Positions 1 through 64,000 are shown, counted from the stretch's first letter. The stretch is 64,000 nucleotides of DNA from Microcaldota archaeon (GCA_016212525.1 JACRGD010000010.1:434001-498000); one strand, 5' to 3'. Notes: generated by a model from the sequence alone, not told the origin. Program-made: numbers and translations.

Positions 1-642
1 AAAGTTGCATTTATTGCTGCTGAAAATAAAGTTGAAACAACCCAGAATATGAATGATTTTTTGCCCCTTTCAAGTGCACTAAGACAGTATGCAACTACAT
101 TAAACCGGATGGCTGATGACCTGCGACTTCTTGTAAGTGGACCAAAAGGAGGCATTGCAGAAGTTATTTTACCGGAAATCGAACCGGGTTCATCCATCAT
201 GCCAGGTAAGATAAACCCATCCGTCCCCGAAGCAGTAAACATGGTTTGTTGGAGAGTCATGGCAAACGACCTAACCGTTTCGCTGGCAGTTTCATCGGGA
301 CAACTCGAACTCAATTTCGGAACTCCAATTATCGGATTTTCGCTTCTTGAGAGCATTAGTTTACTTACCAACACCACCAGAGTATTCGAGGGTGAGTGCA
401 TAGCAGGTTTAGAAGTTGATGAGAAGAGGGCAAAAACCAATTTCGACAATTCGCTCTGCTACGCAACGGCATTCAATCCATATTTGGGATATTCACTAGT
501 TTCGAAGCTGGTGCGATCCGCACTCAAAGAAGGAGTTAGCCTGAAGGAACTGATAGTAAAGGACGGTCATCTTAGCAAATCAGAAGTAGAGAACATAATT
601 GAAAGTTCAATTGGCCCATCAGCAAACGATCGTAAAAAGTAA
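1..642 (+). CDS. Fumarase/aspartate ammonia-lyase superfamily, C-terminal part (truncated by window start)
   Basis: Frame is open from base 1 into the listed ORF (KVAFIAAENKVETTQNMNDF...). Carries the superfamily signature GSSIMPGKINPSVPEAVNMV. Confidence 0.9.
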   Translation, partial: KVAFIAAENKVETTQNMNDFLPLSSALRQYATTLNRMADDLRLLVSGPKGGIAEVILPEIEPGSSIMPGKINPSVPEAVNMVCWRVMANDLTVSLAVSSGQLELNFGTPIIGFSLLESISLLTNTTRVFEGECIAGLEVDEKRAKTNFDNSLCYATAFNPYLGYSLVSKLVRSALKEGVSLKELIVKDGHLSKSEVENIIESSIGPSANDRKK

Positions 643-666
643 AAGATTAAAGGCAGGTTAAAGAGA

Positions 667-1308
667 TCAAACACTGCGCAAAAAACCCAAAGGCCGAATA
701 CGAGTTGGCTCAATTGTATCCATACCTAACGCCACTTCATGATCCAGATTAGGCAGCAGACCTACAAATCGGGTCATCTGGAGCGAGTTAACGGTAAGAT
801 TTAGTGCCAATGCATTTTGATCGCTATAAGCTGAAAGCAAGACGCTGCTTTTCCAGTAATACTCGGCCAGCTTAGCAAGAACATCCCGCAACCTGCCTTC
901 ATAGATTTGGGCATCTCCCAAAAATTCCAAGGCCTCTTGAGGGCTAAGCGCGTCGACTTTTTCACGATAGGCGGGTCTGACTCGATTTAGGACTCTCTCG
1001 ACCATGCCCCATGAGAGATCCACATAGGCAGTATGCAGAACAGGTACCTTTTTTGGATCAACTATCACTTCGAGAATAACTGAATCCCCAAAGATCGGAG
1101 GTTTTCTATCAGGCCATGCAAAAATCCCGGCTCTGCGCCAGGGCACTGCAAGATTTGTAGCAACTTTATCAAAGGCAACATCCACCATGGCCAATTCCCG
1201 TGGCCTGTTTGTTGCCAGAGGCATAAGTCCTTCATTCAAAATCCCACCGACTTTATCACGCCGAGTAGCATGATAAACCCTCGCCGTATGTTCGATTGTT
1301 TTTTTCAT
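667..1308 (-). CDS. Uncharacterized protein, possibly ADP-ribosyltransferase/RNA 2'-phosphotransferase-like fold
   Basis: Listed ORF trimmed to MKKTIEHTARVYHATRRDKVGGILNEGLMP. The VYHATxxxKxxxILxEGL start and ILEVIVDPKKV resemble ART-like proteins. The upstream ORF extension overlaps the divergent regulator and is unlikely to be coding. Confidence 0.5.
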   Translation of the reverse strand: MKKTIEHTARVYHATRRDKVGGILNEGLMPLATNRPRELAMVDVAFDKVATNLAVPWRRAGIFAWPDRKPPIFGDSVILEVIVDPKKVPVLHTAYVDLSWGMVERVLNRVRPAYREKVDALSPQEALEFLGDAQIYEGRLRDVLAKLAEYYWKSSVLLSAYSDQNALALNLTVNSLQMTRFVGLLPNLDHEVALGMDTIEPTRIRPLGFLRSV

Positions 1309-1426
1309 AATTCCACCCCTCGAAATGCACCAAACATTAGGCATATAAAAATTTAATTCCGAAAAAGCCGAATAAATAAACTGAAAAATACGCATATTTA
1401 AAAGAAAATGGAATGAATATTCCATT

Positions 1427-1882
1427 ATGGGAACAAAAATGGAAAATAATCCTGACAATAAAGATCTGATCTTAATTGAAGAACTCAAAAAAGACGCCAG
1501 ATTGTCTGAGCAAAAACTCGCAAGAAAAACCGGAATACCCATGACAACAGTACACAATCGCCTACGAAAACTACGCGAACATGGTGTAATAAAAGGGCAT
1601 ACAATAAGACTCGACCATGCAAAACTTGGTAGATCCATGGTAGCATACGTGCTGGTAAAGGCAATGCCAGGAGTCGATCAAAAAAAGTTATTAGATACGA
1701 TCTCAAAGATCCCGCACATATGCGAAACTGCCATGATAACAGGTGATTTTGACATATTATTTAAAGCACGGGTAGCTTCCATGAAAGAACTCAATGAAAT
1801 AGTTGTTAAGGGTCTTAGGATGGAGAAAAACATCGGAGACACAAGAACCATGATAAGTTATGAAACCATAGAGACTCAATGA
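1427..1882 (+). CDS. Lrp/AsnC family transcriptional regulator
   Basis: N-terminal HTH (DARLSEQKLARKTGIPMTTVHNRLRKLREHGVIKG) plus RAM-like C-terminal domain (AYVLVKAMPG...ITGDFDILFKARV). Confidence 0.9.
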   Translation: MGTKMENNPDNKDLILIEELKKDARLSEQKLARKTGIPMTTVHNRLRKLREHGVIKGHTIRLDHAKLGRSMVAYVLVKAMPGVDQKKLLDTISKIPHICETAMITGDFDILFKARVASMKELNEIVVKGLRMEKNIGDTRTMISYETIETQ

Positions 1883-1885
1883 GAA

Positions 1886-2341
1886 TTAGTGCTCCGCCCT
1901 ATTTTTTAGCGAATTCTTATAGACAACATAAGTCCCGGAGATTTTGTCATGGAGCGCCTGTTTTTTAGGATCGAAAACGATCAGCAGATTTCCAAGGCTA
2001 AAGGTAAGTCTATCAACAATTACCTCGGCAACTATGCCGCGCCAAAGCGCACTCTTAATCGATAATGGATATTGATATTTTGCATTTACAACTACCAGTC
2101 CAAGGGCACTCTTTCCAGGGGTGGCACCTTCTTTTGCAAGAAAATAGGGAGTATATACTACTACAAAAAGGACAAAAATTATCTCAAATATAAGTACAAC
2201 TAGCTCAGTGGTTAATATAGGTGAAATAATTAATGCACCAATCAATCCCACGCCTAAAATAACAACTGCGTCCAATAATCGGGCTCCCAGTCTTATCCAA
2301 AATCCCGCATATCGAACTTCTGTATTTGCCATGCTTTCCAT
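1886..2341 (-). CDS. RDD family membrane protein
   Basis: YAGFWIRLGARLLDAVVILGV... plus KEGATPGKSALGLVVVN, typical RDD-domain layout. Confidence 0.8.
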   Translation of the reverse strand: MESMANTEVRYAGFWIRLGARLLDAVVILGVGLIGALIISPILTTELVVLIFEIIFVLFVVVYTPYFLAKEGATPGKSALGLVVVNAKYQYPLSIKSALWRGIVAEVIVDRLTFSLGNLLIVFDPKKQALHDKISGTYVVYKNSLKNRAEH

Positions 2342-2391
2342 TATAGCATAATCTCACTAAAAGTTAATAATCTTGAATTCCAAAACAAATC

Positions 2392-2925
2392 ATGCCCATT
2401 TACACAAAATTCGGAGATGCCGGAAAGACAAGACTGCTGGGAACCGCAGTTGTCGATAAGGACGATCCAAAAGTCCAGGCATATGGGAGTGTTGATGAAC
2501 TCAATGCATTATTGGGGATCGTAATCGCATCTAATTCCGAAATTCCAAAGATTAACGAGAATCTGACAAAAATCCAAAACGATCTTTTTGTTATCGGTGC
2601 TCAGCTAGCAGCAAAGGACGTCAAAACAAAATCAATCGAACCAAAGCAGATCGAAGGATTAGAGCACGAAATCGACAAAATGGAGGCGGAATTGCCAAGA
2701 CTAACTAATTTCATCCTTCCAGGTGGCCATATCGTCGCAGCATCGCTCCACCATGCAAGAACAGTTTGTAGAAGAACTGAGAGATGCATAGTAACACTTG
2801 CAAAATCAGAGAAGGTAAACGAAGATACAATGAAGTACATGAATCGGCTTAGCGACTTCCTTTTTGTCCTTGCCAGATTCGTAAATTATAAGAAAAAGCA
2901 CGAGGAAAAAATTTGGCGTGGTTAG
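2392..2925 (+). CDS. PduO-type ATP:cob(I)alamin adenosyltransferase
   Basis: MPIYTKFGDAGKTRLLG...KVQAYGSVDELNALLG ... FILPGGHIVAASLHHARTVCRRTER motifs. Confidence 0.92.
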   Translation: MPIYTKFGDAGKTRLLGTAVVDKDDPKVQAYGSVDELNALLGIVIASNSEIPKINENLTKIQNDLFVIGAQLAAKDVKTKSIEPKQIEGLEHEIDKMEAELPRLTNFILPGGHIVAASLHHARTVCRRTERCIVTLAKSEKVNEDTMKYMNRLSDFLFVLARFVNYKKKHEEKIWRG

Positions 2926-3574
2926 CGTGGGAGAAGGCCTAAGGAACGAACTAATTCAGAAGATAGAAAGGCTCAAAGCATACACAACCATCAGCAAGCA
3001 AATTCAAATCAAAATAGAAACGTTTAGTCAAATTAGACACAAGAAAGACCCAGAAGAGCTATTTCTTGAACTTTGTTTCTGTATATTAACTGCTAATTAC
3101 ACATCAGAAGGAGGCATTAGAGTACATGGCGAGATTGGAAATGATTTTCTTACTCTTGAAGAAACACAACTGGCAAAGCGACTAACGGAAGTTCGCTATC
3201 GATTTCCCAATCTTCGAGCGAAATACATAGTAAAGGCAAGAGAGGAACGGACACGGGTTGTAGAGGCAATCGGTCAGAAATGGACGCAAATCGAGCTAAG
3301 AAATTTTCTCGCACAGGAAATTTATGGACTTGGACTTAAGGAAGCCAGCCATTACCTAAGGAACATCGGCTTTTTTGAAGTAGCAATACTGGATTTTCAC
3401 ATAATAGATATACTCGAGAGACACGGAATAATTAAAAAACCTAAGACACTAACTAAAAGTAAGTATCTTTCCATAGAGAAGAAATTAGATCAAATTTCCA
3501 AAATGACCAAATTGACTCAGGGGGAGCTGGATTTCTATCTTTGGTACATGGAAACTGGAAAGATACTCAAATAG
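2918..3574 (+). CDS. N-glycosylase/DNA lyase (archaeal Ogg2-like 8-oxoguanine glycosylase)
   Basis: HhH-glycosylase layout: EELFLELCFCILTANYTSEGGIR ... IYGLGLKEASHYLRNIGFFEVAILDFHIIDIL. Confidence 0.85.
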   Translation: MVSVGEGLRNELIQKIERLKAYTTISKQIQIKIETFSQIRHKKDPEELFLELCFCILTANYTSEGGIRVHGEIGNDFLTLEETQLAKRLTEVRYRFPNLRAKYIVKAREERTRVVEAIGQKWTQIELRNFLAQEIYGLGLKEASHYLRNIGFFEVAILDFHIIDILERHGIIKKPKTLTKSKYLSIEKKLDQISKMTKLTQGELDFYLWYMETGKILK

Positions 3575-3615
3575 ATAACTCAATAAATAATAAAATACTT
3601 AGAAGTGAATTTATC

Positions 3616-4923
3616 ATGGAAATCGAACGGACAAAAGAAACGAAGACAGAGAATGAAGAGATCATAGATGACGCACAAAGACAGCACGCGGCAAAAAATG
3701 ATCTTTTACCCATCTTCTTAGTCGTATTCATAGACTTATTGGGAGTTGGAATTGCGCTTCCGGTTCTTGGACCTCTTTTGTTGGGAAATAGCCCACTTCT
3801 CTCTGCAACAACATCAGTTGCAGATCGGGCAATAATTCTTGGAATATTGATCGCATCATATCCATTAATGCAATTTTTCGGGGCACCGATACTAGGCACA
3901 CTTTCAGACCAGCACGGGAGAAAAAAACTTCTGATCGTTTCATTAGTAGGAACTTTTATAGGATATCTTTTGTTCGGGCTAGGAATCACACTGGGTAATA
4001 TTTACCTTCTGTTTCTTGGCAGACTTATCGATGGATTTACAGGAGGAAACATCTCGATTGCGATGTCAGCAATCGCAGACATAAGCGATAAGAAATCCAA
4101 AGCAAAGAACTTCGGATTAATCGGAATGGCATTTGGTCTTGGCTTCATTATCGGACCATATATCGGAGGCAAACTATCCGACCCGAGCGTTCTAAACTGG
4201 TTTAATTTTGCAACTCCATTCTGGTTCGCCGCGGCGTTGTGTCTCCTAAACATAGTAATGCTTTACTTTAGATTTGAAGAGACACTTAAAACCCGCAAGG
4301 ACGCAAAAGTAGATTTGTGGATGGGCGTTCGAAATATCCAAAAAGCCATGGCAATGGAGGAACTTCGAGTTATATTCATAGTTGTATTTCTCTTTAACTT
4401 GGGATTTAGCCTTTTCACCCAGTTTTTCCAAGTATATCTGATAGAGCGATTCTCATTTACCCAATCGAACATTGGAGACATCTGGGCATTTACCGGATTG
4501 TGTATCGCAGTCACCCAAGGACTCGTAGTCCGTAAACTCTCGGATAAATATGCACCAAATTCGGTTTTGAAGGTTTCGATTCTTCTGCTATCGATCGCAC
4601 TTCTTTCGCTCGCATTGCCGGATAAGGCGATCTTCTTTTTCGTCATAACTCCATTTATCGCCCTTGCAAACGGACTTAGTCAGCCAAACACAACTGCAAT
4701 CATATCTAATCTGACTCCAAAAGAATCTCAGGGCGAAATGCTCGGGGTCAATCAGTCAGTTCTGGCTTTGGCCTATACACTACCTGGATTCATAGGCGGC
4801 ATAATAGCATCGTATTCAGCAGTAGGACCAGTAATTGCAGCGGGACTCATAGTTCTTGTAGCATGGCTGGTCTTCATGTGGGAATTTGGAAGAGATAAGA
4901 AGAAGATCGAAACGATTGCTTAG
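3616..4923 (+). CDS. MFS transporter
   Basis: About 12 hydrophobic segments and the MFS signature GTLSDQHGRKKLL. Start trimmed to MEIERTKETK. Confidence 0.9.
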   Translation: MEIERTKETKTENEEIIDDAQRQHAAKNDLLPIFLVVFIDLLGVGIALPVLGPLLLGNSPLLSATTSVADRAIILGILIASYPLMQFFGAPILGTLSDQHGRKKLLIVSLVGTFIGYLLFGLGITLGNIYLLFLGRLIDGFTGGNISIAMSAIADISDKKSKAKNFGLIGMAFGLGFIIGPYIGGKLSDPSVLNWFNFATPFWFAAALCLLNIVMLYFRFEETLKTRKDAKVDLWMGVRNIQKAMAMEELRVIFIVVFLFNLGFSLFTQFFQVYLIERFSFTQSNIGDIWAFTGLCIAVTQGLVVRKLSDKYAPNSVLKVSILLLSIALLSLALPDKAIFFFVITPFIALANGLSQPNTTAIISNLTPKESQGEMLGVNQSVLALAYTLPGFIGGIIASYSAVGPVIAAGLIVLVAWLVFMWEFGRDKKKIETIA

Positions 4924-4948
4924 CTAAAGATTAGAAATTAAAGAATAG

Positions 4949-5155
4949 TTAGAATGCTCGTCCTTGCATGGTTGCAAAAGCGAAACCGCCGGCCATTACA
5001 AGACCACCTGCAACCAGAAGAGCACCGCTAGTAGCGCCTGGAAGAGGATTACCAAAGGTTGTTCCTGCTGGAATCATCGACATTCCGATCATTCCCAGGC
5101 CTGCAGCCATTCCACCATAGCCAATATAATGCAAATCCAATCCTTTTTCTGCCAT
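4949..5155 (-). CDS. Small glycine/methionine-rich membrane protein
   Basis: 68-aa ORF MAEKGLDLHYIGYGGMAAGLGMIGMSMIPAG...AGGLVMAGGFAFATMQGRAF; two hydrophobic stretches. Confidence 0.55.
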   Translation of the reverse strand: MAEKGLDLHYIGYGGMAAGLGMIGMSMIPAGTTFGNPLPGATSGALLVAGGLVMAGGFAFATMQGRAF

Positions 5156-5279
5156 GTAATTATTGTGCCGATCAAAGAATATAAACCCTTCTACCACGAA
5201 TTATCATCAGTTATAATGATCTAAACTGAAGGCTTTTGTGTCGAGAAAAAATCGATCAGGTATTTAAACTTCATTCGAG

Positions 5280-6488
5280 TTGCCATTCTTAGGTGATAAA
5301 TTGCAATTTAGTTCACAGAATATCAAGAAAAACATATTTTTAGGAATAATATTACTGCTTCTGATTTTACCTCTGACAATAAACGCCCAGAGCAGCGATA
5401 GTAATACAGTAGTCACAGATCAGCCAGCAGGCACATTAGAGTCTGCAGGCCACAGAGCAGGAGATTTCCTTTGGAGTCTAGTAGGCGCGCTAGTCGGATT
5501 TCTGCTTTTCTTTATAGGAGCACCATTTCTGCTCTTCAAATCAGAATTTCAAAATAAGGCGAAATTGTTTTCCAAGGCCAAACCGGCAGATTCGGCAACA
5601 GCGGCAAACGGATATGTTTCACTCTTTGGAAAACCCCAATTAATTGGCACTAACAAGTGCTCGATACTCGATACGCCTTCGCTCTATTATAGCTACAATA
5701 AAGAAAAATTGACAGTAACACAGAAAGTAGTCTGCGGAAGCGACGCAGAGAGAGAAAATGTAGTCAAAATATCGCCAGCTCCAGATAGATGTACTACGGA
5801 GATAGTAACCCGGGATGGACGGGATTATAAGGAAACACGATGCGAGAAATGCTGGAATGCAAATGTCTCAGAATGGGTCTCGGTTGAGCGCAAGGACGGA
5901 CTTGGAACATTTAAAATCGGCGCCAACACAGTCACCCCAAACACTCAAACAGAGTATATGGGAGATATTTTAGAGAAAAAAAGTACATCCAATAAAGCAG
6001 GAGTGGACTATCGCGAAACAGTCTCTTACATAGAAGCCAGCACGCCACAGATTCTGGCAGTGGGAGAAGCAAAGGCAGGAAGTATGGCCAGCGGAAAACC
6101 CTTTGTAGTTTCGACAAAGGATTTCGAAGCTACAAGGCAACTGATAGTTCAGGCCGAAAAGACAATGAGCCTAATCTTAAAGGTACTGGGCTTTTTGGCA
6201 TTTTTGATCGGTATGTATCTCATACTCGCACCCATTCCAGCTCTAATCAACGTCGCAGGAGCCATACCATTTATAGGCCAACTCTTTAGCGGACTCGCCT
6301 CGATAACTGGAATCATGATCTTTATTGTCTCGTTAGTGGTTGCAATAATCATGACATTGATCCTGACAATAATATTCAAGATCCTCCGAGCCATAACAGA
6401 CAATATAGTAGCAGTCATTGCCATAACGATCGTTGTTGGGCTTGCACTTATGTACGTACTGGGCATGGTAGGACCAAAACCAGCATAA
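5280..6488 (+). CDS. TMEM43/GIDE-like membrane protein
   Basis: One N-terminal TM, a large soluble domain, then a C-terminal TM bundle KVLGFLAFLIGMYLILAPIPALINVAGAIPFIGQLFSGLA, resembling the TMEM43 family. The listed start is TTG; true start uncertain. Confidence 0.6.
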   Translation: MPFLGDKLQFSSQNIKKNIFLGIILLLLILPLTINAQSSDSNTVVTDQPAGTLESAGHRAGDFLWSLVGALVGFLLFFIGAPFLLFKSEFQNKAKLFSKAKPADSATAANGYVSLFGKPQLIGTNKCSILDTPSLYYSYNKEKLTVTQKVVCGSDAERENVVKISPAPDRCTTEIVTRDGRDYKETRCEKCWNANVSEWVSVERKDGLGTFKIGANTVTPNTQTEYMGDILEKKSTSNKAGVDYRETVSYIEASTPQILAVGEAKAGSMASGKPFVVSTKDFEATRQLIVQAEKTMSLILKVLGFLAFLIGMYLILAPIPALINVAGAIPFIGQLFSGLASITGIMIFIVSLVVAIIMTLILTIIFKILRAITDNIVAVIAITIVVGLALMYVLGMVGPKPA

Positions 6489-6592
6489 TTTTTTTTATTT
6501 TTTAGCAGTTGGAACAAGATATCCAAAATGATAGTAGGCTCATTAAAAGGAGCAGCGGGTAAATTAGAAAGGAATAAAATTGAGGTGTAAAC

Positions 6593-6946
6593 ATGGGTTC
6601 GAATTGTTGTGATACGGGAAAGTCCAGCTGCTGCGGTGAGAGTTCGTGTGGCGCAAACGAAGAATGCGGTTGTGAATGTCATGGCTGTGAATGCTGTGGC
6701 GAAATGAGCAAAGACAAAATGATGTTCATTATGATGATGGATCTGGCAGATGAGGCCTACATGAAACTAGCCAAACAGAAGATGATGGCAGTTTGGGATA
6801 AGAAATTAGGCGGAGATATGCAAAAGTCTGCAGAGTTCTTTGTAGAACAGAGCATGGCCAAATGGATGAACGAAGAAGAGTGGATGAAAAACAAAGATGC
6901 AGTCATGGAAAAGTTCACAAAAATGATGGCTGAAAAGAAGAAGTAA
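6593..6946 (+). CDS. Small protein with cysteine-rich N-terminus and Met/Lys-rich helical C-terminus
   Basis: 11 Cys in the first ~38 residues (NCCDTGKSSCCGESSCGANEECGCECHGCECC), followed by a Met-rich helix-forming region. Confidence 0.7.
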   Translation: MGSNCCDTGKSSCCGESSCGANEECGCECHGCECCGEMSKDKMMFIMMMDLADEAYMKLAKQKMMAVWDKKLGGDMQKSAEFFVEQSMAKWMNEEEWMKNKDAVMEKFTKMMAEKKK

Positions 6947-6968
6947 TTTCTCCATTTTCTTTTTTTAT

Positions 6969-7607
6969 TTAGATTCTGTTTTTAGATTTGTTATTCGATT
7001 CTGCGATATAAATTAATACGATATTTAGAATAAATGCAGTTAGAGCCATCATAGGGATTGTCATATAACCAAATGGCGCAAACAACTTAAGAGCGCATTT
7101 TGAGGGGCCATCTAGAACCGAGCAGACGGAAGCTAAATCGAAGAACTGTACCCCATAATGATAGACTGAAATGATACCTCCGATTAGTGAGAGAGGTAGA
7201 ACATAAACGAATACATCAGATCTTTTGTAATAGAGAGCAACGCCTCCAATAATCAAAAGGGGATACATGAAAATTCGCTGGAACCAACAGAGTTCGCAGG
7301 GCTCCCAACCAAGAACAAACTGGAATGAGAGACTACCTAACGTCGCACACATCGAAACGATCAGGGCAAGTGCAAGACCCTCACTTTTTAATTGCATAAA
7401 GAACTCGGAAAGAAAGGGATGCTCGATCTTAAGTAAAACAATTAGAAGAAGAGAAGCTAGAAAGAGTTGGCTAATTAAAACAAAATACGAGAGTGCCTCT
7501 GGTATCGATTCAGTTATTGAGAATCCGTTTTTTACAAAAGTAGCGGCGAGTATTAGAAAGATACCGATGAGAGTAAGTCTTACCAGGCTCTGCATAGGAT
7601 TAGACAT
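6969..7607 (-). CDS. DsbB family disulfide bond formation protein
   Basis: FVLGWEPCELCWFQRIFMYP (CxxC loop) and the second Cys pair SVCSVLDGPSKCALK in a 4-TM core. Confidence 0.9.
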   Translation of the reverse strand: MSNPMQSLVRLTLIGIFLILAATFVKNGFSITESIPEALSYFVLISQLFLASLLLIVLLKIEHPFLSEFFMQLKSEGLALALIVSMCATLGSLSFQFVLGWEPCELCWFQRIFMYPLLIIGGVALYYKRSDVFVYVLPLSLIGGIISVYHYGVQFFDLASVCSVLDGPSKCALKLFAPFGYMTIPMMALTAFILNIVLIYIAESNNKSKNRI

Positions 7608-7684
7608 TGAGCGAAAAAGAATAATAATGCATCCTCGATACGCACAAGAGACTTGTTTTTTAATTTAAAGCAAGAAAACAAATA

Positions 7685-8104
7685 ATGAAACAGATAAAAA
7701 CAAAGACAATACGTCAAAGTGTAACCTTCAAGGCAACTCCCACCGAGATTTATGAAATGCTTATGGATTCAAAAAAACATTCTAAATTCACGGGAGCCAA
7801 AGCAAAAATCAGCTCAAAAGAGGGCGGATCTTTTAGTGCTTATGAAGGAGGATTAGTAGGTAAAAACCTAGAACTCAAGGTTGGCAAAAAAATAGTGCAA
7901 GTCTGGCAGTGCGTAGAACCAGAATGGCCAAAAACGCATTTTTCAAAACTGACAATTTCACTGACAAAAAGCAAAACGGGAACAAAACTTAGTATGATAC
8001 ATGCCGGAGTTCCATCTTCAATTGCCAAAGACATAAGCGATGGATGGAAAACGTATTACTGGGAACCGATGAAAGTGTATTTAGAAGAGAACACTGAGAA
8101 GTAA
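7685..8104 (+). CDS. SRPBCC/AHSA1-like domain protein
   Basis: TIRQSVTFKATPTEIYEMLMDSKKHSKFTGAKAKISSKEGGSFSAYEG...WPKTHFSKLTISL. Confidence 0.85.
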   Translation: MKQIKTKTIRQSVTFKATPTEIYEMLMDSKKHSKFTGAKAKISSKEGGSFSAYEGGLVGKNLELKVGKKIVQVWQCVEPEWPKTHFSKLTISLTKSKTGTKLSMIHAGVPSSIAKDISDGWKTYYWEPMKVYLEENTEK

Positions 8105-8174
8105 TCAGAACGAGCATGGATCGAATTAACATAAAAAACCATATTTTTAAACTATTCGACCCAATAATCCACTG

Positions 8175-9182
8175 ATGATCGGCGAAAGAACAGCAACTGA
8201 GCTAGCTCAAGCATACTTAGAAAAGCATACCGTCCAGATAAGTAGATTTGGCCTTGCCAACTTGATTGAAAATGGCGGCTATGAACTAATGGTCATGCCC
8301 GATGGCGGATTTTTCCTTGCATTTAATCGAGAAGGAGTTTACTTTGATTGTCGCACGATTTCCCAGACTCTTTTTGACGACATAGCACAGACTAATCCAG
8401 AACTAAGACCATCATTGCGGATTAAGGACGATCGAACGGGAATTCATAATTGGGTTGAAATAATCGATCCTTTATCGGGAAGAAGAATACAGATCGATCC
8501 CACTCCGTGGCAGGCTACGATAACTCCGAATCATTTAGGAGGAAAGGAAGATTCACCAGACATCATAGTTTGCGGAGTATCAATGGACATTGGAGTGGCT
8601 CCTCCTCACCTAGTAACACCATCGAATGTCGGCCATCTAACGACATATCTCGAAGGCAATGCACCCATAGTGGGCAGACCGGACATGCGGGGCGCTAATC
8701 AGGATTTTTTATTTATTTTTAATTTGAGACACGAGCGAGGGTGGGGCGACTTAATCGAAAAACACCAAAACGCAGGAATTTTAGTAACTGATTCGGCAGA
8801 ACTTCAGCGGAGAATCGGTTCGAAGAGAGATCTCGACTTGGAGCCTCTTTTTGCGACTGGTTTGATTCATTTTGGACTAGTCCGAACGACACCGAAAGTT
8901 CAATTTGTAAAGCTTAATATCCAGAAACTACTCTACGCACCGGGAATGGTACTTCCAAACCCTGAAGCCGGACTCCACTTGAGAGAGTCGGTACTTCGAT
9001 TTGTACCACTCATTAAACGACTAAAGCCCAGATTGCCATTATTGGGAGCACCGACAGGTACAGAGATAGATGTTAGAAACCCAGACTTAGCAGCCATGAA
9101 AGCGGCGTATAATGAATATGTAGGTAAGTTGGCAAGAAATAGGAAGGACCCGGGAGCTGCGGTTCCTAGAGTAGTGAGATAA
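8175..9182 (+). CDS. Uncharacterized protein
   Basis: 335-aa ORF. HNWVEIIDPLSGRRIQIDPTPW is faintly transglutaminase-like, but no clear catalytic Cys was recognised. Confidence 0.55.
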   Translation: MIGERTATELAQAYLEKHTVQISRFGLANLIENGGYELMVMPDGGFFLAFNREGVYFDCRTISQTLFDDIAQTNPELRPSLRIKDDRTGIHNWVEIIDPLSGRRIQIDPTPWQATITPNHLGGKEDSPDIIVCGVSMDIGVAPPHLVTPSNVGHLTTYLEGNAPIVGRPDMRGANQDFLFIFNLRHERGWGDLIEKHQNAGILVTDSAELQRRIGSKRDLDLEPLFATGLIHFGLVRTTPKVQFVKLNIQKLLYAPGMVLPNPEAGLHLRESVLRFVPLIKRLKPRLPLLGAPTGTEIDVRNPDLAAMKAAYNEYVGKLARNRKDPGAAVPRVVR

Positions 9183-9310
9183 AACAAAAAAGAAACCATA
9201 AGGATTTTGATCAACCACGTTACTTTGAGCTAACGAATAGGCGTATTTTTGGGGTGAAGCCCTTTTTTCCACCGAGTGAGCTTTAGCTCACGAAGGTAAA
9301 AGAGCTCAAT

Positions 9311-9382
9311 GGGCCCGCGCGGGATCGAACCGCGAGTCTCTGCTGTGTAAGAGCAGCGTCTTAACCATTCGACTACGAGCCC
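9311..9382 (-). tRNA. tRNA-Val (anticodon TAC)
   Basis: Minus strand GGGCTCG TA GTCG..AGAC G CTGCT CTTACAC AGCAG AGACT CGCGG TTCGATC CCGCG CGGGCCC: full cloverleaf, 7-bp acceptor stem, anticodon UAC. Confidence 0.93.
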
Positions 9383-9391
9383 AGGATTGAG

Positions 9392-9540
9392 TTGAGCGAA
9401 AGCGAAGCTCAAGCCTGAAGAACGACCTCGAAAAGAGGTCGTGAATATGAGCAAGGACGACAGTCCTTGCGAACCCGTTCATGAAATTAAATGCTTCACG
9501 AGCAACCTCCAAAGAGGTTACAAAATACACCCATTCAGGC
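9392..9540 (-). ncRNA. Candidate structured region: 7-bp closing stem enclosing four hairpins, plus one adjacent hairpin, between glnA and tRNA-Val
   Basis: GCCTGAA (9413-9419) pairs with TTCAGGC (9534-9540). Between them lie ACGACCTC/GAGGTCGT (9422-9442), GCAAGGAC/GTCCTTGC (9451-9470), CATGAA/TTCACG (9480-9500, one G-U on the minus strand) and AACCTC/GAGGTT (9504-9519). TTGAGC/GCTCAA at 9392-9412 lies next to the tRNA. Confidence 0.45.
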
Positions 9541-9646
9541 ATAACTTTACGTCAGTAAATCCAATCAATAATAATAGATGGTGGGGTTTTTAAGGCAAAC
9601 AGATGAGCGAAAAGCAAGAAAAGATAAATAAAAATTAAAGAAAAAA

Positions 9647-11017
9647 TTAGACGTTAAAGTACTTATGGAGTTCAAGGTTGGTAACACCCATCAAAGATTC
9701 CTTATGTTGCTTCGTTTTTATCTCGACATAGTCATCAAGCAATTCAGTGGGGAAAGTACCCTTTATGAATTTCATATCGCTCGAGAGAGCAGACAACGAT
9801 TCCATGAGACTTGAGGGTAAAGACTTCTCAACCCGCTTCTTGGAGTCCTTCTCAGTTTGATCGCCTGGCTCGGTTTTGCTCTTAATTCCATCTAAACCAG
9901 CAGAAACCAGTGCAGCATACAATAGGTATGGATTGGCAGATGGGTCAGATGCCTTAAAGACGACACGCTTGACTTCCTTAACATTCTTTTTGGCACTTGG
10001 AACAAACAACAAAGATCCGGAATCAGCTGCACTCCATCCAAACTTCTTTGGATCGGCAGTCAATTTTCTATACGAATTTGGAGTTGGAGCTGCAAAGGCC
10101 ATGATCGCACTGGAGTGCTCAAGAACACCACCAATAAAGTACCGGCCACTCTGACTCAGTTGGCCATATTCCTCTTTCCCTTCATAGAAAAGATTCGAAT
10201 CGGCAGTTTTCCAAAGACTCATTGAAACATTGAGCGAATTGCCCTTCTCACCTTCGATTGGATACGGCATAAATGAAGCAGAAGCTCCAACAGTTGCAGC
10301 CAGGTTCTTGGCAACCAGCTTGAGAGTGTTTGTTGCATCAGCAGCGGATTTTAATGATCTCTCTGCCAGTTCGAACGTCTGTTGTGCTGTTGGCGATCGG
10401 CCGTGTCTGTGCGAATCGACCATCATACCAAAGTGATCTTCGAGAGTTTCTGAAACCTGATTCCTAGCGGCATACATTACATCATAGGGAGTGGCAGCAA
10501 AAGCACCATGAGTCTGATTGGCCGAAAGAGCAGATGGGCTCCATTGCGACTCGCGCGAGTCCATTAATACACCCATACCACGTGCTCGGGTATTTTTATC
10601 GACAGTCGCCCCGTCAAACATATAACAGTCAATTTCTGAACCAACAAGCGCACTCTTGATTCCGGCGGCATTAAGATTAGTTTCGATTCTCTGAGCCATG
10701 TATCGGGGGTCTTTTAGGAATCGCTCTTTGTTTCCTGCAGTAACTACATCACAGATGAGTCGGACACTTGAAGTTTCCCAGGGAAGTCTTGAGAGAGTTT
10801 CCGGATCAGGAAGCAAAACCAGATCGCCCTGTGAGGATTGACCAAACACCTCAGAAAGATCGGCAGCATAGATACCATTTCCGAAACTTGCCTCTTCTAA
10901 TTTTCGGTTTGAAATAGAAACACGATGAAGTTTACCCTTGACATCGAAGAATTGTAAATCTATCCATCTAATCTCGTTAGTTGCTACATATTTTAGCACA
11001 TCATCTATTGCAGACAC
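9647..11017 (-). CDS. glnA: Glutamine synthetase type I
   Basis: RWIDLQFFDVKGKLHRVSI...GIYAADLSEVFG...MMVDSHRHGRSPTAQQTFELAERSLKSAADATNTLKLVAKNLA, GlnA layout. Confidence 0.85.
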   Translation of the reverse strand: MSAIDDVLKYVATNEIRWIDLQFFDVKGKLHRVSISNRKLEEASFGNGIYAADLSEVFGQSSQGDLVLLPDPETLSRLPWETSSVRLICDVVTAGNKERFLKDPRYMAQRIETNLNAAGIKSALVGSEIDCYMFDGATVDKNTRARGMGVLMDSRESQWSPSALSANQTHGAFAATPYDVMYAARNQVSETLEDHFGMMVDSHRHGRSPTAQQTFELAERSLKSAADATNTLKLVAKNLAATVGASASFMPYPIEGEKGNSLNVSMSLWKTADSNLFYEGKEEYGQLSQSGRYFIGGVLEHSSAIMAFAAPTPNSYRKLTADPKKFGWSAADSGSLLFVPSAKKNVKEVKRVVFKASDPSANPYLLYAALVSAGLDGIKSKTEPGDQTEKDSKKRVEKSLPSSLMESLSALSSDMKFIKGTFPTELLDDYVEIKTKQHKESLMGVTNLELHKYFNV

Positions 11018-11125
11018 ATGACCACCTTAACGACTAATAACACTTAGACAATTTAAAAAGATTGATATCAGGACGAAAATAGGGAAAAACGCATAACTAA
11101 AAACCTAAAACTCCAAATCCAAATC

Positions 11126-12427
11126 ATGTTTGGAACTTCAGGCATCAGAGGCATCTTTGACAAAGACATAACATTAGATCTTGCCTATCGAATCGGAAAT
11201 ATATTCGCGAACGGAAAGATGACCATCGCACGGGACATCCGTGAAAGCGGACCGGCATTATTAGAGTCTACAAATGCAGGAGCAAACGAAAACGGGTCCG
11301 ACATAATCGATTTGGGAATAGTTCCAACTCCAACGGCAGCATTATCAAGTAAAAAATACAACTGCCGCTCAATCATGCTCACAGCATCGCATAATCCACC
11401 GGAATACAATGGCCTAAAACTCATCGAAAGAGGAAAGGAAATCGACAAAAAAATGGAAAAGTGGGTCGAAGCCCAGTATAAGCAAAACGTAGTTAAGAGA
11501 AACGAAAGAAAAGGTCAAAAATTCGTAGATAATCAGATAATTCAGGATCACAAAGATTTGATATTCGATCTTATCGATACCAAAGTCATCGCAAGAAAAA
11601 AACCAAAAATAGTAGTAGACTGCAATGGAGCGGCAGGAAGCATAACACCCAGCCTGCTTAGCGATCTTGGCGCACGAGTAGTAAGCCTTAACGCCTCATT
11701 AGATGGGTTTTGCAGACCATCAGAACCCAATGACGCCAACGTCGGAATGCTCAAGGCAGCAGTACGAAATAGCGGCGCAGACTTTGGAATCGCTCACGAT
11801 GGAGATGGCGATCGATGCATTGTTGTTGATGAATTAGGCGAAGCATTAGCGTTCGATGTCCAATTAGCACTGATGATCGAACATGAGATGGACGAGAGCA
11901 GAGAAAAACGAATCGTCTCGACAGTAGAATCATCACTTTTGATCCGCGAGGTAGTTGAATCCAAAGGCGGAAAGGTTGAGATAACTCCGGTTGGAAGTAC
12001 ATTCATCGGAGACTTGATGGAACATAATGGAGCAATCTTTGGCGGAGAGCCATGCGGCGAATATGTTTATCGAAAAGGAGTTCATGTCCCAGATGCTGTT
12101 TTAGCAGCGGCAAAGTTCGCTCAGATCTTTTGCCAAAGAGGCCAATTTTCAAAACTAAAAACCAGATACAAACAGAACTTCATTGCACGCGAGAAATTTG
12201 CATCTAAAGACAAATACGAAGCAATAAATCGAATAAAAGGAGAGATACAAATCGAGGGCGAGCGAAGAAACGACGATGGCATCCGAATCGATGAGCAAGA
12301 CGGCTGGTTCTTAATTCGAGCTTCAGGAACAGAACCCATCGTCAGATTAACTATGGAATACAAAACCAAAGAAAAACTCGAACGAAGATTAATAGAATTG
12401 GCTAAATTGATAAGACAGAATCACTAG
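11126..12427 (+). CDS. glmM: Phosphoglucosamine/phosphomannomutase (archaeal GlmM-like)
   Basis: MFGTSGIRGIFDKD, active-site TASHNPPEYNGLKL, metal loop AHDGDGDRC, RASGTEPIVRL. Confidence 0.88.
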   Translation: MFGTSGIRGIFDKDITLDLAYRIGNIFANGKMTIARDIRESGPALLESTNAGANENGSDIIDLGIVPTPTAALSSKKYNCRSIMLTASHNPPEYNGLKLIERGKEIDKKMEKWVEAQYKQNVVKRNERKGQKFVDNQIIQDHKDLIFDLIDTKVIARKKPKIVVDCNGAAGSITPSLLSDLGARVVSLNASLDGFCRPSEPNDANVGMLKAAVRNSGADFGIAHDGDGDRCIVVDELGEALAFDVQLALMIEHEMDESREKRIVSTVESSLLIREVVESKGGKVEITPVGSTFIGDLMEHNGAIFGGEPCGEYVYRKGVHVPDAVLAAAKFAQIFCQRGQFSKLKTRYKQNFIAREKFASKDKYEAINRIKGEIQIEGERRNDDGIRIDEQDGWFLIRASGTEPIVRLTMEYKTKEKLERRLIELAKLIRQNH

Positions 12428-12935
12428 ATTTGGCAATTTTACCCCCAAAATAAGTTCTGGAAAAAAAAGTATCGATTTCATCTACAGAAGAGATAGCAAA
12501 CAGTTCTGCAAGTTCATCTTCGGCTCTAACAACCTTAGTCGACCTATAGAATGCATCAAGACCATCGATGGAAATGCGTCGTAAAGAGGGAGAACTGGAA
12601 AGACAATAAACATCGCCAAGAGCAAGAGTCGTAACCAAAACCAGAACAGGTTTATCTGCATCAGTAATGAGAGCAGATCCAAGACAATGCAAAGCGTATG
12701 GGAAAGCACTAAAAGCCAAAAAAGAAACTGCCCGTTCAGCAGCCAAATCATCTTTGGCCGCTCGCAGATTATCCAAGAAACGCAGAATTGCAGTATCACA
12801 CATAAAAACAGTACGTCTCTCAAAAAGATCAGTATCCAACAAAGGATCGCCACCCCTATGAGTAGAATATCTTGCTGCTGCCTCGAGTTTTCGAGTTGGA
12901 GTGGAAAGAGAACGAAACGGAACAGAGGAGCACAT
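12402..12935 (-). CDS. Uncharacterized protein
   Basis: 177-aa ORF convergent with glmM (26-bp overlap). No family recognised. Confidence 0.5.
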   Translation of the reverse strand: MCSSVPFRSLSTPTRKLEAAARYSTHRGGDPLLDTDLFERRTVFMCDTAILRFLDNLRAAKDDLAAERAVSFLAFSAFPYALHCLGSALITDADKPVLVLVTTLALGDVYCLSSSPSLRRISIDGLDAFYRSTKVVRAEDELAELFAISSVDEIDTFFSRTYFGGKIAKSSDSVLSI

Positions 12936-13043
12936 GTGATAGAATAAGTAAAGGTTTGTTTTTAAAAGCTGTTATAATAGATGTTTAGGAACAATAGAAC
13001 ATAGAAACCAGAGATAAGAAGGAAAGCAGAGGAGAAATAGAGT

Positions 13044-13122
13044 GGATGCATACTGTTCAACCAAAATATCATCATTCACGCCGTAGGAAACGGCAGACTC
13101 AATTGGCCATTGGTATGCATCC
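13044..13122. ncRNA. Candidate structured RNA element
   Basis: Perfect inverted repeat GGATGCATAC (13044-13053)/GTATGCATCC (13113-13122) enclosing hairpin GCCGT-AGGAA-ACGGC (13080-13094), in a ~240-bp noncoding gap. Confidence 0.4.
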
Positions 13123-13174
13123 AAACTAAATAGGATAAAAAGATAATAAAAAGAGAAGATAAGTGCAAAGTGAA

Positions 13175-13813
13175 CTAGGATTGAGGCGGAATTCCTGCAG
13201 AATCTTCCAGAGTAATCGTAGCCTTATCAGTTGAATTATCAGTTGACTTTTCTTCAACAGAATCTGATGAGGAAGTCGAATCAGTAGAGGAATCATCTGA
13301 TTTTTCAGAAGTTTCTAAAGATCCTGAAGAATCACTAGATTTAGCATGTGAAGGATACAATGAAGGATCAACTTCTGCATAAATATTGGGTCTTCTGGTC
13401 CTGATCTGGACAGTTGCATTGAACTTCTTTTTCAAAAAGACCTTTGCAGCTTTAATGCGCTCGCCGGCTTTTCCAATGGCAATACCGCGGTCTTTCTCAT
13501 CGATAGTAAGAAGGATATTATTTTCACCCATTACGTCTCGCTCTTCATAACCATAGACCTGGATATTGAGGAAAAAGTTCTTCAAGAACTGCTCAGGAGT
13601 ATCCGCGTCTTTAATGATTATGATCTTCTTCTTAAACATCTTGGAAATTTTAGGGACATTTGCACCCTTTGGACCAAGACTCCTCGCAAGTGAATTTGGA
13701 GGAACCAAAAAAATCATGAAATTTTCAGTTTCCACATAATCAGACGGCATTATGCGGGTGATTTTTTCAAAATTAGTTATGATACTAAGATCTTTCGCGC
13801 TCAATTCAATCAT
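13175..13813 (-). CDS. nusA: Archaeal NusA-like KH-domain transcription factor
   Basis: ENFMIFLVPPNSLARSLGPKGANVPKISKMFKKK...LLTIDEKDRGIAIGKAGERIKAAKVFLKKKF (KH GxxG motifs). Located after the RNAP genes. Ser/Asp-rich C-terminal tail. Confidence 0.88.
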   Translation of the reverse strand: MIELSAKDLSIITNFEKITRIMPSDYVETENFMIFLVPPNSLARSLGPKGANVPKISKMFKKKIIIIKDADTPEQFLKNFFLNIQVYGYEERDVMGENNILLTIDEKDRGIAIGKAGERIKAAKVFLKKKFNATVQIRTRRPNIYAEVDPSLYPSHAKSSDSSGSLETSEKSDDSSTDSTSSSDSVEEKSTDNSTDKATITLEDSAGIPPQS

Positions 13814-13839
13814 TTAAATCACAAACAAAAGTAAAAAAA

Positions 13840-14277
13840 TTATTTTTTCTTGCCCATCTCCAATAGATTAGATGAACCTGCATCGTAAACCGAAAGAACA
13901 GTTACCGGGAATGGTTTTCCGCACACAGAACCCAGCTCGATCGAATTGCCATCGAACTCAAGAATCGGAGTCGAGTGAGTCTTGGAAGCTTTGACAATGC
14001 CCTCTAGCAAATTAGATGGAACATTATTCGCGATAACGAGCAATTTAGCCTTCTTTTTAAGAGAGACATTGTGTCCGAAATCAACTTTACCTGTTTCGAC
14101 AGTCAATCGGAGTGCACCTACAAGAGGACTTTCTTTCTCCTTCTTGCTCTTTCTTCTTCGAACTACTTTTCTTTCCTTCTTTGGTTTAGCTACATCTCCG
14201 GATTCTTCGTCTATTTCGTCAGATTGAACGTCTTGTTTTTCCCCAGCTTCTAAATCTTTTTCTGCCATTAAATTCAC
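13840..14277 (-). CDS. Ribosomal protein L30e with charged N-terminal extension
   Basis: LVGALRLTVETGKVDFGHNVSLKKKAKLLVIANNVPSNLLEGIVKASKTHSTPILEFDGNSIELGSVCGKPFPVTVLSVYDAGSSNLL; position between rpoA'' and nusA. Confidence 0.88.
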   Translation of the reverse strand: MNLMAEKDLEAGEKQDVQSDEIDEESGDVAKPKKERKVVRRRKSKKEKESPLVGALRLTVETGKVDFGHNVSLKKKAKLLVIANNVPSNLLEGIVKASKTHSTPILEFDGNSIELGSVCGKPFPVTVLSVYDAGSSNLLEMGKKK

Positions 14278-14316
14278 CTAAAATATTTGTATTGAGTTTG
14301 CGTTTAGCATTATCGT

Positions 14317-15450
14317 TTATTTGTGTTTCTTGTTTTTCATGACCAGTTTAATCTTTCCGGTTCCCACAGGAACAGTCTGACCAACTATGATGTTTTCGGT
14401 AACTCCGATAAGTTTTTCTTCCTCACCAAACGCACTCGCGTTGATGAGATGCTTGATCGTTTCTTCAAACGCAGCACGACCTAAGACACCGACTTTCTCA
14501 CCCGAAAGACCGTGACGCCCGATTGGCTTTATCTGACCGCAGGTTGTCATGGCATCTGCAATGAGCATGATGTGCCTTATGTCAACGGACAGTTTCTGCA
14601 AGTCCATAACATCATTTATTTCCTTGATGATGGCTTTACGCGCTGCCTCTATACCATATACTCGTTCGATCTCCTTTAAGTTGTTGGTATAGACCCGATC
14701 CGGATCAATTGCCTCATTAAGAATAGCACCAGTAACATTAAATCCGGCTGCCCGGATGAAGTATTCACCCTCACCCTTGATAACCACTGCCCTGAAAATA
14801 CCGTCGATACCCTTGACTATTGCGTCGCGGACTTTCTGACTGAGTTTTCGGACGTATTTTGCAGTGATCTTCTTTTCTTTAGTTGCAGTTGGCTCAGCAA
14901 CAGTTGCTGCGGCATCTCCTTCTTTCTTAGCCTTTGGCTTCTTTGGAGTTTTTGTTTCTTTGACGGCTTTTGCAGGTTTAAGAGTAATTACATTATCAGC
15001 AATCTTAAGATCAGGTGAGAATTCTTCGAGTGCCTTTTTGACCATATTAAAGGTAACACCCTGTGCCTTGGCATCCTTTTCACTAAATATAATATCTATA
15101 GAAAGGGAAGCAAGATCATCCTCAACCCGGGCAACATCGGAAACGAAAACTGCCGAGAGATCACGTGCTACTTTTTCAGCAGCATCCTGATCCTTTGCAT
15201 ATGCTTTCTTTAGATACATATCGATGATGGGCTTCTTTGGTTCCTTCTTTGCATCAACAATTTCAATTAGACGCGGAAGACCAGTCGGCACGTGTTCTGC
15301 AACACCTGCAAAGTGAAATGTACGCATTGTCATCTGCGTACCTGGTTCGCCGATGCTCTGTGCACAGACAACTCCGACAGCCTCGAAAGGAGGAATCGCG
15401 GATTCAAAAACCGATTTTTTCTTTGATTCTTTTTCAGTCATAAGTGTCAA
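14317..15450 (-). CDS. rpoA2: DNA-directed RNA polymerase subunit A''
   Basis: [44 protein letters not shown] and [40 protein letters not shown]. Confidence 0.97.
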
Positions 15451-15455
15451 CCTCG

Positions 15456-18116
15456 TTACGCAGTATCAACATCATCCTGCTTTGTAGATTCTACAAGTTC
15501 TGCCTTGGAAGCAAACATTGGATCTTTTGCATCTCCACCATAGATAAACTGTACGATGCTCATGTCAGCATTTCGAACAGTCTTATCCTGGAAGACAACC
15601 AAGTCCTGCAATGCATTGATCAGACGTCGCTGCATGTAACCTGAACGGGCAGTTCTAATTGCAGTGTTAACCAGAGCTTCACGGCCACCCATAGAGTGGA
15701 ACATGTATTCACCTGGGTTAAGTCCAGTATGGAACGATGCGAAAACAAAACCACGCTCGGCAGCTGCAAGTGATCCGGGTTTGTAGTATGGCAGGATTCG
15801 CTTTTTGTAGCCTCGGGTAAGTCGCTTGCTTCGAACGGACTGCTGCGCAACTAGCGCAGACATCTGGATCGCATTAAGTAACGAACCACGAGCTCCGATC
15901 TTGGCCATGATTATAGATGGGTTTGTGATTCCCAGGTCGGATTCAACAAGTTTGCCCACATCTTCTCTTGTGCGGCTTGTGATCTGCATAATCATACCTT
16001 CGAGAGTTTCCTTAAGACTCATACCAGGAGATCGCTCGAGAGATCTGCTCTTAAACTGCATTATCAGGTTCTCGACTTCCCGGTTCATCTTCGAAAGAAT
16101 CTCGGCTACCTTTTCATCTGCTTTTGGAGAAAGAGTGTAGTCTTTTAGAGACACACTAAGACCGTAGATCGAAACAGACTGAAGGGCCAGTCGGGTTGAA
16201 CTGTCTATGAATGCCCGGGTGTATTCTGGACCGTGCATAAGGAAAATCTTTTCCAAAAGTTCTCCTTCCATTGCCTTGCTTTCGATTGCACCCTTAACGA
16301 GCTTGCCGTTCTTGATAACAATTTCCTCACCAAGTTTGGATTTAACTTTGAGCGAAATGTCATCTGGGAGCAGGAGGGAAAAGAGAAGCTTTCCAGAGTA
16401 TCGCTTACCAGCGACATCCGGGTCAGGAAGTTCAGTTATACCAACACTGTAGAGCAAGTTTGTTGCCTGTTCTTTTGCAAAGCTCGTCTCATCGTGAGTC
16501 AGGAAGTAAAGTCCTGAAACGTGATCTTCCTGTGGCTTGATAATTGCGTGCCCATGTCGTGGAGAAAGAATCTGCTTCTCGACCTTCATCAGATATCTCG
16601 CTTCGGCCTGTGCTTCAGGAGTCTGAAGGATGTGAAGGTTCATTTCATCACCATCAAAGTCTGCATTGTATGGAGAAACTACAACTGGATTGAGTCGGAA
16701 AGTTTTTCCAGGCAATACTCTGATTTCATGAGCCATCATAGAAATTCTATGCAATGAAGGCTGTCGATTAAAGAGGGCAATGTCTCCATCCATGATCTGA
16801 CGCTCAAGAGTCCATCCGACCTTAAGACCGTCGGCCTGTTCTTTTCGCATCTCAGCAGTTTCGCCGACTTTCATTCTTCTCAAATCAGTACGTATGATAT
16901 AGATCGCTTTTGGATAGGCCTCAGCCATAACCAGGGTCTTACAGTATTCGAGATTCCATTCAGTAATCTGCAATGGAATAGTCAATTCTTCTGCAATTGG
17001 CAGAGGAACTCCGACTTCGTCCATCCTAAGACGTGGATCTGGAGAAATAACAGTACGAGCGGAGAAGTTAACACGCTTACCAGACAAGTTGTATCGGAAA
17101 CGTCCTTCTTTGCCCTTAAGTCTCTGTGCAAGAGTTTTAAGTGGTCTTCCTGATCGGTGTCTTGCCGGAGGAATATTTGCAGTTTCATTATCGAAGTAAG
17201 TAGTTACATGGTACTGTAAAAGTTCCCAGAGATCTTCAATAATCAACTGAGGAGCACCCGCGTTAATATTGGCTTCGAGTTTCTGGTTGATTCTTATAAT
17301 ATCGACCAGTTTGTGAGTAAGATCATCTTCTGATCGCTCACCAGTTTCCAGAGTAATTGAAGGTCTCACGTTTACTGGAGGAACAGGAAGGGCAGTAATG
17401 ATCATCCACTCGGGTCTTGAGTAAAGAGGATCAAAACCCAATTCGCGAAGATTGTCATCAGTAATTGCCGCCAATGCATCCCGGACTTCGGTTGGAAGCA
17501 TCATGTCTTTGTCCTTAAAGTAGGTAGTTGGTTTGAGTAGTTTGATTTCCGGGACATCTACGCCGCAGTGGTCGCACTTTTTAGGTGCTTTTTCTTTCTT
17601 GGTCTTTTTGTCTACGATCGCAGCTTTTTGTGCAACATCAGTAGCATCGACACCCTCGGACGAACCGGTAAGGGGGGCGATCGAAGCACCGCTTGATGGA
17701 AGCGCAACGGCAGCTGGGGCCACCTCAATAATTTCTGGCTCTAGTTCATCAACAGATTTTACCTTATTACCAAGGATCTGGTGACACGAAAGACAGGTAG
17801 ATTTGAGAACATAGTAAATGTGCTTTGCAAATTCCACATGGATAATTGGACGAACCAGTTCGATGTGTCCAAAGTGTCCAGGGCATTCCTTGACACGGCC
17901 ACCGCAGGTCTTGCAGCGAAGACCCGGATCGACGACTCCCAATCGGGTGTCTACTAAACCACCATCGATCGGGTAACCATCATCATCGTATGTGTCTGGC
18001 ACAACTATTTTTGCAGCAGACATCTTTCTGCCCATTTCTGGAGAGAAGAGCGAAAATTTTAACTTGTCAAAAACCTTTCGGATTTCAGGACTTGCGTTTG
18101 TATTCATAAGGATCAC
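15456..18116 (-). CDS. rpoA1: DNA-directed RNA polymerase subunit A'
   Basis: Catalytic [43 protein letters not shown]-terminal zinc site [18 protein letters not shown]. Confidence 0.98.
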
Positions 18117-18162
18117 ACCAAATTTATTTCTATCGCGATCTTACCTCGATCGTTTAACCCGA

Positions 18163-20004
18163 TTACCCCTTCTCCCTCAAGATTATTCTTGGGAATATGT
18201 AGAGGGACTTGATTTCGTCCAGCAGGAGCTTGAATGCGTAGCTCATTTCCACTGGCTCTACATTTTCGCTGTCGCAGATTGGACAGATATCTTTATTTCT
18301 TGCATAATCATGTGTGGCAATCGAACCGCAGTTGGTACAAACCAGCTGGACAGTCTTATCAGACTCTTCAAGTAGTCGTTCTTTGATGAGCATGGACGCG
18401 CCATAACCGATAAGGCAGTCACGTTCCATTTCACCGAATCGAAGACCTCCTTCTCGTGCACGACCTTCAGTAGGCTGGTGAGTAAGGAGCTGAACCGGAC
18501 CACGAGATCGGACATGCATCTTGTTGGAAACCAGGTGGTGTAGTCTCTGATAATAGACAACGCCCATAAAGATCTTGGATTTGATCTGCTTTCCGGTAAT
18601 ACCATCGTAGAGGATTTCTTCGCCAGTTTCTTCGAAACCTGCTGCCTTGAGTGTTTTTTGAAATTGTTCTTCAGTATCACCTGAAAAAGCAGTTGCGTTC
18701 GCGATTATACCACCCAAAGAACCGGCTTTACCTCCAAGTGTTTCGAGCAGGTGGCCTGCAGTCATACGCGAAGGTATTGCGTGTGGATTTACTACAAGAT
18801 CAGGAGTGATACCTGATTTTGAAAATGGCATGTTTTCCTGAGGAACGAGAAGTCCTATGACTCCCTTCTGTCCGTGTCTGGACGCAAGTTTATCTCCTAC
18901 TTCAGGAACTTTACTGGATCGGATTCTGACCTTGACCATCCGGTTGCCCGAGGGGCCCTCAGTAATGAGAACAGAATCGACCTTTCCTTTTTCTCCGCTC
19001 TTAAGAGAAAGCGATGATTCCCGCTTTTTCTCTTCCACAGTTCCGAAAACTGATATTTCTTCGAGGAATCGAGGTGGTGAAGTTTTACCAACCAAAACAT
19101 CTTTGCTATCTACTTCACTCTCGGGCAAGACGATACCGTCTTCTGCGAGGTGTTTGTATGATTCATCGCCCCGGTAGCCAACGACTTCGGGGGTTGGAAG
19201 TTCGATCTTATCCTTCTGTCCTCCTGGATACATACGCTCTTCAGTTTCGTATGTCTTGAACATAGTTACGCGTTCGAGTCCCCGGTCGATTGCCGAACGG
19301 TTGACGATAATCGCATCAGCCATGTTATAGCCGTGATAACTTGTAAGAGCAACTACGCAGTTTTGACCCGCAGATTTTTCCCGAAGCTTAAGGGCTTTGT
19401 AAAGCGAGGTCTGAACTAAAGGCTCCTGTGGATATGACATAATGTAGGTTCTAGTATCATATCTCTGGAAGAAGTTTGTTGAGTATATACCCAAGGACTG
19501 CTTAGTCATAGCACAGGCCATTGTAATTCTTGGAGAAGAATTGTGTTCAGGATATGGAAGTGCACCTGCAACCACACCGAAAAGGTTTGATGAATCGACA
19601 TCCATGTGGGTGTGATCTTTGGTTATTTGAGCTTCCTTAAATGCAATAAGGCAGTTTTCTTCTTCCTGGGCATCTAGGTACTCGATAATTCCCATCTTGA
19701 CCAAGTGATTCCAGTTGATCTCGTTGTTTTTGAGCCGAGCTGCAACTTCTGAAGTCATACGGGATTTTCCATCCTCGACTACGATGTAAGGTCTTCGGAC
19801 TCTACCCTTATCAGTAAGTATGTGAAGCTCGTTAAGACGATTATTATAATAGACATTGACTTGGTTGCTAAGCTCATTCATTCTCCGGCGTTCCCGGAGG
19901 CGCTTTACAAGATTCGCGCCGTCAGTATGGGCACCAATGAATCGACCGTTAAGGAAAACCTGGGTTTTCTCATTCATCATTTTTCGTCGTGATTTTTTAA
20001 CCAT
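18163..20004 (-). CDS. rpoB1: DNA-directed RNA polymerase subunit B'
   Basis: VGDKLASRHGQKGVIGLLVPQENMPFSKSGITPDLVVNPHAIPSRMTAGHLLE and C-terminal Zn site CTNCGSI...CPICDS. Confidence 0.97.
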   Translation of the reverse strand: MVKKSRRKMMNEKTQVFLNGRFIGAHTDGANLVKRLRERRRMNELSNQVNVYYNNRLNELHILTDKGRVRRPYIVVEDGKSRMTSEVAARLKNNEINWNHLVKMGIIEYLDAQEEENCLIAFKEAQITKDHTHMDVDSSNLFGVVAGALPYPEHNSSPRITMACAMTKQSLGIYSTNFFQRYDTRTYIMSYPQEPLVQTSLYKALKLREKSAGQNCVVALTSYHGYNMADAIIVNRSAIDRGLERVTMFKTYETEERMYPGGQKDKIELPTPEVVGYRGDESYKHLAEDGIVLPESEVDSKDVLVGKTSPPRFLEEISVFGTVEEKKRESSLSLKSGEKGKVDSVLITEGPSGNRMVKVRIRSSKVPEVGDKLASRHGQKGVIGLLVPQENMPFSKSGITPDLVVNPHAIPSRMTAGHLLETLGGKAGSLGGIIANATAFSGDTEEQFQKTLKAAGFEETGEEILYDGITGKQIKSKIFMGVVYYQRLHHLVSNKMHVRSRGPVQLLTHQPTEGRAREGGLRFGEMERDCLIGYGASMLIKERLLEESDKTVQLVCTNCGSIATHDYARNKDICPICDSENVEPVEMSYAFKLLLDEIKSLYIFPRIILREKG

Positions 20005-20013
20005 AAAAACACC

Positions 20014-21474
20014 TTATTTTACCTCGTAGGTCTTAAGAAGCCGCTCGACGTCTTCTTCCTCGACACCAATCGAGACTTCGGCCATAATGGCCAGATTCTT
20101 TACAAGAGAACAGCTCGGACCTTCCGGAGTCTCGTTTGGACACAATTTTCCAATGTGAGTTCCGTGAAGGTCTCTTGCCTTAAAGTGAGGATGTTTCTTG
20201 GAAAGAGGAGATATGATTCGACGCAAGTGCGAAAGGGTTGAAAGATAACTTACCCGGTCCAAAAGCTGGGAAACACCAGTCTGACCTGCGACCCAGTTTC
20301 CAGTTGCCATGGCATATTTAACACGGTCGCCCATAGCATCCTGTCTTACCAATGTGTGAACCTGGAGTCTTCTGCCTCTTGCATCGGCCCTAGATGCCTG
20401 ATAAACCAAATCCTTAATGAGGAACTGGAATGCATATCTAAATAGATCTTCCATCAAGTCTCCGGCCAGCTTAACCCGCTTGTTGGCATAGTGGTCCTTG
20501 TCATCTGGAGCGACTTCGTGATATGCAACGCTGGTTGCACGCTCGGCCATCTTTATTAAGTATCGTGCCTTTTCCATTCTCAAGGTTGGAGCAACACCGA
20601 TGTGTGGCAATAAATAATTGTCAATAAGGTTGTCCATACGATTGAGCCGGAATTCCTGTGGCTGGCCTGGAGAGAGCTTTCGGCTTAAGAGGTCGATTGC
20701 CTCTTCCTTGTTTGCAGACTGCTCTGCTTCTAAATTAAGTATGACATCGTTCCTGACCCGCTTCTCGCTGGAGAACGCGGCTGCGATTTCTGAATCTTTT
20801 TCTAGACCCATAACACGCAAAACCTGGGCAAGTGGAACGCCGGAGGGACTCGATGGAAATTCAAGAGTGTAGATACCATCGTTGCTTCGCTCGACAACAC
20901 ACCGGGCTCGGAAGCCGAAATAAGTGGAGAAGATTTTCGATACGATTCCGCCTTTTTCCTTTGTAACGATTAGTTTGTTTGGAACCAGATCCTCGATAGA
21001 GGTCAAGACACGCTCGGAACCGTTGATAATGAAGTATCCTCCCGGGTCTTCCGGATCCTCGCCATTGTCCATAAGTTCGTCTCTGCGCATGCCTGAGAGG
21101 TAACAGAGCTTGGATTTGAGCATTGCAGGGATTTCTCCAATAAACACATCACTGTAAACAGGTCTCTCGACACCATTGAAAACGGGGATTATTTCAAGAA
21201 ATACAGGAGCTGCATAAGTAAGATTTCGCAATCGGGCTTCCTGAGGATAAATCTGTCGATAGCCACCCTTGACTTCATAGTATCTGGGCTGCTCAATGCG
21301 GACTTTGCCGAGTTTTAATTCAAAACCCTCAACGTTTGTTTGTATCTTTCCAATCCGGTCGATGACCGCCTGTATACCCACATCGACAAAACGATTGTAG
21401 GAAACCAACTGCTGATTGACCAGAGTATTGACTCTAAAATAGGACTCGACTAGACTTTCTGCCATATGAAACAC
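20014..21474 (-). CDS. rpoB2: DNA-directed RNA polymerase subunit B''
   Basis: GGYFIINGSERVLTSIEDLVPNKLIV...HGTHIGKLCPNETPEGPSCSLVKNLA. Confidence 0.97.
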   Translation of the reverse strand: MFHMAESLVESYFRVNTLVNQQLVSYNRFVDVGIQAVIDRIGKIQTNVEGFELKLGKVRIEQPRYYEVKGGYRQIYPQEARLRNLTYAAPVFLEIIPVFNGVERPVYSDVFIGEIPAMLKSKLCYLSGMRRDELMDNGEDPEDPGGYFIINGSERVLTSIEDLVPNKLIVTKEKGGIVSKIFSTYFGFRARCVVERSNDGIYTLEFPSSPSGVPLAQVLRVMGLEKDSEIAAAFSSEKRVRNDVILNLEAEQSANKEEAIDLLSRKLSPGQPQEFRLNRMDNLIDNYLLPHIGVAPTLRMEKARYLIKMAERATSVAYHEVAPDDKDHYANKRVKLAGDLMEDLFRYAFQFLIKDLVYQASRADARGRRLQVHTLVRQDAMGDRVKYAMATGNWVAGQTGVSQLLDRVSYLSTLSHLRRIISPLSKKHPHFKARDLHGTHIGKLCPNETPEGPSCSLVKNLAIMAEVSIGVEEEDVERLLKTYEVK

Positions 21475-21493
21475 ACCCGATTAAGAAGAGAAA

Positions 21494-21745
21494 TTACTTC
21501 TCGACAACAATTCTATAGGCGACGTATTCGCCAGTACCATCATTTCTTTGCATCTTGATGACATTGCCAACAGAAGCTTTAAGAGTAACAACTAATGGAT
21601 CAGTAAGAAGAACACGAGGTAATTGTCCCTCGGAAACACCGTAGTGATCCAAAACTTTCTTTTTTTCAGATTCTGAGAGTACTTTCATTTCCGGATTAAG
21701 AGAATGAGCCAAAACATTTACACCAGAGACGTCGTTCTTTTTCAA
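21494..21745 (-). CDS. rpoH: DNA-directed RNA polymerase subunit H
   Basis: VNVLAHSLNPEMKVLSESEKKKVLDHYGVSEGQLPRVLLTDPLVVTLKASVGNVIKMQRNDGTGEYVAYRIVVE; first gene of the RNAP operon. Confidence 0.95.
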   Translation of the reverse strand: MKKNDVSGVNVLAHSLNPEMKVLSESEKKKVLDHYGVSEGQLPRVLLTDPLVVTLKASVGNVIKMQRNDGTGEYVAYRIVVEK

Positions 21746-21924
21746 ACAAAACCACCCTTAGACAATAAGATATCTAACTATGCGCGCAGACAGGTATTGA
21801 AATTAATAGAGAAAGGTTTAAAAAATGAATGTAAAAAATGAGCGAAATGCTCCACAAATACACCTTTTTCTGCAGATTCAATACTTTTTTATTCAAAATT
21901 CACAAAAAATAAAGATAGAAAAAA

Positions 21925-24900
21925 TTATTTCCTAGCAGTTGTTCTGGACCTCATGTAGAGATAGCCGCCCACAACAATCGCAACCAGAACCAATAGACCA
22001 ACCAGATACATCAGCATATTGGATCCACCCGAGCTGGAAGCCGAAGCACCTGCATTCCCAGTTGGAGGTGCGCTTGGCGTAGATGGGGTTGTTGGCCGGG
22101 TCGTATTTCTAACCGGAGTAGTAGGCGTAGGAGTAACAGTTGGAGCTGGAGTTGGAGTAACTACTGGAGTAGAGGGAGGAGTTACAGTCGGAGCTGGTTC
22201 GGGAGTTGGTACAACCGGAGGAACTACCACAGTAGTCGTATTTGTTGGAACCACACAGCCAGTTGGGCCAGAATATGGACCAAATGCAGTTGCAACACCA
22301 GTAACTCGGACATATATCGATGAGGGACTGGTAGAAACATAACCAAACTGACCAGACGAATTAGTACTTCCTGAAACTATAGCCAGACCAGTAGGAGTTT
22401 CAATAAATAGCTCAATGCCAGCAGATCGGGCACCTGAGCGACTTAGAGTCACAACGTTTTCCACACATGAAGGCATATAAGATACAGTGTATGATCCTGA
22501 ACCGCTACCAGAAGTGTCACCAGAACCAGTAGTTGGACTGGACGCAGCCCCGGCATACAAGATTGCATAAACACCGGGAGCACTAAAGCTGGTAAAGTTC
22601 ATATTATGCGAAGCTGCAGTGAGGGTGTAAGGACTAAACGCAGCCCAAGAGGCATTTGCAGTCGTATATAGATAAGGTAGCAAACTAGACTCGGGGTATA
22701 GTGCGCCCTCAGCAGCAGTCCATCTGAAAATAGGTGCATCTAATGACACACCGGCAGTGTAGTTGGTGAAGTTAAGGTATTTGTTTACAAACGAATTGTA
22801 ACCTGAAGGCAGGCCCGGACTAGTAACATAACTTAGATCATAAGAGGTAGATGAGTTTACAATATCAGTCATAGATACATTAAGATAAGTAACCAAATCC
22901 GCACCAGGAGAATCTAAAGAAAGACCCGAGACAGTAACAGTCTGATTTCCATTTGCAGTGTTATTTACGAAAAGACCACGAGTATAGTTGGAGTAATGAT
23001 CGTTAGTAATTGTTACATTACTAGAGTTGTAGAGAGAAAGACCAATTGAACCAGTAGTCAGAACGTTTGAGGTGAGGTTATTATCATGACCAGCACCAAA
23101 GAACAGACCAGTTGAAGCATTGGTAAGGGTGTTAGTGCTAAACACAGTGTAATTTACAAAGGTAGCGTTAAATCCACGAGTGCAGTGAGTTGCTGTGTTA
23201 CTAGTTACTTGCAAGCCACCTGCAGAAATACCATTAAACCAATAACAATCAGTTGCCTGATAGGCAATGTTTCCAGAGACGTTGCCAGTGTTAGCAGAAG
23301 AACCCAACTGATATGCCGTAGTAGAATTAGTAACATTATTTGATAAGATAGTCTGAAGAATACCGTAAGTTTGGACACCGACAAGGGAGTTAAGAACAAT
23401 ATTATTCGAAACATCTGAGTAATCGAAACCAGTTAGATAAAAACCAACTGCATCAACACCAGTAACCAGGTTATTTGAAAAGTTTGCAAATTGAAGAGAA
23501 TCAACACGTGCACCGTAACTTCCAGAAGTAACATTGTTATTTGTGAAGTTAACATAACCCTGGTTGGCAATAAGATCAGTAAATCGTAATCCGGTACCTG
23601 CAGCAGGAGAATTGATCACATTATACCGAACATTAGAGTAGTTAACTCCCTGCATATAGATACCAGTTGTTGCATTTGAGATAGTATTTGATGTAACAGT
23701 TGGTTTTCTTGCATAAGTGAAGTTCAAACCAACGCTCGCATTATTGATCGTGTTGCCAGAGAAGGTAAAGTCCTGGCAAGCATTACACAAAACAGCGTAT
23801 TGGGCGAAGTTTGTCAGAGTGTTATTAATTACACTGACATTGTTCTGACCATTATTATTGAACCCAAAGGCACGACCAGAAACAGCACCATTGGAAACAT
23901 TATTTCCAATGAAATAATTGCCACTTCCACTTCCACCAAGAGCAGCATAACCATCTGAAACTAAATTAACAGTATTGTAGGTAACATTTGTATATGGAGA
24001 GTTTACCTGAACTCCATTAGAGGTTGGGATTGAGATAAAGTTATTCAAAGTTACATTCAGATTATTAGAACTGGTAGTAGATTGAACACCAGATCCATAG
24101 GAACTGAAATTATTCGCTAAAATGGTAGTATAGTTTGATCTATTAATAACAACACTAAAACCACCGAAAGTAGATGCAGGCGTTATGTTATTGTATGCAA
24201 AGTGGGTGCGGGTAGCAAAACTAATATTTATCGAATAGTTAACATTAACAAATCGGTTGTAGGATGCATTAATTCCGTCAACTGAATCGGAATTTGCAGA
24301 ATCATCCAATTCAAGAGCAACCTGGTTGTAAGCAAAGTCATTATTTACAAAGGTAATGTTTGAAGCAGAACCATAAGGAACCTTAAAACCGACACTTGGA
24401 CCAGAAACATTGTTAGAAGTAACATTAATCCACATACTGGAAGTATCGAACACAATACCCGAAAGGAGACTATTACCACTAATATTATTGTAACTTATCG
24501 TCATATAGGATACACTATAAACATCAATGATATTAGTAGCTACTCCAGAATAAGCAACAGTGTTTCCAGTAAAGCTTCCGCCAGTAGAGGACGCTAAGTT
24601 AGTAACTGTGCCAGCAGTATATAGATTATTTGTAATCGAAGAGCTAGTACCAGTTGTATAGGTAGATGAACCTGAGACATTGTTATAGGTAAAGTTTGAA
24701 TTCGTAGTAACGTTCATTATTAGTCCAGTACCATCAATCAAACTACCTGTGATATTGTTGTAAGAAAGAGTACCATTTGCATATTCAAAGACAATAGAGA
24801 CATTAGTCATGTTTGTGAAGTTATTGTTTGTTATGATAAAAGGAGCAGTATCGGAATTTAAGCTTCTTGATATTATACCGTAACTGTAATTTCCAACATT

Positions 24901-25230
24901 ACAATTTCGCACGGTGACATTTGTAAGAGGGGTAGATGCACTTCCAATCATAATTCCAATCGAGTTACCATCTCCCGGAGTTCCACTTCCATTAATCCAA
25001 TTATCCTGGCAATCAAGCAAAACATTACTTTCGTTTATCAAAAGGCAGCTGGTAAACCCATCATAAGGTGCAGGATTGGAGTTTGGAGGTAATGAAAGAC
25101 CACCAATCGAACTCGAAAGAGTCCAGCTATCAGCAGTAAGAACAGTACAACCAGAAACACCAGTTGAGAAAGACACGCTCAAAACGAGCAACAGGGCAAA
25201 CAAGGAATATACTAAATAACGGAAGTGCAT
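21925..25230 (-). CDS. Secreted/surface parallel beta-helix (PbH1/NosD-like repeat) protein with P/T linker and C-terminal TM anchor
   Basis: Signal peptide MHFRYLVYSLFALLLVLSVSFSTGVSG; many degenerate repeats (NNTLTN..., SNNIVLNS..., NNVTSGSYG); P/T linker TPTPAPTVTPTPTTP; TM MLMYLVGLLVLVAIVVGGYLYMRSRTTARK. Confidence 0.85.
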   Translation of the reverse strand: MHFRYLVYSLFALLLVLSVSFSTGVSGCTVLTADSWTLSSSIGGLSLPPNSNPAPYDGFTSCLLINESNVLLDCQDNWINGSGTPGDGNSIGIMIGSASTPLTNVTVRNCNVGNYSYGIISRSLNSDTAPFIITNNNFTNMTNVSIVFEYANGTLSYNNITGSLIDGTGLIMNVTTNSNFTYNNVSGSSTYTTGTSSSITNNLYTAGTVTNLASSTGGSFTGNTVAYSGVATNIIDVYSVSYMTISYNNISGNSLLSGIVFDTSSMWINVTSNNVSGPSVGFKVPYGSASNITFVNNDFAYNQVALELDDSANSDSVDGINASYNRFVNVNYSINISFATRTHFAYNNITPASTFGGFSVVINRSNYTTILANNFSSYGSGVQSTTSSNNLNVTLNNFISIPTSNGVQVNSPYTNVTYNTVNLVSDGYAALGGSGSGNYFIGNNVSNGAVSGRAFGFNNNGQNNVSVINNTLTNFAQYAVLCNACQDFTFSGNTINNASVGLNFTYARKPTVTSNTISNATTGIYMQGVNYSNVRYNVINSPAAGTGLRFTDLIANQGYVNFTNNNVTSGSYGARVDSLQFANFSNNLVTGVDAVGFYLTGFDYSDVSNNIVLNSLVGVQTYGILQTILSNNVTNSTTAYQLGSSANTGNVSGNIAYQATDCYWFNGISAGGLQVTSNTATHCTRGFNATFVNYTVFSTNTLTNASTGLFFGAGHDNNLTSNVLTTGSIGLSLYNSSNVTITNDHYSNYTRGLFVNNTANGNQTVTVSGLSLDSPGADLVTYLNVSMTDIVNSSTSYDLSYVTSPGLPSGYNSFVNKYLNFTNYTAGVSLDAPIFRWTAAEGALYPESSLLPYLYTTANASWAAFSPYTLTAASHNMNFTSFSAPGVYAILYAGAASSPTTGSGDTSGSGSGSYTVSYMPSCVENVVTLSRSGARSAGIELFIETPTGLAIVSGSTNSSGQFGYVSTSPSSIYVRVTGVATAFGPYSGPTGCVVPTNTTTVVVPPVVPTPEPAPTVTPPSTPVVTPTPAPTVTPTPTTPVRNTTRPTTPSTPSAPPTGNAGASASSSGGSNMLMYLVGLLVLVAIVVGGYLYMRSRTTARK

Positions 25231-25446
25231 AGGAATAGATACAAAAAGAAGGTTTAAAAAGCAATCGACATTCAGAGGCAAAAAATAGGTCATATAAACA
25301 GAAAAAGTCGCAGATGATGTTAGAGATTGGATTATCTCAAACAAGTTAGAAATCCAATCAGAGTTTCCTTTTGGAGAAGGAGAGGAGCTAAGATGAGAGA
25401 TGCTTAGAAAATAGAAAGAAAACCGGCCTCCGTAGAAACATTACGA

Positions 25447-25673
25447 CCATACTCCTCCAAAAAAGGTTTCCCTGTTTCTCCGGTTGCATGGACGCTGAGC
25501 TTCGGTAGAAAAATGTTTTCTCAGATCGAGATTTCTTTCTTGGTTCAGTATAGGAGCCTGCTACCCTATTCTTAGGTTAAACTTCAAAAAGAGAAATCTG
25601 TTTTAGCCAGCATTTCTACAGGACCAAAAATTGAGAAACTTTGAGTCTGAAGGACTTTTTTGGAATAGTATAG
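25447..25673 (-). ncRNA. Candidate structured noncoding RNA, identity unresolved
   Basis: Minus strand 5'-CTATACTATTCCAAAAAAG (25673-25655) pairs with 5'-CTTTTTTGGAGGAGTATGG (25465-25447): 19 positions, one A/G mismatch, two wobbles that are G-U only on the minus strand. Inner helix AGATTTCTCTTTT/AAGAAAGAAATCT (25599-25587 with 25541-25529; one mismatch, one G-U). Third hairpin 25495-25524. Confidence 0.5.
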
Positions 25674-25743
25674 AGAAAGTCTTGAGTGTGGTTAAGATTA
25701 CGAAAATACAAACGTAAATCTTCTCTTGAGCAGAAAAAAGTAA

Positions 25744-26235
25744 TTAACGATAAATTGAAATATCAACTATTGCCGGATAGCTTTCTCCACTAGTACGATT
25801 ATAGATAGTAGCCAGTCTTCGTAGTTTCACGATCTCCTTGGAGGTAGAAGGAGCAGCAACACCCATAGAAAGTTCTCTTCGTGGAGATGGATCAGGAAGC
25901 CGAGTAACATCTACAGCCACGTTAAAAGGAGTCGAAAGAACGACTTTGAGGCGATTTGGATCCATTGAATGTGCACAGGCAAGATTTTGAGCATCTAACC
26001 TCTGATCTTCCCAGGAAATAGCAAGACCGAGCCGGGTCAGGGAAGTACATGCAGTGGAAGGTGAAGGCGGCCCAAAGAGCAGGCCAGAAACACGAACTGC
26101 CTCCTTAGAGAGATCTTCGCTTTGATAATCGAGATAAGTTTTAACTCCGTACCAATAGGAAAGTAGGCCTACAAGTGCCAAAAGAAATATTACTGTCGCC
26201 ATTATGGCATCAAAGCTAAAGTATTGTCCTTTCAT
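25744..26235 (-). CDS. Pilin-like membrane protein
   Basis: MKGQYFSFDAIMATVIFLLALVGLLSYWYG: KGQ followed by a single hydrophobic N-terminal helix. Confidence 0.65.
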   Translation of the reverse strand: MKGQYFSFDAIMATVIFLLALVGLLSYWYGVKTYLDYQSEDLSKEAVRVSGLLFGPPSPSTACTSLTRLGLAISWEDQRLDAQNLACAHSMDPNRLKVVLSTPFNVAVDVTRLPDPSPRRELSMGVAAPSTSKEIVKLRRLATIYNRTSGESYPAIVDISIYR

Positions 26236-26840
26236 GAAGATCCTTCCTCTTGAAGCAGAGTAATGTTCTCACCATCATTTCTTAATACTAAAACATTATC
26301 GCAAGCATTTGAATGTAAAACACCATCTGAAAGACACCTGCCGGAAAATAGATATTTATAGGTGGGTAATCGGTAGGAATAGTTGAAATCGGCATATTCA
26401 CCGGGCCAGTCAAAGAACATAAGGTTAGATGGAGTAAGCGGCGCAAAGTTAACCGAATAAGGATGGTTAAGCAAGGTTTTGGGGAATTGATAGCGATATT
26501 CAAAACCAGCACCGGCCCTAACTGATAGAGACAAAACATCAACAAAGCCCTGACCAGTCTCCTTGGCAAGGGCATTTTGCTTGGCCGGAAGTTCAGCCTG
26601 CTGGGATTGGTTTATGACAAAAAATGCCAGAACAACGGCCAGCATGAATACAGAAACATAAACAAGAAATTCTACTGCGACCTGACCCCGAAGCAGCGCA
26701 ACAAACTCTTTTGAATTTCTCGGATTGTTAGAAATCGGCATATTCAGAGGTGTTTTAGATTGCGAAAGTTGGGAAGCCGGGGATATGGAGCCCGTGCTCA
26801 TTTCTTTAGAAGTGGAACGCGTGTCCAAGGATTCATTCAA
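26232..26840 (-). CDS. Archaeal type IV pilin-like protein (class III signal)
   Basis: RGQVAVEFLVYVSVFMLAVVLAFFVINQ matches [K/R]GQxxxEF. Likely start is nearer M34 (about 26741). Confidence 0.65.
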   Translation of the reverse strand: MNESLDTRSTSKEMSTGSISPASQLSQSKTPLNMPISNNPRNSKEFVALLRGQVAVEFLVYVSVFMLAVVLAFFVINQSQQAELPAKQNALAKETGQGFVDVLSLSVRAGAGFEYRYQFPKTLLNHPYSVNFAPLTPSNLMFFDWPGEYADFNYSYRLPTYKYLFSGRCLSDGVLHSNACDNVLVLRNDGENITLLQEEGSS

Positions 26841-27243
26841 GGACTACCAGCTCCACAATACCATCCCGGTTCATGACACTAACTGGAAGAAGACCAGACC
26901 GATCTGAGATGGAAGTTCCGCGAACTTTGGCAATGGTTGGAGAAACAGAATCGAAATAGCCGTTTGAAGTCTTTATCCTAAGAGAAACTTCACCGCTTTG
27001 AACTGAAAGAGAGGAAGTGGTCGGAGGAAGATTCAGCAGAATGGATCTTTGGGCACCTGCACCCTGGGAGTAGACAAGATTCATAGTATCCGAAAGCGAA
27101 CGAACAGTGGCATCTGCCTGATTTTTGGCACTATCTTCAGAACCTACAGTCGAAAGCGAGTATAATAGAAGTAATACAGGAATGGAGAATGCTGCGATGG
27201 TTGCAAACGTCAGAAAAAATTCCATTGAGCTTTGACCTTTCAT
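26833..27243 (-). CDS. Archaeal type IV pilin-like protein (class III signal)
   Basis: MKGQSSMEFFLTFATIAAFSIPVLLLLYSL matches KGQxSxEF. Confidence 0.75.
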   Translation of the reverse strand: MKGQSSMEFFLTFATIAAFSIPVLLLLYSLSTVGSEDSAKNQADATVRSLSDTMNLVYSQGAGAQRSILLNLPPTTSSLSVQSGEVSLRIKTSNGYFDSVSPTIAKVRGTSISDRSGLLPVSVMNRDGIVELVVLE

Positions 27244-27247
27244 AACA

Positions 27248-28810
27248 TTAGCACCTCGCATTACCCTCACAGGAAATATCGCCAAGACCATAGGCCGAAA
27301 TTGCCGAAGAACTTAAAGTAAATATACCCGTAGAAAGATCAGTCGAAGAACAAGCACCAGGTGTTCGGCAGCCAGGCATCCCACGAACCTTTATGCCAGT
27401 AATAGTACTATTGAAAATTTCCCGATCCAGATGACTTCGACCAGCATAGACAGTCGGATTTACATACTGACCAATTACAAAGGTTTCAAGGCCAAATGGA
27501 CTGCGGCGTGAATAGGAATCTGAAAAGAGCCGCTGTAAATAAGATGGAGCAAGTGGACTGTTAGAATAGTCACCGCAAAGAGTGAAGTCCCGGATTCGCT
27601 CGATACCATATACACCCGGACCAGATCGAGTTATGTTTACGAATTTTCGAGTTGGATCGTCACGAAGCTCATCGGTTGAATACGCGCTTAGTATAAGAGC
27701 ACATTTCCCGATAGAGCCACCAGTTGGAGAGGGACAATCATAGCGGGAATCGGTCGGATTGAACCCAACTGAAACAATGAATGGATTTCTTGTGGACCGG
27801 CCGGCAGAATAATCGAAATAGGCAGTACATGCAGAGGTCCGATAACTAACAGGCATGAATGTATTTGCTTCACCAACAGTCGAACAGGTAGAAGGGGTAG
27901 AGGTAGAAGGAGAGGGTGCGGCAGTCAAAAGATATGCACCAAATTCCTCATAACCAGGAATCGAAAGGATGTCTTCGAAACGTCCTACAAGAACATATAG
28001 AGGACGATCTGCAGGTGCAATAGAAATCGCTGCAGGCATATTACCGGAGGGAGACGAACTTGCAATGGCCAATGGACCATAGAACCATCCTGCACCACCA
28101 GCAGATGGGGCACGTGCAAGAGTAACCGCGCGTGAGGAACTGCCGGAATTGAAATAGAACTGCCTGAACATCGGCCTTCCATGTGCCTGACTTTCACGAA
28201 CCAATGCAGGATCAACCAAGCCAGTTATATTAAGGGCTCCTTTGATCTTGTAATCTTTTGAAGTAGAAGAGGAATTTGCATAATCGGAAATCTTGAGTTT
28301 GATATCAAAGGAGTAATTAACAGTATCATAAGTATTCTGAACTAAATCAAAATTCTTAACAGAATAGTCAGAAATGTATGCACCAGTTGATTTCAACGAG
28401 GAATTGAAACCGGAAATCCATGCATTAAGTGAAGAGGACGCATCAAGTGGAATACCTACCGAGTCTTCGAAATAATTTGGAGATGCAGTGCCATTAACCA
28501 AAAGCGAGAAGAGAGCACGCCGGGCATAAGCAAATTCGTCGCTTGAACCTGCATCCGCCGGTCGGACCGGATGATTTATCGAATGCTCATTGAGCAGGAA
28601 AAGACCCCGATTAAGAGTTATATCTGCAACCTGGCCAACTTTTGCAGGAGTTATCTGTGCCGCTGCCAGTTCGACATTGGACTCCCTATAGAATTCTGAG
28701 TAAAATCGCTCAGAGGATTCAATGCTTTTTACCCAAACTGAAATAGATAAGAGGATGTAGGTGAGGACAAGGAAAATTGCAACTACAAACATGAAACCTT
28801 TTTTATTCAA
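27248..28810 (-). CDS. Large pilin-like/surface protein with single N-terminal TM
   Basis: MNKKGFMFVVAIFLVLTYILLSISVWVKS followed by a 490-aa Ser/Gly/Pro-rich ectodomain; embedded in the pilin-like cluster. Confidence 0.65.
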   Translation of the reverse strand: MNKKGFMFVVAIFLVLTYILLSISVWVKSIESSERFYSEFYRESNVELAAAQITPAKVGQVADITLNRGLFLLNEHSINHPVRPADAGSSDEFAYARRALFSLLVNGTASPNYFEDSVGIPLDASSSLNAWISGFNSSLKSTGAYISDYSVKNFDLVQNTYDTVNYSFDIKLKISDYANSSSTSKDYKIKGALNITGLVDPALVRESQAHGRPMFRQFYFNSGSSSRAVTLARAPSAGGAGWFYGPLAIASSSPSGNMPAAISIAPADRPLYVLVGRFEDILSIPGYEEFGAYLLTAAPSPSTSTPSTCSTVGEANTFMPVSYRTSACTAYFDYSAGRSTRNPFIVSVGFNPTDSRYDCPSPTGGSIGKCALILSAYSTDELRDDPTRKFVNITRSGPGVYGIERIRDFTLCGDYSNSPLAPSYLQRLFSDSYSRRSPFGLETFVIGQYVNPTVYAGRSHLDREIFNSTITGIKVRGMPGCRTPGACSSTDLSTGIFTLSSSAISAYGLGDISCEGNARC

Positions 28811-28819
28811 GTCATCACC

Positions 28820-29467
28820 CTAAATGAAAATAGTAAGACGTACAAGTCTCACATATGGAGTCGGAACCAGATCGCCGCCCACAGAACTTCCACCTGAACC
28901 CGGAGGGTTGTTGAGATTAAGAGAACAGGTAATCAGATTTCCATCGCCCAATCCAACCCCGGATGCACCATGACAACTCAGATAACTAAACGGATTTGGG
29001 GCTGCCTTTGCAAGACGACCAGAGTAACCAAACGAGATTACCTGAGATGAAACGCTTAGTTTTTTCTTCACTGGAGCATGAAGCTCGGGAGCTGAAAGAG
29101 AAATGGTTTCTGAGGTACTATATACCCGATTCCAGCTTCGGCCTCCACTTTCACTCAATTCAACAGTATATCCAAATTGATTTGGAACCATGCGACCGAT
29201 AGTATTACGCACTAAGGATGGAGAAGAGATATCATTAAGCGCGATTTTATCAAGAACCGAACCCGAATAACTGCCGCATTCTGAAAAGGCAGTGGTGCAT
29301 GGAGTACTTGAGAGAGCGAGCAGTGTATCCCGGCTTAGGTAATGACCCTGCGTCAGCAGGTAGTAATAAGAAGTAGGAATGCTCGAGAAGAAAATTAGCG
29401 AATAGATGGCAATTAGAGCCAGGCTAAATGCTATAAACGCATCGAGCGAGAAGATGAACGCGCGCAT
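28820..29467 (-). CDS. Pilin-like membrane-anchored protein
   Basis: MRAFIFSLDAFIAFSLALIAIYSLIFFSS; N-terminal helix resembles that of the 25744-26235 product (FSxDAxxA). Confidence 0.6.
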   Translation of the reverse strand: MRAFIFSLDAFIAFSLALIAIYSLIFFSSIPTSYYYLLTQGHYLSRDTLLALSSTPCTTAFSECGSYSGSVLDKIALNDISSPSLVRNTIGRMVPNQFGYTVELSESGGRSWNRVYSTSETISLSAPELHAPVKKKLSVSSQVISFGYSGRLAKAAPNPFSYLSCHGASGVGLGDGNLITCSLNLNNPPGSGGSSVGGDLVPTPYVRLVRLTIFI

Positions 29468-29534
29468 ATAGTCATAAATTGCTAAGAGGGTTTATAAATA
29501 AGCCGAAAACGCGAACCGTTCAAATGCGAGAAGG

Positions 29535-29786
29535 TTATTTGTAGATATTTTTGCGATGACCAATAGAATAGATGAAAATCAGACGCTCTTGATGGAGCAC
29601 TCTTGAGAGGATGCGATAATCTCCAACCCGGAGTTTGTATTCCTCACGGTCCACTAATCGCTCAAAAAAATGAGCAGGATTTTCTGCAGCCTGTTCTAAT
29701 TTTGATATGATTCTTTTTACAGAAGAAGTATCAATTTTTCTAAGTGCAGATAAAGATTCTTCAGATAGCTTGATTGCATATGCCAT
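29535..29786 (-). CDS. RelE/ParE family toxin
   Basis: YAIKLSEESLSALRKIDTSSVKRIISKLE...DREEYKLRVGDYRILSRVLHQERLIFIYSIGHRKNIYK. Confidence 0.9.
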   Translation of the reverse strand: MAYAIKLSEESLSALRKIDTSSVKRIISKLEQAAENPAHFFERLVDREEYKLRVGDYRILSRVLHQERLIFIYSIGHRKNIYK

Positions 29787-30022
29787 TATATCCCTAGCAT
29801 CGTTTTGGCTTGTTCAAGAGAATATGTCCTACCATGACGAATATCGAGCAAACCACGTAGCAGAGATGCCCTGAATTCCGGAGTGTATGATCCCTCATCA
29901 TCTCCAAGGGGAATTAGATCAAGAAGAGCCCGGAGTAGATCGTCGTAGGTTTGACGATTGATTCGTAGCTGTGACATACGCTCTCGAGTATCTTTGCTAA
30001 TCTGAATGGTAGTATATTCCAT
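29786..30022 (-). CDS. Antitoxin of the RelE-type pair
   Basis: MEYTTIQISKDTRERMSQLRINRQTYDDLLRALLDLI; directly upstream of the toxin gene. Start trimmed. Confidence 0.75.
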   Translation of the reverse strand: MEYTTIQISKDTRERMSQLRINRQTYDDLLRALLDLIPLGDDEGSYTPEFRASLLRGLLDIRHGRTYSLEQAKTMLGI

Positions 30023-30108
30023 ATAATCTCCCATATCCTTGTTATACAGAACCATATAATAAGGCATCGTTCGGAGTTGAATACAGAGTAGATAGAACAC
30101 CATTGAAT

Positions 30109-30564
30109 TTAATTTATTATACTCGAATTTTCGTTTATCAAGTTCTCGGTTTGGTTAAAACCAGTACAGGAACCATATTCTGTTCCGCATTCGTTGCAGA
30201 TCTTATAAGCATATGAGCAGCCTTCCTTAAGGCAGGGAATCCGCTCGCCTGGATTGCAAACCTTCACCCATTCGCATCCGCCCCAAGTGCCACCAACGCA
30301 GGTACTAAAACCACTACAGCTCGCAACACGGCAATACTGTTTTTGTCCATCAAGACAGGAGGGCGCGGAAGCCTGATCAGTAAAACTTACTTTGAATTGG
30401 GGCCGGGAAAGAGAAAACCCATAGACCACAATCAAAAAAAGGACCAGTATAGCTAAGAAAGGAAAGAAACGCCAAACCGAAGCGGAGGATTTTTTTGAAG
30501 ATACCAAAATAACAACCCGATCGAATCTATTTGTACTGCACAGAGTAAGACTGCCTTGGAACAT
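30109..30564 (-). CDS. Membrane-anchored cysteine-rich protein
   Basis: TM FFPFLAILVLFLIVVYGFSL followed by a Cys-rich domain CLDGQKQYCRVASCSGFSTCVGGTWGGCEWVKVCNPGERIPCLKEGC. Exact start uncertain. Confidence 0.6.
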   Translation of the reverse strand: MFQGSLTLCSTNRFDRVVILVSSKKSSASVWRFFPFLAILVLFLIVVYGFSLSRPQFKVSFTDQASAPSCLDGQKQYCRVASCSGFSTCVGGTWGGCEWVKVCNPGERIPCLKEGCSYAYKICNECGTEYGSCTGFNQTENLINENSSIIN

Positions 30565-31483
30565 CCAAACCGATCTTACCGATTATACTTGAAACCCCAA
30601 AGAGCCCTGAAGAACCCGAAGAAACATCAACATTGCAGATTTTAATCTCATCATAAGACGAATACGTGATGTTTGCCAGATCGGCAGCTTTCATTATAGC
30701 ATCCTTCTTTGTTCCGACCTGATCTACAAGACCTGCCCTAACAGCCTGCCTACCGCTCATGACACGACCATCAGTACTGTTGGCAAAAAGTGCGGCGTTG
30801 AGTTTTGAACCACGGTTCTGGACAACAGTGTTCTTGAATTCTGTATAAATTTCATCTACAACGGATTGAAGAATAATATGTTCTTCCGGCGTAAGTGCAC
30901 GAAACTCCGCACCTATATCCTTATGCGGACCGGACTTTATAGGAGTGATATTAAGACCAATTTTTGAAAACAGTTCGCTCAAATCGGCAAATGTAGCGAT
31001 TACACCAATACTTCCAGTAAGCGCATCTGGATCGGATATTATATAGTCGCCACCGCTTCCGACATAATAACCGCCGGATGCGGCAACTTCACGAAAATAG
31101 GAAACCTTTGGCATTTTGAGTTCTTTGTATGCATCGTAAATTTCACGGGTGGCTACAACTGAACCACCGGGCGAATTAACAACTAAAACAAGTGCACCAA
31201 TATCAGACCGCTTATCCAAAGCAGAAATCGCGGTAGCATAATCTTCAGAGCCAATTACACCTGAGGAGAGAAGACCTCCAGGCGAACTTGTTGTCGTTAT
31301 CTCCTGATCCAGATTCATTACCCCGACGCATTTACCCACGACAATTGGAGCAAACGAAGAAAGCACAAAGAACAATCCGATTATAAACAGAAAACCAACG
31401 ATCAGAACCGCAGCGGCGAGAAAAATGAAATTTCGATTACCTGGACGCTCGGGAGTAGTCTTTCGAATAGGAGGAATAGCCAT
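30527..31483 (-). CDS. sppA: Signal peptide peptidase SppA (S49 family)
   Basis: LVLVVNSPGGSVVATREIYDAY...EVAASGGYYVGSGGDYIISDPDALTGSIGV. Confidence 0.93.
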   Translation of the reverse strand: MAIPPIRKTTPERPGNRNFIFLAAAVLIVGFLFIIGLFFVLSSFAPIVVGKCVGVMNLDQEITTTSSPGGLLSSGVIGSEDYATAISALDKRSDIGALVLVVNSPGGSVVATREIYDAYKELKMPKVSYFREVAASGGYYVGSGGDYIISDPDALTGSIGVIATFADLSELFSKIGLNITPIKSGPHKDIGAEFRALTPEEHIILQSVVDEIYTEFKNTVVQNRGSKLNAALFANSTDGRVMSGRQAVRAGLVDQVGTKKDAIMKAADLANITYSSYDEIKICNVDVSSGSSGLFGVSSIIGKIGLDVPRQSYSVQYK

Positions 31484-31542
31484 AACAATCGTTTACCAAT
31501 ACGGATATAATAAATATAAATACTTTTGGGGAAATAGAACTG

Positions 31543-32070
31543 ATGGAATTTCCAGACACGATACTCAATTTACTCATTTTTCTTATTCCGGCATATATCT
31601 CAAACTCACTACCGGTATTGTTAGGAGGCGGAATGCCACTGGACCTAAATGCCAAATTCTACGATGGCGAACGAATACTTGGAGACGGAAAAACAATACG
31701 CGGATTTTTAGGAGGCGTATTTGCAGGAGCATTCTTTGGAGGTCTGCTTTCGCTAGTCATCGATCTTCCATTCTATCGCAGTCCGATGGACCATTTTATC
31801 GGAGGGTTCCTGCTTTCCTTAGGAACCATGACTGGCGATTCGATAGGCAGTTTCATAAAAAGAAGAATGAAAATGAATTCAGGAAAGGCGTTCTTTCTGG
31901 ACACTGTATTCTTCCTGATAGTTGCATTGATTTTTGTAATTCCAGCAGTAAGACAGAGCGTACTATTTACGCCGTTTAACATAGCATTCTGTCTTGTGCT
32001 AACCGCGATACTCCATCCAGTAACAAACTGGATTGCAAATCGCGCAGGGTTAAAGAAAGTTCCCTGGTAG
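31543..32070 (+). CDS. carS: CDP-archaeol synthase (CarS)
   Basis: AYISNSLPVLLGGGMPLDLNAKFYDGERILGDGKTIRGFLGGVFAG. Confidence 0.95.
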   Translation: MEFPDTILNLLIFLIPAYISNSLPVLLGGGMPLDLNAKFYDGERILGDGKTIRGFLGGVFAGAFFGGLLSLVIDLPFYRSPMDHFIGGFLLSLGTMTGDSIGSFIKRRMKMNSGKAFFLDTVFFLIVALIFVIPAVRQSVLFTPFNIAFCLVLTAILHPVTNWIANRAGLKKVPW

Positions 32071-32078
32071 ATTTCTAA

Positions 32079-33227
32079 ATGGCCCGGAGTCCAGAGAAAG
32101 TCAAAATAAAAGATCAGAGAATTTTAGATTCCATAGATCATTTCCTAAACAATAATTTTTCTATAAAGGAAATGAAATTAGATGAGGCGCTAAAAAGGGG
32201 CAAGGCCCAAAAAATGGAACAGGATGAAATTGAATATATAAAATTCAAGGACAGCCTAGGGAAGATAGAACGGGGAACAGTAATAACAGAAGGAAGAGTC
32301 ATACCAGGCTATCCGCATATAAAAAGAATATTTACACTTGAGAAAGGAATCGCAAAAAATATTAAAGGAAAAACATTGTATCTTGAAGAAAAAATTGACG
32401 GGTTCAATGTCCGCATTGCTTTTGTCAAGGACAAAATCTGCGGATTTTCAAGAGGCGGATTTTTGGATCTTTTTGTAACCGAAAAGGCCCAGGAGTTGAA
32501 ACTCGAAAAATTTTTCGCTGATCATCCAGAGTGGATACTTTGCGGCGAGATGATTGGAAACACGCCCCACACGCAACCGACAAAGGAGTTTGATGTCAAG
32601 CTTCTGATTTTTGATGTCATTGATGAAAATGGAGAGCATATTCCAGTAGATAAAAAGTACAGACTTCTAGATAGTTACAAGATAAGAGGGACTCCTCGAA
32701 TCGGACAATTTTCAAAAGAAGACATAAAGGGGATCCAGAGTGCAGTTGCCAAACTTAACATCAGCGGGGCAGAAGGAGCAGTAATAAGAAGCGATCTGGG
32801 TGAGATCATCAAATACGTAACTGCGGAATCGGACATAAAAGACATACTAGAGTGCGCACCAAAATTATTCGATATGCCAATAGGATTTTTCTACCAACGG
32901 GCACTGCGCAGCGCTATGTTTACGGAAGATTTCAAACTTGACCAAAAACAATATGCCCAGAAACTAGGTAATGCTATCTTAGGAGGCATAATAAATGGAC
33001 TGCGGGACTGTGAAAACGGACATGGGATATTCGAAGATTTCGAGATACTCATATCTGATCTGCGCATCTGGAGCGATATAAAAAAGACAAAAAGCAAAGA
33101 TCTCACAATAGAGGAAATATGGATTAAGGCGCAAAAAGACAAATTCAGAATCAGATTCAGAAAACACTATCATAAGACAACAAGAACATTCAACTCATAC
33201 CTAAATGGGAAAGCCATAGAAGACTGA
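32079..33227 (+). CDS. Archaeal ATP-dependent RNA ligase (Rnl3/Pab1020-like)
   Basis: Nucleotidyltransferase motif EEKIDGFNVRIA, LCGEMIGNTP, LLIFDVID, EGAVIRS. Confidence 0.88.
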   Translation: MARSPEKVKIKDQRILDSIDHFLNNNFSIKEMKLDEALKRGKAQKMEQDEIEYIKFKDSLGKIERGTVITEGRVIPGYPHIKRIFTLEKGIAKNIKGKTLYLEEKIDGFNVRIAFVKDKICGFSRGGFLDLFVTEKAQELKLEKFFADHPEWILCGEMIGNTPHTQPTKEFDVKLLIFDVIDENGEHIPVDKKYRLLDSYKIRGTPRIGQFSKEDIKGIQSAVAKLNISGAEGAVIRSDLGEIIKYVTAESDIKDILECAPKLFDMPIGFFYQRALRSAMFTEDFKLDQKQYAQKLGNAILGGIINGLRDCENGHGIFEDFEILISDLRIWSDIKKTKSKDLTIEEIWIKAQKDKFRIRFRKHYHKTTRTFNSYLNGKAIED

Positions 33228-33237
33228 GGAAGAGGAC

Positions 33238-33687
33238 ATGAAAATACGACTCTTCAGGATTCGGGACGCCCTGAAACTCAGTAAATGTATTGTTACTACA
33301 TTACGAAAGAGCAATTCCGAATTTTATCCGAAAAAAGTCATCGAATATATTGCCAAGGAATACTCGAGCGCCAACATAAAGAAAAGAGCAAAAGGAAGAA
33401 CAACATTGGTGGCTCAAGAGTTGGAGGAAATAATCGGTACAATAAGCATAACAGATAATGGTTGGATTAATGCGATGTTCGTATTGCCAAGCAAACAAAA
33501 AAAGGGAATTGGAAGCAGGCTACTAAAGGATGCAGAAAAACGTGCACGCAAAAAAGGATTTGCTGCACTTCGAACGCATTGTGCCATAAATGCAGTAAAT
33601 TTTTACAAAAAACACGGATATCGAATTATAAGAAAGGTTGTGTTTGAAAAAGCAGGCGAAACATATCGACTGTTCAAAAGACTCTAG
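33238..33687 (+). CDS. GNAT family N-acetyltransferase
   Basis: INAMFVLPSKQKKGIGSRLLKDAEKRARKKGFAALRTHCAINAVNFYKKHGYRI. Confidence 0.9.
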   Translation: MKIRLFRIRDALKLSKCIVTTLRKSNSEFYPKKVIEYIAKEYSSANIKKRAKGRTTLVAQELEEIIGTISITDNGWINAMFVLPSKQKKGIGSRLLKDAEKRARKKGFAALRTHCAINAVNFYKKHGYRIIRKVVFEKAGETYRLFKRL

Positions 33688-33710
33688 CGAAAGAGCTGCG
33701 TAGGTGCAAA

Positions 33711-34298
33711 CTATTTTTTCATCGATTTTAGAAGCGCAAAAAATTTCTCTGCAGGAAGCGTTCCGCAGCCAAGCTGCCTTGCAAAATTTAAGGCCCCCTC
33801 ATCACTCGAAATAAGAGTGGCATCGAGTTCTTTTGCAACCAAAACCAATTCAAGATCTTCCTTGCTGTCCAGAATGCCAGTTCGCATGAACTCTCGGTAT
33901 TTTTCACGCAGCTTGCGAAGCTTCTCATCATTATCAGGGTGATTGTCCTTGGCAAAATCCTCAGCTAACCGCAAGCCCTTATTGATGCGCTCGCGCACGT
34001 CTTCTATAAAATCATAAAATACTGCTGCAGGAAGCCGGATATCATAAATGCTAGGCGAGCGGATTCGAACGAAAGTCTGAAGGTTCGAATGCGATTTTTC
34101 ATCGACAAAGTTACGCAGCTCCCGAAATATTGCAGGTGGCATATAGACTTTAAGCCCAAGAGCCTTTGCCTGTTTGATAAATCCGACTACGGCGCTAGAG
34201 GGAGTCTTTCCAAAATGAGACCGTGCATATGGATTAACAAAAAGAGAAGTATCGACAACGAAAATACGATCGGAAACGGACGAGGAAGAAACCGGCAT
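33711..34298 (-). CDS. PIN-domain protein, RNA ligase partner family
   Basis: FVVDTSLFVNPYARSHFGKTPSSAVVGFIKQAKALGLKVYMPPAIFRELRNF...LVAKELDATLISSDEGALNFARQLG; encoded near the RNA ligase gene. Confidence 0.8.
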   Translation of the reverse strand: MPVSSSSVSDRIFVVDTSLFVNPYARSHFGKTPSSAVVGFIKQAKALGLKVYMPPAIFRELRNFVDEKSHSNLQTFVRIRSPSIYDIRLPAAVFYDFIEDVRERINKGLRLAEDFAKDNHPDNDEKLRKLREKYREFMRTGILDSKEDLELVLVAKELDATLISSDEGALNFARQLGCGTLPAEKFFALLKSMKK

Positions 34299-34400
34299 GA
34301 AAGGGATAGAGAGGCGAGAAATAAAAGACTACGCATGAAGGACAAGAAATGGAAAAAGACAACTGCAAAGCCGTGAGAAAGGAACAGAATAAACCATTCT

Positions 34401-34496
34401 AGGCTTCCGCCGCTTGATGCGATTCCAAGACGGCGGACCATAGAAACAAGAATGCTTCAGAGAAACCCCAACTAAAGAGGCTTCAGCAGGAAGCCT
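34401..34496. other. Nested hairpin immediately 3' of the membrane-protein operon
   Basis: AGGCTTCC (34401-34408) / GGAAGCCT (34489-34496), perfect 8 bp. Competing stem CCGCCG-CTTG ... CAAG-a-CGGCGG (34407-34436). Alternative small hairpin AGGCTTC/GAAGCCT near 34479-34496. Confidence 0.45.
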
Positions 34497-34499
34497 TGA

Positions 34500-35588
34500 T
34501 CAGATGAGTTTTATCAAACCACGGCCAACTTCGGGAATTTTTCCACCTAGAAGAGAAGTTGCATTTAGCACAAAAGTCATTAACAAAATAAAGGCAATAA
34601 GCGGGAAAATACAAATGGCCGAAACAAGATGCTTGGCAAGATCATTTATCCTAAAGGTCATCATATCATTAAGCGTATCCCAGCTCGACCGGACTCGGTT
34701 TATCATTGAAAAAGTAGTAAGTATGCTGGGACTTTCGCACTGATAAGCATTTAGGTTACCATTTGCAGGCAATTTACAGAGCAGATGGAAATTGCCACCT
34801 GATTGAGAGACACTTGGATCAACCTGTATCATTTGTGCCTGCGTGTGGGGCAGGGAAACGGTCGCCACCAGAATATAACTAAAGGGAAACACAAAATATA
34901 ATCCAAACGTCAGTGCCATTATATATGCACCTGCACCCCGGGTCGGAGGAAATGCACGAAGCGCAACACCGACAGAGAAGAAAAAACCCGCGTAGGACTT
35001 GACGAAATTGAGCGTATGAACCATCAAATAGTTAACATACATGTAGAAGGAAAGGGAAGCAGCAACAGTCTGAATTCGCTCTGCAATTATCTTAAAGGCA
35101 ACACCAGACGCCTGCTCAGACATAAATATTTCCATGAAAACAGATGCGGCGGTTTCAACTGGAATACTTAGATAATAAAGGAAATTCATAAAAGACTGGA
35201 CACAGTTGGTCGGGGTTTCAAGATACAGTTTCATCCAATCAATAAGAGTGGTGGGTGCCTCATGATCAGTGCTACTTAGAATGCGATAACCACTTGAACA
35301 GCTAACCGCAGGATCACCAAAAGAAGTGAGATAAAGACACCTTGCAAGACCAGTATCTGGATTTGCGATTAGACTTTCACCATAGTTTACGATCCCGCCG
35401 GCAATAAGAGAAACGATTAGCACGGTAGATGCCGCATAAGTCAGCTCCTCCTTTGCGCTTTGCTCAAAATTTGGCATGTTAAAGAGCCGGGCGATCATGA
35501 TCATAAACATAGTCAAAACTACAGAAAGGATTGCAGCTCCAAGTGAGATAAAAACCCAATCATGATAAATGCCCTGTTCAAATGCCAT
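34500..35588 (-). CDS. Polytopic membrane protein, six-member tandem family (member 6 in transcription order)
   Basis: FNMPNFEQSAKEELTYAASTVLIVSL; VALRAFPPTRGAGAYIMALTFGLYFVFPFSYI; C-term VGRGLIKLI. Confidence 0.8.
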   Translation of the reverse strand: MAFEQGIYHDWVFISLGAAILSVVLTMFMIMIARLFNMPNFEQSAKEELTYAASTVLIVSLIAGGIVNYGESLIANPDTGLARCLYLTSFGDPAVSCSSGYRILSSTDHEAPTTLIDWMKLYLETPTNCVQSFMNFLYYLSIPVETAASVFMEIFMSEQASGVAFKIIAERIQTVAASLSFYMYVNYLMVHTLNFVKSYAGFFFSVGVALRAFPPTRGAGAYIMALTFGLYFVFPFSYILVATVSLPHTQAQMIQVDPSVSQSGGNFHLLCKLPANGNLNAYQCESPSILTTFSMINRVRSSWDTLNDMMTFRINDLAKHLVSAICIFPLIAFILLMTFVLNATSLLGGKIPEVGRGLIKLI

Positions 35589-36661
35589 CAGATCAACCTC
35601 GTCAAAGAACTGATATCTACTTCCTCACCTAAAGCAGCACTAAGACCACGGGTTGCCTGAGTAAAGACAAGAACGTTAAAAGTAGGTGCAACAAAAGCGA
35701 TGATAAACGCGAAAGCCATCGTACTAATTGGAAATAACATCAATACCAAAAAGGTTCCTCCAAACACAGTGCTTACCGCCTGACCAATAGCACCGAAAAC
35801 CCCACTGACCAAATCAGTAAATCCACCAGTGAAGTTGTTGTGGAAAAAGTCGCTCATATTGTCGACAAAATTGCCATTGTCATGGAAGTAATTCGTAAGC
35901 ATACCCCTAAAGGAAACCAGAGGACCATGAGCAGAATAAAGAGTTGTAAAGGTTGTAAGGGCCAATACGGGAAATAGGAATAAGAAAGACACTGAAATTG
36001 CGATCAGAGTACCTCCGAGCCGACGGGTCGGAGTAAAGCAGCGCAGGAAAAGACCGATCGGAAGATAATACTTAAGAAACGCCTCAATAAAGAATACATA
36101 GACGTAGAACTGCGCAACAGTAACAATATAGGAAACTGCAAGACCGCTGGTCATATTATAGAGAACTGATTTGATGGGCGATGCAAAACCAGCAAGCGGA
36201 GTAACGGTAAGACCAACACCCATAGGGCGGGCATATGGAGTAACTGAAGCCGACTGATCGACATACATGTTCATGAGATAATTTAGTTCTAGCCAGCCCT
36301 TCACGTCTTCTGCCATCGCAAGAATTCCTACTGAAAGAGCATGGTAGATATTGTCATTAGCCTGATCTATACCTCCAGGAATGTATTCCATTGGAAGAAT
36401 TGTACCGACTTTTATGTATGTCATGGCCCCAAGCAATGAAAAGACAATAACCATAATGAATACCGAGGCAAAAAGTTCATAGATTTCCTGTTTCACATAT
36501 GCAGTGAGGTTGGGATTTCGCATAATCGATGCCCATACATAAATTAATGTAAGAATGGATACGGAAGCACCTATGGCAAGAGCTGAGTATGGAACCCAGG
36601 TCCAAAATGCAGGACGGGTTGAGGTTATGATGCTGCTTATTGTGTTTGCGTCCACGACCAT
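35588..36661 (-). CDS. Polytopic membrane protein, six-member tandem family (member 5)
   Basis: MRNPNLTAYVKQEIYELFASVFIMVIVF; IGLFLRCFTPTRRLGGTLIAISVSFLFLFPVLAL; C-term GEEVDISSLTRLI. Confidence 0.82.
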   Translation of the reverse strand: MVVDANTISSIITSTRPAFWTWVPYSALAIGASVSILTLIYVWASIMRNPNLTAYVKQEIYELFASVFIMVIVFSLLGAMTYIKVGTILPMEYIPGGIDQANDNIYHALSVGILAMAEDVKGWLELNYLMNMYVDQSASVTPYARPMGVGLTVTPLAGFASPIKSVLYNMTSGLAVSYIVTVAQFYVYVFFIEAFLKYYLPIGLFLRCFTPTRRLGGTLIAISVSFLFLFPVLALTTFTTLYSAHGPLVSFRGMLTNYFHDNGNFVDNMSDFFHNNFTGGFTDLVSGVFGAIGQAVSTVFGGTFLVLMLFPISTMAFAFIIAFVAPTFNVLVFTQATRGLSAALGEEVDISSLTRLI

Positions 36662-36673
36662 TTGCTCAGCTCA

Positions 36674-37960
36674 TCAAATTATTTTTAGGAATGAAAGGAA
36701 GTTAATATCGTTCCTAAAGAACCTCGCCATCTCACGGGCTACCGTCAGAGTCAGAAAAATATTAACGACAGGAAGCATAAGACTCATTATAACTATATAA
36801 TATACTGCACCACGAACAAGATCAAAGGCAACATTTAGGGCTCCGCCAAGGAAGAATGGGATAAACACGCCTCCAGTAACAAACATAGCCACCAGCAGTG
36901 ATGCAGAAACACTTGCAAGACCGCCTGATGAAACTAAAGATCGCAGCGAGGCGGATGGATCAGAAAGATTAAGCCGCATAATACGGTGGGCCTCGTAATC
37001 GAGTACGAAGGTAAATGGGTAGAAGACAATCAGTGCAAAACCCAGCGAAAGGAATGCTTCTCCTGCACCCCGAGTATAGGGAAACGATCGAAGCAAAATA
37101 CCCACAGGCAGGAAAAGCGTGAACATGTATTGTTTTATCATGCACAGGGTTATGATATGCAAAAGCCACTCACCAAGTCCCAGCGAAAGAGCCTGCAAGG
37201 TCATAGAAAGAACATCGATAAAGGGCCGCAGGATGGGGCCGAGGTTGAAGGTATACATTGCACGCCAGCTCACACCAAAGCTCAAAGTGGCAGAATAGAT
37301 AGTATGAATTACGTTGTTGTAGAGCAAAAGCATACTGTAGTGTTTTGTCATATCATTTACCATAGAACGGGCAACAGCCATAGACGCGTCGATCATCAGA
37401 CGCGGCTGTAGAGTCGTCTGATCGACATAAACAGCATAATCAGAACCCGGACCTGGCCCAACAGGAGATGCGCGAAATGCAAGCCAGCCATTCGCTAGGA
37501 TAAGAGGACCGATAATAAAGACAAGCCTGATTATGGTAAGACCCATCTGAAATAGTTCATCTTTGGCAAGGGTCGCCATTGAAGGCGAATTGAAAAACTG
37601 CGAAATCATATATAAAAATGCGATTCCGATAAGCACGATCACCATCACGAGCATTGCCGGAGCGATCCACTGCGAAATTGCAATAAGACCCAGCGAGGAA
37701 GCATTTGCAGAAACCGAAGCAGAACAAGTAGCAGGTTCAAATGCAGAAAGAATAGCAGTATATCCACTGCGGGCAGTTGATCCGACTCCCCCGACAGTAG
37801 AGCCGGTGGCAGTAAGAAAATCCTGTGCTCCCGAATCGACAGTATTTCTTACGTCATCAAAAAGACCCACAATGTCAGTCGCTGCAAGTATTCCACAAAG
37901 TAAAAGCAATGAGAAGAAAATAACACGGGACGAGGGGAAACGTGAGGGTTTGGAGTCCAT
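36674..37960 (-). CDS. Polytopic membrane protein, six-member tandem family (member 4)
   Basis: Signal-like N-term; FNSPSMATLAKDELFQMGLTIIRLVFII; VGILLRSFPYTRGAGEAFLSLGFALIVFYPFTFV; C-term INFLSFLKII. Confidence 0.82.
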   Translation of the reverse strand: MDSKPSRFPSSRVIFFSLLLLCGILAATDIVGLFDDVRNTVDSGAQDFLTATGSTVGGVGSTARSGYTAILSAFEPATCSASVSANASSLGLIAISQWIAPAMLVMVIVLIGIAFLYMISQFFNSPSMATLAKDELFQMGLTIIRLVFIIGPLILANGWLAFRASPVGPGPGSDYAVYVDQTTLQPRLMIDASMAVARSMVNDMTKHYSMLLLYNNVIHTIYSATLSFGVSWRAMYTFNLGPILRPFIDVLSMTLQALSLGLGEWLLHIITLCMIKQYMFTLFLPVGILLRSFPYTRGAGEAFLSLGFALIVFYPFTFVLDYEAHRIMRLNLSDPSASLRSLVSSGGLASVSASLLVAMFVTGGVFIPFFLGGALNVAFDLVRGAVYYIVIMSLMLPVVNIFLTLTVAREMARFFRNDINFLSFLKII

Positions 37961-39345
37961 CAGATTAACCTCGTAAGACCTGCGATCTCTATGTCGCCGC
38001 CAAAGATTATGGCCAATGATCTAATACCTGCAATAGTTGCCAGAAGTCCAAGTAAAGAGAAAAACATGGACCAGAAAGTAAGGCGCGAGAAGGATTCTAT
38101 ATAGCCTCCAGGTTCCCAGATGTGGGAAACAAACTGATCCAGACGACTTAGACGCGAGATGGAATTGAACCAGTTCTGAGTAGTATCATGTGCAGTTGCA
38201 ATGGTCGCTCGTCTTTGATCATCACTAAGAGCCGCACCAGAATTACTCGAGAAGTCATAATTGTTACCTGGATTAATCACAGTACCAGGATTATCCCAAT
38301 ATCCCCGCTCCATACGATTTAGGAATTCTTCATCAGTAACTCCTTCCATTTGTCTTAGCGAATTATGCAACTCAGCAGCAGTAACACGATTGGACAGAAG
38401 TGGCAGATAACCATCAACATACATTGTAGATGCGATTGGTGGATCTCCCAAAATGGCCTGGGGATTATCATTAAGAATAGCCGCAGAGCGAACGTGAGCC
38501 TTGAGATCGATGGCAAGAAGGGCGGCAAAGGCATAGAAAGAAGGAAGGATGAAATATAGTGATAACGCAATTGCAAGAAGCAAACCGCCAAGTTTGCGGG
38601 TGAAACTAAAGGCCCTAAGTATGGCACCCATAACAAAGAACGTAGGATAGAGACCAGTTGCAATATAACGAATTATAACTTCCTGGAACTTATTGAGCAT
38701 CATAAGTTTTATTGCCCAGTCAAAGAGAGTTGATTTTGCATAATTACCCATTGCAAAGAAACCCTTAAAGGGATTGAAATTGAAAAATCCGGTTATCTCA
38801 AATATAAATTCTACATTAAGAGTAAATTCGGCAATCATGGAAGTTGCGATGTAACTTGAATAGATTTCAAATCCAGTTTGTTTGGCCTCATCATATAGTT
38901 CACGCAGATACCAGATGGCAAGTTTAATGTGACACGAGGGAATGCCACTATAGACTGACCCGGTCGCAGCAGCAAGATTTGGACCGCAGATGTCAAGATT
39001 AGTATAAACACGACTGGACGATCCACCACTTAGAGGAACAACCGGAACAGGAGCAGTAGTAGGACTAACGATACCGCCAGTTGCCAAATGAGCTGCACCG
39101 ATTCCCATTGCGCCCTGAAGAATTCCATCGGCAGCATAAGAACCAAAAACCAAAAGAGATATGAGAACAGCAGAATACAGCAATTCAACAAGTTCAGACT
39201 TGGCCCATGATTTGAACTTATCATTTGAGATGAAAACGGAAATGATGTAGACTATGCCAACCAGGATTACCCCGATCATCAGAAGGACACCGGCAAGACC
39301 GATCCAGTTTCCCCAAACAACAGCAAAGTCTATTGGACTGACCAT
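37960..39345 (-). CDS. Polytopic membrane protein, six-member tandem family (member 3)
   Basis: ISNDKFKSWAKSELVELLYSAVLISLLVFG; MGAILRAFSFTRKLGGLLLAIALSLYFILPSFYAF; C-term GGDIEIAGLTRLI. Confidence 0.82.
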   Translation of the reverse strand: MVSPIDFAVVWGNWIGLAGVLLMIGVILVGIVYIISVFISNDKFKSWAKSELVELLYSAVLISLLVFGSYAADGILQGAMGIGAAHLATGGIVSPTTAPVPVVPLSGGSSSRVYTNLDICGPNLAAATGSVYSGIPSCHIKLAIWYLRELYDEAKQTGFEIYSSYIATSMIAEFTLNVEFIFEITGFFNFNPFKGFFAMGNYAKSTLFDWAIKLMMLNKFQEVIIRYIATGLYPTFFVMGAILRAFSFTRKLGGLLLAIALSLYFILPSFYAFAALLAIDLKAHVRSAAILNDNPQAILGDPPIASTMYVDGYLPLLSNRVTAAELHNSLRQMEGVTDEEFLNRMERGYWDNPGTVINPGNNYDFSSNSGAALSDDQRRATIATAHDTTQNWFNSISRLSRLDQFVSHIWEPGGYIESFSRLTFWSMFFSLLGLLATIAGIRSLAIIFGGDIEIAGLTRLI

Positions 39346-39353
39346 TCCCTAAA

Positions 39354-41024
39354 TCAACTCTTAAGTATAATGAATTTGGTAATTGTATTTATAGCGGCAA
39401 TAGTTATTAATGTCGAGAGTGCCGGCATGAAAAGACCCAGAAGCGACATCGAGGCCACATAATCCATAAAAGGCGTAAATTCCGCCATAGTTAGTGCATT
39501 TAGGAATCCTTCACTTATAAGAGCAGAAAGTTTAGTGAGTGCAGTTGATCCGGCACCACTGGCGAAAGTACCAATCCCGGGAATAGATGCAAAAGGACCC
39601 TCTTTTGGATTTAGAACATAACCCCAGAATCCGTATTTGAAAGGACCGCACAACGTTCCGATCAAAAATTGATTACTATGATAACCGCTGAACCCGACGC
39701 TTCGGTAAATGTCCATGTTTATTAGATAGGTAAGGGGGAAAACGATCTGGAAACCAAAAGCCAGTGCAATCATAAATGCACCGGCTTCCCTTGTCGCAGG
39801 TATGAATCGCAGAATTATTCCCGCCGGAAGAAGGAAGGGGATAGTGATACTATCGATAATCTGCAAAAGCGCAACCTGGGCATTGATACTCCCGTAAATA
39901 GTAATAGTACCATACCCAATAACATTTGTAAGGGAAACGAAAGTATCGATTCCTGGGAAGACCTTATAGGTTTGAGTTACTGCAAATTCACCAAGCCGCT
40001 TGCTAAAGGTGTTTAGAACCGAAGTGCAGGACTGAATAGTATAGATATCGTAAATTCCGTCGAGCAGATTTTGGGAAACGTAGCCGCTCATAAGCGACAT
40101 CGCAGCATTTGGAAGCGAGTGCGAACCGGAAGAAGTAACAGTACCGGGAAACATCGCAGTGGCGATCGCGTTGCTCCCCAAAAATAACCCGACAACAAAT
40201 ACCGCCATAACATAGGAACTAAGCAGGTTTGACAATTCTACATTAAGATATGCTTCCCATTCTGGAACCCGAAGGATCTTTGAAAATGCATAGACAAGCA
40301 ATATGAATGCGCCCACCAGAGCAGCAATCTGCATCAAGGTGGTTCCGTAGGTCTGAAGGCCAAGAGGAGCAAAAAAGTCGTCTGATCCCTGGAAATAACC
40401 GATTATGTCAAAGAGAACTACATAGATAACTACAAGAACAAACGTGGCTCCAAGAGTAGCGTTGGCATAGACCGTTGCACGGGCACGGGTTTCTGCACCC
40501 ATACTCTGACCCATCAGATAAATTATGCAGGTCAGAAGAACCATGAACAAAATTATCATAAAGAAAATCTGCTTCGCACTATCGGCCAGCTGTGAGAAAA
40601 GGATTCCCAGGCCTTCAGCACGAACAGAGGTAGATGCCCCGCTTGGCAGAATTACATAGGTTACGATCAGGATCGCAAATGCTACTCCGGCCGCAGTTAT
40701 CATACTATTAGCCCAGACAACCGCACGGGCGTTAATCTCAGTACCAAGCAGAGGTCCAAGCAGATACGCAATCGCTGCCAGTACAACCATAAAGATTGCA
40801 AATGCAGCAGCCAGGAGAGTAAGCAAATTGATATTGGAAGTTATAGTAGAGCGGGGATTTAGTGCAGTATCAGAAAATGGTTGGACTGTAGTTGCAAACA
40901 AAGGCGCACATAAGAGCACCAGGGAGATTAGAAAAACAGGAAGGAAACGGAAACTCAAAAACCTCGAAGAGAGAATATCAGAACCGGATGAAACAGACCC
41001 AGCGGAGTTAGTCATATCAAACAA
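39354..41024 (-). CDS. Polytopic membrane protein, six-member tandem family (member 2), with triplicated N-terminal TM module
   Basis: LRVPEWEAYLNVELSNLLSSYVMAVFVVG; AGIILRFIPATREAGAFMIALAFGFQIVFPLTYLI; preceded by two related TM modules (LLGTEINARAVVWAN, QSMGAETRARATVYAN). Confidence 0.82.
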   Translation of the reverse strand: MFDMTNSAGSVSSGSDILSSRFLSFRFLPVFLISLVLLCAPLFATTVQPFSDTALNPRSTITSNINLLTLLAAAFAIFMVVLAAIAYLLGPLLGTEINARAVVWANSMITAAGVAFAILIVTYVILPSGASTSVRAEGLGILFSQLADSAKQIFFMIILFMVLLTCIIYLMGQSMGAETRARATVYANATLGATFVLVVIYVVLFDIIGYFQGSDDFFAPLGLQTYGTTLMQIAALVGAFILLVYAFSKILRVPEWEAYLNVELSNLLSSYVMAVFVVGLFLGSNAIATAMFPGTVTSSGSHSLPNAAMSLMSGYVSQNLLDGIYDIYTIQSCTSVLNTFSKRLGEFAVTQTYKVFPGIDTFVSLTNVIGYGTITIYGSINAQVALLQIIDSITIPFLLPAGIILRFIPATREAGAFMIALAFGFQIVFPLTYLINMDIYRSVGFSGYHSNQFLIGTLCGPFKYGFWGYVLNPKEGPFASIPGIGTFASGAGSTALTKLSALISEGFLNALTMAEFTPFMDYVASMSLLGLFMPALSTLITIAAINTITKFIILKS

Positions 41025-42330
41025 TCCTCGAAAGACCGATTATTTCGGCTTCACCGCCGATCAGAAGCGAGACGTTCCTAAAGAGAGTTATGGTAAAGAT
41101 TATCTCAATCACAGTAGTAATAGTTATCAGAATAATGAAGGGACCGATAGTTCCAACTTCCTCAACTATGAAAAAGTAAAGGCCGGCAGTAGTACTTGAA
41201 GGCATAAGAGGATTTCTAAAAAGAGTCATGCTAAAGTCGCCGGTTAAACCGAGCATAAATTTAGACATGTTAAAGACAGTAGTAAAGACAGAAGTAGCGG
41301 CATTTACACCCGCTGAAAAGAGATTACTCGCACTACAGAGAAGTCGCACGAGCGCCGGACCATCACAAACACCACCATTACCAGAAGTCTCGTGTTCTAT
41401 TACATCAGGAGCACGAAATTCATTCATCACGGCCTGCGTACTATGGCTTAGTTCAGTAGTCCGAGCACCACCACCAGGAAGACCAAAAAGATTTCTAAAC
41501 CAGCTCTCGTCCTGGGGAGTCTTGAAAACGCTCGAATGGACAGGAGTATATGTAAAATCAGCCGGCTGGTAAATATCGAAAATCAGATAATTTGTGAATA
41601 TCAAAGTGAGAGGATAAATAAAATAGATCGCAAAACAGAACGCGATAACCGTTGATCCGGTTGTCCGGGTTATAGGAAGCGCACGCAGGAAAAGACCCAA
41701 AGGAAGAAGAAGGAGCGGGACTGTGTCACGCGCAAAATAGAGGAGAAACTGTTTGGCCCATACAACAGCCATTAGCGAACTTATCGCTTCGACAATGATA
41801 GTGTGGGCCTGACTCAAAAGAGTAAGACCTGAAAAAGGCACGAATGAAAATGAAGTTACAGCAGCAGCGAATACAGGAGCACCGATTGGGAATGAAATTG
41901 TCGAAAGAAAACCGATAATAATTTCAAATATGTATAAGCCCAGATATTGTCCTTTGAGTTTCTGGAATAATATTTCCAAGGATGCATCAGCCAGCTGAAT
42001 ATGACTAATAGTATAATGACCCGCACCGGTACCTCCGGCAGTATTAAGTGAAATCGATGAACCGGATATGGCGGCTGAGAGTAGCGCACTAGTCATAGAA
42101 TTGAAAGTGTAGTCCGTAGTAAGCCAAAAACCAATGAGAATGATAGAAAAAATAACCGCTGCGATCTCCTCCTTTGCCATTGCTGAGAGGGCAGAGTTCT
42201 GAAGAAGAGGTGCGATCAAATAGAGAAAGGCGGAGAAAACAATACTAATGAGTAATGCCGTAATGATTAGCGGTAGCGCTCCTGGAGGGAGTGATAGATT
42301 AAGTAAGAGCGGAACTAGAAGATCCATCAT
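41017..42330 (-). CDS. Polytopic membrane protein, six-member tandem family (member 1, operon-proximal)
   Basis: LQNSALSAMAKEEIAAVIFSIILIGFW; LGLFLRALPITRTTGSTVIAFCFAIYFIYPLTLIF; C-term GGEAEIIGLSRIV. Confidence 0.82.
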   Translation of the reverse strand: MMDLLVPLLLNLSLPPGALPLIITALLISIVFSAFLYLIAPLLQNSALSAMAKEEIAAVIFSIILIGFWLTTDYTFNSMTSALLSAAISGSSISLNTAGGTGAGHYTISHIQLADASLEILFQKLKGQYLGLYIFEIIIGFLSTISFPIGAPVFAAAVTSFSFVPFSGLTLLSQAHTIIVEAISSLMAVVWAKQFLLYFARDTVPLLLLPLGLFLRALPITRTTGSTVIAFCFAIYFIYPLTLIFTNYLIFDIYQPADFTYTPVHSSVFKTPQDESWFRNLFGLPGGGARTTELSHSTQAVMNEFRAPDVIEHETSGNGGVCDGPALVRLLCSASNLFSAGVNAATSVFTTVFNMSKFMLGLTGDFSMTLFRNPLMPSSTTAGLYFFIVEEVGTIGPFIILITITTVIEIIFTITLFRNVSLLIGGEAEIIGLSRIV

Positions 42331-42350
42331 TAAGGATATCCATATTCGAT

Positions 42351-42358
42351 TTTATAAA
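42351..42358 (-). promoter_or_regulatory. Candidate TATA box for the six-gene membrane operon
   Basis: Minus strand TTTATAAA-type element (plus tttataaa) about 21-28 nt upstream of the start codon at 42330, consistent with leaderless archaeal transcription. Confidence 0.45.
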
Positions 42359-42596
42359 TACAGCGAATTTGGTCTCGTAAAGTCCGTGAAAAACCCTCAC
42401 GCCTTGCACGGAGTCTTATTTCAAGAACAGAATTGTCATTCAGCTCTTGAGAAGTTCCACAAATCTTTGCATCAGTTGGTCTTAGTCCAGAGGTGCGGTA
42501 ATTAGAGATTAGTTGAATCTAAAAATCCTTCCAAAGAATAGAAGGATAGAATTCACGAGAAACATAGCTCAAAAAGATTTCGAAGGTCGAATTAAA

Positions 42597-43892
42597 ATGT
42601 ACAGAACACATTACATCAAAGATGCAAAGGGCAAAAATGGGGAGAAAGTAAAAATCGCCGGCTGGATCCACGATTTCCGGGACAAAGGCGGAATAAAATT
42701 CATCGTTGTTCGCGACATCAGTGGAACTATACAGGTTACTGCCAAAAAAGGAGTAATCGACGATCAATTATTCGAAAGCATAAAGGCCAACAAGGAAGAC
42801 GTAGTCTGCTTTAGCGGAACAATGAAGGAAAACGAACGGAGCAAGGGACAGTTCGAAATAATTCCAGATGGGTTTAGCCTGCTAAATAAAGTTGAGATGA
42901 AGTTGCCAGTAGACCCGACTGGACTTGTTCCATCTGAACTCGAAGTGAGACTCGATAATCGATACATCGATCTAAGAAGAAAGGAAACCTCACTAATATT
43001 CAAGGTCAAGGCAATTGCTGCAGCTGCTTTCCGGGAAAAGTTGAGCCAACGAGGATTCCTTGAAATCCATCCATCAGCAATAAGCGGCGCAGCAACAGAG
43101 GGCGGAGCAGATGTGTTTGAGTTGGGCTACTTTGAGAAGAAAGCATATCTGGTGCAATCACCCCAGCTCTACAAACAGATGGCAGTTATCGGCGGGTTCG
43201 ATCGGGCGATGATGATCGTTCCTGTATTTAGAGCAGAGAAGCATAACACCACGCAACACTTAAACGAGATCACACAGATGGATGTCGAAATGGGGTTTGT
43301 CGATCATACCCACGCGATGGATATGCTCGAAGAAGTTTTCCTCCACATGCTAAACGCAGTTAAGGAAAGATTTGGCGAGGAAATAAAAACAGTATTTGGA
43401 CGCGAAGTACTCGTGCCAAGCGCGATTAACCGCCACAGTTATGATTCACTGGTCGAGAAACTAAACCAAAGTGGATTTGCAATGGAAAAGGGCGAAGACT
43501 TTTCCAAAGAAGCCGAGAAAAAGCTCTTTGAAATTCTTGGCGAAGAAGTGTTTTTCATTGAAAAATGGCCAACTAAAGTCCGGGCATTCTATTCAATGCC
43601 AGATCCGCAAAACCCAGAGCGGTGCAATGCATTCGATCTGATGTATCGGGGACTTGAAATCTCAAGCGGTGCACAACGCATTCACATACCCGCACTTTTG
43701 GAGGAACAACTGCGTTCGAGAGGAATAGACCCAAAGAACTTCGAATTCTACATCAACGCATTTAGAAGCGGAGCTCCGCCACATGCGGGATGGAGTATCG
43801 GCCTCGAGCGACTTACAATGAAACTATGTAACCAGGACAACATCCGCGAAGCCATGCTGTTTCCACGGGACCGGACACGATTGTTACCGTGA
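42597..43892 (+). CDS. aspS: Aspartyl-tRNA synthetase (archaeal type)
   Basis: VKIAGWIHDFRDKGGIKFIVVRDISGTIQV...SPQLYKQMAVIGGFDRAMMIVPVFRAEKHNTTQHLNEITQMDVEMGF...GAPPHAGWSIGLERLTM. Start trimmed to MYRTHYIKDAKG. Confidence 0.95.
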   Translation: MYRTHYIKDAKGKNGEKVKIAGWIHDFRDKGGIKFIVVRDISGTIQVTAKKGVIDDQLFESIKANKEDVVCFSGTMKENERSKGQFEIIPDGFSLLNKVEMKLPVDPTGLVPSELEVRLDNRYIDLRRKETSLIFKVKAIAAAAFREKLSQRGFLEIHPSAISGAATEGGADVFELGYFEKKAYLVQSPQLYKQMAVIGGFDRAMMIVPVFRAEKHNTTQHLNEITQMDVEMGFVDHTHAMDMLEEVFLHMLNAVKERFGEEIKTVFGREVLVPSAINRHSYDSLVEKLNQSGFAMEKGEDFSKEAEKKLFEILGEEVFFIEKWPTKVRAFYSMPDPQNPERCNAFDLMYRGLEISSGAQRIHIPALLEEQLRSRGIDPKNFEFYINAFRSGAPPHAGWSIGLERLTMKLCNQDNIREAMLFPRDRTRLLP

Positions 43893-43903
43893 GAGGATTG
43901 ATT

Positions 43904-44629
43904 ATGACAACACTAATAACAAACGATGATGGCGATTCTCAGGGACTAAGAATACTCTTTGAAGCGGCAAAAGAAATAGACAATAACGCATATGCAATAA
44001 TTCCAAATCGACAGAGAAGTGCCATTGGTTGTGCTCTCACACTCCACAAACCGCTTCGCCTTCATGAAACAAGAAAAGGAACATTTACAGTAAACGGTAC
44101 GCCAAGTGACTGCGCTCTTTTTGGCATTCATTCTGAGGAATTCAAAAAACCGGAGTTTCTACTCTCGGGAATAAATTGGGGCGACAATACGGGAATGGGA
44201 CCGTTGGTTGGATCAGGAACAATAGGAGCGTGCTGGCAGGCAGCACTAAATGGAATTCCTGCAATGGCATTTTCAATAGAGGCAACAAATAAGGAATGGA
44301 GAAAGAAGGAAAGCTGGGGAGACGAAACAAAACTTAGGCAAAAGACAGTAGAACTGATAAATAAATTAAAACCAATGTGCAAACCATTCGAGTTTCTCAA
44401 TGTCAATATTCCAAAGAATTTTGAAAACTCGGAAATTGAATTCGTAGAAACGATACAAAGGAAACGATACACAACTGAAATCGCAAAAAGAACAGACCCG
44501 GAAAACGAACCATATTACTGGATTACTGGACAAAAAGTAGAAACTGGAAAAGGAACGGATTTTGCAAAATTAAGGGAAGGAAAGATAGTAGTTACCCGGA
44601 TAGCATTATCTGCATTTAAAATACAGTAG
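43904..44629 (+). CDS. surE: 5'/3'-nucleotidase SurE
   Basis: MTTLITNDDGDSQGLRILFEAAK...VNGTPSDCALFGI...LLSGINWGDNTG...GSGTIGACWQAALNGIPAMAFS. Confidence 0.92.
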   Translation: MTTLITNDDGDSQGLRILFEAAKEIDNNAYAIIPNRQRSAIGCALTLHKPLRLHETRKGTFTVNGTPSDCALFGIHSEEFKKPEFLLSGINWGDNTGMGPLVGSGTIGACWQAALNGIPAMAFSIEATNKEWRKKESWGDETKLRQKTVELINKLKPMCKPFEFLNVNIPKNFENSEIEFVETIQRKRYTTEIAKRTDPENEPYYWITGQKVETGKGTDFAKLREGKIVVTRIALSAFKIQ

Positions 44630-44691
44630 AAAGCAAGAAGACCGATAAATACCTTTTTATACACAAACATACACAAATAAAGTGAAATAAC

Positions 44692-46512
44692 ATGACGCAA
44701 AAGCTAACATTAGCAGCATTCATGGCCAAAGCCGGGCCAACAGACATAGCAAAAGCATTTGCAGTACTGCCTGCAACAGATTCCACCCGAGCACCAAATG
44801 CAAGAGAACTTGCAGCTCGAGGTTCACAAAAAAGAGCAGATGCAACAGGATTTCTTGAAGCAGGAGATCCAGGCAATGCAAGAAAAACCATGCTCGAATC
44901 ATTTGACTACTACAAAAGAGCAGCCGCATTAGCACGGAATGCATATATAGAAACAAGAGAATCATCAGACCTAAGAGAATTTACGACTTACAAGGCAGAG
45001 GCAATAGCCGCCACTGAAGAGGTAAATAGAATAGAGAGTAAATTAGGAAATCCTCCAGAGCCACAGATCTGGGAAAAACTCGCACGCGATAGAATAGAAA
45101 CTGCAGATGCATACAAAAAAATACCAGATATAGAAAGAGCAGTTATAGAACTTGAAGCTGCCGCAACAGACATCAAAGAAGCAATAGAGATAATGATCAA
45201 ACGAAACGATGAGCTTTATTCTGCACAAAAAGCAGAAACACACATCAGCTGTGAACAGAGATATAAAAAACTAAAAGAAATGAGTGGGCTCGATAGATCA
45301 GTAGATGGAGCGATAGAAGAGATAACCAAATTGGAAGAGAACATAGCTCAAATCGATGATGCGGCATTAAGAAGGAACAGAAGAGCCAGCTTGGAACTTT
45401 GTAAAAATCACACAGAATTGGGAAAACTCCTGAAATTAAAAAGTATGATACACGAGATGGCAGGGGAATTAGAAGCTCAAATAGAAGGCAGAGAGCAAAC
45501 GCATTTCAAAGAAGCAATAGTAGCGGCATCTGGAGGAGCACAAGAATACGAAATAGCCGCAAATAAGAAAATGTGGGCTGGAGAGACACATAAGGCTGCA
45601 ACGGTATATGCTGATGCCGCAGGATTGGCCCAAAATGCGGCAAAAATAAGCGAGAAAATAGGGGAGAGCAAAACCGCAAAAGCAAACTATTTGCGTGCAT
45701 ACGTACGATTCATGAAAGCTGCTGAACTGGAATTGACACTAGATCCCAGCAGGCTAACATTGGATATTGGATTTGAAAATGCAGTAACAAGCGCGGCAGA
45801 AATAAGAGTTAGGAAGATAGAAGATAGAGAAACTCCGGAAAGGGAAGAACTAACATTGATGGAAAAAATGATTCGGGCCCAAATGTTAGTCAAGATTGCT
45901 TCGCATGAACATTTGGAGGAGGACCATGCACTTGAACTGATTCAAGACGCAGAGAAAGAAATCGAAAATCAGGCACCCACACATGAATACCTCCAAATTG
46001 AACTAAGAAAAACATGGATTGTTCTGTTGGAACAAAAAGCCCAACGACTTCACGAAGCAGGCAGAACACTTGAATCGAGAAAAGCATACGTACAAATCGC
46101 TCTGATGAAAGAAGAGATAGGGGAGATAAATGGAGCTCAAGAACCAAGATACGTTGAGCTTGCCATGGCCAGAGCATATAGAAGGAGAGCTGCCATGTGG
46201 CAACATGCAGCTCCGGCAGAACGGGAAAGAAGATCGGATCCGAATGCATTAAGAAAGGCACAGGGAGTCGCAAAATATGCCAACGGACAGGTTGACAAAG
46301 AACGAGAACACCTCTATAGGGCAGTAGAGGCAACATTCGATCCGGATAAAGACAGAGAAGAAGGAGAAAAAATAGAAATACTCGAGCAAATAGTCCTTAC
46401 TTCCAAGACAATGGCAGCAGTGTTAATGCTAGTAGAATTAGATATGGCTCAAGAACGAGCAGAGGCTCAAAAAGCGGAACTGGCCATAAAAAAACTCAGA
46501 AAAAATAAATAA
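44692..46512 (+). CDS. Large alpha-helical (TPR/coiled-coil-like) protein of unknown function
   Basis: 606 aa, Ala/Glu/Lys-rich with TPR-like segments (ARKTMLESFDYYKRAAALARNAY, AATVYADAAGLAQNAAKISEKIGESKTAKANYLRAYVRFMKAAELE). Confidence 0.75.
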   Translation: MTQKLTLAAFMAKAGPTDIAKAFAVLPATDSTRAPNARELAARGSQKRADATGFLEAGDPGNARKTMLESFDYYKRAAALARNAYIETRESSDLREFTTYKAEAIAATEEVNRIESKLGNPPEPQIWEKLARDRIETADAYKKIPDIERAVIELEAAATDIKEAIEIMIKRNDELYSAQKAETHISCEQRYKKLKEMSGLDRSVDGAIEEITKLEENIAQIDDAALRRNRRASLELCKNHTELGKLLKLKSMIHEMAGELEAQIEGREQTHFKEAIVAASGGAQEYEIAANKKMWAGETHKAATVYADAAGLAQNAAKISEKIGESKTAKANYLRAYVRFMKAAELELTLDPSRLTLDIGFENAVTSAAEIRVRKIEDRETPEREELTLMEKMIRAQMLVKIASHEHLEEDHALELIQDAEKEIENQAPTHEYLQIELRKTWIVLLEQKAQRLHEAGRTLESRKAYVQIALMKEEIGEINGAQEPRYVELAMARAYRRRAAMWQHAAPAERERRSDPNALRKAQGVAKYANGQVDKEREHLYRAVEATFDPDKDREEGEKIEILEQIVLTSKTMAAVLMLVELDMAQERAEAQKAELAIKKLRKNK

Positions 46513-46526
46513 TACAAATAGGATGG

Positions 46527-47150
46527 CTAGGGGAGCAGTTCGCCCCTGGCCTGTTCGATCTGGATTCGTCCAACATCCTGTTTGTGCCTAAAATCCGGCA
46601 GAATTGCGTTTGAGAACCTAAGGGGCAATAGCGAATCAAAAATATCTTCCATGAGGGCAAAGTATTTTTCAGCATCCTTCTTTTTCCCGGCTCGAAGCGA
46701 TTCGTACATTTCCCGCTTTAGTTCGCCAATCGAATCCAAAAGCCCAAGAATATAGGAAATCTCGGGAACATCAAGATCTGAGAATTTTGGGATTTTACCG
46801 GTTTCAATAGCAGAAAAAACAATTCGCGCTTCAGTGTATTCCTGAAGAACATGGTTTAGCTGGGAAGGAAAATCAGCTGCAAGCTTGCGAAATTTGATTA
46901 GAGCGGATTCGGCTTCAGCAAGCGACTTCTTTGCTTCCTTAAGGTCTTTTGCATGGAGAGCTTTTATCGTATTTGAACATGCACGAACGATCTTACGATT
47001 TTCGGCATTTACATAGTCGAATTTTTGCTCCTGCTCCAGGAAAACTTTCTCAATTTTTGATATTTCAAGATCTAAAGACAGATAAACACCAGATAATGAG
47101 AGAAACAAGGATAATTTAATTGGATCGAAAAAAACATTAAGAAGAAACAA
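46527..47150 (-). CDS. Translin family protein
   Basis: EYTEARIVFSAIETGKIP...YILGLLDSIGELKREMYESLRAGKKKDAEKYFALMEDIFDSLLPLRFSNAILPDFRHKQDVGRIQIEQARGEL. Start uncertain. Confidence 0.8.
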   Translation of the reverse strand: MFLLNVFFDPIKLSLFLSLSGVYLSLDLEISKIEKVFLEQEQKFDYVNAENRKIVRACSNTIKALHAKDLKEAKKSLAEAESALIKFRKLAADFPSQLNHVLQEYTEARIVFSAIETGKIPKFSDLDVPEISYILGLLDSIGELKREMYESLRAGKKKDAEKYFALMEDIFDSLLPLRFSNAILPDFRHKQDVGRIQIEQARGELLP

Positions 47151-47622
47151 AATCGTTTAGAATAGTCAATGCATCCGGGGATTGGACCATACCCGATGAA
47201 ACAAGAGACCTAACTTTTTCCTTATGAACAGAAAGAAAAACATCGGCTCTTTTAAGACCAAAATAACCTGCAACATTAGACTCACTAGTTTGAGCATCAT
47301 GAACCAGAGATTCGAATTTTTTGGTAATCTTGGAAACCAAAGCGCTAGCTGCATTAGGCTGCATATGCGGAGGTGTTTCTTTAAAAACAGCAAAAACATC
47401 TTCGATAGAACCTGATTTTAATATCCTTTCAATAGCACCACTTCGCTCCGAAAGATTGCAAGAGACTTCAAGCATTAGTTTTGATGCAGCAACTCGTGGG
47501 GAAAAAACGTCCCTGGAAAATCCTTTAACCAAGATAGATGCTCTAGTACCCCAACTCATAGGTTCTGGTGCAGTTCTATAAGGACCACAGGCATTAGACA
47601 TAAGAATCAACCCCATATTCAT
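47137..47622 (-). CDS. Uncharacterized protein
   Basis: 161-aa ORF overlapping the translin-like gene start. No family recognised. Confidence 0.5.
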   Translation of the reverse strand: MNMGLILMSNACGPYRTAPEPMSWGTRASILVKGFSRDVFSPRVAASKLMLEVSCNLSERSGAIERILKSGSIEDVFAVFKETPPHMQPNAASALVSKITKKFESLVHDAQTSESNVAGYFGLKRADVFLSVHKEKVRSLVSSGMVQSPDALTILNDFVSS

Positions 47623-47697
47623 ATACTCATTATAACTATTTAAAGGCTCCTAAGATAAAAAAATTACCTCGAAGAATCTTTATAAAGACCACTAAAA

Positions 47698-48792
47698 TTA
47701 CCCAAAAGTAAATGTGTAAAGCCTAAAACCCTTGCCAGTAACATTAAACTCCAAAAAGCGATCAGCATAATCCGATGAATAGATCAGGCTATAAAGCCGG
47801 TTGGAATTAGTCTGAACCAGAACTTTTGAATCGACTACTTTTGCATCAAGACCCAATGCAGAAACAGGGCTTTGACCATCGACAACCAGAGTTAGATTTG
47901 AATTTCCTCCTGCAACTATATTGACATTTTTGGCATGATAAGCCAGCAAAACCTTACCAGTATCAGAAACGAGTTCCATATTATCAGCATTGTTCTTCCA
48001 GATTCCCGAAAGATAAACGCGGTTGGGATAGGGAACAGTACCTTCTAAATAAGAATAGTTGACTTCCTGATTAGGAACGAAACCCTCTGGGTTGGCAAGA
48101 CGTGCTCGGGCAAATCCATAACCCAGATAAATTTCAGGTGTTCCCACCTGGCCATAACTGATGTTTTCTGGCATACTCGCCGATACGGGCGAAGGAGGAT
48201 TGAAGGACGATTGACGCTCGGCAAGAAGTCGAGTTATCTGTGATTCTGTTTCCTCATAATTTCCCTCTCCGATATGATCATAACGAATCGTCCCGTTTGC
48301 ATCGATCAGATATTTGTGTGGCCAGTACTGATTGCCATAAGCACTCCAGGTACCATAATCACTGTCAAGAACAACCGGATACTTGATTCCAAATTTGTCA
48401 ACTGCATTTTTGACATTTGAATAATTCTTCTCGAATTCGAATTCCGGAGTATGAACACCGATTATGACAAGCCCGTCATTCCGGTATTTTTCGTCCCAGG
48501 CCTTAAGATAAGGAAGCGTCCTGATGCAATTGATACACGAATAAGTCCAAAAATCGACCAAAACTACCTTGCCACGCAGGCTTGCGATCGTAAGATTTGA
48601 AGGCGCATTTATGTAACCCGAAATACGAGAAAGAGGAGGGGCTGAACTGGAAGAAAGAATAGATCCGATTGACGGGACATTCAAATCAGAAGCCATGGGA
48701 GGTTTTGCCTTAATAGACAAGAGATACCAGATAGATCCTCCAATAAGAATTACCAGCAAAACCAGAAGAATTGGATTTTTGATTGATATCAT
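47698..48792 (-). CDS. Membrane-anchored TlpA/DipZ-like thioredoxin-fold protein
   Basis: VVLVDFWTYSCINCIRTLPYLKAWDEKYRNDGLVIIGVHTPEFEFEKN...; CxxC motif and DipZ-like C-terminal domain. Confidence 0.88.
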   Translation of the reverse strand: MISIKNPILLVLLVILIGGSIWYLLSIKAKPPMASDLNVPSIGSILSSSSAPPLSRISGYINAPSNLTIASLRGKVVLVDFWTYSCINCIRTLPYLKAWDEKYRNDGLVIIGVHTPEFEFEKNYSNVKNAVDKFGIKYPVVLDSDYGTWSAYGNQYWPHKYLIDANGTIRYDHIGEGNYEETESQITRLLAERQSSFNPPSPVSASMPENISYGQVGTPEIYLGYGFARARLANPEGFVPNQEVNYSYLEGTVPYPNRVYLSGIWKNNADNMELVSDTGKVLLAYHAKNVNIVAGGNSNLTLVVDGQSPVSALGLDAKVVDSKVLVQTNSNRLYSLIYSSDYADRFLEFNVTGKGFRLYTFTFG

Positions 48793-48801
48793 AGCAACAC
48801 C

Positions 48802-49518
48802 TTAGGACAGAAGATAATCGGAAACGGGAAACAAATTTGAAAGATAGAGAATGTTTCCGGTAAATACCAGGATTCCAAGGATAATTAGAACCAGACCAAA
48901 AAGCAGGTTTAGCCATTTAAGATAGGGCGAGAGCTTTTTGATTAGAAAAGTCGCTTGTGAAATGAAGATTCCGACCAATAAAAATGGAACTCCAAGACCA
49001 AGAGAATATGAAAGCATCAGGGGAAATGCCGATGTGGGATTAGTTATAGCCAGAGTCAGAATACTTCCCAAAACTGCACCCACGCACGGAGTCCAGCCCG
49101 CAGCAAAAGCAGCTCCAAAGAGAAACGAACCTAAATAAGCATTGGAAGATTTTGAAACATGAATTTTCTTTTCACTAGAGAGTACAGGGATTTCGATTAT
49201 TCCGGTTAAGAGAATCCCAAAGAAAATTATGACGATGCCTCCCAGATAAGAGAGATAGGTACGTACGTCATATGCTACTGTCGAAAGAACACTTTGAAGC
49301 AACACTCCAAGAACCGCAAAAACCACTGAAAATCCCAACACAAAAAATACGCTGCTAAGAAAGACCTTAGTTTTAGAGGAAGCAGAAGATGAAGCTTCAT
49401 TGATAGATGAATTGGCAAGAAAAGTAAGATATGCCGGAACGAGGGGGAGAATGCAGGGGCTTAGAAACGAGACCAGGCCTGCAACAAATGAGAAAAGAAT
49501 AGTGGCTTGCTCGACCAT
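48802..49518 (-). CDS. CcdA/DsbD family transmembrane thiol reductase
   Basis: LVSFLSPCILPLVPAYLTFLA ... GAAFAAGWTPCVGAVLGSIL. Confidence 0.92.
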   Translation of the reverse strand: MVEQATILFSFVAGLVSFLSPCILPLVPAYLTFLANSSINEASSSASSKTKVFLSSVFFVLGFSVVFAVLGVLLQSVLSTVAYDVRTYLSYLGGIVIIFFGILLTGIIEIPVLSSEKKIHVSKSSNAYLGSFLFGAAFAAGWTPCVGAVLGSILTLAITNPTSAFPLMLSYSLGLGVPFLLVGIFISQATFLIKKLSPYLKWLNLLFGLVLIILGILVFTGNILYLSNLFPVSDYLLS

Positions 49519-50097
49519 TTACCTAACACCTGCAGTTGAAAGAACCCTCAATAAATCCTCTTTAGTCCACATTTCATTCGATTTTAGAATGACCTTGCCC
49601 TCAGGAGTCAGAAGGACATGGGTGTGTTGAGAGGAAATACCATATTCTTTTGCCAGTAGAATCTCGAACTCATCGGTTTGAGAATCACGATAGTTGACCT
49701 GGAAAGCAGCCAGATTTGAGGAGTTAAGATCTGCAAAAGCACCTTCCAAAACAGGCTTTTGAGCCGCACATGTCGGACACCAGTTAGCATAAAATTCGAG
49801 GAAAATAAATTTCCCGCTGGATCGGGCAGATTCAAATAGAGATCTTTCCAGAGGAACATAGCCCACAGAAGATCGATCAGTCATCAATGTTCCGGTTTTA
49901 TTGATCATAACTCCAGAACTAGCGTTTTTTTGCATAGATCCGGAATCGGATTTTGCAATAGGCTCCGTAGTAGATTTATTCATTGAAGCAGGCAATTTTT
50001 GCATTGAATCATTTTGAGAAGTCAGATTGGTTTGATTAGAAGTGCAGCCAGCCAAAAACAACCCTAATGCAAGTAATAGAATCAATAAGAGTTTCAT
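49519..50097 (-). CDS. Thioredoxin-domain lipoprotein
   Basis: Lipobox-like LFLAGCTS; FIFLEFYANWCPTCAAQKPVLEGAF. Confidence 0.88.
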   Translation of the reverse strand: MKLLLILLLALGLFLAGCTSNQTNLTSQNDSMQKLPASMNKSTTEPIAKSDSGSMQKNASSGVMINKTGTLMTDRSSVGYVPLERSLFESARSSGKFIFLEFYANWCPTCAAQKPVLEGAFADLNSSNLAAFQVNYRDSQTDEFEILLAKEYGISSQHTHVLLTPEGKVILKSNEMWTKEDLLRVLSTAGVR

Positions 50098-50163
50098 AAG
50101 TTCACCTTGAAGACTTGTGGGTCCAAAAAGGGTTATATATCTTTGCCCAACTTTTGCCCTAAT

Positions 50164-50859
50164 TTATGACCGATAAGGAGGCTTTAAATCGGAAACTAAA
50201 GTTGCAACATCAACAAAAGAGTTAGGATAGTCTGAGGATAGCGGGTAAGTAAAAATAGAAAACAGATCAGGAACACTTCGAAGGTGTTTAACTAAACAAA
50301 AGATATCCAAACGTGAGTTACCAGTAAATGAAATTTTGCGCCTTTTTGCAAAGGGGATTCTTTGGACATTTTCAAATTGTTTAGAAGGCAATCCAGTTTC
50401 ATCATCTAGTCTTCCTTCAAGTCCAAAAAGACGATTAAATTGAACATTTAGATATGAAGAATAATCAAGAACTTCAACTGTTTCTGGGTAGATAATGTGC
50501 TTTTTTCTAACAAATCCTTCAGTTCTAACATCTAACGGAGTAACTAAAAGATAGACCTCATTTTTTACAAAAACATCTGGAGGTAGAGAAAATTGTGCGA
50601 GGTTTGAATATGGAAGAACCAGATCATCAGACCCTGAAATATCTACTCCTCTTTTGAATGGCGTTCGTTCATTAGGACATACTAGAAGGGTCCGGGCTGC
50701 AACTTTTAGATCAGAATCAGAAACATCTGGAGCTAAAAAATATTCATCTATTTCCTTAAGAGTAGGAAATTTGAAATTTGCTTTTTTGAGTTGCCTAAAT
50801 GCATCTAAATAGGAACATTTTAGAGGATCTTTTTGAGGACGGACAAGTTTCCACACCAT
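50164..50859 (-). CDS. Uncharacterized protein, probable paralog of the 51579-52349 product
   Basis: EYFLAPDVS..ARTLLVCPNERTPFKRGVDISGS...VYLLVTPLDVRTE...HIIYPETVEVL aligns with the neighbour. Confidence 0.6.
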   Translation of the reverse strand: MVWKLVRPQKDPLKCSYLDAFRQLKKANFKFPTLKEIDEYFLAPDVSDSDLKVAARTLLVCPNERTPFKRGVDISGSDDLVLPYSNLAQFSLPPDVFVKNEVYLLVTPLDVRTEGFVRKKHIIYPETVEVLDYSSYLNVQFNRLFGLEGRLDDETGLPSKQFENVQRIPFAKRRKISFTGNSRLDIFCLVKHLRSVPDLFSIFTYPLSSDYPNSFVDVATLVSDLKPPYRS

Positions 50860-50907
50860 AGTATGTAGGGGTAAAACTTTTATAAGGTTATAGAAAAAGG
50901 AAAATTG

Positions 50908-51192
50908 TTAGTTTTTATAAGTTATGTAAACCAAACTCATAAGACCGATCATTTCCAAGAAATTGAGAGTAAGTGCAAAACTGGCTACATCTTTAGTGTA
51001 GTACATGATCATTGCAAATTGGAAATAAACTGCAACTAAATTGTGAACGAAAAATAGAAGGGCGAAAATGATCAACCCTAATGTGAATGAAAGCTTCATT
51101 TTCAAATAGTTTTTGATGTATACATAAAGTAGTAATATCGACATTAGTACATTTGCAATACTAATTATCGTTGCAAAATCTATTGATTCCAT
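50908..51192 (-). CDS. Small multi-TM membrane protein
   Basis: 94-aa ORF with about 3 hydrophobic helices; next to an HTH gene. Confidence 0.65.
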   Translation of the reverse strand: MESIDFATIISIANVLMSILLLYVYIKNYLKMKLSFTLGLIIFALLFFVHNLVAVYFQFAMIMYYTKDVASFALTLNFLEMIGLMSLVYITYKN

Positions 51193-51249
51193 AAATATTT
51201 ACCTCCAAAACAGATTTATTAACTTACGCCATAATTCCCAAAACAACTA

Positions 51250-51561
51250 CTACCATTTTCGAATTTTTTCTAAAGACTTTTCAAAGTCTTTGATTTTTTC
51301 TTTTGCGTAATCAGTAATGAAATAGAGTTCACCGTACTTGGGTTCTTCTGAAATTTGGACTAATGATGCCTGGAGTAAGAGCTCTAAGTGACGCTTAGTT
51401 GTCTTATAATCTAAAGCTAAAAGCTCGGAAAGTTGATTTGCATTATAGGGTCTCCTTGACAATTCGAGCAGAATTTGGAGGCGGTTTGGCCCACCACGGG
51501 TTCCGGAAATCAAATGCCAAAAGGCAGCATCATCAAACGCCATCTGGTAGTAGATCAACAA
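51250..51561 (-). CDS. Winged-helix (ArsR-like) transcriptional regulator
   Basis: RLQILLELSRRPYNANQLSELLALDYKTTKRHLELLLQASLVQ. Confidence 0.85.
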   Translation of the reverse strand: MLIYYQMAFDDAAFWHLISGTRGGPNRLQILLELSRRPYNANQLSELLALDYKTTKRHLELLLQASLVQISEEPKYGELYFITDYAKEKIKDFEKSLEKIRKW

Positions 51562-51578
51562 ATGAGAATTTAAAGAGT

Positions 51579-52349
51579 TTAGACTGCTTCTCTTAGTTCA
51601 ACTGTGGCCACAGCAACATCAGATACGCAACTGCCAATAGCCATAATCGAACGAGCCCGTTCAGTGGAAACATAAGCACCTCGAACAATTGGAGATATTG
51701 CACCTAGATCAGTAGTTTGTAAGTAGCCCCGCTCCTCAAAGGAAAGCAGAGCAAATAACCCAGGTAGAACTTGTATTGGAATCAAAGAAGAGCCATCTAA
51801 ATGCCCCCATTCCTCGGAGCAGCCAGAGGGATGAACTCTTGCATTTCCACGAGAAAGTCCAACAATTGGAACAATTGACTCTGGAATCACAATTAGTTTT
51901 GTATCCTCAAGGCAAAAATCTGCAGGAGTAACAAAAAGTCCTGCGTTTGTAACATTAACAAACTCACTAGCCGCAAGATGTTTGACGATATCTTCCCATT
52001 TAAGGGTCCAACCTGAAGCAGGATCTGAAAAATCAGCTCCGGATTTGAAAACATCGTATTTGTCAGGATACACCAAAAGCTCCTTTGCCCACATAGGGCA
52101 ATCGCCAGAGATCTGAGTCCATCGGCGAGTCAATGCGAAATATTCGTGAAAGAGACGATTTGGAGGCAGATTTCCACCAGAATGATTCCAGGCAGCCAGG
52201 TAATTTGATTTAGTAACCCGGCCATTTTGATCTAGTAGAGGAACAATGGTTTGGATAAGAGGTTTTTGAAACGAGGAACTTCGATAGGGACCCGAAGCTA
52301 ACGAGGATAAAGTGCCAGTGGGCCCAACAGATTTTGATACGTGTCCCAT
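51579..52349 (-). CDS. Uncharacterized protein, probable paralog of the 50164-50859 product
   Basis: EYFALTRR...AKELLVYPDKYDVFKSGADFSDP...AGLFVTPADFCLEDTKLIVIPESIVPI. Start trimmed to MGHVSKSVG. Confidence 0.6.
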   Translation of the reverse strand: MGHVSKSVGPTGTLSSLASGPYRSSSFQKPLIQTIVPLLDQNGRVTKSNYLAAWNHSGGNLPPNRLFHEYFALTRRWTQISGDCPMWAKELLVYPDKYDVFKSGADFSDPASGWTLKWEDIVKHLAASEFVNVTNAGLFVTPADFCLEDTKLIVIPESIVPIVGLSRGNARVHPSGCSEEWGHLDGSSLIPIQVLPGLFALLSFEERGYLQTTDLGAISPIVRGAYVSTERARSIMAIGSCVSDVAVATVELREAV

Positions 52350-52427
52350 AATAATATTAGATAAGAAAGAGTTTATAAAGACATGGAAAAACACTAACAA
52401 TAACAAAACATAGGAAGAAGCTAAACG

Positions 52428-53081
52428 TTACAATCCCAGTTTTTTACCGAATTTTTTTGTCATTGCAACAAAGGTAGTCGTTCCCCTAACATAGAAAGGA
52501 GCAGACTTTTTTCTCAAAGTTGCCTTTTTTAGAGCCCGCATTAGTTCTTTTGGGCTATCCAAATCAAAGTCGGGCAGTTCGTTGTAAGTCCTCCCAAATT
52601 CAAAGAGGAAATGCGAATCGCTTCCCAGTGCAGCAATCAGACCATTTTGTTTTGCAAAAGATTCGGCCTGATCATTGTAAGTTGGACTCAGACATCGGGC
52701 ATTGAAGGTTTCGACAATATCGAGTTTTGGAAGTTCTTCCTTTTTGGGGATTACACCCTTACGGGTTTTGTCATACATGTGAGGCAGATAGGCAAGACCA
52801 CCCTGCGCATGAATACGATCAATTGCCTCTTCAAACGGAGTGTACTTGGGAATCAGATCATTCATATACAAACCAATAAGATCACCACGATCAGTTCGAA
52901 TCTCCTCGCCGGCAATAAAAGGAACATTAAGATCGCGCAGAACTCCATGAGCCTCGGTTGTATTATGATCAGTATTTGCAAAAATTATCCCAAGACGCTT
53001 TGATTTTAGAGCCAGTTCTCTGGGTTTGATTATCGAATCGATCGAATAGTGCGTATGTACGTGGAAATCGAGTTTCATCAT
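52428..53081 (-). CDS. PHP domain metal-dependent phosphoesterase
   Basis: KLDFHVHTHYSIDSIIKPRELALKSKRLG...NTDHNT...ALGSDSHF. Confidence 0.9.
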   Translation of the reverse strand: MMKLDFHVHTHYSIDSIIKPRELALKSKRLGIIFANTDHNTTEAHGVLRDLNVPFIAGEEIRTDRGDLIGLYMNDLIPKYTPFEEAIDRIHAQGGLAYLPHMYDKTRKGVIPKKEELPKLDIVETFNARCLSPTYNDQAESFAKQNGLIAALGSDSHFLFEFGRTYNELPDFDLDSPKELMRALKKATLRKKSAPFYVRGTTTFVAMTKKFGKKLGL

Positions 53082-53368
53082 ATAAGTGCACCTTCTTTTT
53101 CCAGTAAAGAAATCAGTCGGGAGGCAAAAGACTCAACCGCAGTAGTTTTGAGTTTTTTGTCTGACTTGACCATGATTCGTCCGCTCTGATAAATACTAAG
53201 TGAATAGTTTTCATACTTTGCCAAAAGAACAACCCCCAAACCACCAAAAACCTCGCCTTCTTTTTCCAGAGCAGATTTAGCCCGCCCGATATCGATCTGC
53301 TTTTGATTAAGTTTTATCTCCAGACCATTTGCAGTAGTACAGGGTTCAATAACATAGAATTTATTCAT
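53078..53368 (-). CDS. Small uncharacterized protein in E1-like/PHP operon
   Basis: MNKFYVIEPCTTANGLEIKLNQKQIDIG...SLSIYQSGRIMVKSDKKLKTTAVESFASRLISLLEKEGALI; ATGA-type overlaps on both sides. Confidence 0.65.
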   Translation of the reverse strand: MNKFYVIEPCTTANGLEIKLNQKQIDIGRAKSALEKEGEVFGGLGVVLLAKYENYSLSIYQSGRIMVKSDKKLKTTAVESFASRLISLLEKEGALI

Positions 53369-54051
53369 CCCAGTTTCGCCCTCCAAAATGGCTCTTTTGC
53401 AAATAGATTAAAGAAAATAGCATCAGGAGCAGTGACAAGAGGCTTCTTAAGAACCAACGATAATACGCAGGAAGCGCCAAGAGAGCCGGCAATCGCAGCC
53501 GCAGGACACAAAATAGACGAACACGTTTTATAGGATTCGTGTTTTTCTGCACTCTTAGGCAAATTAAATGCCTTCCTAAACGAATAGGATTTGAAGACGC
53601 TAACAATCCCCCGCGAGTCGTTTGAAGCACAAAAAACATACGGAATATGAGCTTTTTTGCATCGATCAGAGATAAAAATCTTTGTCGGAACATTATCGCT
53701 ACAATCGACCACTATTTTGGCCCCAAAAAGAGGAGACTTTGAGTCGAACTTCGGATTAATACGGATAGAAGCATTCGGATTTATCAGGGCAGCTCGCTTA
53801 AGAGCAGCTTCGGATTTTAGCCCATCTAGAGAATCCAGAGTCGCATATAATTGCCGGTTGAAATTAGTAAGATCAAACCGGTCAGACTCAAAAAGGATAA
53901 ATTTCTCAAAACCAAGACGGATAAGATTTTCAAATGCAAATCCGCCGGTTCCTCCCAGACCAACTACGGCTACAGTTGTTTTGCGAATTTTCGATTGATC
54001 TGAAGCAGAAAGAGAATTACGACAAATTGACTGGGAATAAATATCCATCAA
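53365..54051 (-). CDS. E1-like ThiF/MoeB/HesA family adenylyltransferase
   Basis: TTVAVVGLGGTGGFAFENLIRLGFEKFILFESDRFDLTNFNRQLYATLDSLDGLKSEAA...VVDCSDN. Confidence 0.9.
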   Translation of the reverse strand: MMDIYSQSICRNSLSASDQSKIRKTTVAVVGLGGTGGFAFENLIRLGFEKFILFESDRFDLTNFNRQLYATLDSLDGLKSEAALKRAALINPNASIRINPKFDSKSPLFGAKIVVDCSDNVPTKIFISDRCKKAHIPYVFCASNDSRGIVSVFKSYSFRKAFNLPKSAEKHESYKTCSSILCPAAAIAGSLGASCVLSLVLKKPLVTAPDAIFFNLFAKEPFWRAKLG

Positions 54052-54097
54052 AGAACAATTGAGTCGGACGCTTTTAATTTTATTGGATCAGGAAGAA

Positions 54098-54562
54098 TCA
54101 TGATTCGGACTCACCTTCCTTTTCTTTTCGCTTGGCTTCTTTGGCCATACGCTTTCTAATGCGTTTTCTTATTTCCTCAGTTTTTTCATCGGGAGAAGTA
54201 TCTGCAAGGTTTCTAAGTAAATTCACCCGATCCTTAACATAGCCATCGATACTTTTTTCCTTGAATCGGCCAAGATCAGTAATATAATAGAAAAGGGTTG
54301 AGATTCCGGAAAATATGAGCAAAATAGTAAAGAGACGACCCAAAGGAGTTACTGGAACAATGTCCCCATAACCAACAGTAGCAATCGTAACCGACACAAA
54401 ATAAATAGCATCAATAAAGGAAAAATTTTCAAACTTCATATAGAATGGAACCGAAACGACATAGATGACAAACATTGACACGGCAAGATTGATTAGTCTA
54501 CTGCCAAGTGCGTGCTCTTCAGCCATCTTTTCGTTCACCAGTCGCAATTTTAAGACGTCCAA
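54098..54562 (-). CDS. Ion channel (K+ channel pore domain)
   Basis: Selectivity filter IYFVSVTIATVGYGDIVPVTPLGRLFTILLIFSG. Confidence 0.9.
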   Translation of the reverse strand: MDVLKLRLVNEKMAEEHALGSRLINLAVSMFVIYVVSVPFYMKFENFSFIDAIYFVSVTIATVGYGDIVPVTPLGRLFTILLIFSGISTLFYYITDLGRFKEKSIDGYVKDRVNLLRNLADTSPDEKTEEIRKRIRKRMAKEAKRKEKEGESES

Positions 54563-56354
54563 GGACGGATTTTTTGGGGGAGGAAGGATCCTCCTTGGGG
54601 TCTATAAATATGAGATCCTTTTGGGAAATATGAACTCTTTCTTTTGATAGATTAATAAATCTGCCCTCATTGAGCGAAAGACCGAATGAAACCGCCCTAA
54701 TTGCACTCCATAAGAAAAAGATACTAAGTGCAACAAAAAGAAAGGAAAGGAGATTGAAGACCGATGGCAGCTTAAGAAAATCCATTAGAAACGAAAAGTT
54801 AGCAAAAATAACAAACAGAAAACCTGCAATGAAAAGATTTCTTAGAAATACGGTTCGGCTCTGAAGAGGAGTGCTTTGGGAAAAAATAGAGGAAAGAACA
54901 TCGAACAGTTTTTTTAGCGAGAGCAAAATACGGACCAGTGGGTAGATGGAAACCAGGATAATCAGATAAAATAGGAGTTCTGAAAGAAGATAGACCTGAT
55001 CGAATAAAACAACTGGAAAACTTAGATGTATCTGTGATTGCCAGTAGAAAAGAACAGCACCCAAAAACACGAAAACAGGAGTTACATTAAGGTTCAGTTC
55101 AGAGAGAAAAACTTTGGTGAAGCGACCCTGGGGCTCAAACGCAGCAAGAACATTGTTGAAATAGGCTGAGGAATTTTGAATTGTCAGAAGAACTCCAGGC
55201 GGAATAAGGCGCTCAAGAAGTCCAAAGACTCCTTTTCGATGATCCAGGGCAAATGACGAAATAGTAGAGGTTATCAGAACACCTACAGATGCCAGACCAA
55301 CCAGATCAAGTGGAACTAAACCAACACTTTCTTTTGCAATAAGGAGTGAGAATTCACCTAGAGGAAGAAGGGCCAATCCAGCAAAAACAGATGAGCGACC
55401 ATTTGAAGTAATAAGGAAAAATGAAAATGCAGTAGCCAGAAATACAGTTACCATAAAGGCCAGAATAAGTATGGAAGAAGGAATGATAATTCCAACTATT
55501 GAAGAAGGCTGGATCAGCATGCCAATAGAGATAAAGAAAAATGATGAGAAAATCAGATTGAACGAACGAAGAGAATGTTCAACTTCATTGGATTTGGGAA
55601 GTGCACCAGTAAGACTCCCGCCCAAAAATGCACCGATTGCCGGAGCAAGCCCCAGTCCTGCAGCAAGAGAGCTAAGGCCAACTCCCAGACTAAACGAGAA
55701 GAGGACTATGGTATCAGTAGAAACGTTGTTTAGAAGATGCTTGGATAGAAATCTCAAAGCGTGCTCTATAACGACATAGGCAAATGCAAGAGCACCAAAG
55801 GCAAAGAGAAATGAGGTAATAAAATCATGCGAAGTTATTCCTTTTGAAAAATCAGAAAAGAAAGTAAGGAAAAACACAGCAACCAAATCCTCGATAATAA
55901 GAATTGCTATGAGAGTTGGAACTTCGGTGCGCTCGAGTAGATTTTTCTGCTCAAGGATTTTTATGATAATAGAGGTACTACTTAAAGAGAACATTGCAGA
56001 GACAAAAAGAGAAGTAAGAAAATTGAACGAAAGAAGAATAGAGATCTCATACATCACCAAAAAGGTCAATAGAATCAGAAGAAAGCTTCCAAAAACAGCA
56101 CGACTTCCAAGAGAGAGAAGCTTGGAGAGACTAAATTCGACACCAATAAGGAACAGAAGCAGCACTGCACCCAAATCCGCAAAGGTACTGATCGAACTAT
56201 AATCAACAAGATTAAGAAAACTCGGACCCAGAGCCAGACCAGCAGCCAAAAGTAGCGCCACAAAAGGCAGATTAAGTTTTGAGGATATAATCCCTGCAAA
56301 AGACGCAAAAAGTGCGACTAAAAGAAAATCCAAAATTAAATTTGCAGCTTCCAT
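54519..56354 (-). CDS. CPA2-type Na+/K+:H+ antiporter
   Basis: 12+ TM; ISSKLNLPFVALLLAAGLALGPSFL, LADLGAVLLLFLIGVEFSL-like region, LAAGLGLAPAIGAFLGGSLTGAL. Confidence 0.88.
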   Translation of the reverse strand: MEAANLILDFLLVALFASFAGIISSKLNLPFVALLLAAGLALGPSFLNLVDYSSISTFADLGAVLLLFLIGVEFSLSKLLSLGSRAVFGSFLLILLTFLVMYEISILLSFNFLTSLFVSAMFSLSSTSIIIKILEQKNLLERTEVPTLIAILIIEDLVAVFFLTFFSDFSKGITSHDFITSFLFAFGALAFAYVVIEHALRFLSKHLLNNVSTDTIVLFSFSLGVGLSSLAAGLGLAPAIGAFLGGSLTGALPKSNEVEHSLRSFNLIFSSFFFISIGMLIQPSSIVGIIIPSSILILAFMVTVFLATAFSFFLITSNGRSSVFAGLALLPLGEFSLLIAKESVGLVPLDLVGLASVGVLITSTISSFALDHRKGVFGLLERLIPPGVLLTIQNSSAYFNNVLAAFEPQGRFTKVFLSELNLNVTPVFVFLGAVLFYWQSQIHLSFPVVLFDQVYLLSELLFYLIILVSIYPLVRILLSLKKLFDVLSSIFSQSTPLQSRTVFLRNLFIAGFLFVIFANFSFLMDFLKLPSVFNLLSFLFVALSIFFLWSAIRAVSFGLSLNEGRFINLSKERVHISQKDLIFIDPKEDPSSPKKSVLGRLKIATGERKDG

Positions 56355-56420
56355 TTTTATCTTTCCTACAAGGATAGAATATAGAAGAAACAATTAAAGG
56401 TTTCGTAACTATTTTGAGAC

Positions 56421-57671
56421 ATGGAACATTTCGTAGAGTGCCTTGGCGCATCGGGGGAAGTTGGGCGAAGTGCATTTCTTCTTCAGAGCGATAAGAGAAT
56501 AATGAATGATTATGGAATAAAAGTATTTGACGAAAGCGGTCTGCCTAAATATCCTGTTCATAGCCAGATAAAACCAGAAGTAATGATTCTTTCTCATGGA
56601 CACCTAGACCATTGCGGCTCATTACCGCTCTTATATCGAGATAGTAAAATACAATGGTACGGAACGCCTCCGACAAAGGATATCGCAGACATACTTTGGC
56701 AAGACTCAATGAAGATAATGGGCGAGGACATACCCTATGAGCCAACGCATTATCGAAAGGCCCTCAGGCAATGGAAGCCAATGTTATATGGCCAGACCAT
56801 GCAGATTGGAGAAACTCAAGTGAAAACTTATGATGCCGGACACATAGCCGGATCTGCAATGGTCGAGTACGATTTTAAGGACAAGATATTTCTTTATACA
56901 GGCGATTTTAAGGGCGAAGACACATACATGCAAAAAGCCGCAAAACCAGTCAAAGACGTAGATGTGTTGATGATAGAGAGTACATATGCGAAAAAAGAAC
57001 ATCCAAAGCGAATGGAAACAGAGTACAATTTTATGGACGAAGTCGAAATGACGGTGGAAGAGGGCGGAACAGTATTGCTTCCGGCATTCGCACTTGGAAG
57101 AACCCAGGAACTTATATCAATAATCCGCGAGCACAATAGCGAGATTCCCGTCTATGTCGATGGTATGGGCCGGGCAATTACAGACGTTTATCTCAAATAT
57201 CCCCAATACATAAGAGACATAAACAAATTCAGAAAAGACGTTCGATCAGTTAGAATGATTCGATCCAACGACGACCGGAGAAACGCAACCCGCGAACCCT
57301 CGATCATAATTACGAGCGCTGGAATGATGAACGGCGGCCCGGTTTTGACTTATCTGATGAATCTCAATCCCAAATCGAAAATAATGTTTACGGGCTATTG
57401 CGTCGAAGGGACGAACGGTTGGAAATTACAGAAACATGGATTCGTAACGATCGATGAGCAGGACATGAAAGTTGATCTGCCAGTTAGGTATTATGACTTT
57501 TCAGCTCATGCTGGACGAAGCGACATATTGAACTTTATTAAAAGTGCAAATCCTCAGAAAATAATACTGGTGCATGGAGACAAAACACAGGAGTTTGCAA
57601 AGGAACTTGTTGAGGATTTTGGATTCGATGCAGTTGCACCGATGATCGGGGATCGGGTTCCGATATTCTAA
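56421..57671 (+). CDS. Beta-CASP metallo-beta-lactamase ribonuclease (CPSF/RNase J-like)
   Basis: LSHGHLDHCGSLPLL, YDAGHIAGSAMVEYDFKDKIFLYTGDFKGEDTYM, IESTYAKKEHP, beta-CASP ITSAGMMNGGPVLTYL, FSAHAGRSDILNFI, LVHGDKTQ. Confidence 0.95.
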   Translation: MEHFVECLGASGEVGRSAFLLQSDKRIMNDYGIKVFDESGLPKYPVHSQIKPEVMILSHGHLDHCGSLPLLYRDSKIQWYGTPPTKDIADILWQDSMKIMGEDIPYEPTHYRKALRQWKPMLYGQTMQIGETQVKTYDAGHIAGSAMVEYDFKDKIFLYTGDFKGEDTYMQKAAKPVKDVDVLMIESTYAKKEHPKRMETEYNFMDEVEMTVEEGGTVLLPAFALGRTQELISIIREHNSEIPVYVDGMGRAITDVYLKYPQYIRDINKFRKDVRSVRMIRSNDDRRNATREPSIIITSAGMMNGGPVLTYLMNLNPKSKIMFTGYCVEGTNGWKLQKHGFVTIDEQDMKVDLPVRYYDFSAHAGRSDILNFIKSANPQKIILVHGDKTQEFAKELVEDFGFDAVAPMIGDRVPIF

Positions 57672-57737
57672 GTTTGGAAAATAGACAAAAAGGAAAATAG
57701 AAAAATAGAATCAAAAGAAAAAGAAAGAAAAACTAAA

Positions 57738-59249
57738 TTAGTCACTCGATGCATCAACTGGAGTTGGCGGGATACGTATGACATCCGAACCCGAGTCAAG
57801 TAACAATGGAGGAGTGGTTACTACGTCCGAAGCATCCTCGCTTACTCCCGCATCTGGGGCACAAACAAGACGAACACCAAGAGTTACTGTACTTCGAACT
57901 CTTGTCGAACCAATAGAAACACCCGCAGTTATAGAATACTCTGGAATAGTGGAAGCCGGAGGAGCTAGATCATAGGGCATTTCAGAAGCCCTAAATCTTC
58001 GCACAAGAACTGCAAATTGATTGCATCCACCTGGAGAAACTTGATCCATGATCGCATAATCGCTACTACCGTGAGGTTGAACATCTCTAGCAACAAGACC
58101 AAAAGATCCAAAATCCACAATAGTATCCAAAGATAATCCAAAGCCACTGCCAGAAGCAGTGCAACTTAGGTCACGGAAAACTGCAGTGCTGGGAATGCAC
58201 CGTGCACATGCATTTTCCAAGGTAACTTCTGCATCGCCCACACCATAACGGAAGCCAGCTCGAGTTGCACCAATAGTAAGAAGCAAAGTATTCCCGTAGA
58301 AATACTCGTTGTGTACTGGAACCCGTTCGTGAGAAGGAACATCTCCAAAGATTGCAATCCTCCTACAGGACCCATCAGGAGTTTGCTCATAAATATCCAT
58401 AAGGGGATTAAGAGTCCCTATACTCAGATCACGCAACACTAAGGTATAATAATGATCAATTCCATCATTGCCGCGCAAAGTAAATGGAAGCGAACCACCA
58501 GGATTATCGGCTGTTGACATTTCAAGAACTGCCCTTAGAGGTGCATAAGTACAGGAAAGGGATGGTCCGGTGGTTGAATTGCAGAAAGAGCGAACCGGAG
58601 GCATAATTGAAGAATCAGATGAACCAGAATCCAAAGGACCCATATCCGAACCGGAAGAATCAACAACTGAAACATCCAGCACCCCAGCATCCATCTCAAC
58701 TGGACGATTGACATCGACTACGACAGCATCGGTTCCTGCATCAGCCATTGTAGATTGAACACAAAGACGAGTAACTTTCACTAATGCTGCAGAGTTTGAT
58801 TCAGTATCCACACCTCGAACTTCAACTGCAACATCATCCCCATTTGGCAGATGTGAAACACCGCCACCGGGGCCTTCATGAACACGAATAACATCTTCAA
58901 AGCTACCGGCAGTAATCCTAAAGCGAACAGACGGAGCTGTTCCTCCACCAACACTCGCCGAGTCCGCACCAAGAAGATCGACTTCGATATTCGAAAATAC
59001 TACTGAGCTACCTCGAACCAGATTTCTCGAAGTCTCACTAGCATTACATTGCAATTCTGGCGGACGAGGATTTGAAACATCAGAACTACAGCCCGCAAGA
59101 CCCATGCCTGCAAGACCACTAACAGCAAGAAGCGAAAATGCAGAAAATCTCGATGCGCGTTCAGGAGCACGATGAGAAGCATCAGACGGATGGGCATCAG
59201 AATGAACTGGACTTACATTACCTGGATTACAAACTAATCTTTTTGTCAT
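57738..59249 (-). CDS. Predicted surface lipoprotein with Asp/Ser/Ala-rich linkers
   Basis: Lipobox-like GMGLAGCSSD; linkers DAGTDAVVVDVNRPVEMDAGVLDVSVVDSSGSDMGPLDSGSSDSS and DAGVSEDASD. Confidence 0.75.
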   Translation of the reverse strand: MTKRLVCNPGNVSPVHSDAHPSDASHRAPERASRFSAFSLLAVSGLAGMGLAGCSSDVSNPRPPELQCNASETSRNLVRGSSVVFSNIEVDLLGADSASVGGGTAPSVRFRITAGSFEDVIRVHEGPGGGVSHLPNGDDVAVEVRGVDTESNSAALVKVTRLCVQSTMADAGTDAVVVDVNRPVEMDAGVLDVSVVDSSGSDMGPLDSGSSDSSIMPPVRSFCNSTTGPSLSCTYAPLRAVLEMSTADNPGGSLPFTLRGNDGIDHYYTLVLRDLSIGTLNPLMDIYEQTPDGSCRRIAIFGDVPSHERVPVHNEYFYGNTLLLTIGATRAGFRYGVGDAEVTLENACARCIPSTAVFRDLSCTASGSGFGLSLDTIVDFGSFGLVARDVQPHGSSDYAIMDQVSPGGCNQFAVLVRRFRASEMPYDLAPPASTIPEYSITAGVSIGSTRVRSTVTLGVRLVCAPDAGVSEDASDVVTTPPLLLDSGSDVIRIPPTPVDASSD

Positions 59250-59306
59250 TCAGGTAGATGTGTTACGAAATGATTAAAAATGATGGTATTTTTTCAGGTT
59301 CGTACC

Positions 59307-60659
59307 TTAACCTCGCATTTTACGAAAATCCTTAGTAACATTCTCGATCACAAGCATCTCGGGCGGATAGGCAAGATGGGCCTTTGAAGTGCGGGAGTAG
59401 TTCTGGAAGAAATCCCATAAATACTCCATAACCTTGCGCTTTAACCGCTTCTTTTTGACAAAGAGACGACCCTTTTTGATTGAGAACTTTCCGTCCTTAT
59501 GAGAAACGCGGAATTTGACAATATGTTCTTTCATGCTAGTTGGTGGCCCCGGTATTTCTACAGAGGGCGAGAGAAGATCTTTCTTGAGAATAATTGCAAT
59601 TCGCACTAAATGTTTGCCATCATCGGCAAAAACAGACAAAATACCAAAGTCAGAAAGACTTTCTTCCAATTGAGAGATCAACTTACGCAATTGCCCCCAG
59701 AGCACATCGTCAACTACATTTGGCCGGACTAAAGAAACCAGATAGACAAGAGGATTTTTAGAGGAGGATTTTGAAGAGACCTTCTTGGAAGAGTAAAATT
59801 CAGAGATCTGCTCTTCGAACGTAGGTGGGTGTGAGAGAAAAAAGCGCTCATGTGGGTTTTTCAAAAATGAAGATGCAAGAGTTCTAAAGCGATCGAAATT
59901 GGATTTGGAAACGGCCGCAGCGACATTGCGGTTCTCATCAGTCGGATCGATCACTACAAAAAACCCGAACCGGTGGACACATAGACCTTTATCGGACGAA
60001 GTACGATAGTAATTCATAAGATCGATAAGAACACCATCTTTCCATTTTGAAGCGGCACGAAGGAGTTTGGCAAACGTCCCATATTTAATGATCAAAAGTT
60101 CGCACAGATAACCCGAAAAGCCCTGAAATTTTATTTCGGCACCATATAGAGAATTCGACTTGAGAAATGCTTTGAGTAAAACGATTTCCTGACGCATTTT
60201 ATCATTGATTTTCGAAAGCACGAATTTGGTGTGGAAAACAGACCGATCGACAGCGCTCTTGCGACCAGAGACGTCTTTTATATCATAGGCAGGAACCAGA
60301 TCAACCTTATGGCCCTGAACTTTCAATCGCACATATGGGTGCTCTGCATAACTAAGCTGATGAGTCGAATCCGGAAATGCAGACTTTGCTATCGAAACCA
60401 TAAGCGACTCAAACTGGGATTTTGGAAATTCCGGATTAAAGAGAACAAAAACATCGACTTCTCGATTGTTCTTTAGAAAAGTTCGCTTCGCAACTGAACC
60501 AGTAAGAACAATCCGCGCTCCCATGGGCTTAACCCGTTCAATGCAGCCAAGTAAATAATTAGCAAATACTGATTCGGTAGCCAATTCTTGTGCATCGGGA
60601 AGAAAATACGGCAGTACCGCTCTAAGTACAAATGGAACTGAGATTCGTTTTTTGGCCAT
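59307..60659 (-). CDS. cca: CCA-adding enzyme (class I tRNA nucleotidyltransferase)
   Basis: ARIVLTGSVAKRTFLKNNREVDVFVLF...HPYVRLKVQGHKVDLVPAYDIKD...SAVDRSVFHTKFVLSKI...GFSGYLCELLIIKYG. Start trimmed to MAKKRIS. Confidence 0.92.
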   Translation of the reverse strand: MAKKRISVPFVLRAVLPYFLPDAQELATESVFANYLLGCIERVKPMGARIVLTGSVAKRTFLKNNREVDVFVLFNPEFPKSQFESLMVSIAKSAFPDSTHQLSYAEHPYVRLKVQGHKVDLVPAYDIKDVSGRKSAVDRSVFHTKFVLSKINDKMRQEIVLLKAFLKSNSLYGAEIKFQGFSGYLCELLIIKYGTFAKLLRAASKWKDGVLIDLMNYYRTSSDKGLCVHRFGFFVVIDPTDENRNVAAAVSKSNFDRFRTLASSFLKNPHERFFLSHPPTFEEQISEFYSSKKVSSKSSSKNPLVYLVSLVRPNVVDDVLWGQLRKLISQLEESLSDFGILSVFADDGKHLVRIAIILKKDLLSPSVEIPGPPTSMKEHIVKFRVSHKDGKFSIKKGRLFVKKKRLKRKVMEYLWDFFQNYSRTSKAHLAYPPEMLVIENVTKDFRKMRG

Positions 60660-60661
60660 GA

Positions 60662-62908
60662 TCAGACCACGTCTAAGAGCTTTATTTTGGCCTTCCATTG
60701 CTCAAGTGATTCCTTGTATTTATCTTTGTTCAAAAAGAGCAATGAATCGAAATTTGCGCTCTTTAGATAAGCAATAGCAACCACATCGCCAACAATAACG
60801 AAACTGCTCGTATCCTTTTGAACCATTGACCGAACCGCACTGATTGCATAGTTTCGAAGTTTGAGTCCCAAGGCAGTAGTAAGCGTTCCTCCTTTTTCAG
60901 AGAACATCGTAAGCACTGGTTTTTCATTCTTTACTACAAGGGCTCCAAAGAGAAGATTTTTAGCAATAAGATCGGATGCAACAGAATCGAAAGACATTTT
61001 CTTGCGTCGCAAAAGACCCTGCTCAAGGACAAACTGAGAATCATATTTCTTTATGAAACGAGAAACTGCAAGATCACGATATACTGCTGGAATAGAACTT
61101 AGTGAGACTACAGGAATTTCACGCTGATCCTGCAATTGCGAAAGCAAATATTTTTCCCAATTTTCAGAATTGTCTGCGGCCGTCTTCTTCCTTGCATTAA
61201 GAGAAGCGATGGCAGTATCAATTCGAGTTACGTATTCATCCGCAAGGGCACGATTCTTGGGTGAGAAATTTTTAGCCATCTCATCGATCTTGGCACTAGA
61301 AATCATAGTTATAAGATCGTATTCGGAGCGCACATCAAGACCCTCGTTTGACACCTCATCTACAGTTGCAGAGAGGACTGTAAGTTTATCTTTGATTGAA
61401 GCAAGAATAACAAGATATAGATCCTTTTCCTGTTTGATGGCCATACCAAATGCCCTCTCAAGCAGAAACAGTTTGGTCAGATTTTCAAGTGCGAAATAGA
61501 CCTGTAGGAAACCAATAAAACCAAAGAACACCGGAAGAATTGAGATTGGATTTTTGAAAGCAAAATCGAAAAATCCTGCAAAGTTAGATGCAGATGGCGA
61601 AAGCGGAACTAGCCCAGAAACTGAAAGATAAGAAGAGATTGCAAGCAATATGAGGGCAATTACAAGATCACCCTTCCAATGCGGATTGGTCTTACCAAAG
61701 GTTCGCTTAACTGCAGATGCAAATTTCATTGAGGTAGATTTGTCAGAAACGAAATTCATAACAAACATCAATACATTGAAGAGGATCAAAATAGTCCAGA
61801 GCGTCAGGGCAAGACCAAAGGCCAGAGAAATAAGATAGTTACCAGAAAGGGCATAGAAAATCGAGACAAATAAATTAGTAAATGACAGGAACGAAAGGTC
61901 GGTAGAAGTAACAAGGAAATCAGGAGATTTTAATCTCGAGACGTATTGGTCAGGCGAAACAGAAGATTTGAAGCGGTAGTAAAGAACCATGTTTCCTGAA
62001 CTGGAAGTCGAATTCAAAAGGATTTTTTGACCAGAACTACCCGACGAAACCGAGAACTGAGAATTTGGATATGACCCAAAGTCACTCGCATCAGAAAGAG
62101 GAACCAGATCATCAACCGAAAGGCCATTTACCAAAGAGAGATCGGATGAACCACCAGAAGGAGTTAGAAAAAGATAAACACTATAATCATATGAATCGGA
62201 TTGGGATGAGAAAGAATTGAGGGCGAAAATTGAGGAATGTAATCGGGGCGCACCATAATCAGGTTTAGAGCAAAGAGAAAACTGAGGATTCGCCAAAAGA
62301 GGATTCGAATTAAGGGCTGCGAGTTTTGAATTGATCTGCCCGATTTTGGATACGAACTGTGAAGGATCCTCAAAAAGAACGCGCTTTGCATCATTTATAA
62401 GAGAAGAAAGTTCATTATTTGTTCGAACGTATGAGACAATGGAATTACCGACTACATCAGGGTAGGAATTTACCAATGACTTACATTTGAGCGATCCACC
62501 GTCGCACAGCGAATTGCAGGTTCGAACATCATTACAAGTTATACCATAAATACCAAGGATGGTTTTACATGAGTTTACAGCCTGGTCTTTGGAGGAGGAA
62601 AATGAGTCCAGGGCAGAATCAAGAGATAAGAGTTGCGGATCTGAAAAAGAAGGTGAGCTATCAAATACCAAATCCGAAGATTTGGAAACATAGACAAGCC
62701 GTTTGGTTACAAAAGAACCGCCAGATGGCTTAAATTCATAAGCAAAATAGTCAGGAAGTGCATCACCATCAAGATCAACTGGAGAGGATGAAAGTAGCAC
62801 CTCGGGAGATTTGGAAGCAAGAGATTTTTGAGAAACACAGCCAAATGAACCAAGGCTCAAAACCAGTAAAGAAGCTATGAAAAGAACTAATAGAGATCGC
62901 CGCACCAT
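60662..62908 (-). CDS. Large membrane-anchored protein of unknown function
   Basis: Signal/lipobox-like MVRRSLLVLFIASLLVLSLGSFGCVSQ, Ser-rich ectodomain, three or so central TMs, C-terminal soluble domain. Confidence 0.75.
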   Translation of the reverse strand: MVRRSLLVLFIASLLVLSLGSFGCVSQKSLASKSPEVLLSSSPVDLDGDALPDYFAYEFKPSGGSFVTKRLVYVSKSSDLVFDSSPSFSDPQLLSLDSALDSFSSSKDQAVNSCKTILGIYGITCNDVRTCNSLCDGGSLKCKSLVNSYPDVVGNSIVSYVRTNNELSSLINDAKRVLFEDPSQFVSKIGQINSKLAALNSNPLLANPQFSLCSKPDYGAPRLHSSIFALNSFSSQSDSYDYSVYLFLTPSGGSSDLSLVNGLSVDDLVPLSDASDFGSYPNSQFSVSSGSSGQKILLNSTSSSGNMVLYYRFKSSVSPDQYVSRLKSPDFLVTSTDLSFLSFTNLFVSIFYALSGNYLISLAFGLALTLWTILILFNVLMFVMNFVSDKSTSMKFASAVKRTFGKTNPHWKGDLVIALILLAISSYLSVSGLVPLSPSASNFAGFFDFAFKNPISILPVFFGFIGFLQVYFALENLTKLFLLERAFGMAIKQEKDLYLVILASIKDKLTVLSATVDEVSNEGLDVRSEYDLITMISSAKIDEMAKNFSPKNRALADEYVTRIDTAIASLNARKKTAADNSENWEKYLLSQLQDQREIPVVSLSSIPAVYRDLAVSRFIKKYDSQFVLEQGLLRRKKMSFDSVASDLIAKNLLFGALVVKNEKPVLTMFSEKGGTLTTALGLKLRNYAISAVRSMVQKDTSSFVIVGDVVAIAYLKSANFDSLLFLNKDKYKESLEQWKAKIKLLDVV

Positions 62909-62985
62909 GTAAGAGATTCAGGACTGAAATTTAAAAAGGTTTCAAGTAGAGAGAAATTAGCCAAAAACACAATAAGAGAAACAGA

Positions 62986-63375
62986 TCAGACCTTCCTTAA
63001 TCCTTTTACGCCATCATATTTGGAGTTGGATCTGGAAAATAGAAACGCATCATTACTAATGCAAATAGCTGCAGTAATGAGATCTTCCATTTTCTTTGTC
63101 AATTCGCCATGGTCATCAAGCTCTTTTGCAAGAGTGGCAGCCATTTGGGCAGATGAACGATCAAAAGGAAGAATAGTAATCCTATTTGAAAATGCAGTCA
63201 TAACTTCAGGTTTGCGGATGGTCTGAAGAAGATTGAAGAGAGTCGGGCTGGTAACACAGATTTCTTCTCGAGCGACATAGTATTTGAGTTTTTCGAGAAT
63301 AGTTGGCTCGCCACGCAGGAAATCGAGCGCTGCTTCATAATCAAGACAGATTTTCTCCACAACTAAGACCTCCAC
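62986..63375 (-). CDS. PIN-domain toxin (VapC-like)
   Basis: CLDYEAALDFLRGEPTI...PFDRSSAQMAATLAKELDDHGELTKKMEDLITAAICISNDAFLFSRSNSKYDGVKGL. Confidence 0.87.
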   Translation of the reverse strand: MEVLVVEKICLDYEAALDFLRGEPTILEKLKYYVAREEICVTSPTLFNLLQTIRKPEVMTAFSNRITILPFDRSSAQMAATLAKELDDHGELTKKMEDLITAAICISNDAFLFSRSNSKYDGVKGLRKV

Positions 63376-63587
63376 TGATTATAGGTGCCACGCTTGACTT
63401 TTTCAACGACCCGATGATTGATATCTTCTTCATTTAGACTGCCGGCTAGCTCAATAATAGAACTCTTTTCCTCGCCTTTTTCAGAAAGAAGATGTCGTAA
63501 AATTTCACTAAAACTCATGCCCTTAGATCGTTTTCTTTTGTAAAGCTCCGCGTAAACATCGTCCATTATTGTAATTACTTTGACCAT
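63363..63587 (-). CDS. Antitoxin (VapB-like)
   Basis: MVKVITIMDDVYAELYKRKRSKGMSFSEILRHLLSEK; overlaps the PIN toxin gene. Confidence 0.85.
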   Translation of the reverse strand: MVKVITIMDDVYAELYKRKRSKGMSFSEILRHLLSEKGEEKSSIIELAGSLNEEDINHRVVEKVKRGTYNQWRS

Positions 63588-63787
63588 CTAATCGCCGCTT
63601 CTGACTAGAACAATGTATTTAATAAATGCATTTACCTAAAATCGACGATTTCTGGAAAGTTGTCTGCATTAGATAACAGATGTGACAGACAACTGATCGA
63701 GAGTAAAAGTCAGCTATTTAAACCTTGGGACGACCGAATGAACATCTCTTGTTTATAAGAGAAAAAGGCGACAAAAAAGGTGTAAAT

Positions 63788-64000
63788 ATGGAAGATTTGG
63801 TAAAATCAGTCATGGGAGAAGCATCTCCAAAGCAGGAAAGCACAGAAGTTTTGAGTTCTGAAAGTATCAAGATCGTAACCGTCGGTGTCGGCGGTGCAGG
63901 AAACAATACAATAAACCGACTCATAAAGAGCGGTGTCAAGGGTACTGAGCTGGTTGCAATCAACACAGACAAACAACACTTGAATATCGTTCACGAGCGA
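63788..64000 (+). CDS. ftsZ: Cell division protein FtsZ, N-terminal part (truncated by window end)
   Basis: [71 protein letters not shown]; open to base 64000. Confidence 0.93.

Follow-up and report, generated by a model that had tools for sequence, protein, structure and literature searches.

We describe a cluster of six genes for homologous membrane proteins in the Micrarchaeota, which probably encodes the membrane platform of a chromosomally encoded machine related by descent to type IV secretion systems (T4SS), with six non-equivalent positions that are most likely arranged in one hetero-hexameric ring. Almost all Micrarchaeota have the set with its order kept, which suggests that these small symbiotic archaea assemble a transfer machine from six different proteins, whereas the better-known bacterial machines repeat a single one. 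The cluster was analyzed in a stretch of 64,000 nucleotides (the window, C8:434001-498000) of a Micrarchaeota genome of 1.47 Mb.

Six homologous genes in the window

The six genes, referred to as slots A to F, all lie on the minus strand and encode putative VirB6-like proteins. The first, slot A (41017-42330), encodes a polytopic protein of 437 aa, and slot B (P0005; 39354-41024), with a TTG start and an N-terminal extension, one of 556 aa. Slots C (37960-39345) and D (36674-37960) encode proteins of 461 and 428 aa, followed by slot E (35588-36661; 357 aa; AlphaFold model m08455e6bd941, pLDDT 82.5) and, last of the six, slot F (34500-35588; 362 aa; AlphaFold model medeb12e42061, pLDDT 85.8). 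The frames and junctions agree with an earlier, sequence-only reading of this DNA, which had reported six consecutive minus-strand genes with overlaps or gaps of about 12 bp at most: A and B overlap by 8 bp, B and C are separated by 8 bp, C and D overlap by 1 bp, D and E are separated by 12 bp, and E and F overlap by 1 bp.

The same reading had proposed two landmarks common to all six proteins. The first (AKxEL) is present in 6/6 with an invariant Glu; its Lys is absent from slot B, which reads LNVEL. The second (LRxFPxTRxxG) was found as claimed in 6/6 proteins, with G, L, R, T, R, G and the following Pro invariant. An additional, third landmark is a C-terminus particular to each slot, for example GGEAEIIGLSRIV in slot A, FGGDIEIAGLTRLI in slot C, and LGEEVDISSLTRLI; slot D ends in FRNDINFLSFLKII.

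The six window genes encode homologous membrane proteins. A profile built from any five slots detected the remaining one at E 9e-10 to 2e-19. The controls, 100 shuffles and 14 other membrane proteins, all gave E >= 0.25. Since the leave-one-out values are far below those of the controls, the resemblance exceeds chance. Pfam and NCBIfam searches of the six proteins returned no useful match. No match was obtained in a PDB sequence search with the slot C profile, and no relatives of the family were found on viral contigs.

Several other window genes lie downstream of the six. A PIN/RNase-like gene (33711-34298) recurs at this side of the cluster in 22 loci and an SppA-like (S49) protease gene (30527-31483) in 12 loci, both named from the look of their sequence. 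At 25744-29467, several successive minus-strand genes encode proteins whose N-termini resemble type IV pilins; this series is partly kept in relatives.

Number, order and orthology across the Micrarchaeota

A scan of genome contigs with the single slot C sequence returned no relatives. A profile scan did find relatives, and those on genome contigs all came from Micrarchaeota, "ainarchaeum" or other archaeal MAGs, including the complete genome of Ca. Fermentimicrarchaeum limneticum; these relatives, with the searches across the phylum, place the window in the Micrarchaeota. The family was present in 40/40 genomes sampled nearby and in 134/147 genomes of the phylum. The window genome itself contains a further cluster of six at about C3:101.3-108.7 kb, in addition to the one in the window. 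It also has a solo gene (C8:600516) and a weak match on contig C2.

Phylum-wide presence bears on the reading of the cluster as a conjugative mobile element residing in the window, as might be thought from the T4SS that the same genome has on the mobile-looking contig C2. We rejected this reading as extremely improbable: it is largely refuted by the occurrence of the family in the great majority of genomes and by the synteny with housekeeping genes around the cluster that is kept in relatives. Mobile-type VirB6, in contrast, is sporadic (33/296 genomes).

The window and the 61 loci found by the profile scan with slot C made up a set of 62 loci, in which 40 clusters were complete. Exactly six family genes in a fixed order were found in 39/40 of these, while one cluster has seven; in the seven-gene cluster, slot D looks broken. 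In locus L118 (12948-16891), the slot D region consists of two overlapping ORFs, probably a broken gene. Because the first loci had been found via slot C, the six-gene count was redone in 16 near-complete genomes, free of that bias. Here, 18/18 clusters have six genes, one of them split 3+3 over contig ends; split matches within one frame were joined by hand, several were ORF-checked, and some genomes contributed to both sets. Gene order is conserved in related genomes.

Each position from A to F is its own orthologous group, or nearly so. In a tree of 307 proteins, slots A, B, C and E were monophyletic in 51/51 cases, D in 47/51 and F in 49/51. When deeper lineages and a VirB6 outgroup were added, A, B, C and F each grouped in 53/53 cases, E in 53/53 together with two D proteins, and D in 47/53; support at the deeper nodes of the slot tree is modest. 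In two loci (L109, L114), slot D groups with the slot E of its own cluster, a pattern that gene conversion or replacement would leave. Slot by slot, the second cluster of the window genome falls inside the same clades as the window cluster. Because both clusters sort in this way, the six-position set predates the cluster duplication.

In the window genome, slot C of the second cluster has a Cys-rich insertion, with 24 Cys after the motif. Among second-type clusters (L037:1396-3279, L120:8993-13741), slot C ranges from 627 to about 1580 aa, and a large Cys-rich lipoprotein-like ORF comes next after the cluster.

VirB6 likeness and the linked ATPases and pilins

The sequence-only reading had offered a loose analogy to VirB6/TrbL/CedA channel subunits, to be checked against PF04610 (TrbL/VirB6). 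No match to PF04610 was found in the six proteins, nor genome-wide at E <= 0.001, and when hhalign was run directly against a bacterial VirB6 profile, built from R388 TrwI and eight relatives, the six scored at most 3.5%, which is not significant. Indirect support for the analogy came from a profile bridge. In hhalign, the six-slot profile scored 90.4% (P 1.4e-6) against 19 archaeal mobile-element VirB6 proteins; single slots reached 15-86% and controls no more than 2.5%. The archaeal mobile-element VirB6 proteins, in turn, scored 56% (P 1.1e-4) against the R388 VirB6 family. As a single query, the VirB6-like protein of contig C2 matched members of the family (L161, L164, L162 and the second cluster of the window genome), the matches lying around residues 155-260 and reaching E 3e-5 at best.

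Fold ranks point in the same direction. With the slot E model, a Foldseek search of the PDB placed R388 VirB6 at ranks 1 and 3 (probability 0.69 at rank 1), and with the slot F model R388 VirB6 stalk chains ranked 2, 3, 10 and 14 (probability 0.66 at rank 2). R388 VirB6 had the highest probability for both models, but the E values of 0.17-0.66 (0.17-0.19 for these likeliest matches) are weak and the TM-scores low. The profile bridge and the fold ranks, together with the VirB4-type ATPases and VirB2-like pilins encoded in the same operons, support the six, indirectly, as distant VirB6-like (CedA/TedA-like) subunits.

No ATPase of this type has a match anywhere within the window, in agreement with the earlier observation; the genome encodes two elsewhere (C3:77826-79400 and C5:194079-195491), neither adjoining the window six. 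The sequence-only reading had suggested looking for linked ATPases (VirB4, HerA or TadA), and one such type was found in relatives: in six loci (L124, L127, L129, L130, L175, L176), a TM protein gene in two copies and then a VirB4-type ATPase gene lie downstream of the six family genes, in the same orientation. L174 and L178 have gene sets identical to those of L129 and L130 and evidently represent the same genomes. After the ATPase come a coil protein and a protein of about 800 aa (about 858 aa), as far as each locus reaches; L130 shows the arrangement up to the end of its locus. In hhalign, the ATPase scored 99.1% (P 1e-18) against mobile-element VirB4 and 97.5% against HerA; its Walker B motif, VVLDEAW, is VirB4-like, while that of HerA reads LLLIEEAH. 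Of 147 genomes, 130 have both the family and the ATPase, 10 have neither and 7 have one alone (Fisher p 2.8e-10, on counts compiled manually from the family and ATPase tables). A correlation between many family genes and two or more ATPases per genome (p 1.2e-14) was dropped as an argument, because the second ATPase appears to be part of the solo module and because family gene counts from about 13 upwards are lower bounds.

The remaining operon proteins are less easily assigned. The TM protein was considered as VirB3 or as the N-terminus of VirB4; it scored 9.5% against R388 VirB3 and 1.4% against the PrgI-type family, and because these values are low we leave it without a name. Comparison of the TM, coil, ~858 aa and two-TM proteins with R388 VirB5/8/9/10 and TrwA/TrwB gave no match, nor could any of the operon proteins be identified as a coupling protein or a relaxase accessory. 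In L124 (18264-18563) and other loci, an ORF of its own, about 99 aa long, encodes the C-terminal part of the ATPase, which is fused in the window genome (L051:7827-9404). The small, Cys-bearing two-TM protein (L124:18568-18933, L051:9416-9805), with no R388 VirB match, is kept between the ATPase and the coil protein.

VirB2-like pilins are the third component. The free-standing ones are small, mostly 100-134 aa, and have two TM helices and a hydrophobic N-terminus; their genes lie upstream of the six in L124, L127, L117, L175, L176 and L130. In hhalign they scored 91.2% (P 1e-6) against R388 VirB2 (TrwL), while other membrane proteins reached no more than 0.4% and a reversed profile 4.6%; their Pfam matches to TrbC and T4SS_pilin fall below the curated cut-offs. 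The N-terminus of slot B in the window contains two tandem VirB2-like pilin domains (40389-40922, minus strand; residues about 35-128 and 127-212). A profile of six free-standing Micrarchaeota pilins, built without the window sequence, matched both stretches (E 3e-9), and an iterated profile gave 1.2e-19 and 7.5e-19. Overall, two pilin domains were found in 16 slot B proteins and one in slot A of L085 and L092. The N-termini of the slots show a weak likeness to the pilins (44% for slot D, 4-13% for the others). Further free-standing pilin matches lie on C5 and C8 of the window genome, and across the phylum a pilin was found in 135/147 genomes, being missing from nearly the same genomes as the family and the ATPase.

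If the six formed a transporter or surface-polymer complex outside the T4SS, then their ATPase and pilin neighbours would be coincidental or serve another process. The lack of a Pfam match, the failure of the direct bacterial VirB6 tests and the weak Foldseek E values are what such a complex would have in its favour. Nonetheless, we consider it improbable, with VirB4-type ATPases and VirB2-like pilins operonic with the six in several lineages, the three components co-occurring, and both the profile bridge and the fold ranks pointing to VirB6.

In the tree, the solo genes make up a clade of their own, the seventh, with support 0.989. In 10/10 loci (L177, L182-L190), the solo gene lies directly before one TM protein gene and an ATPase gene, and in seven loci (L182, L183, L185-L187, L189, L190) a pilin gene lies just upstream of it. 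The module on C5 of the window genome (TM protein, ATPase, coil protein) is likely the partner of the solo gene at C8:600516. Since solo members have their own ATPase, single-gene channels appear functional alone, which lends some weight to the view that the six are separate VirB6-like homo-oligomeric channels, each for a different substrate or stage and all served by one common ATPase; the six-slot complex, moreover, is one that we infer. If the genes were alternatives, however, their number should differ between clusters, and the clusters always have six genes in a fixed order, with slots that remain orthologous across duplicated clusters. For this reason we regard separate channels as unlikely, though less so than a complex outside the T4SS. 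One complex rather than redundancy, as first proposed from the sequence, is favoured by the fixed number, order and orthology, from which we infer the assembly itself. The paired solo and six-gene versions offer a natural experiment in how an asymmetric VirB6 ring could arise from a symmetric one.

A candidate machine and its known counterparts

Herein, we outline how such a machine may be arranged. The six proteins would constitute the membrane platform of a T4SS-derived machine in the Micrarchaeota, with the six slots filling non-equivalent positions, most likely in one pseudo-symmetric hetero-hexameric ring; a pentamer with an accessory subunit is an alternative geometry. The AKxEL and LRxFPxTRxxG loops and the GGDxEIxGLTRLI C-terminus are predicted to face the cytoplasm. 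This placement was made because of the charge bias, K+R amounting to 10.7-12.6% on the motif side vs 4.3-4.5% on the opposite side, which supports a cytoplasmic position of all three landmarks indirectly. A VirB4-type ATPase, encoded elsewhere in the genome, would dock at the cytoplasmic side. The variable loops, including the Cys-rich insertion that slot C has in the second cluster, would lie outside, and the VirB2-like pilins, whether free-standing or fused to slot B, may assemble on the outer side. By analogy with Ced and Ted, a first guess at the cargo is DNA exchanged with the host or with kin; protein is possible.

In R388, the VirB6 (TrwI) stalk is a pentamer and the proposed base of VirB2 pilus assembly (PMC9259494; PDB 8rt9, 7o3v, 8rtd). 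It shares with the six a long-helix membrane platform and is the top or near-top fold match of the slot E and F models. However, it is a homo-pentamer from one gene, compared with six genes in the Micrarchaeota, and direct sequence similarity is undetectable. The Rickettsia rvh T4SS has five divergent VirB6 paralogs, RvhB6a-e; for a-d, arrayed orthologs are present in most Anaplasmataceae (PMC2653234). In Rickettsia as in the Micrarchaeota, highly divergent VirB6 paralogs fall into discrete orthologous groups in a reduced-genome, host-associated lineage. The five Rickettsia paralogs match PF04610 and occur with VirB8-VirB11/VirD4 kept, whereas the archaeal set is six, strictly fixed and without a PF04610 match.

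Ced of the Sulfolobales and Ted of the Thermoproteales are DNA-transfer systems with one channel protein, CedA or TedA, and the N-terminus of CedA resembles the pilin CedA1 (PMC9905601). The Micrarchaeota system resembles them in being archaeal, chromosomal and T4SS-derived, with a VirB2-like pilin, a polytopic VirB6-like channel and a VirB4-like ATPase, and its channel N-termini likewise, though weakly, resemble the pilin. Unlike Ced and Ted, it belongs to another phylum and has six fixed divergent paralogs, two extra TM protein copies in the linked operons and pilin domains fused to VirB6-like proteins. We judge the chances to be evenly balanced that it is a third archaeal T4SS-derived transfer machine besides these two. 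Its VirB6 platform would then be an obligate hetero-hexamer in which each of six ancient paralogs has a position of its own, with a related, presumably homo-oligomeric solo version persisting beside it and with VirB2 domains fused to platform subunits in some lineages. We found no description of the six-gene system in the open-licence literature, which was covered by titles, abstracts and term counts with few full texts.

The nearest outside sequence relative found is the VirB6-like protein of the PrgI-type T4SS on contig C2 (L048). Unlike the six-gene family, this T4SS has a single VirB6-like gene beside VirB3/PrgI and VirB4, and its distribution is sporadic. The C2 gene precedes PrgI/VirB3 and VirB4, and a weak VirB2-like match lies just before it. 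Contig C2 also encodes methyltransferases, an Orc1/Cdc6-like protein and an integrase-like protein, and looks mobile.

ARMAN cells are reported to make pili-like contacts with larger cells (PMC5498576). As it would be present in roughly nine tenths of the Micrarchaeota sampled, a transfer machine of this kind would be a concrete candidate for the exchange of molecules between DPANN archaea and their hosts. Apart from this system, Asp/Ser-rich lipoproteins, a subtilisin-like protein and a Ser/Thr kinase, encoded at 57738-59249 in the window and in L045 (12297-13136), L046 (8122-11905) and L047 (14456-16000), have a bacterial (Myxococcota-like) look in an archaeal genome, which indicates either transfer or contamination.
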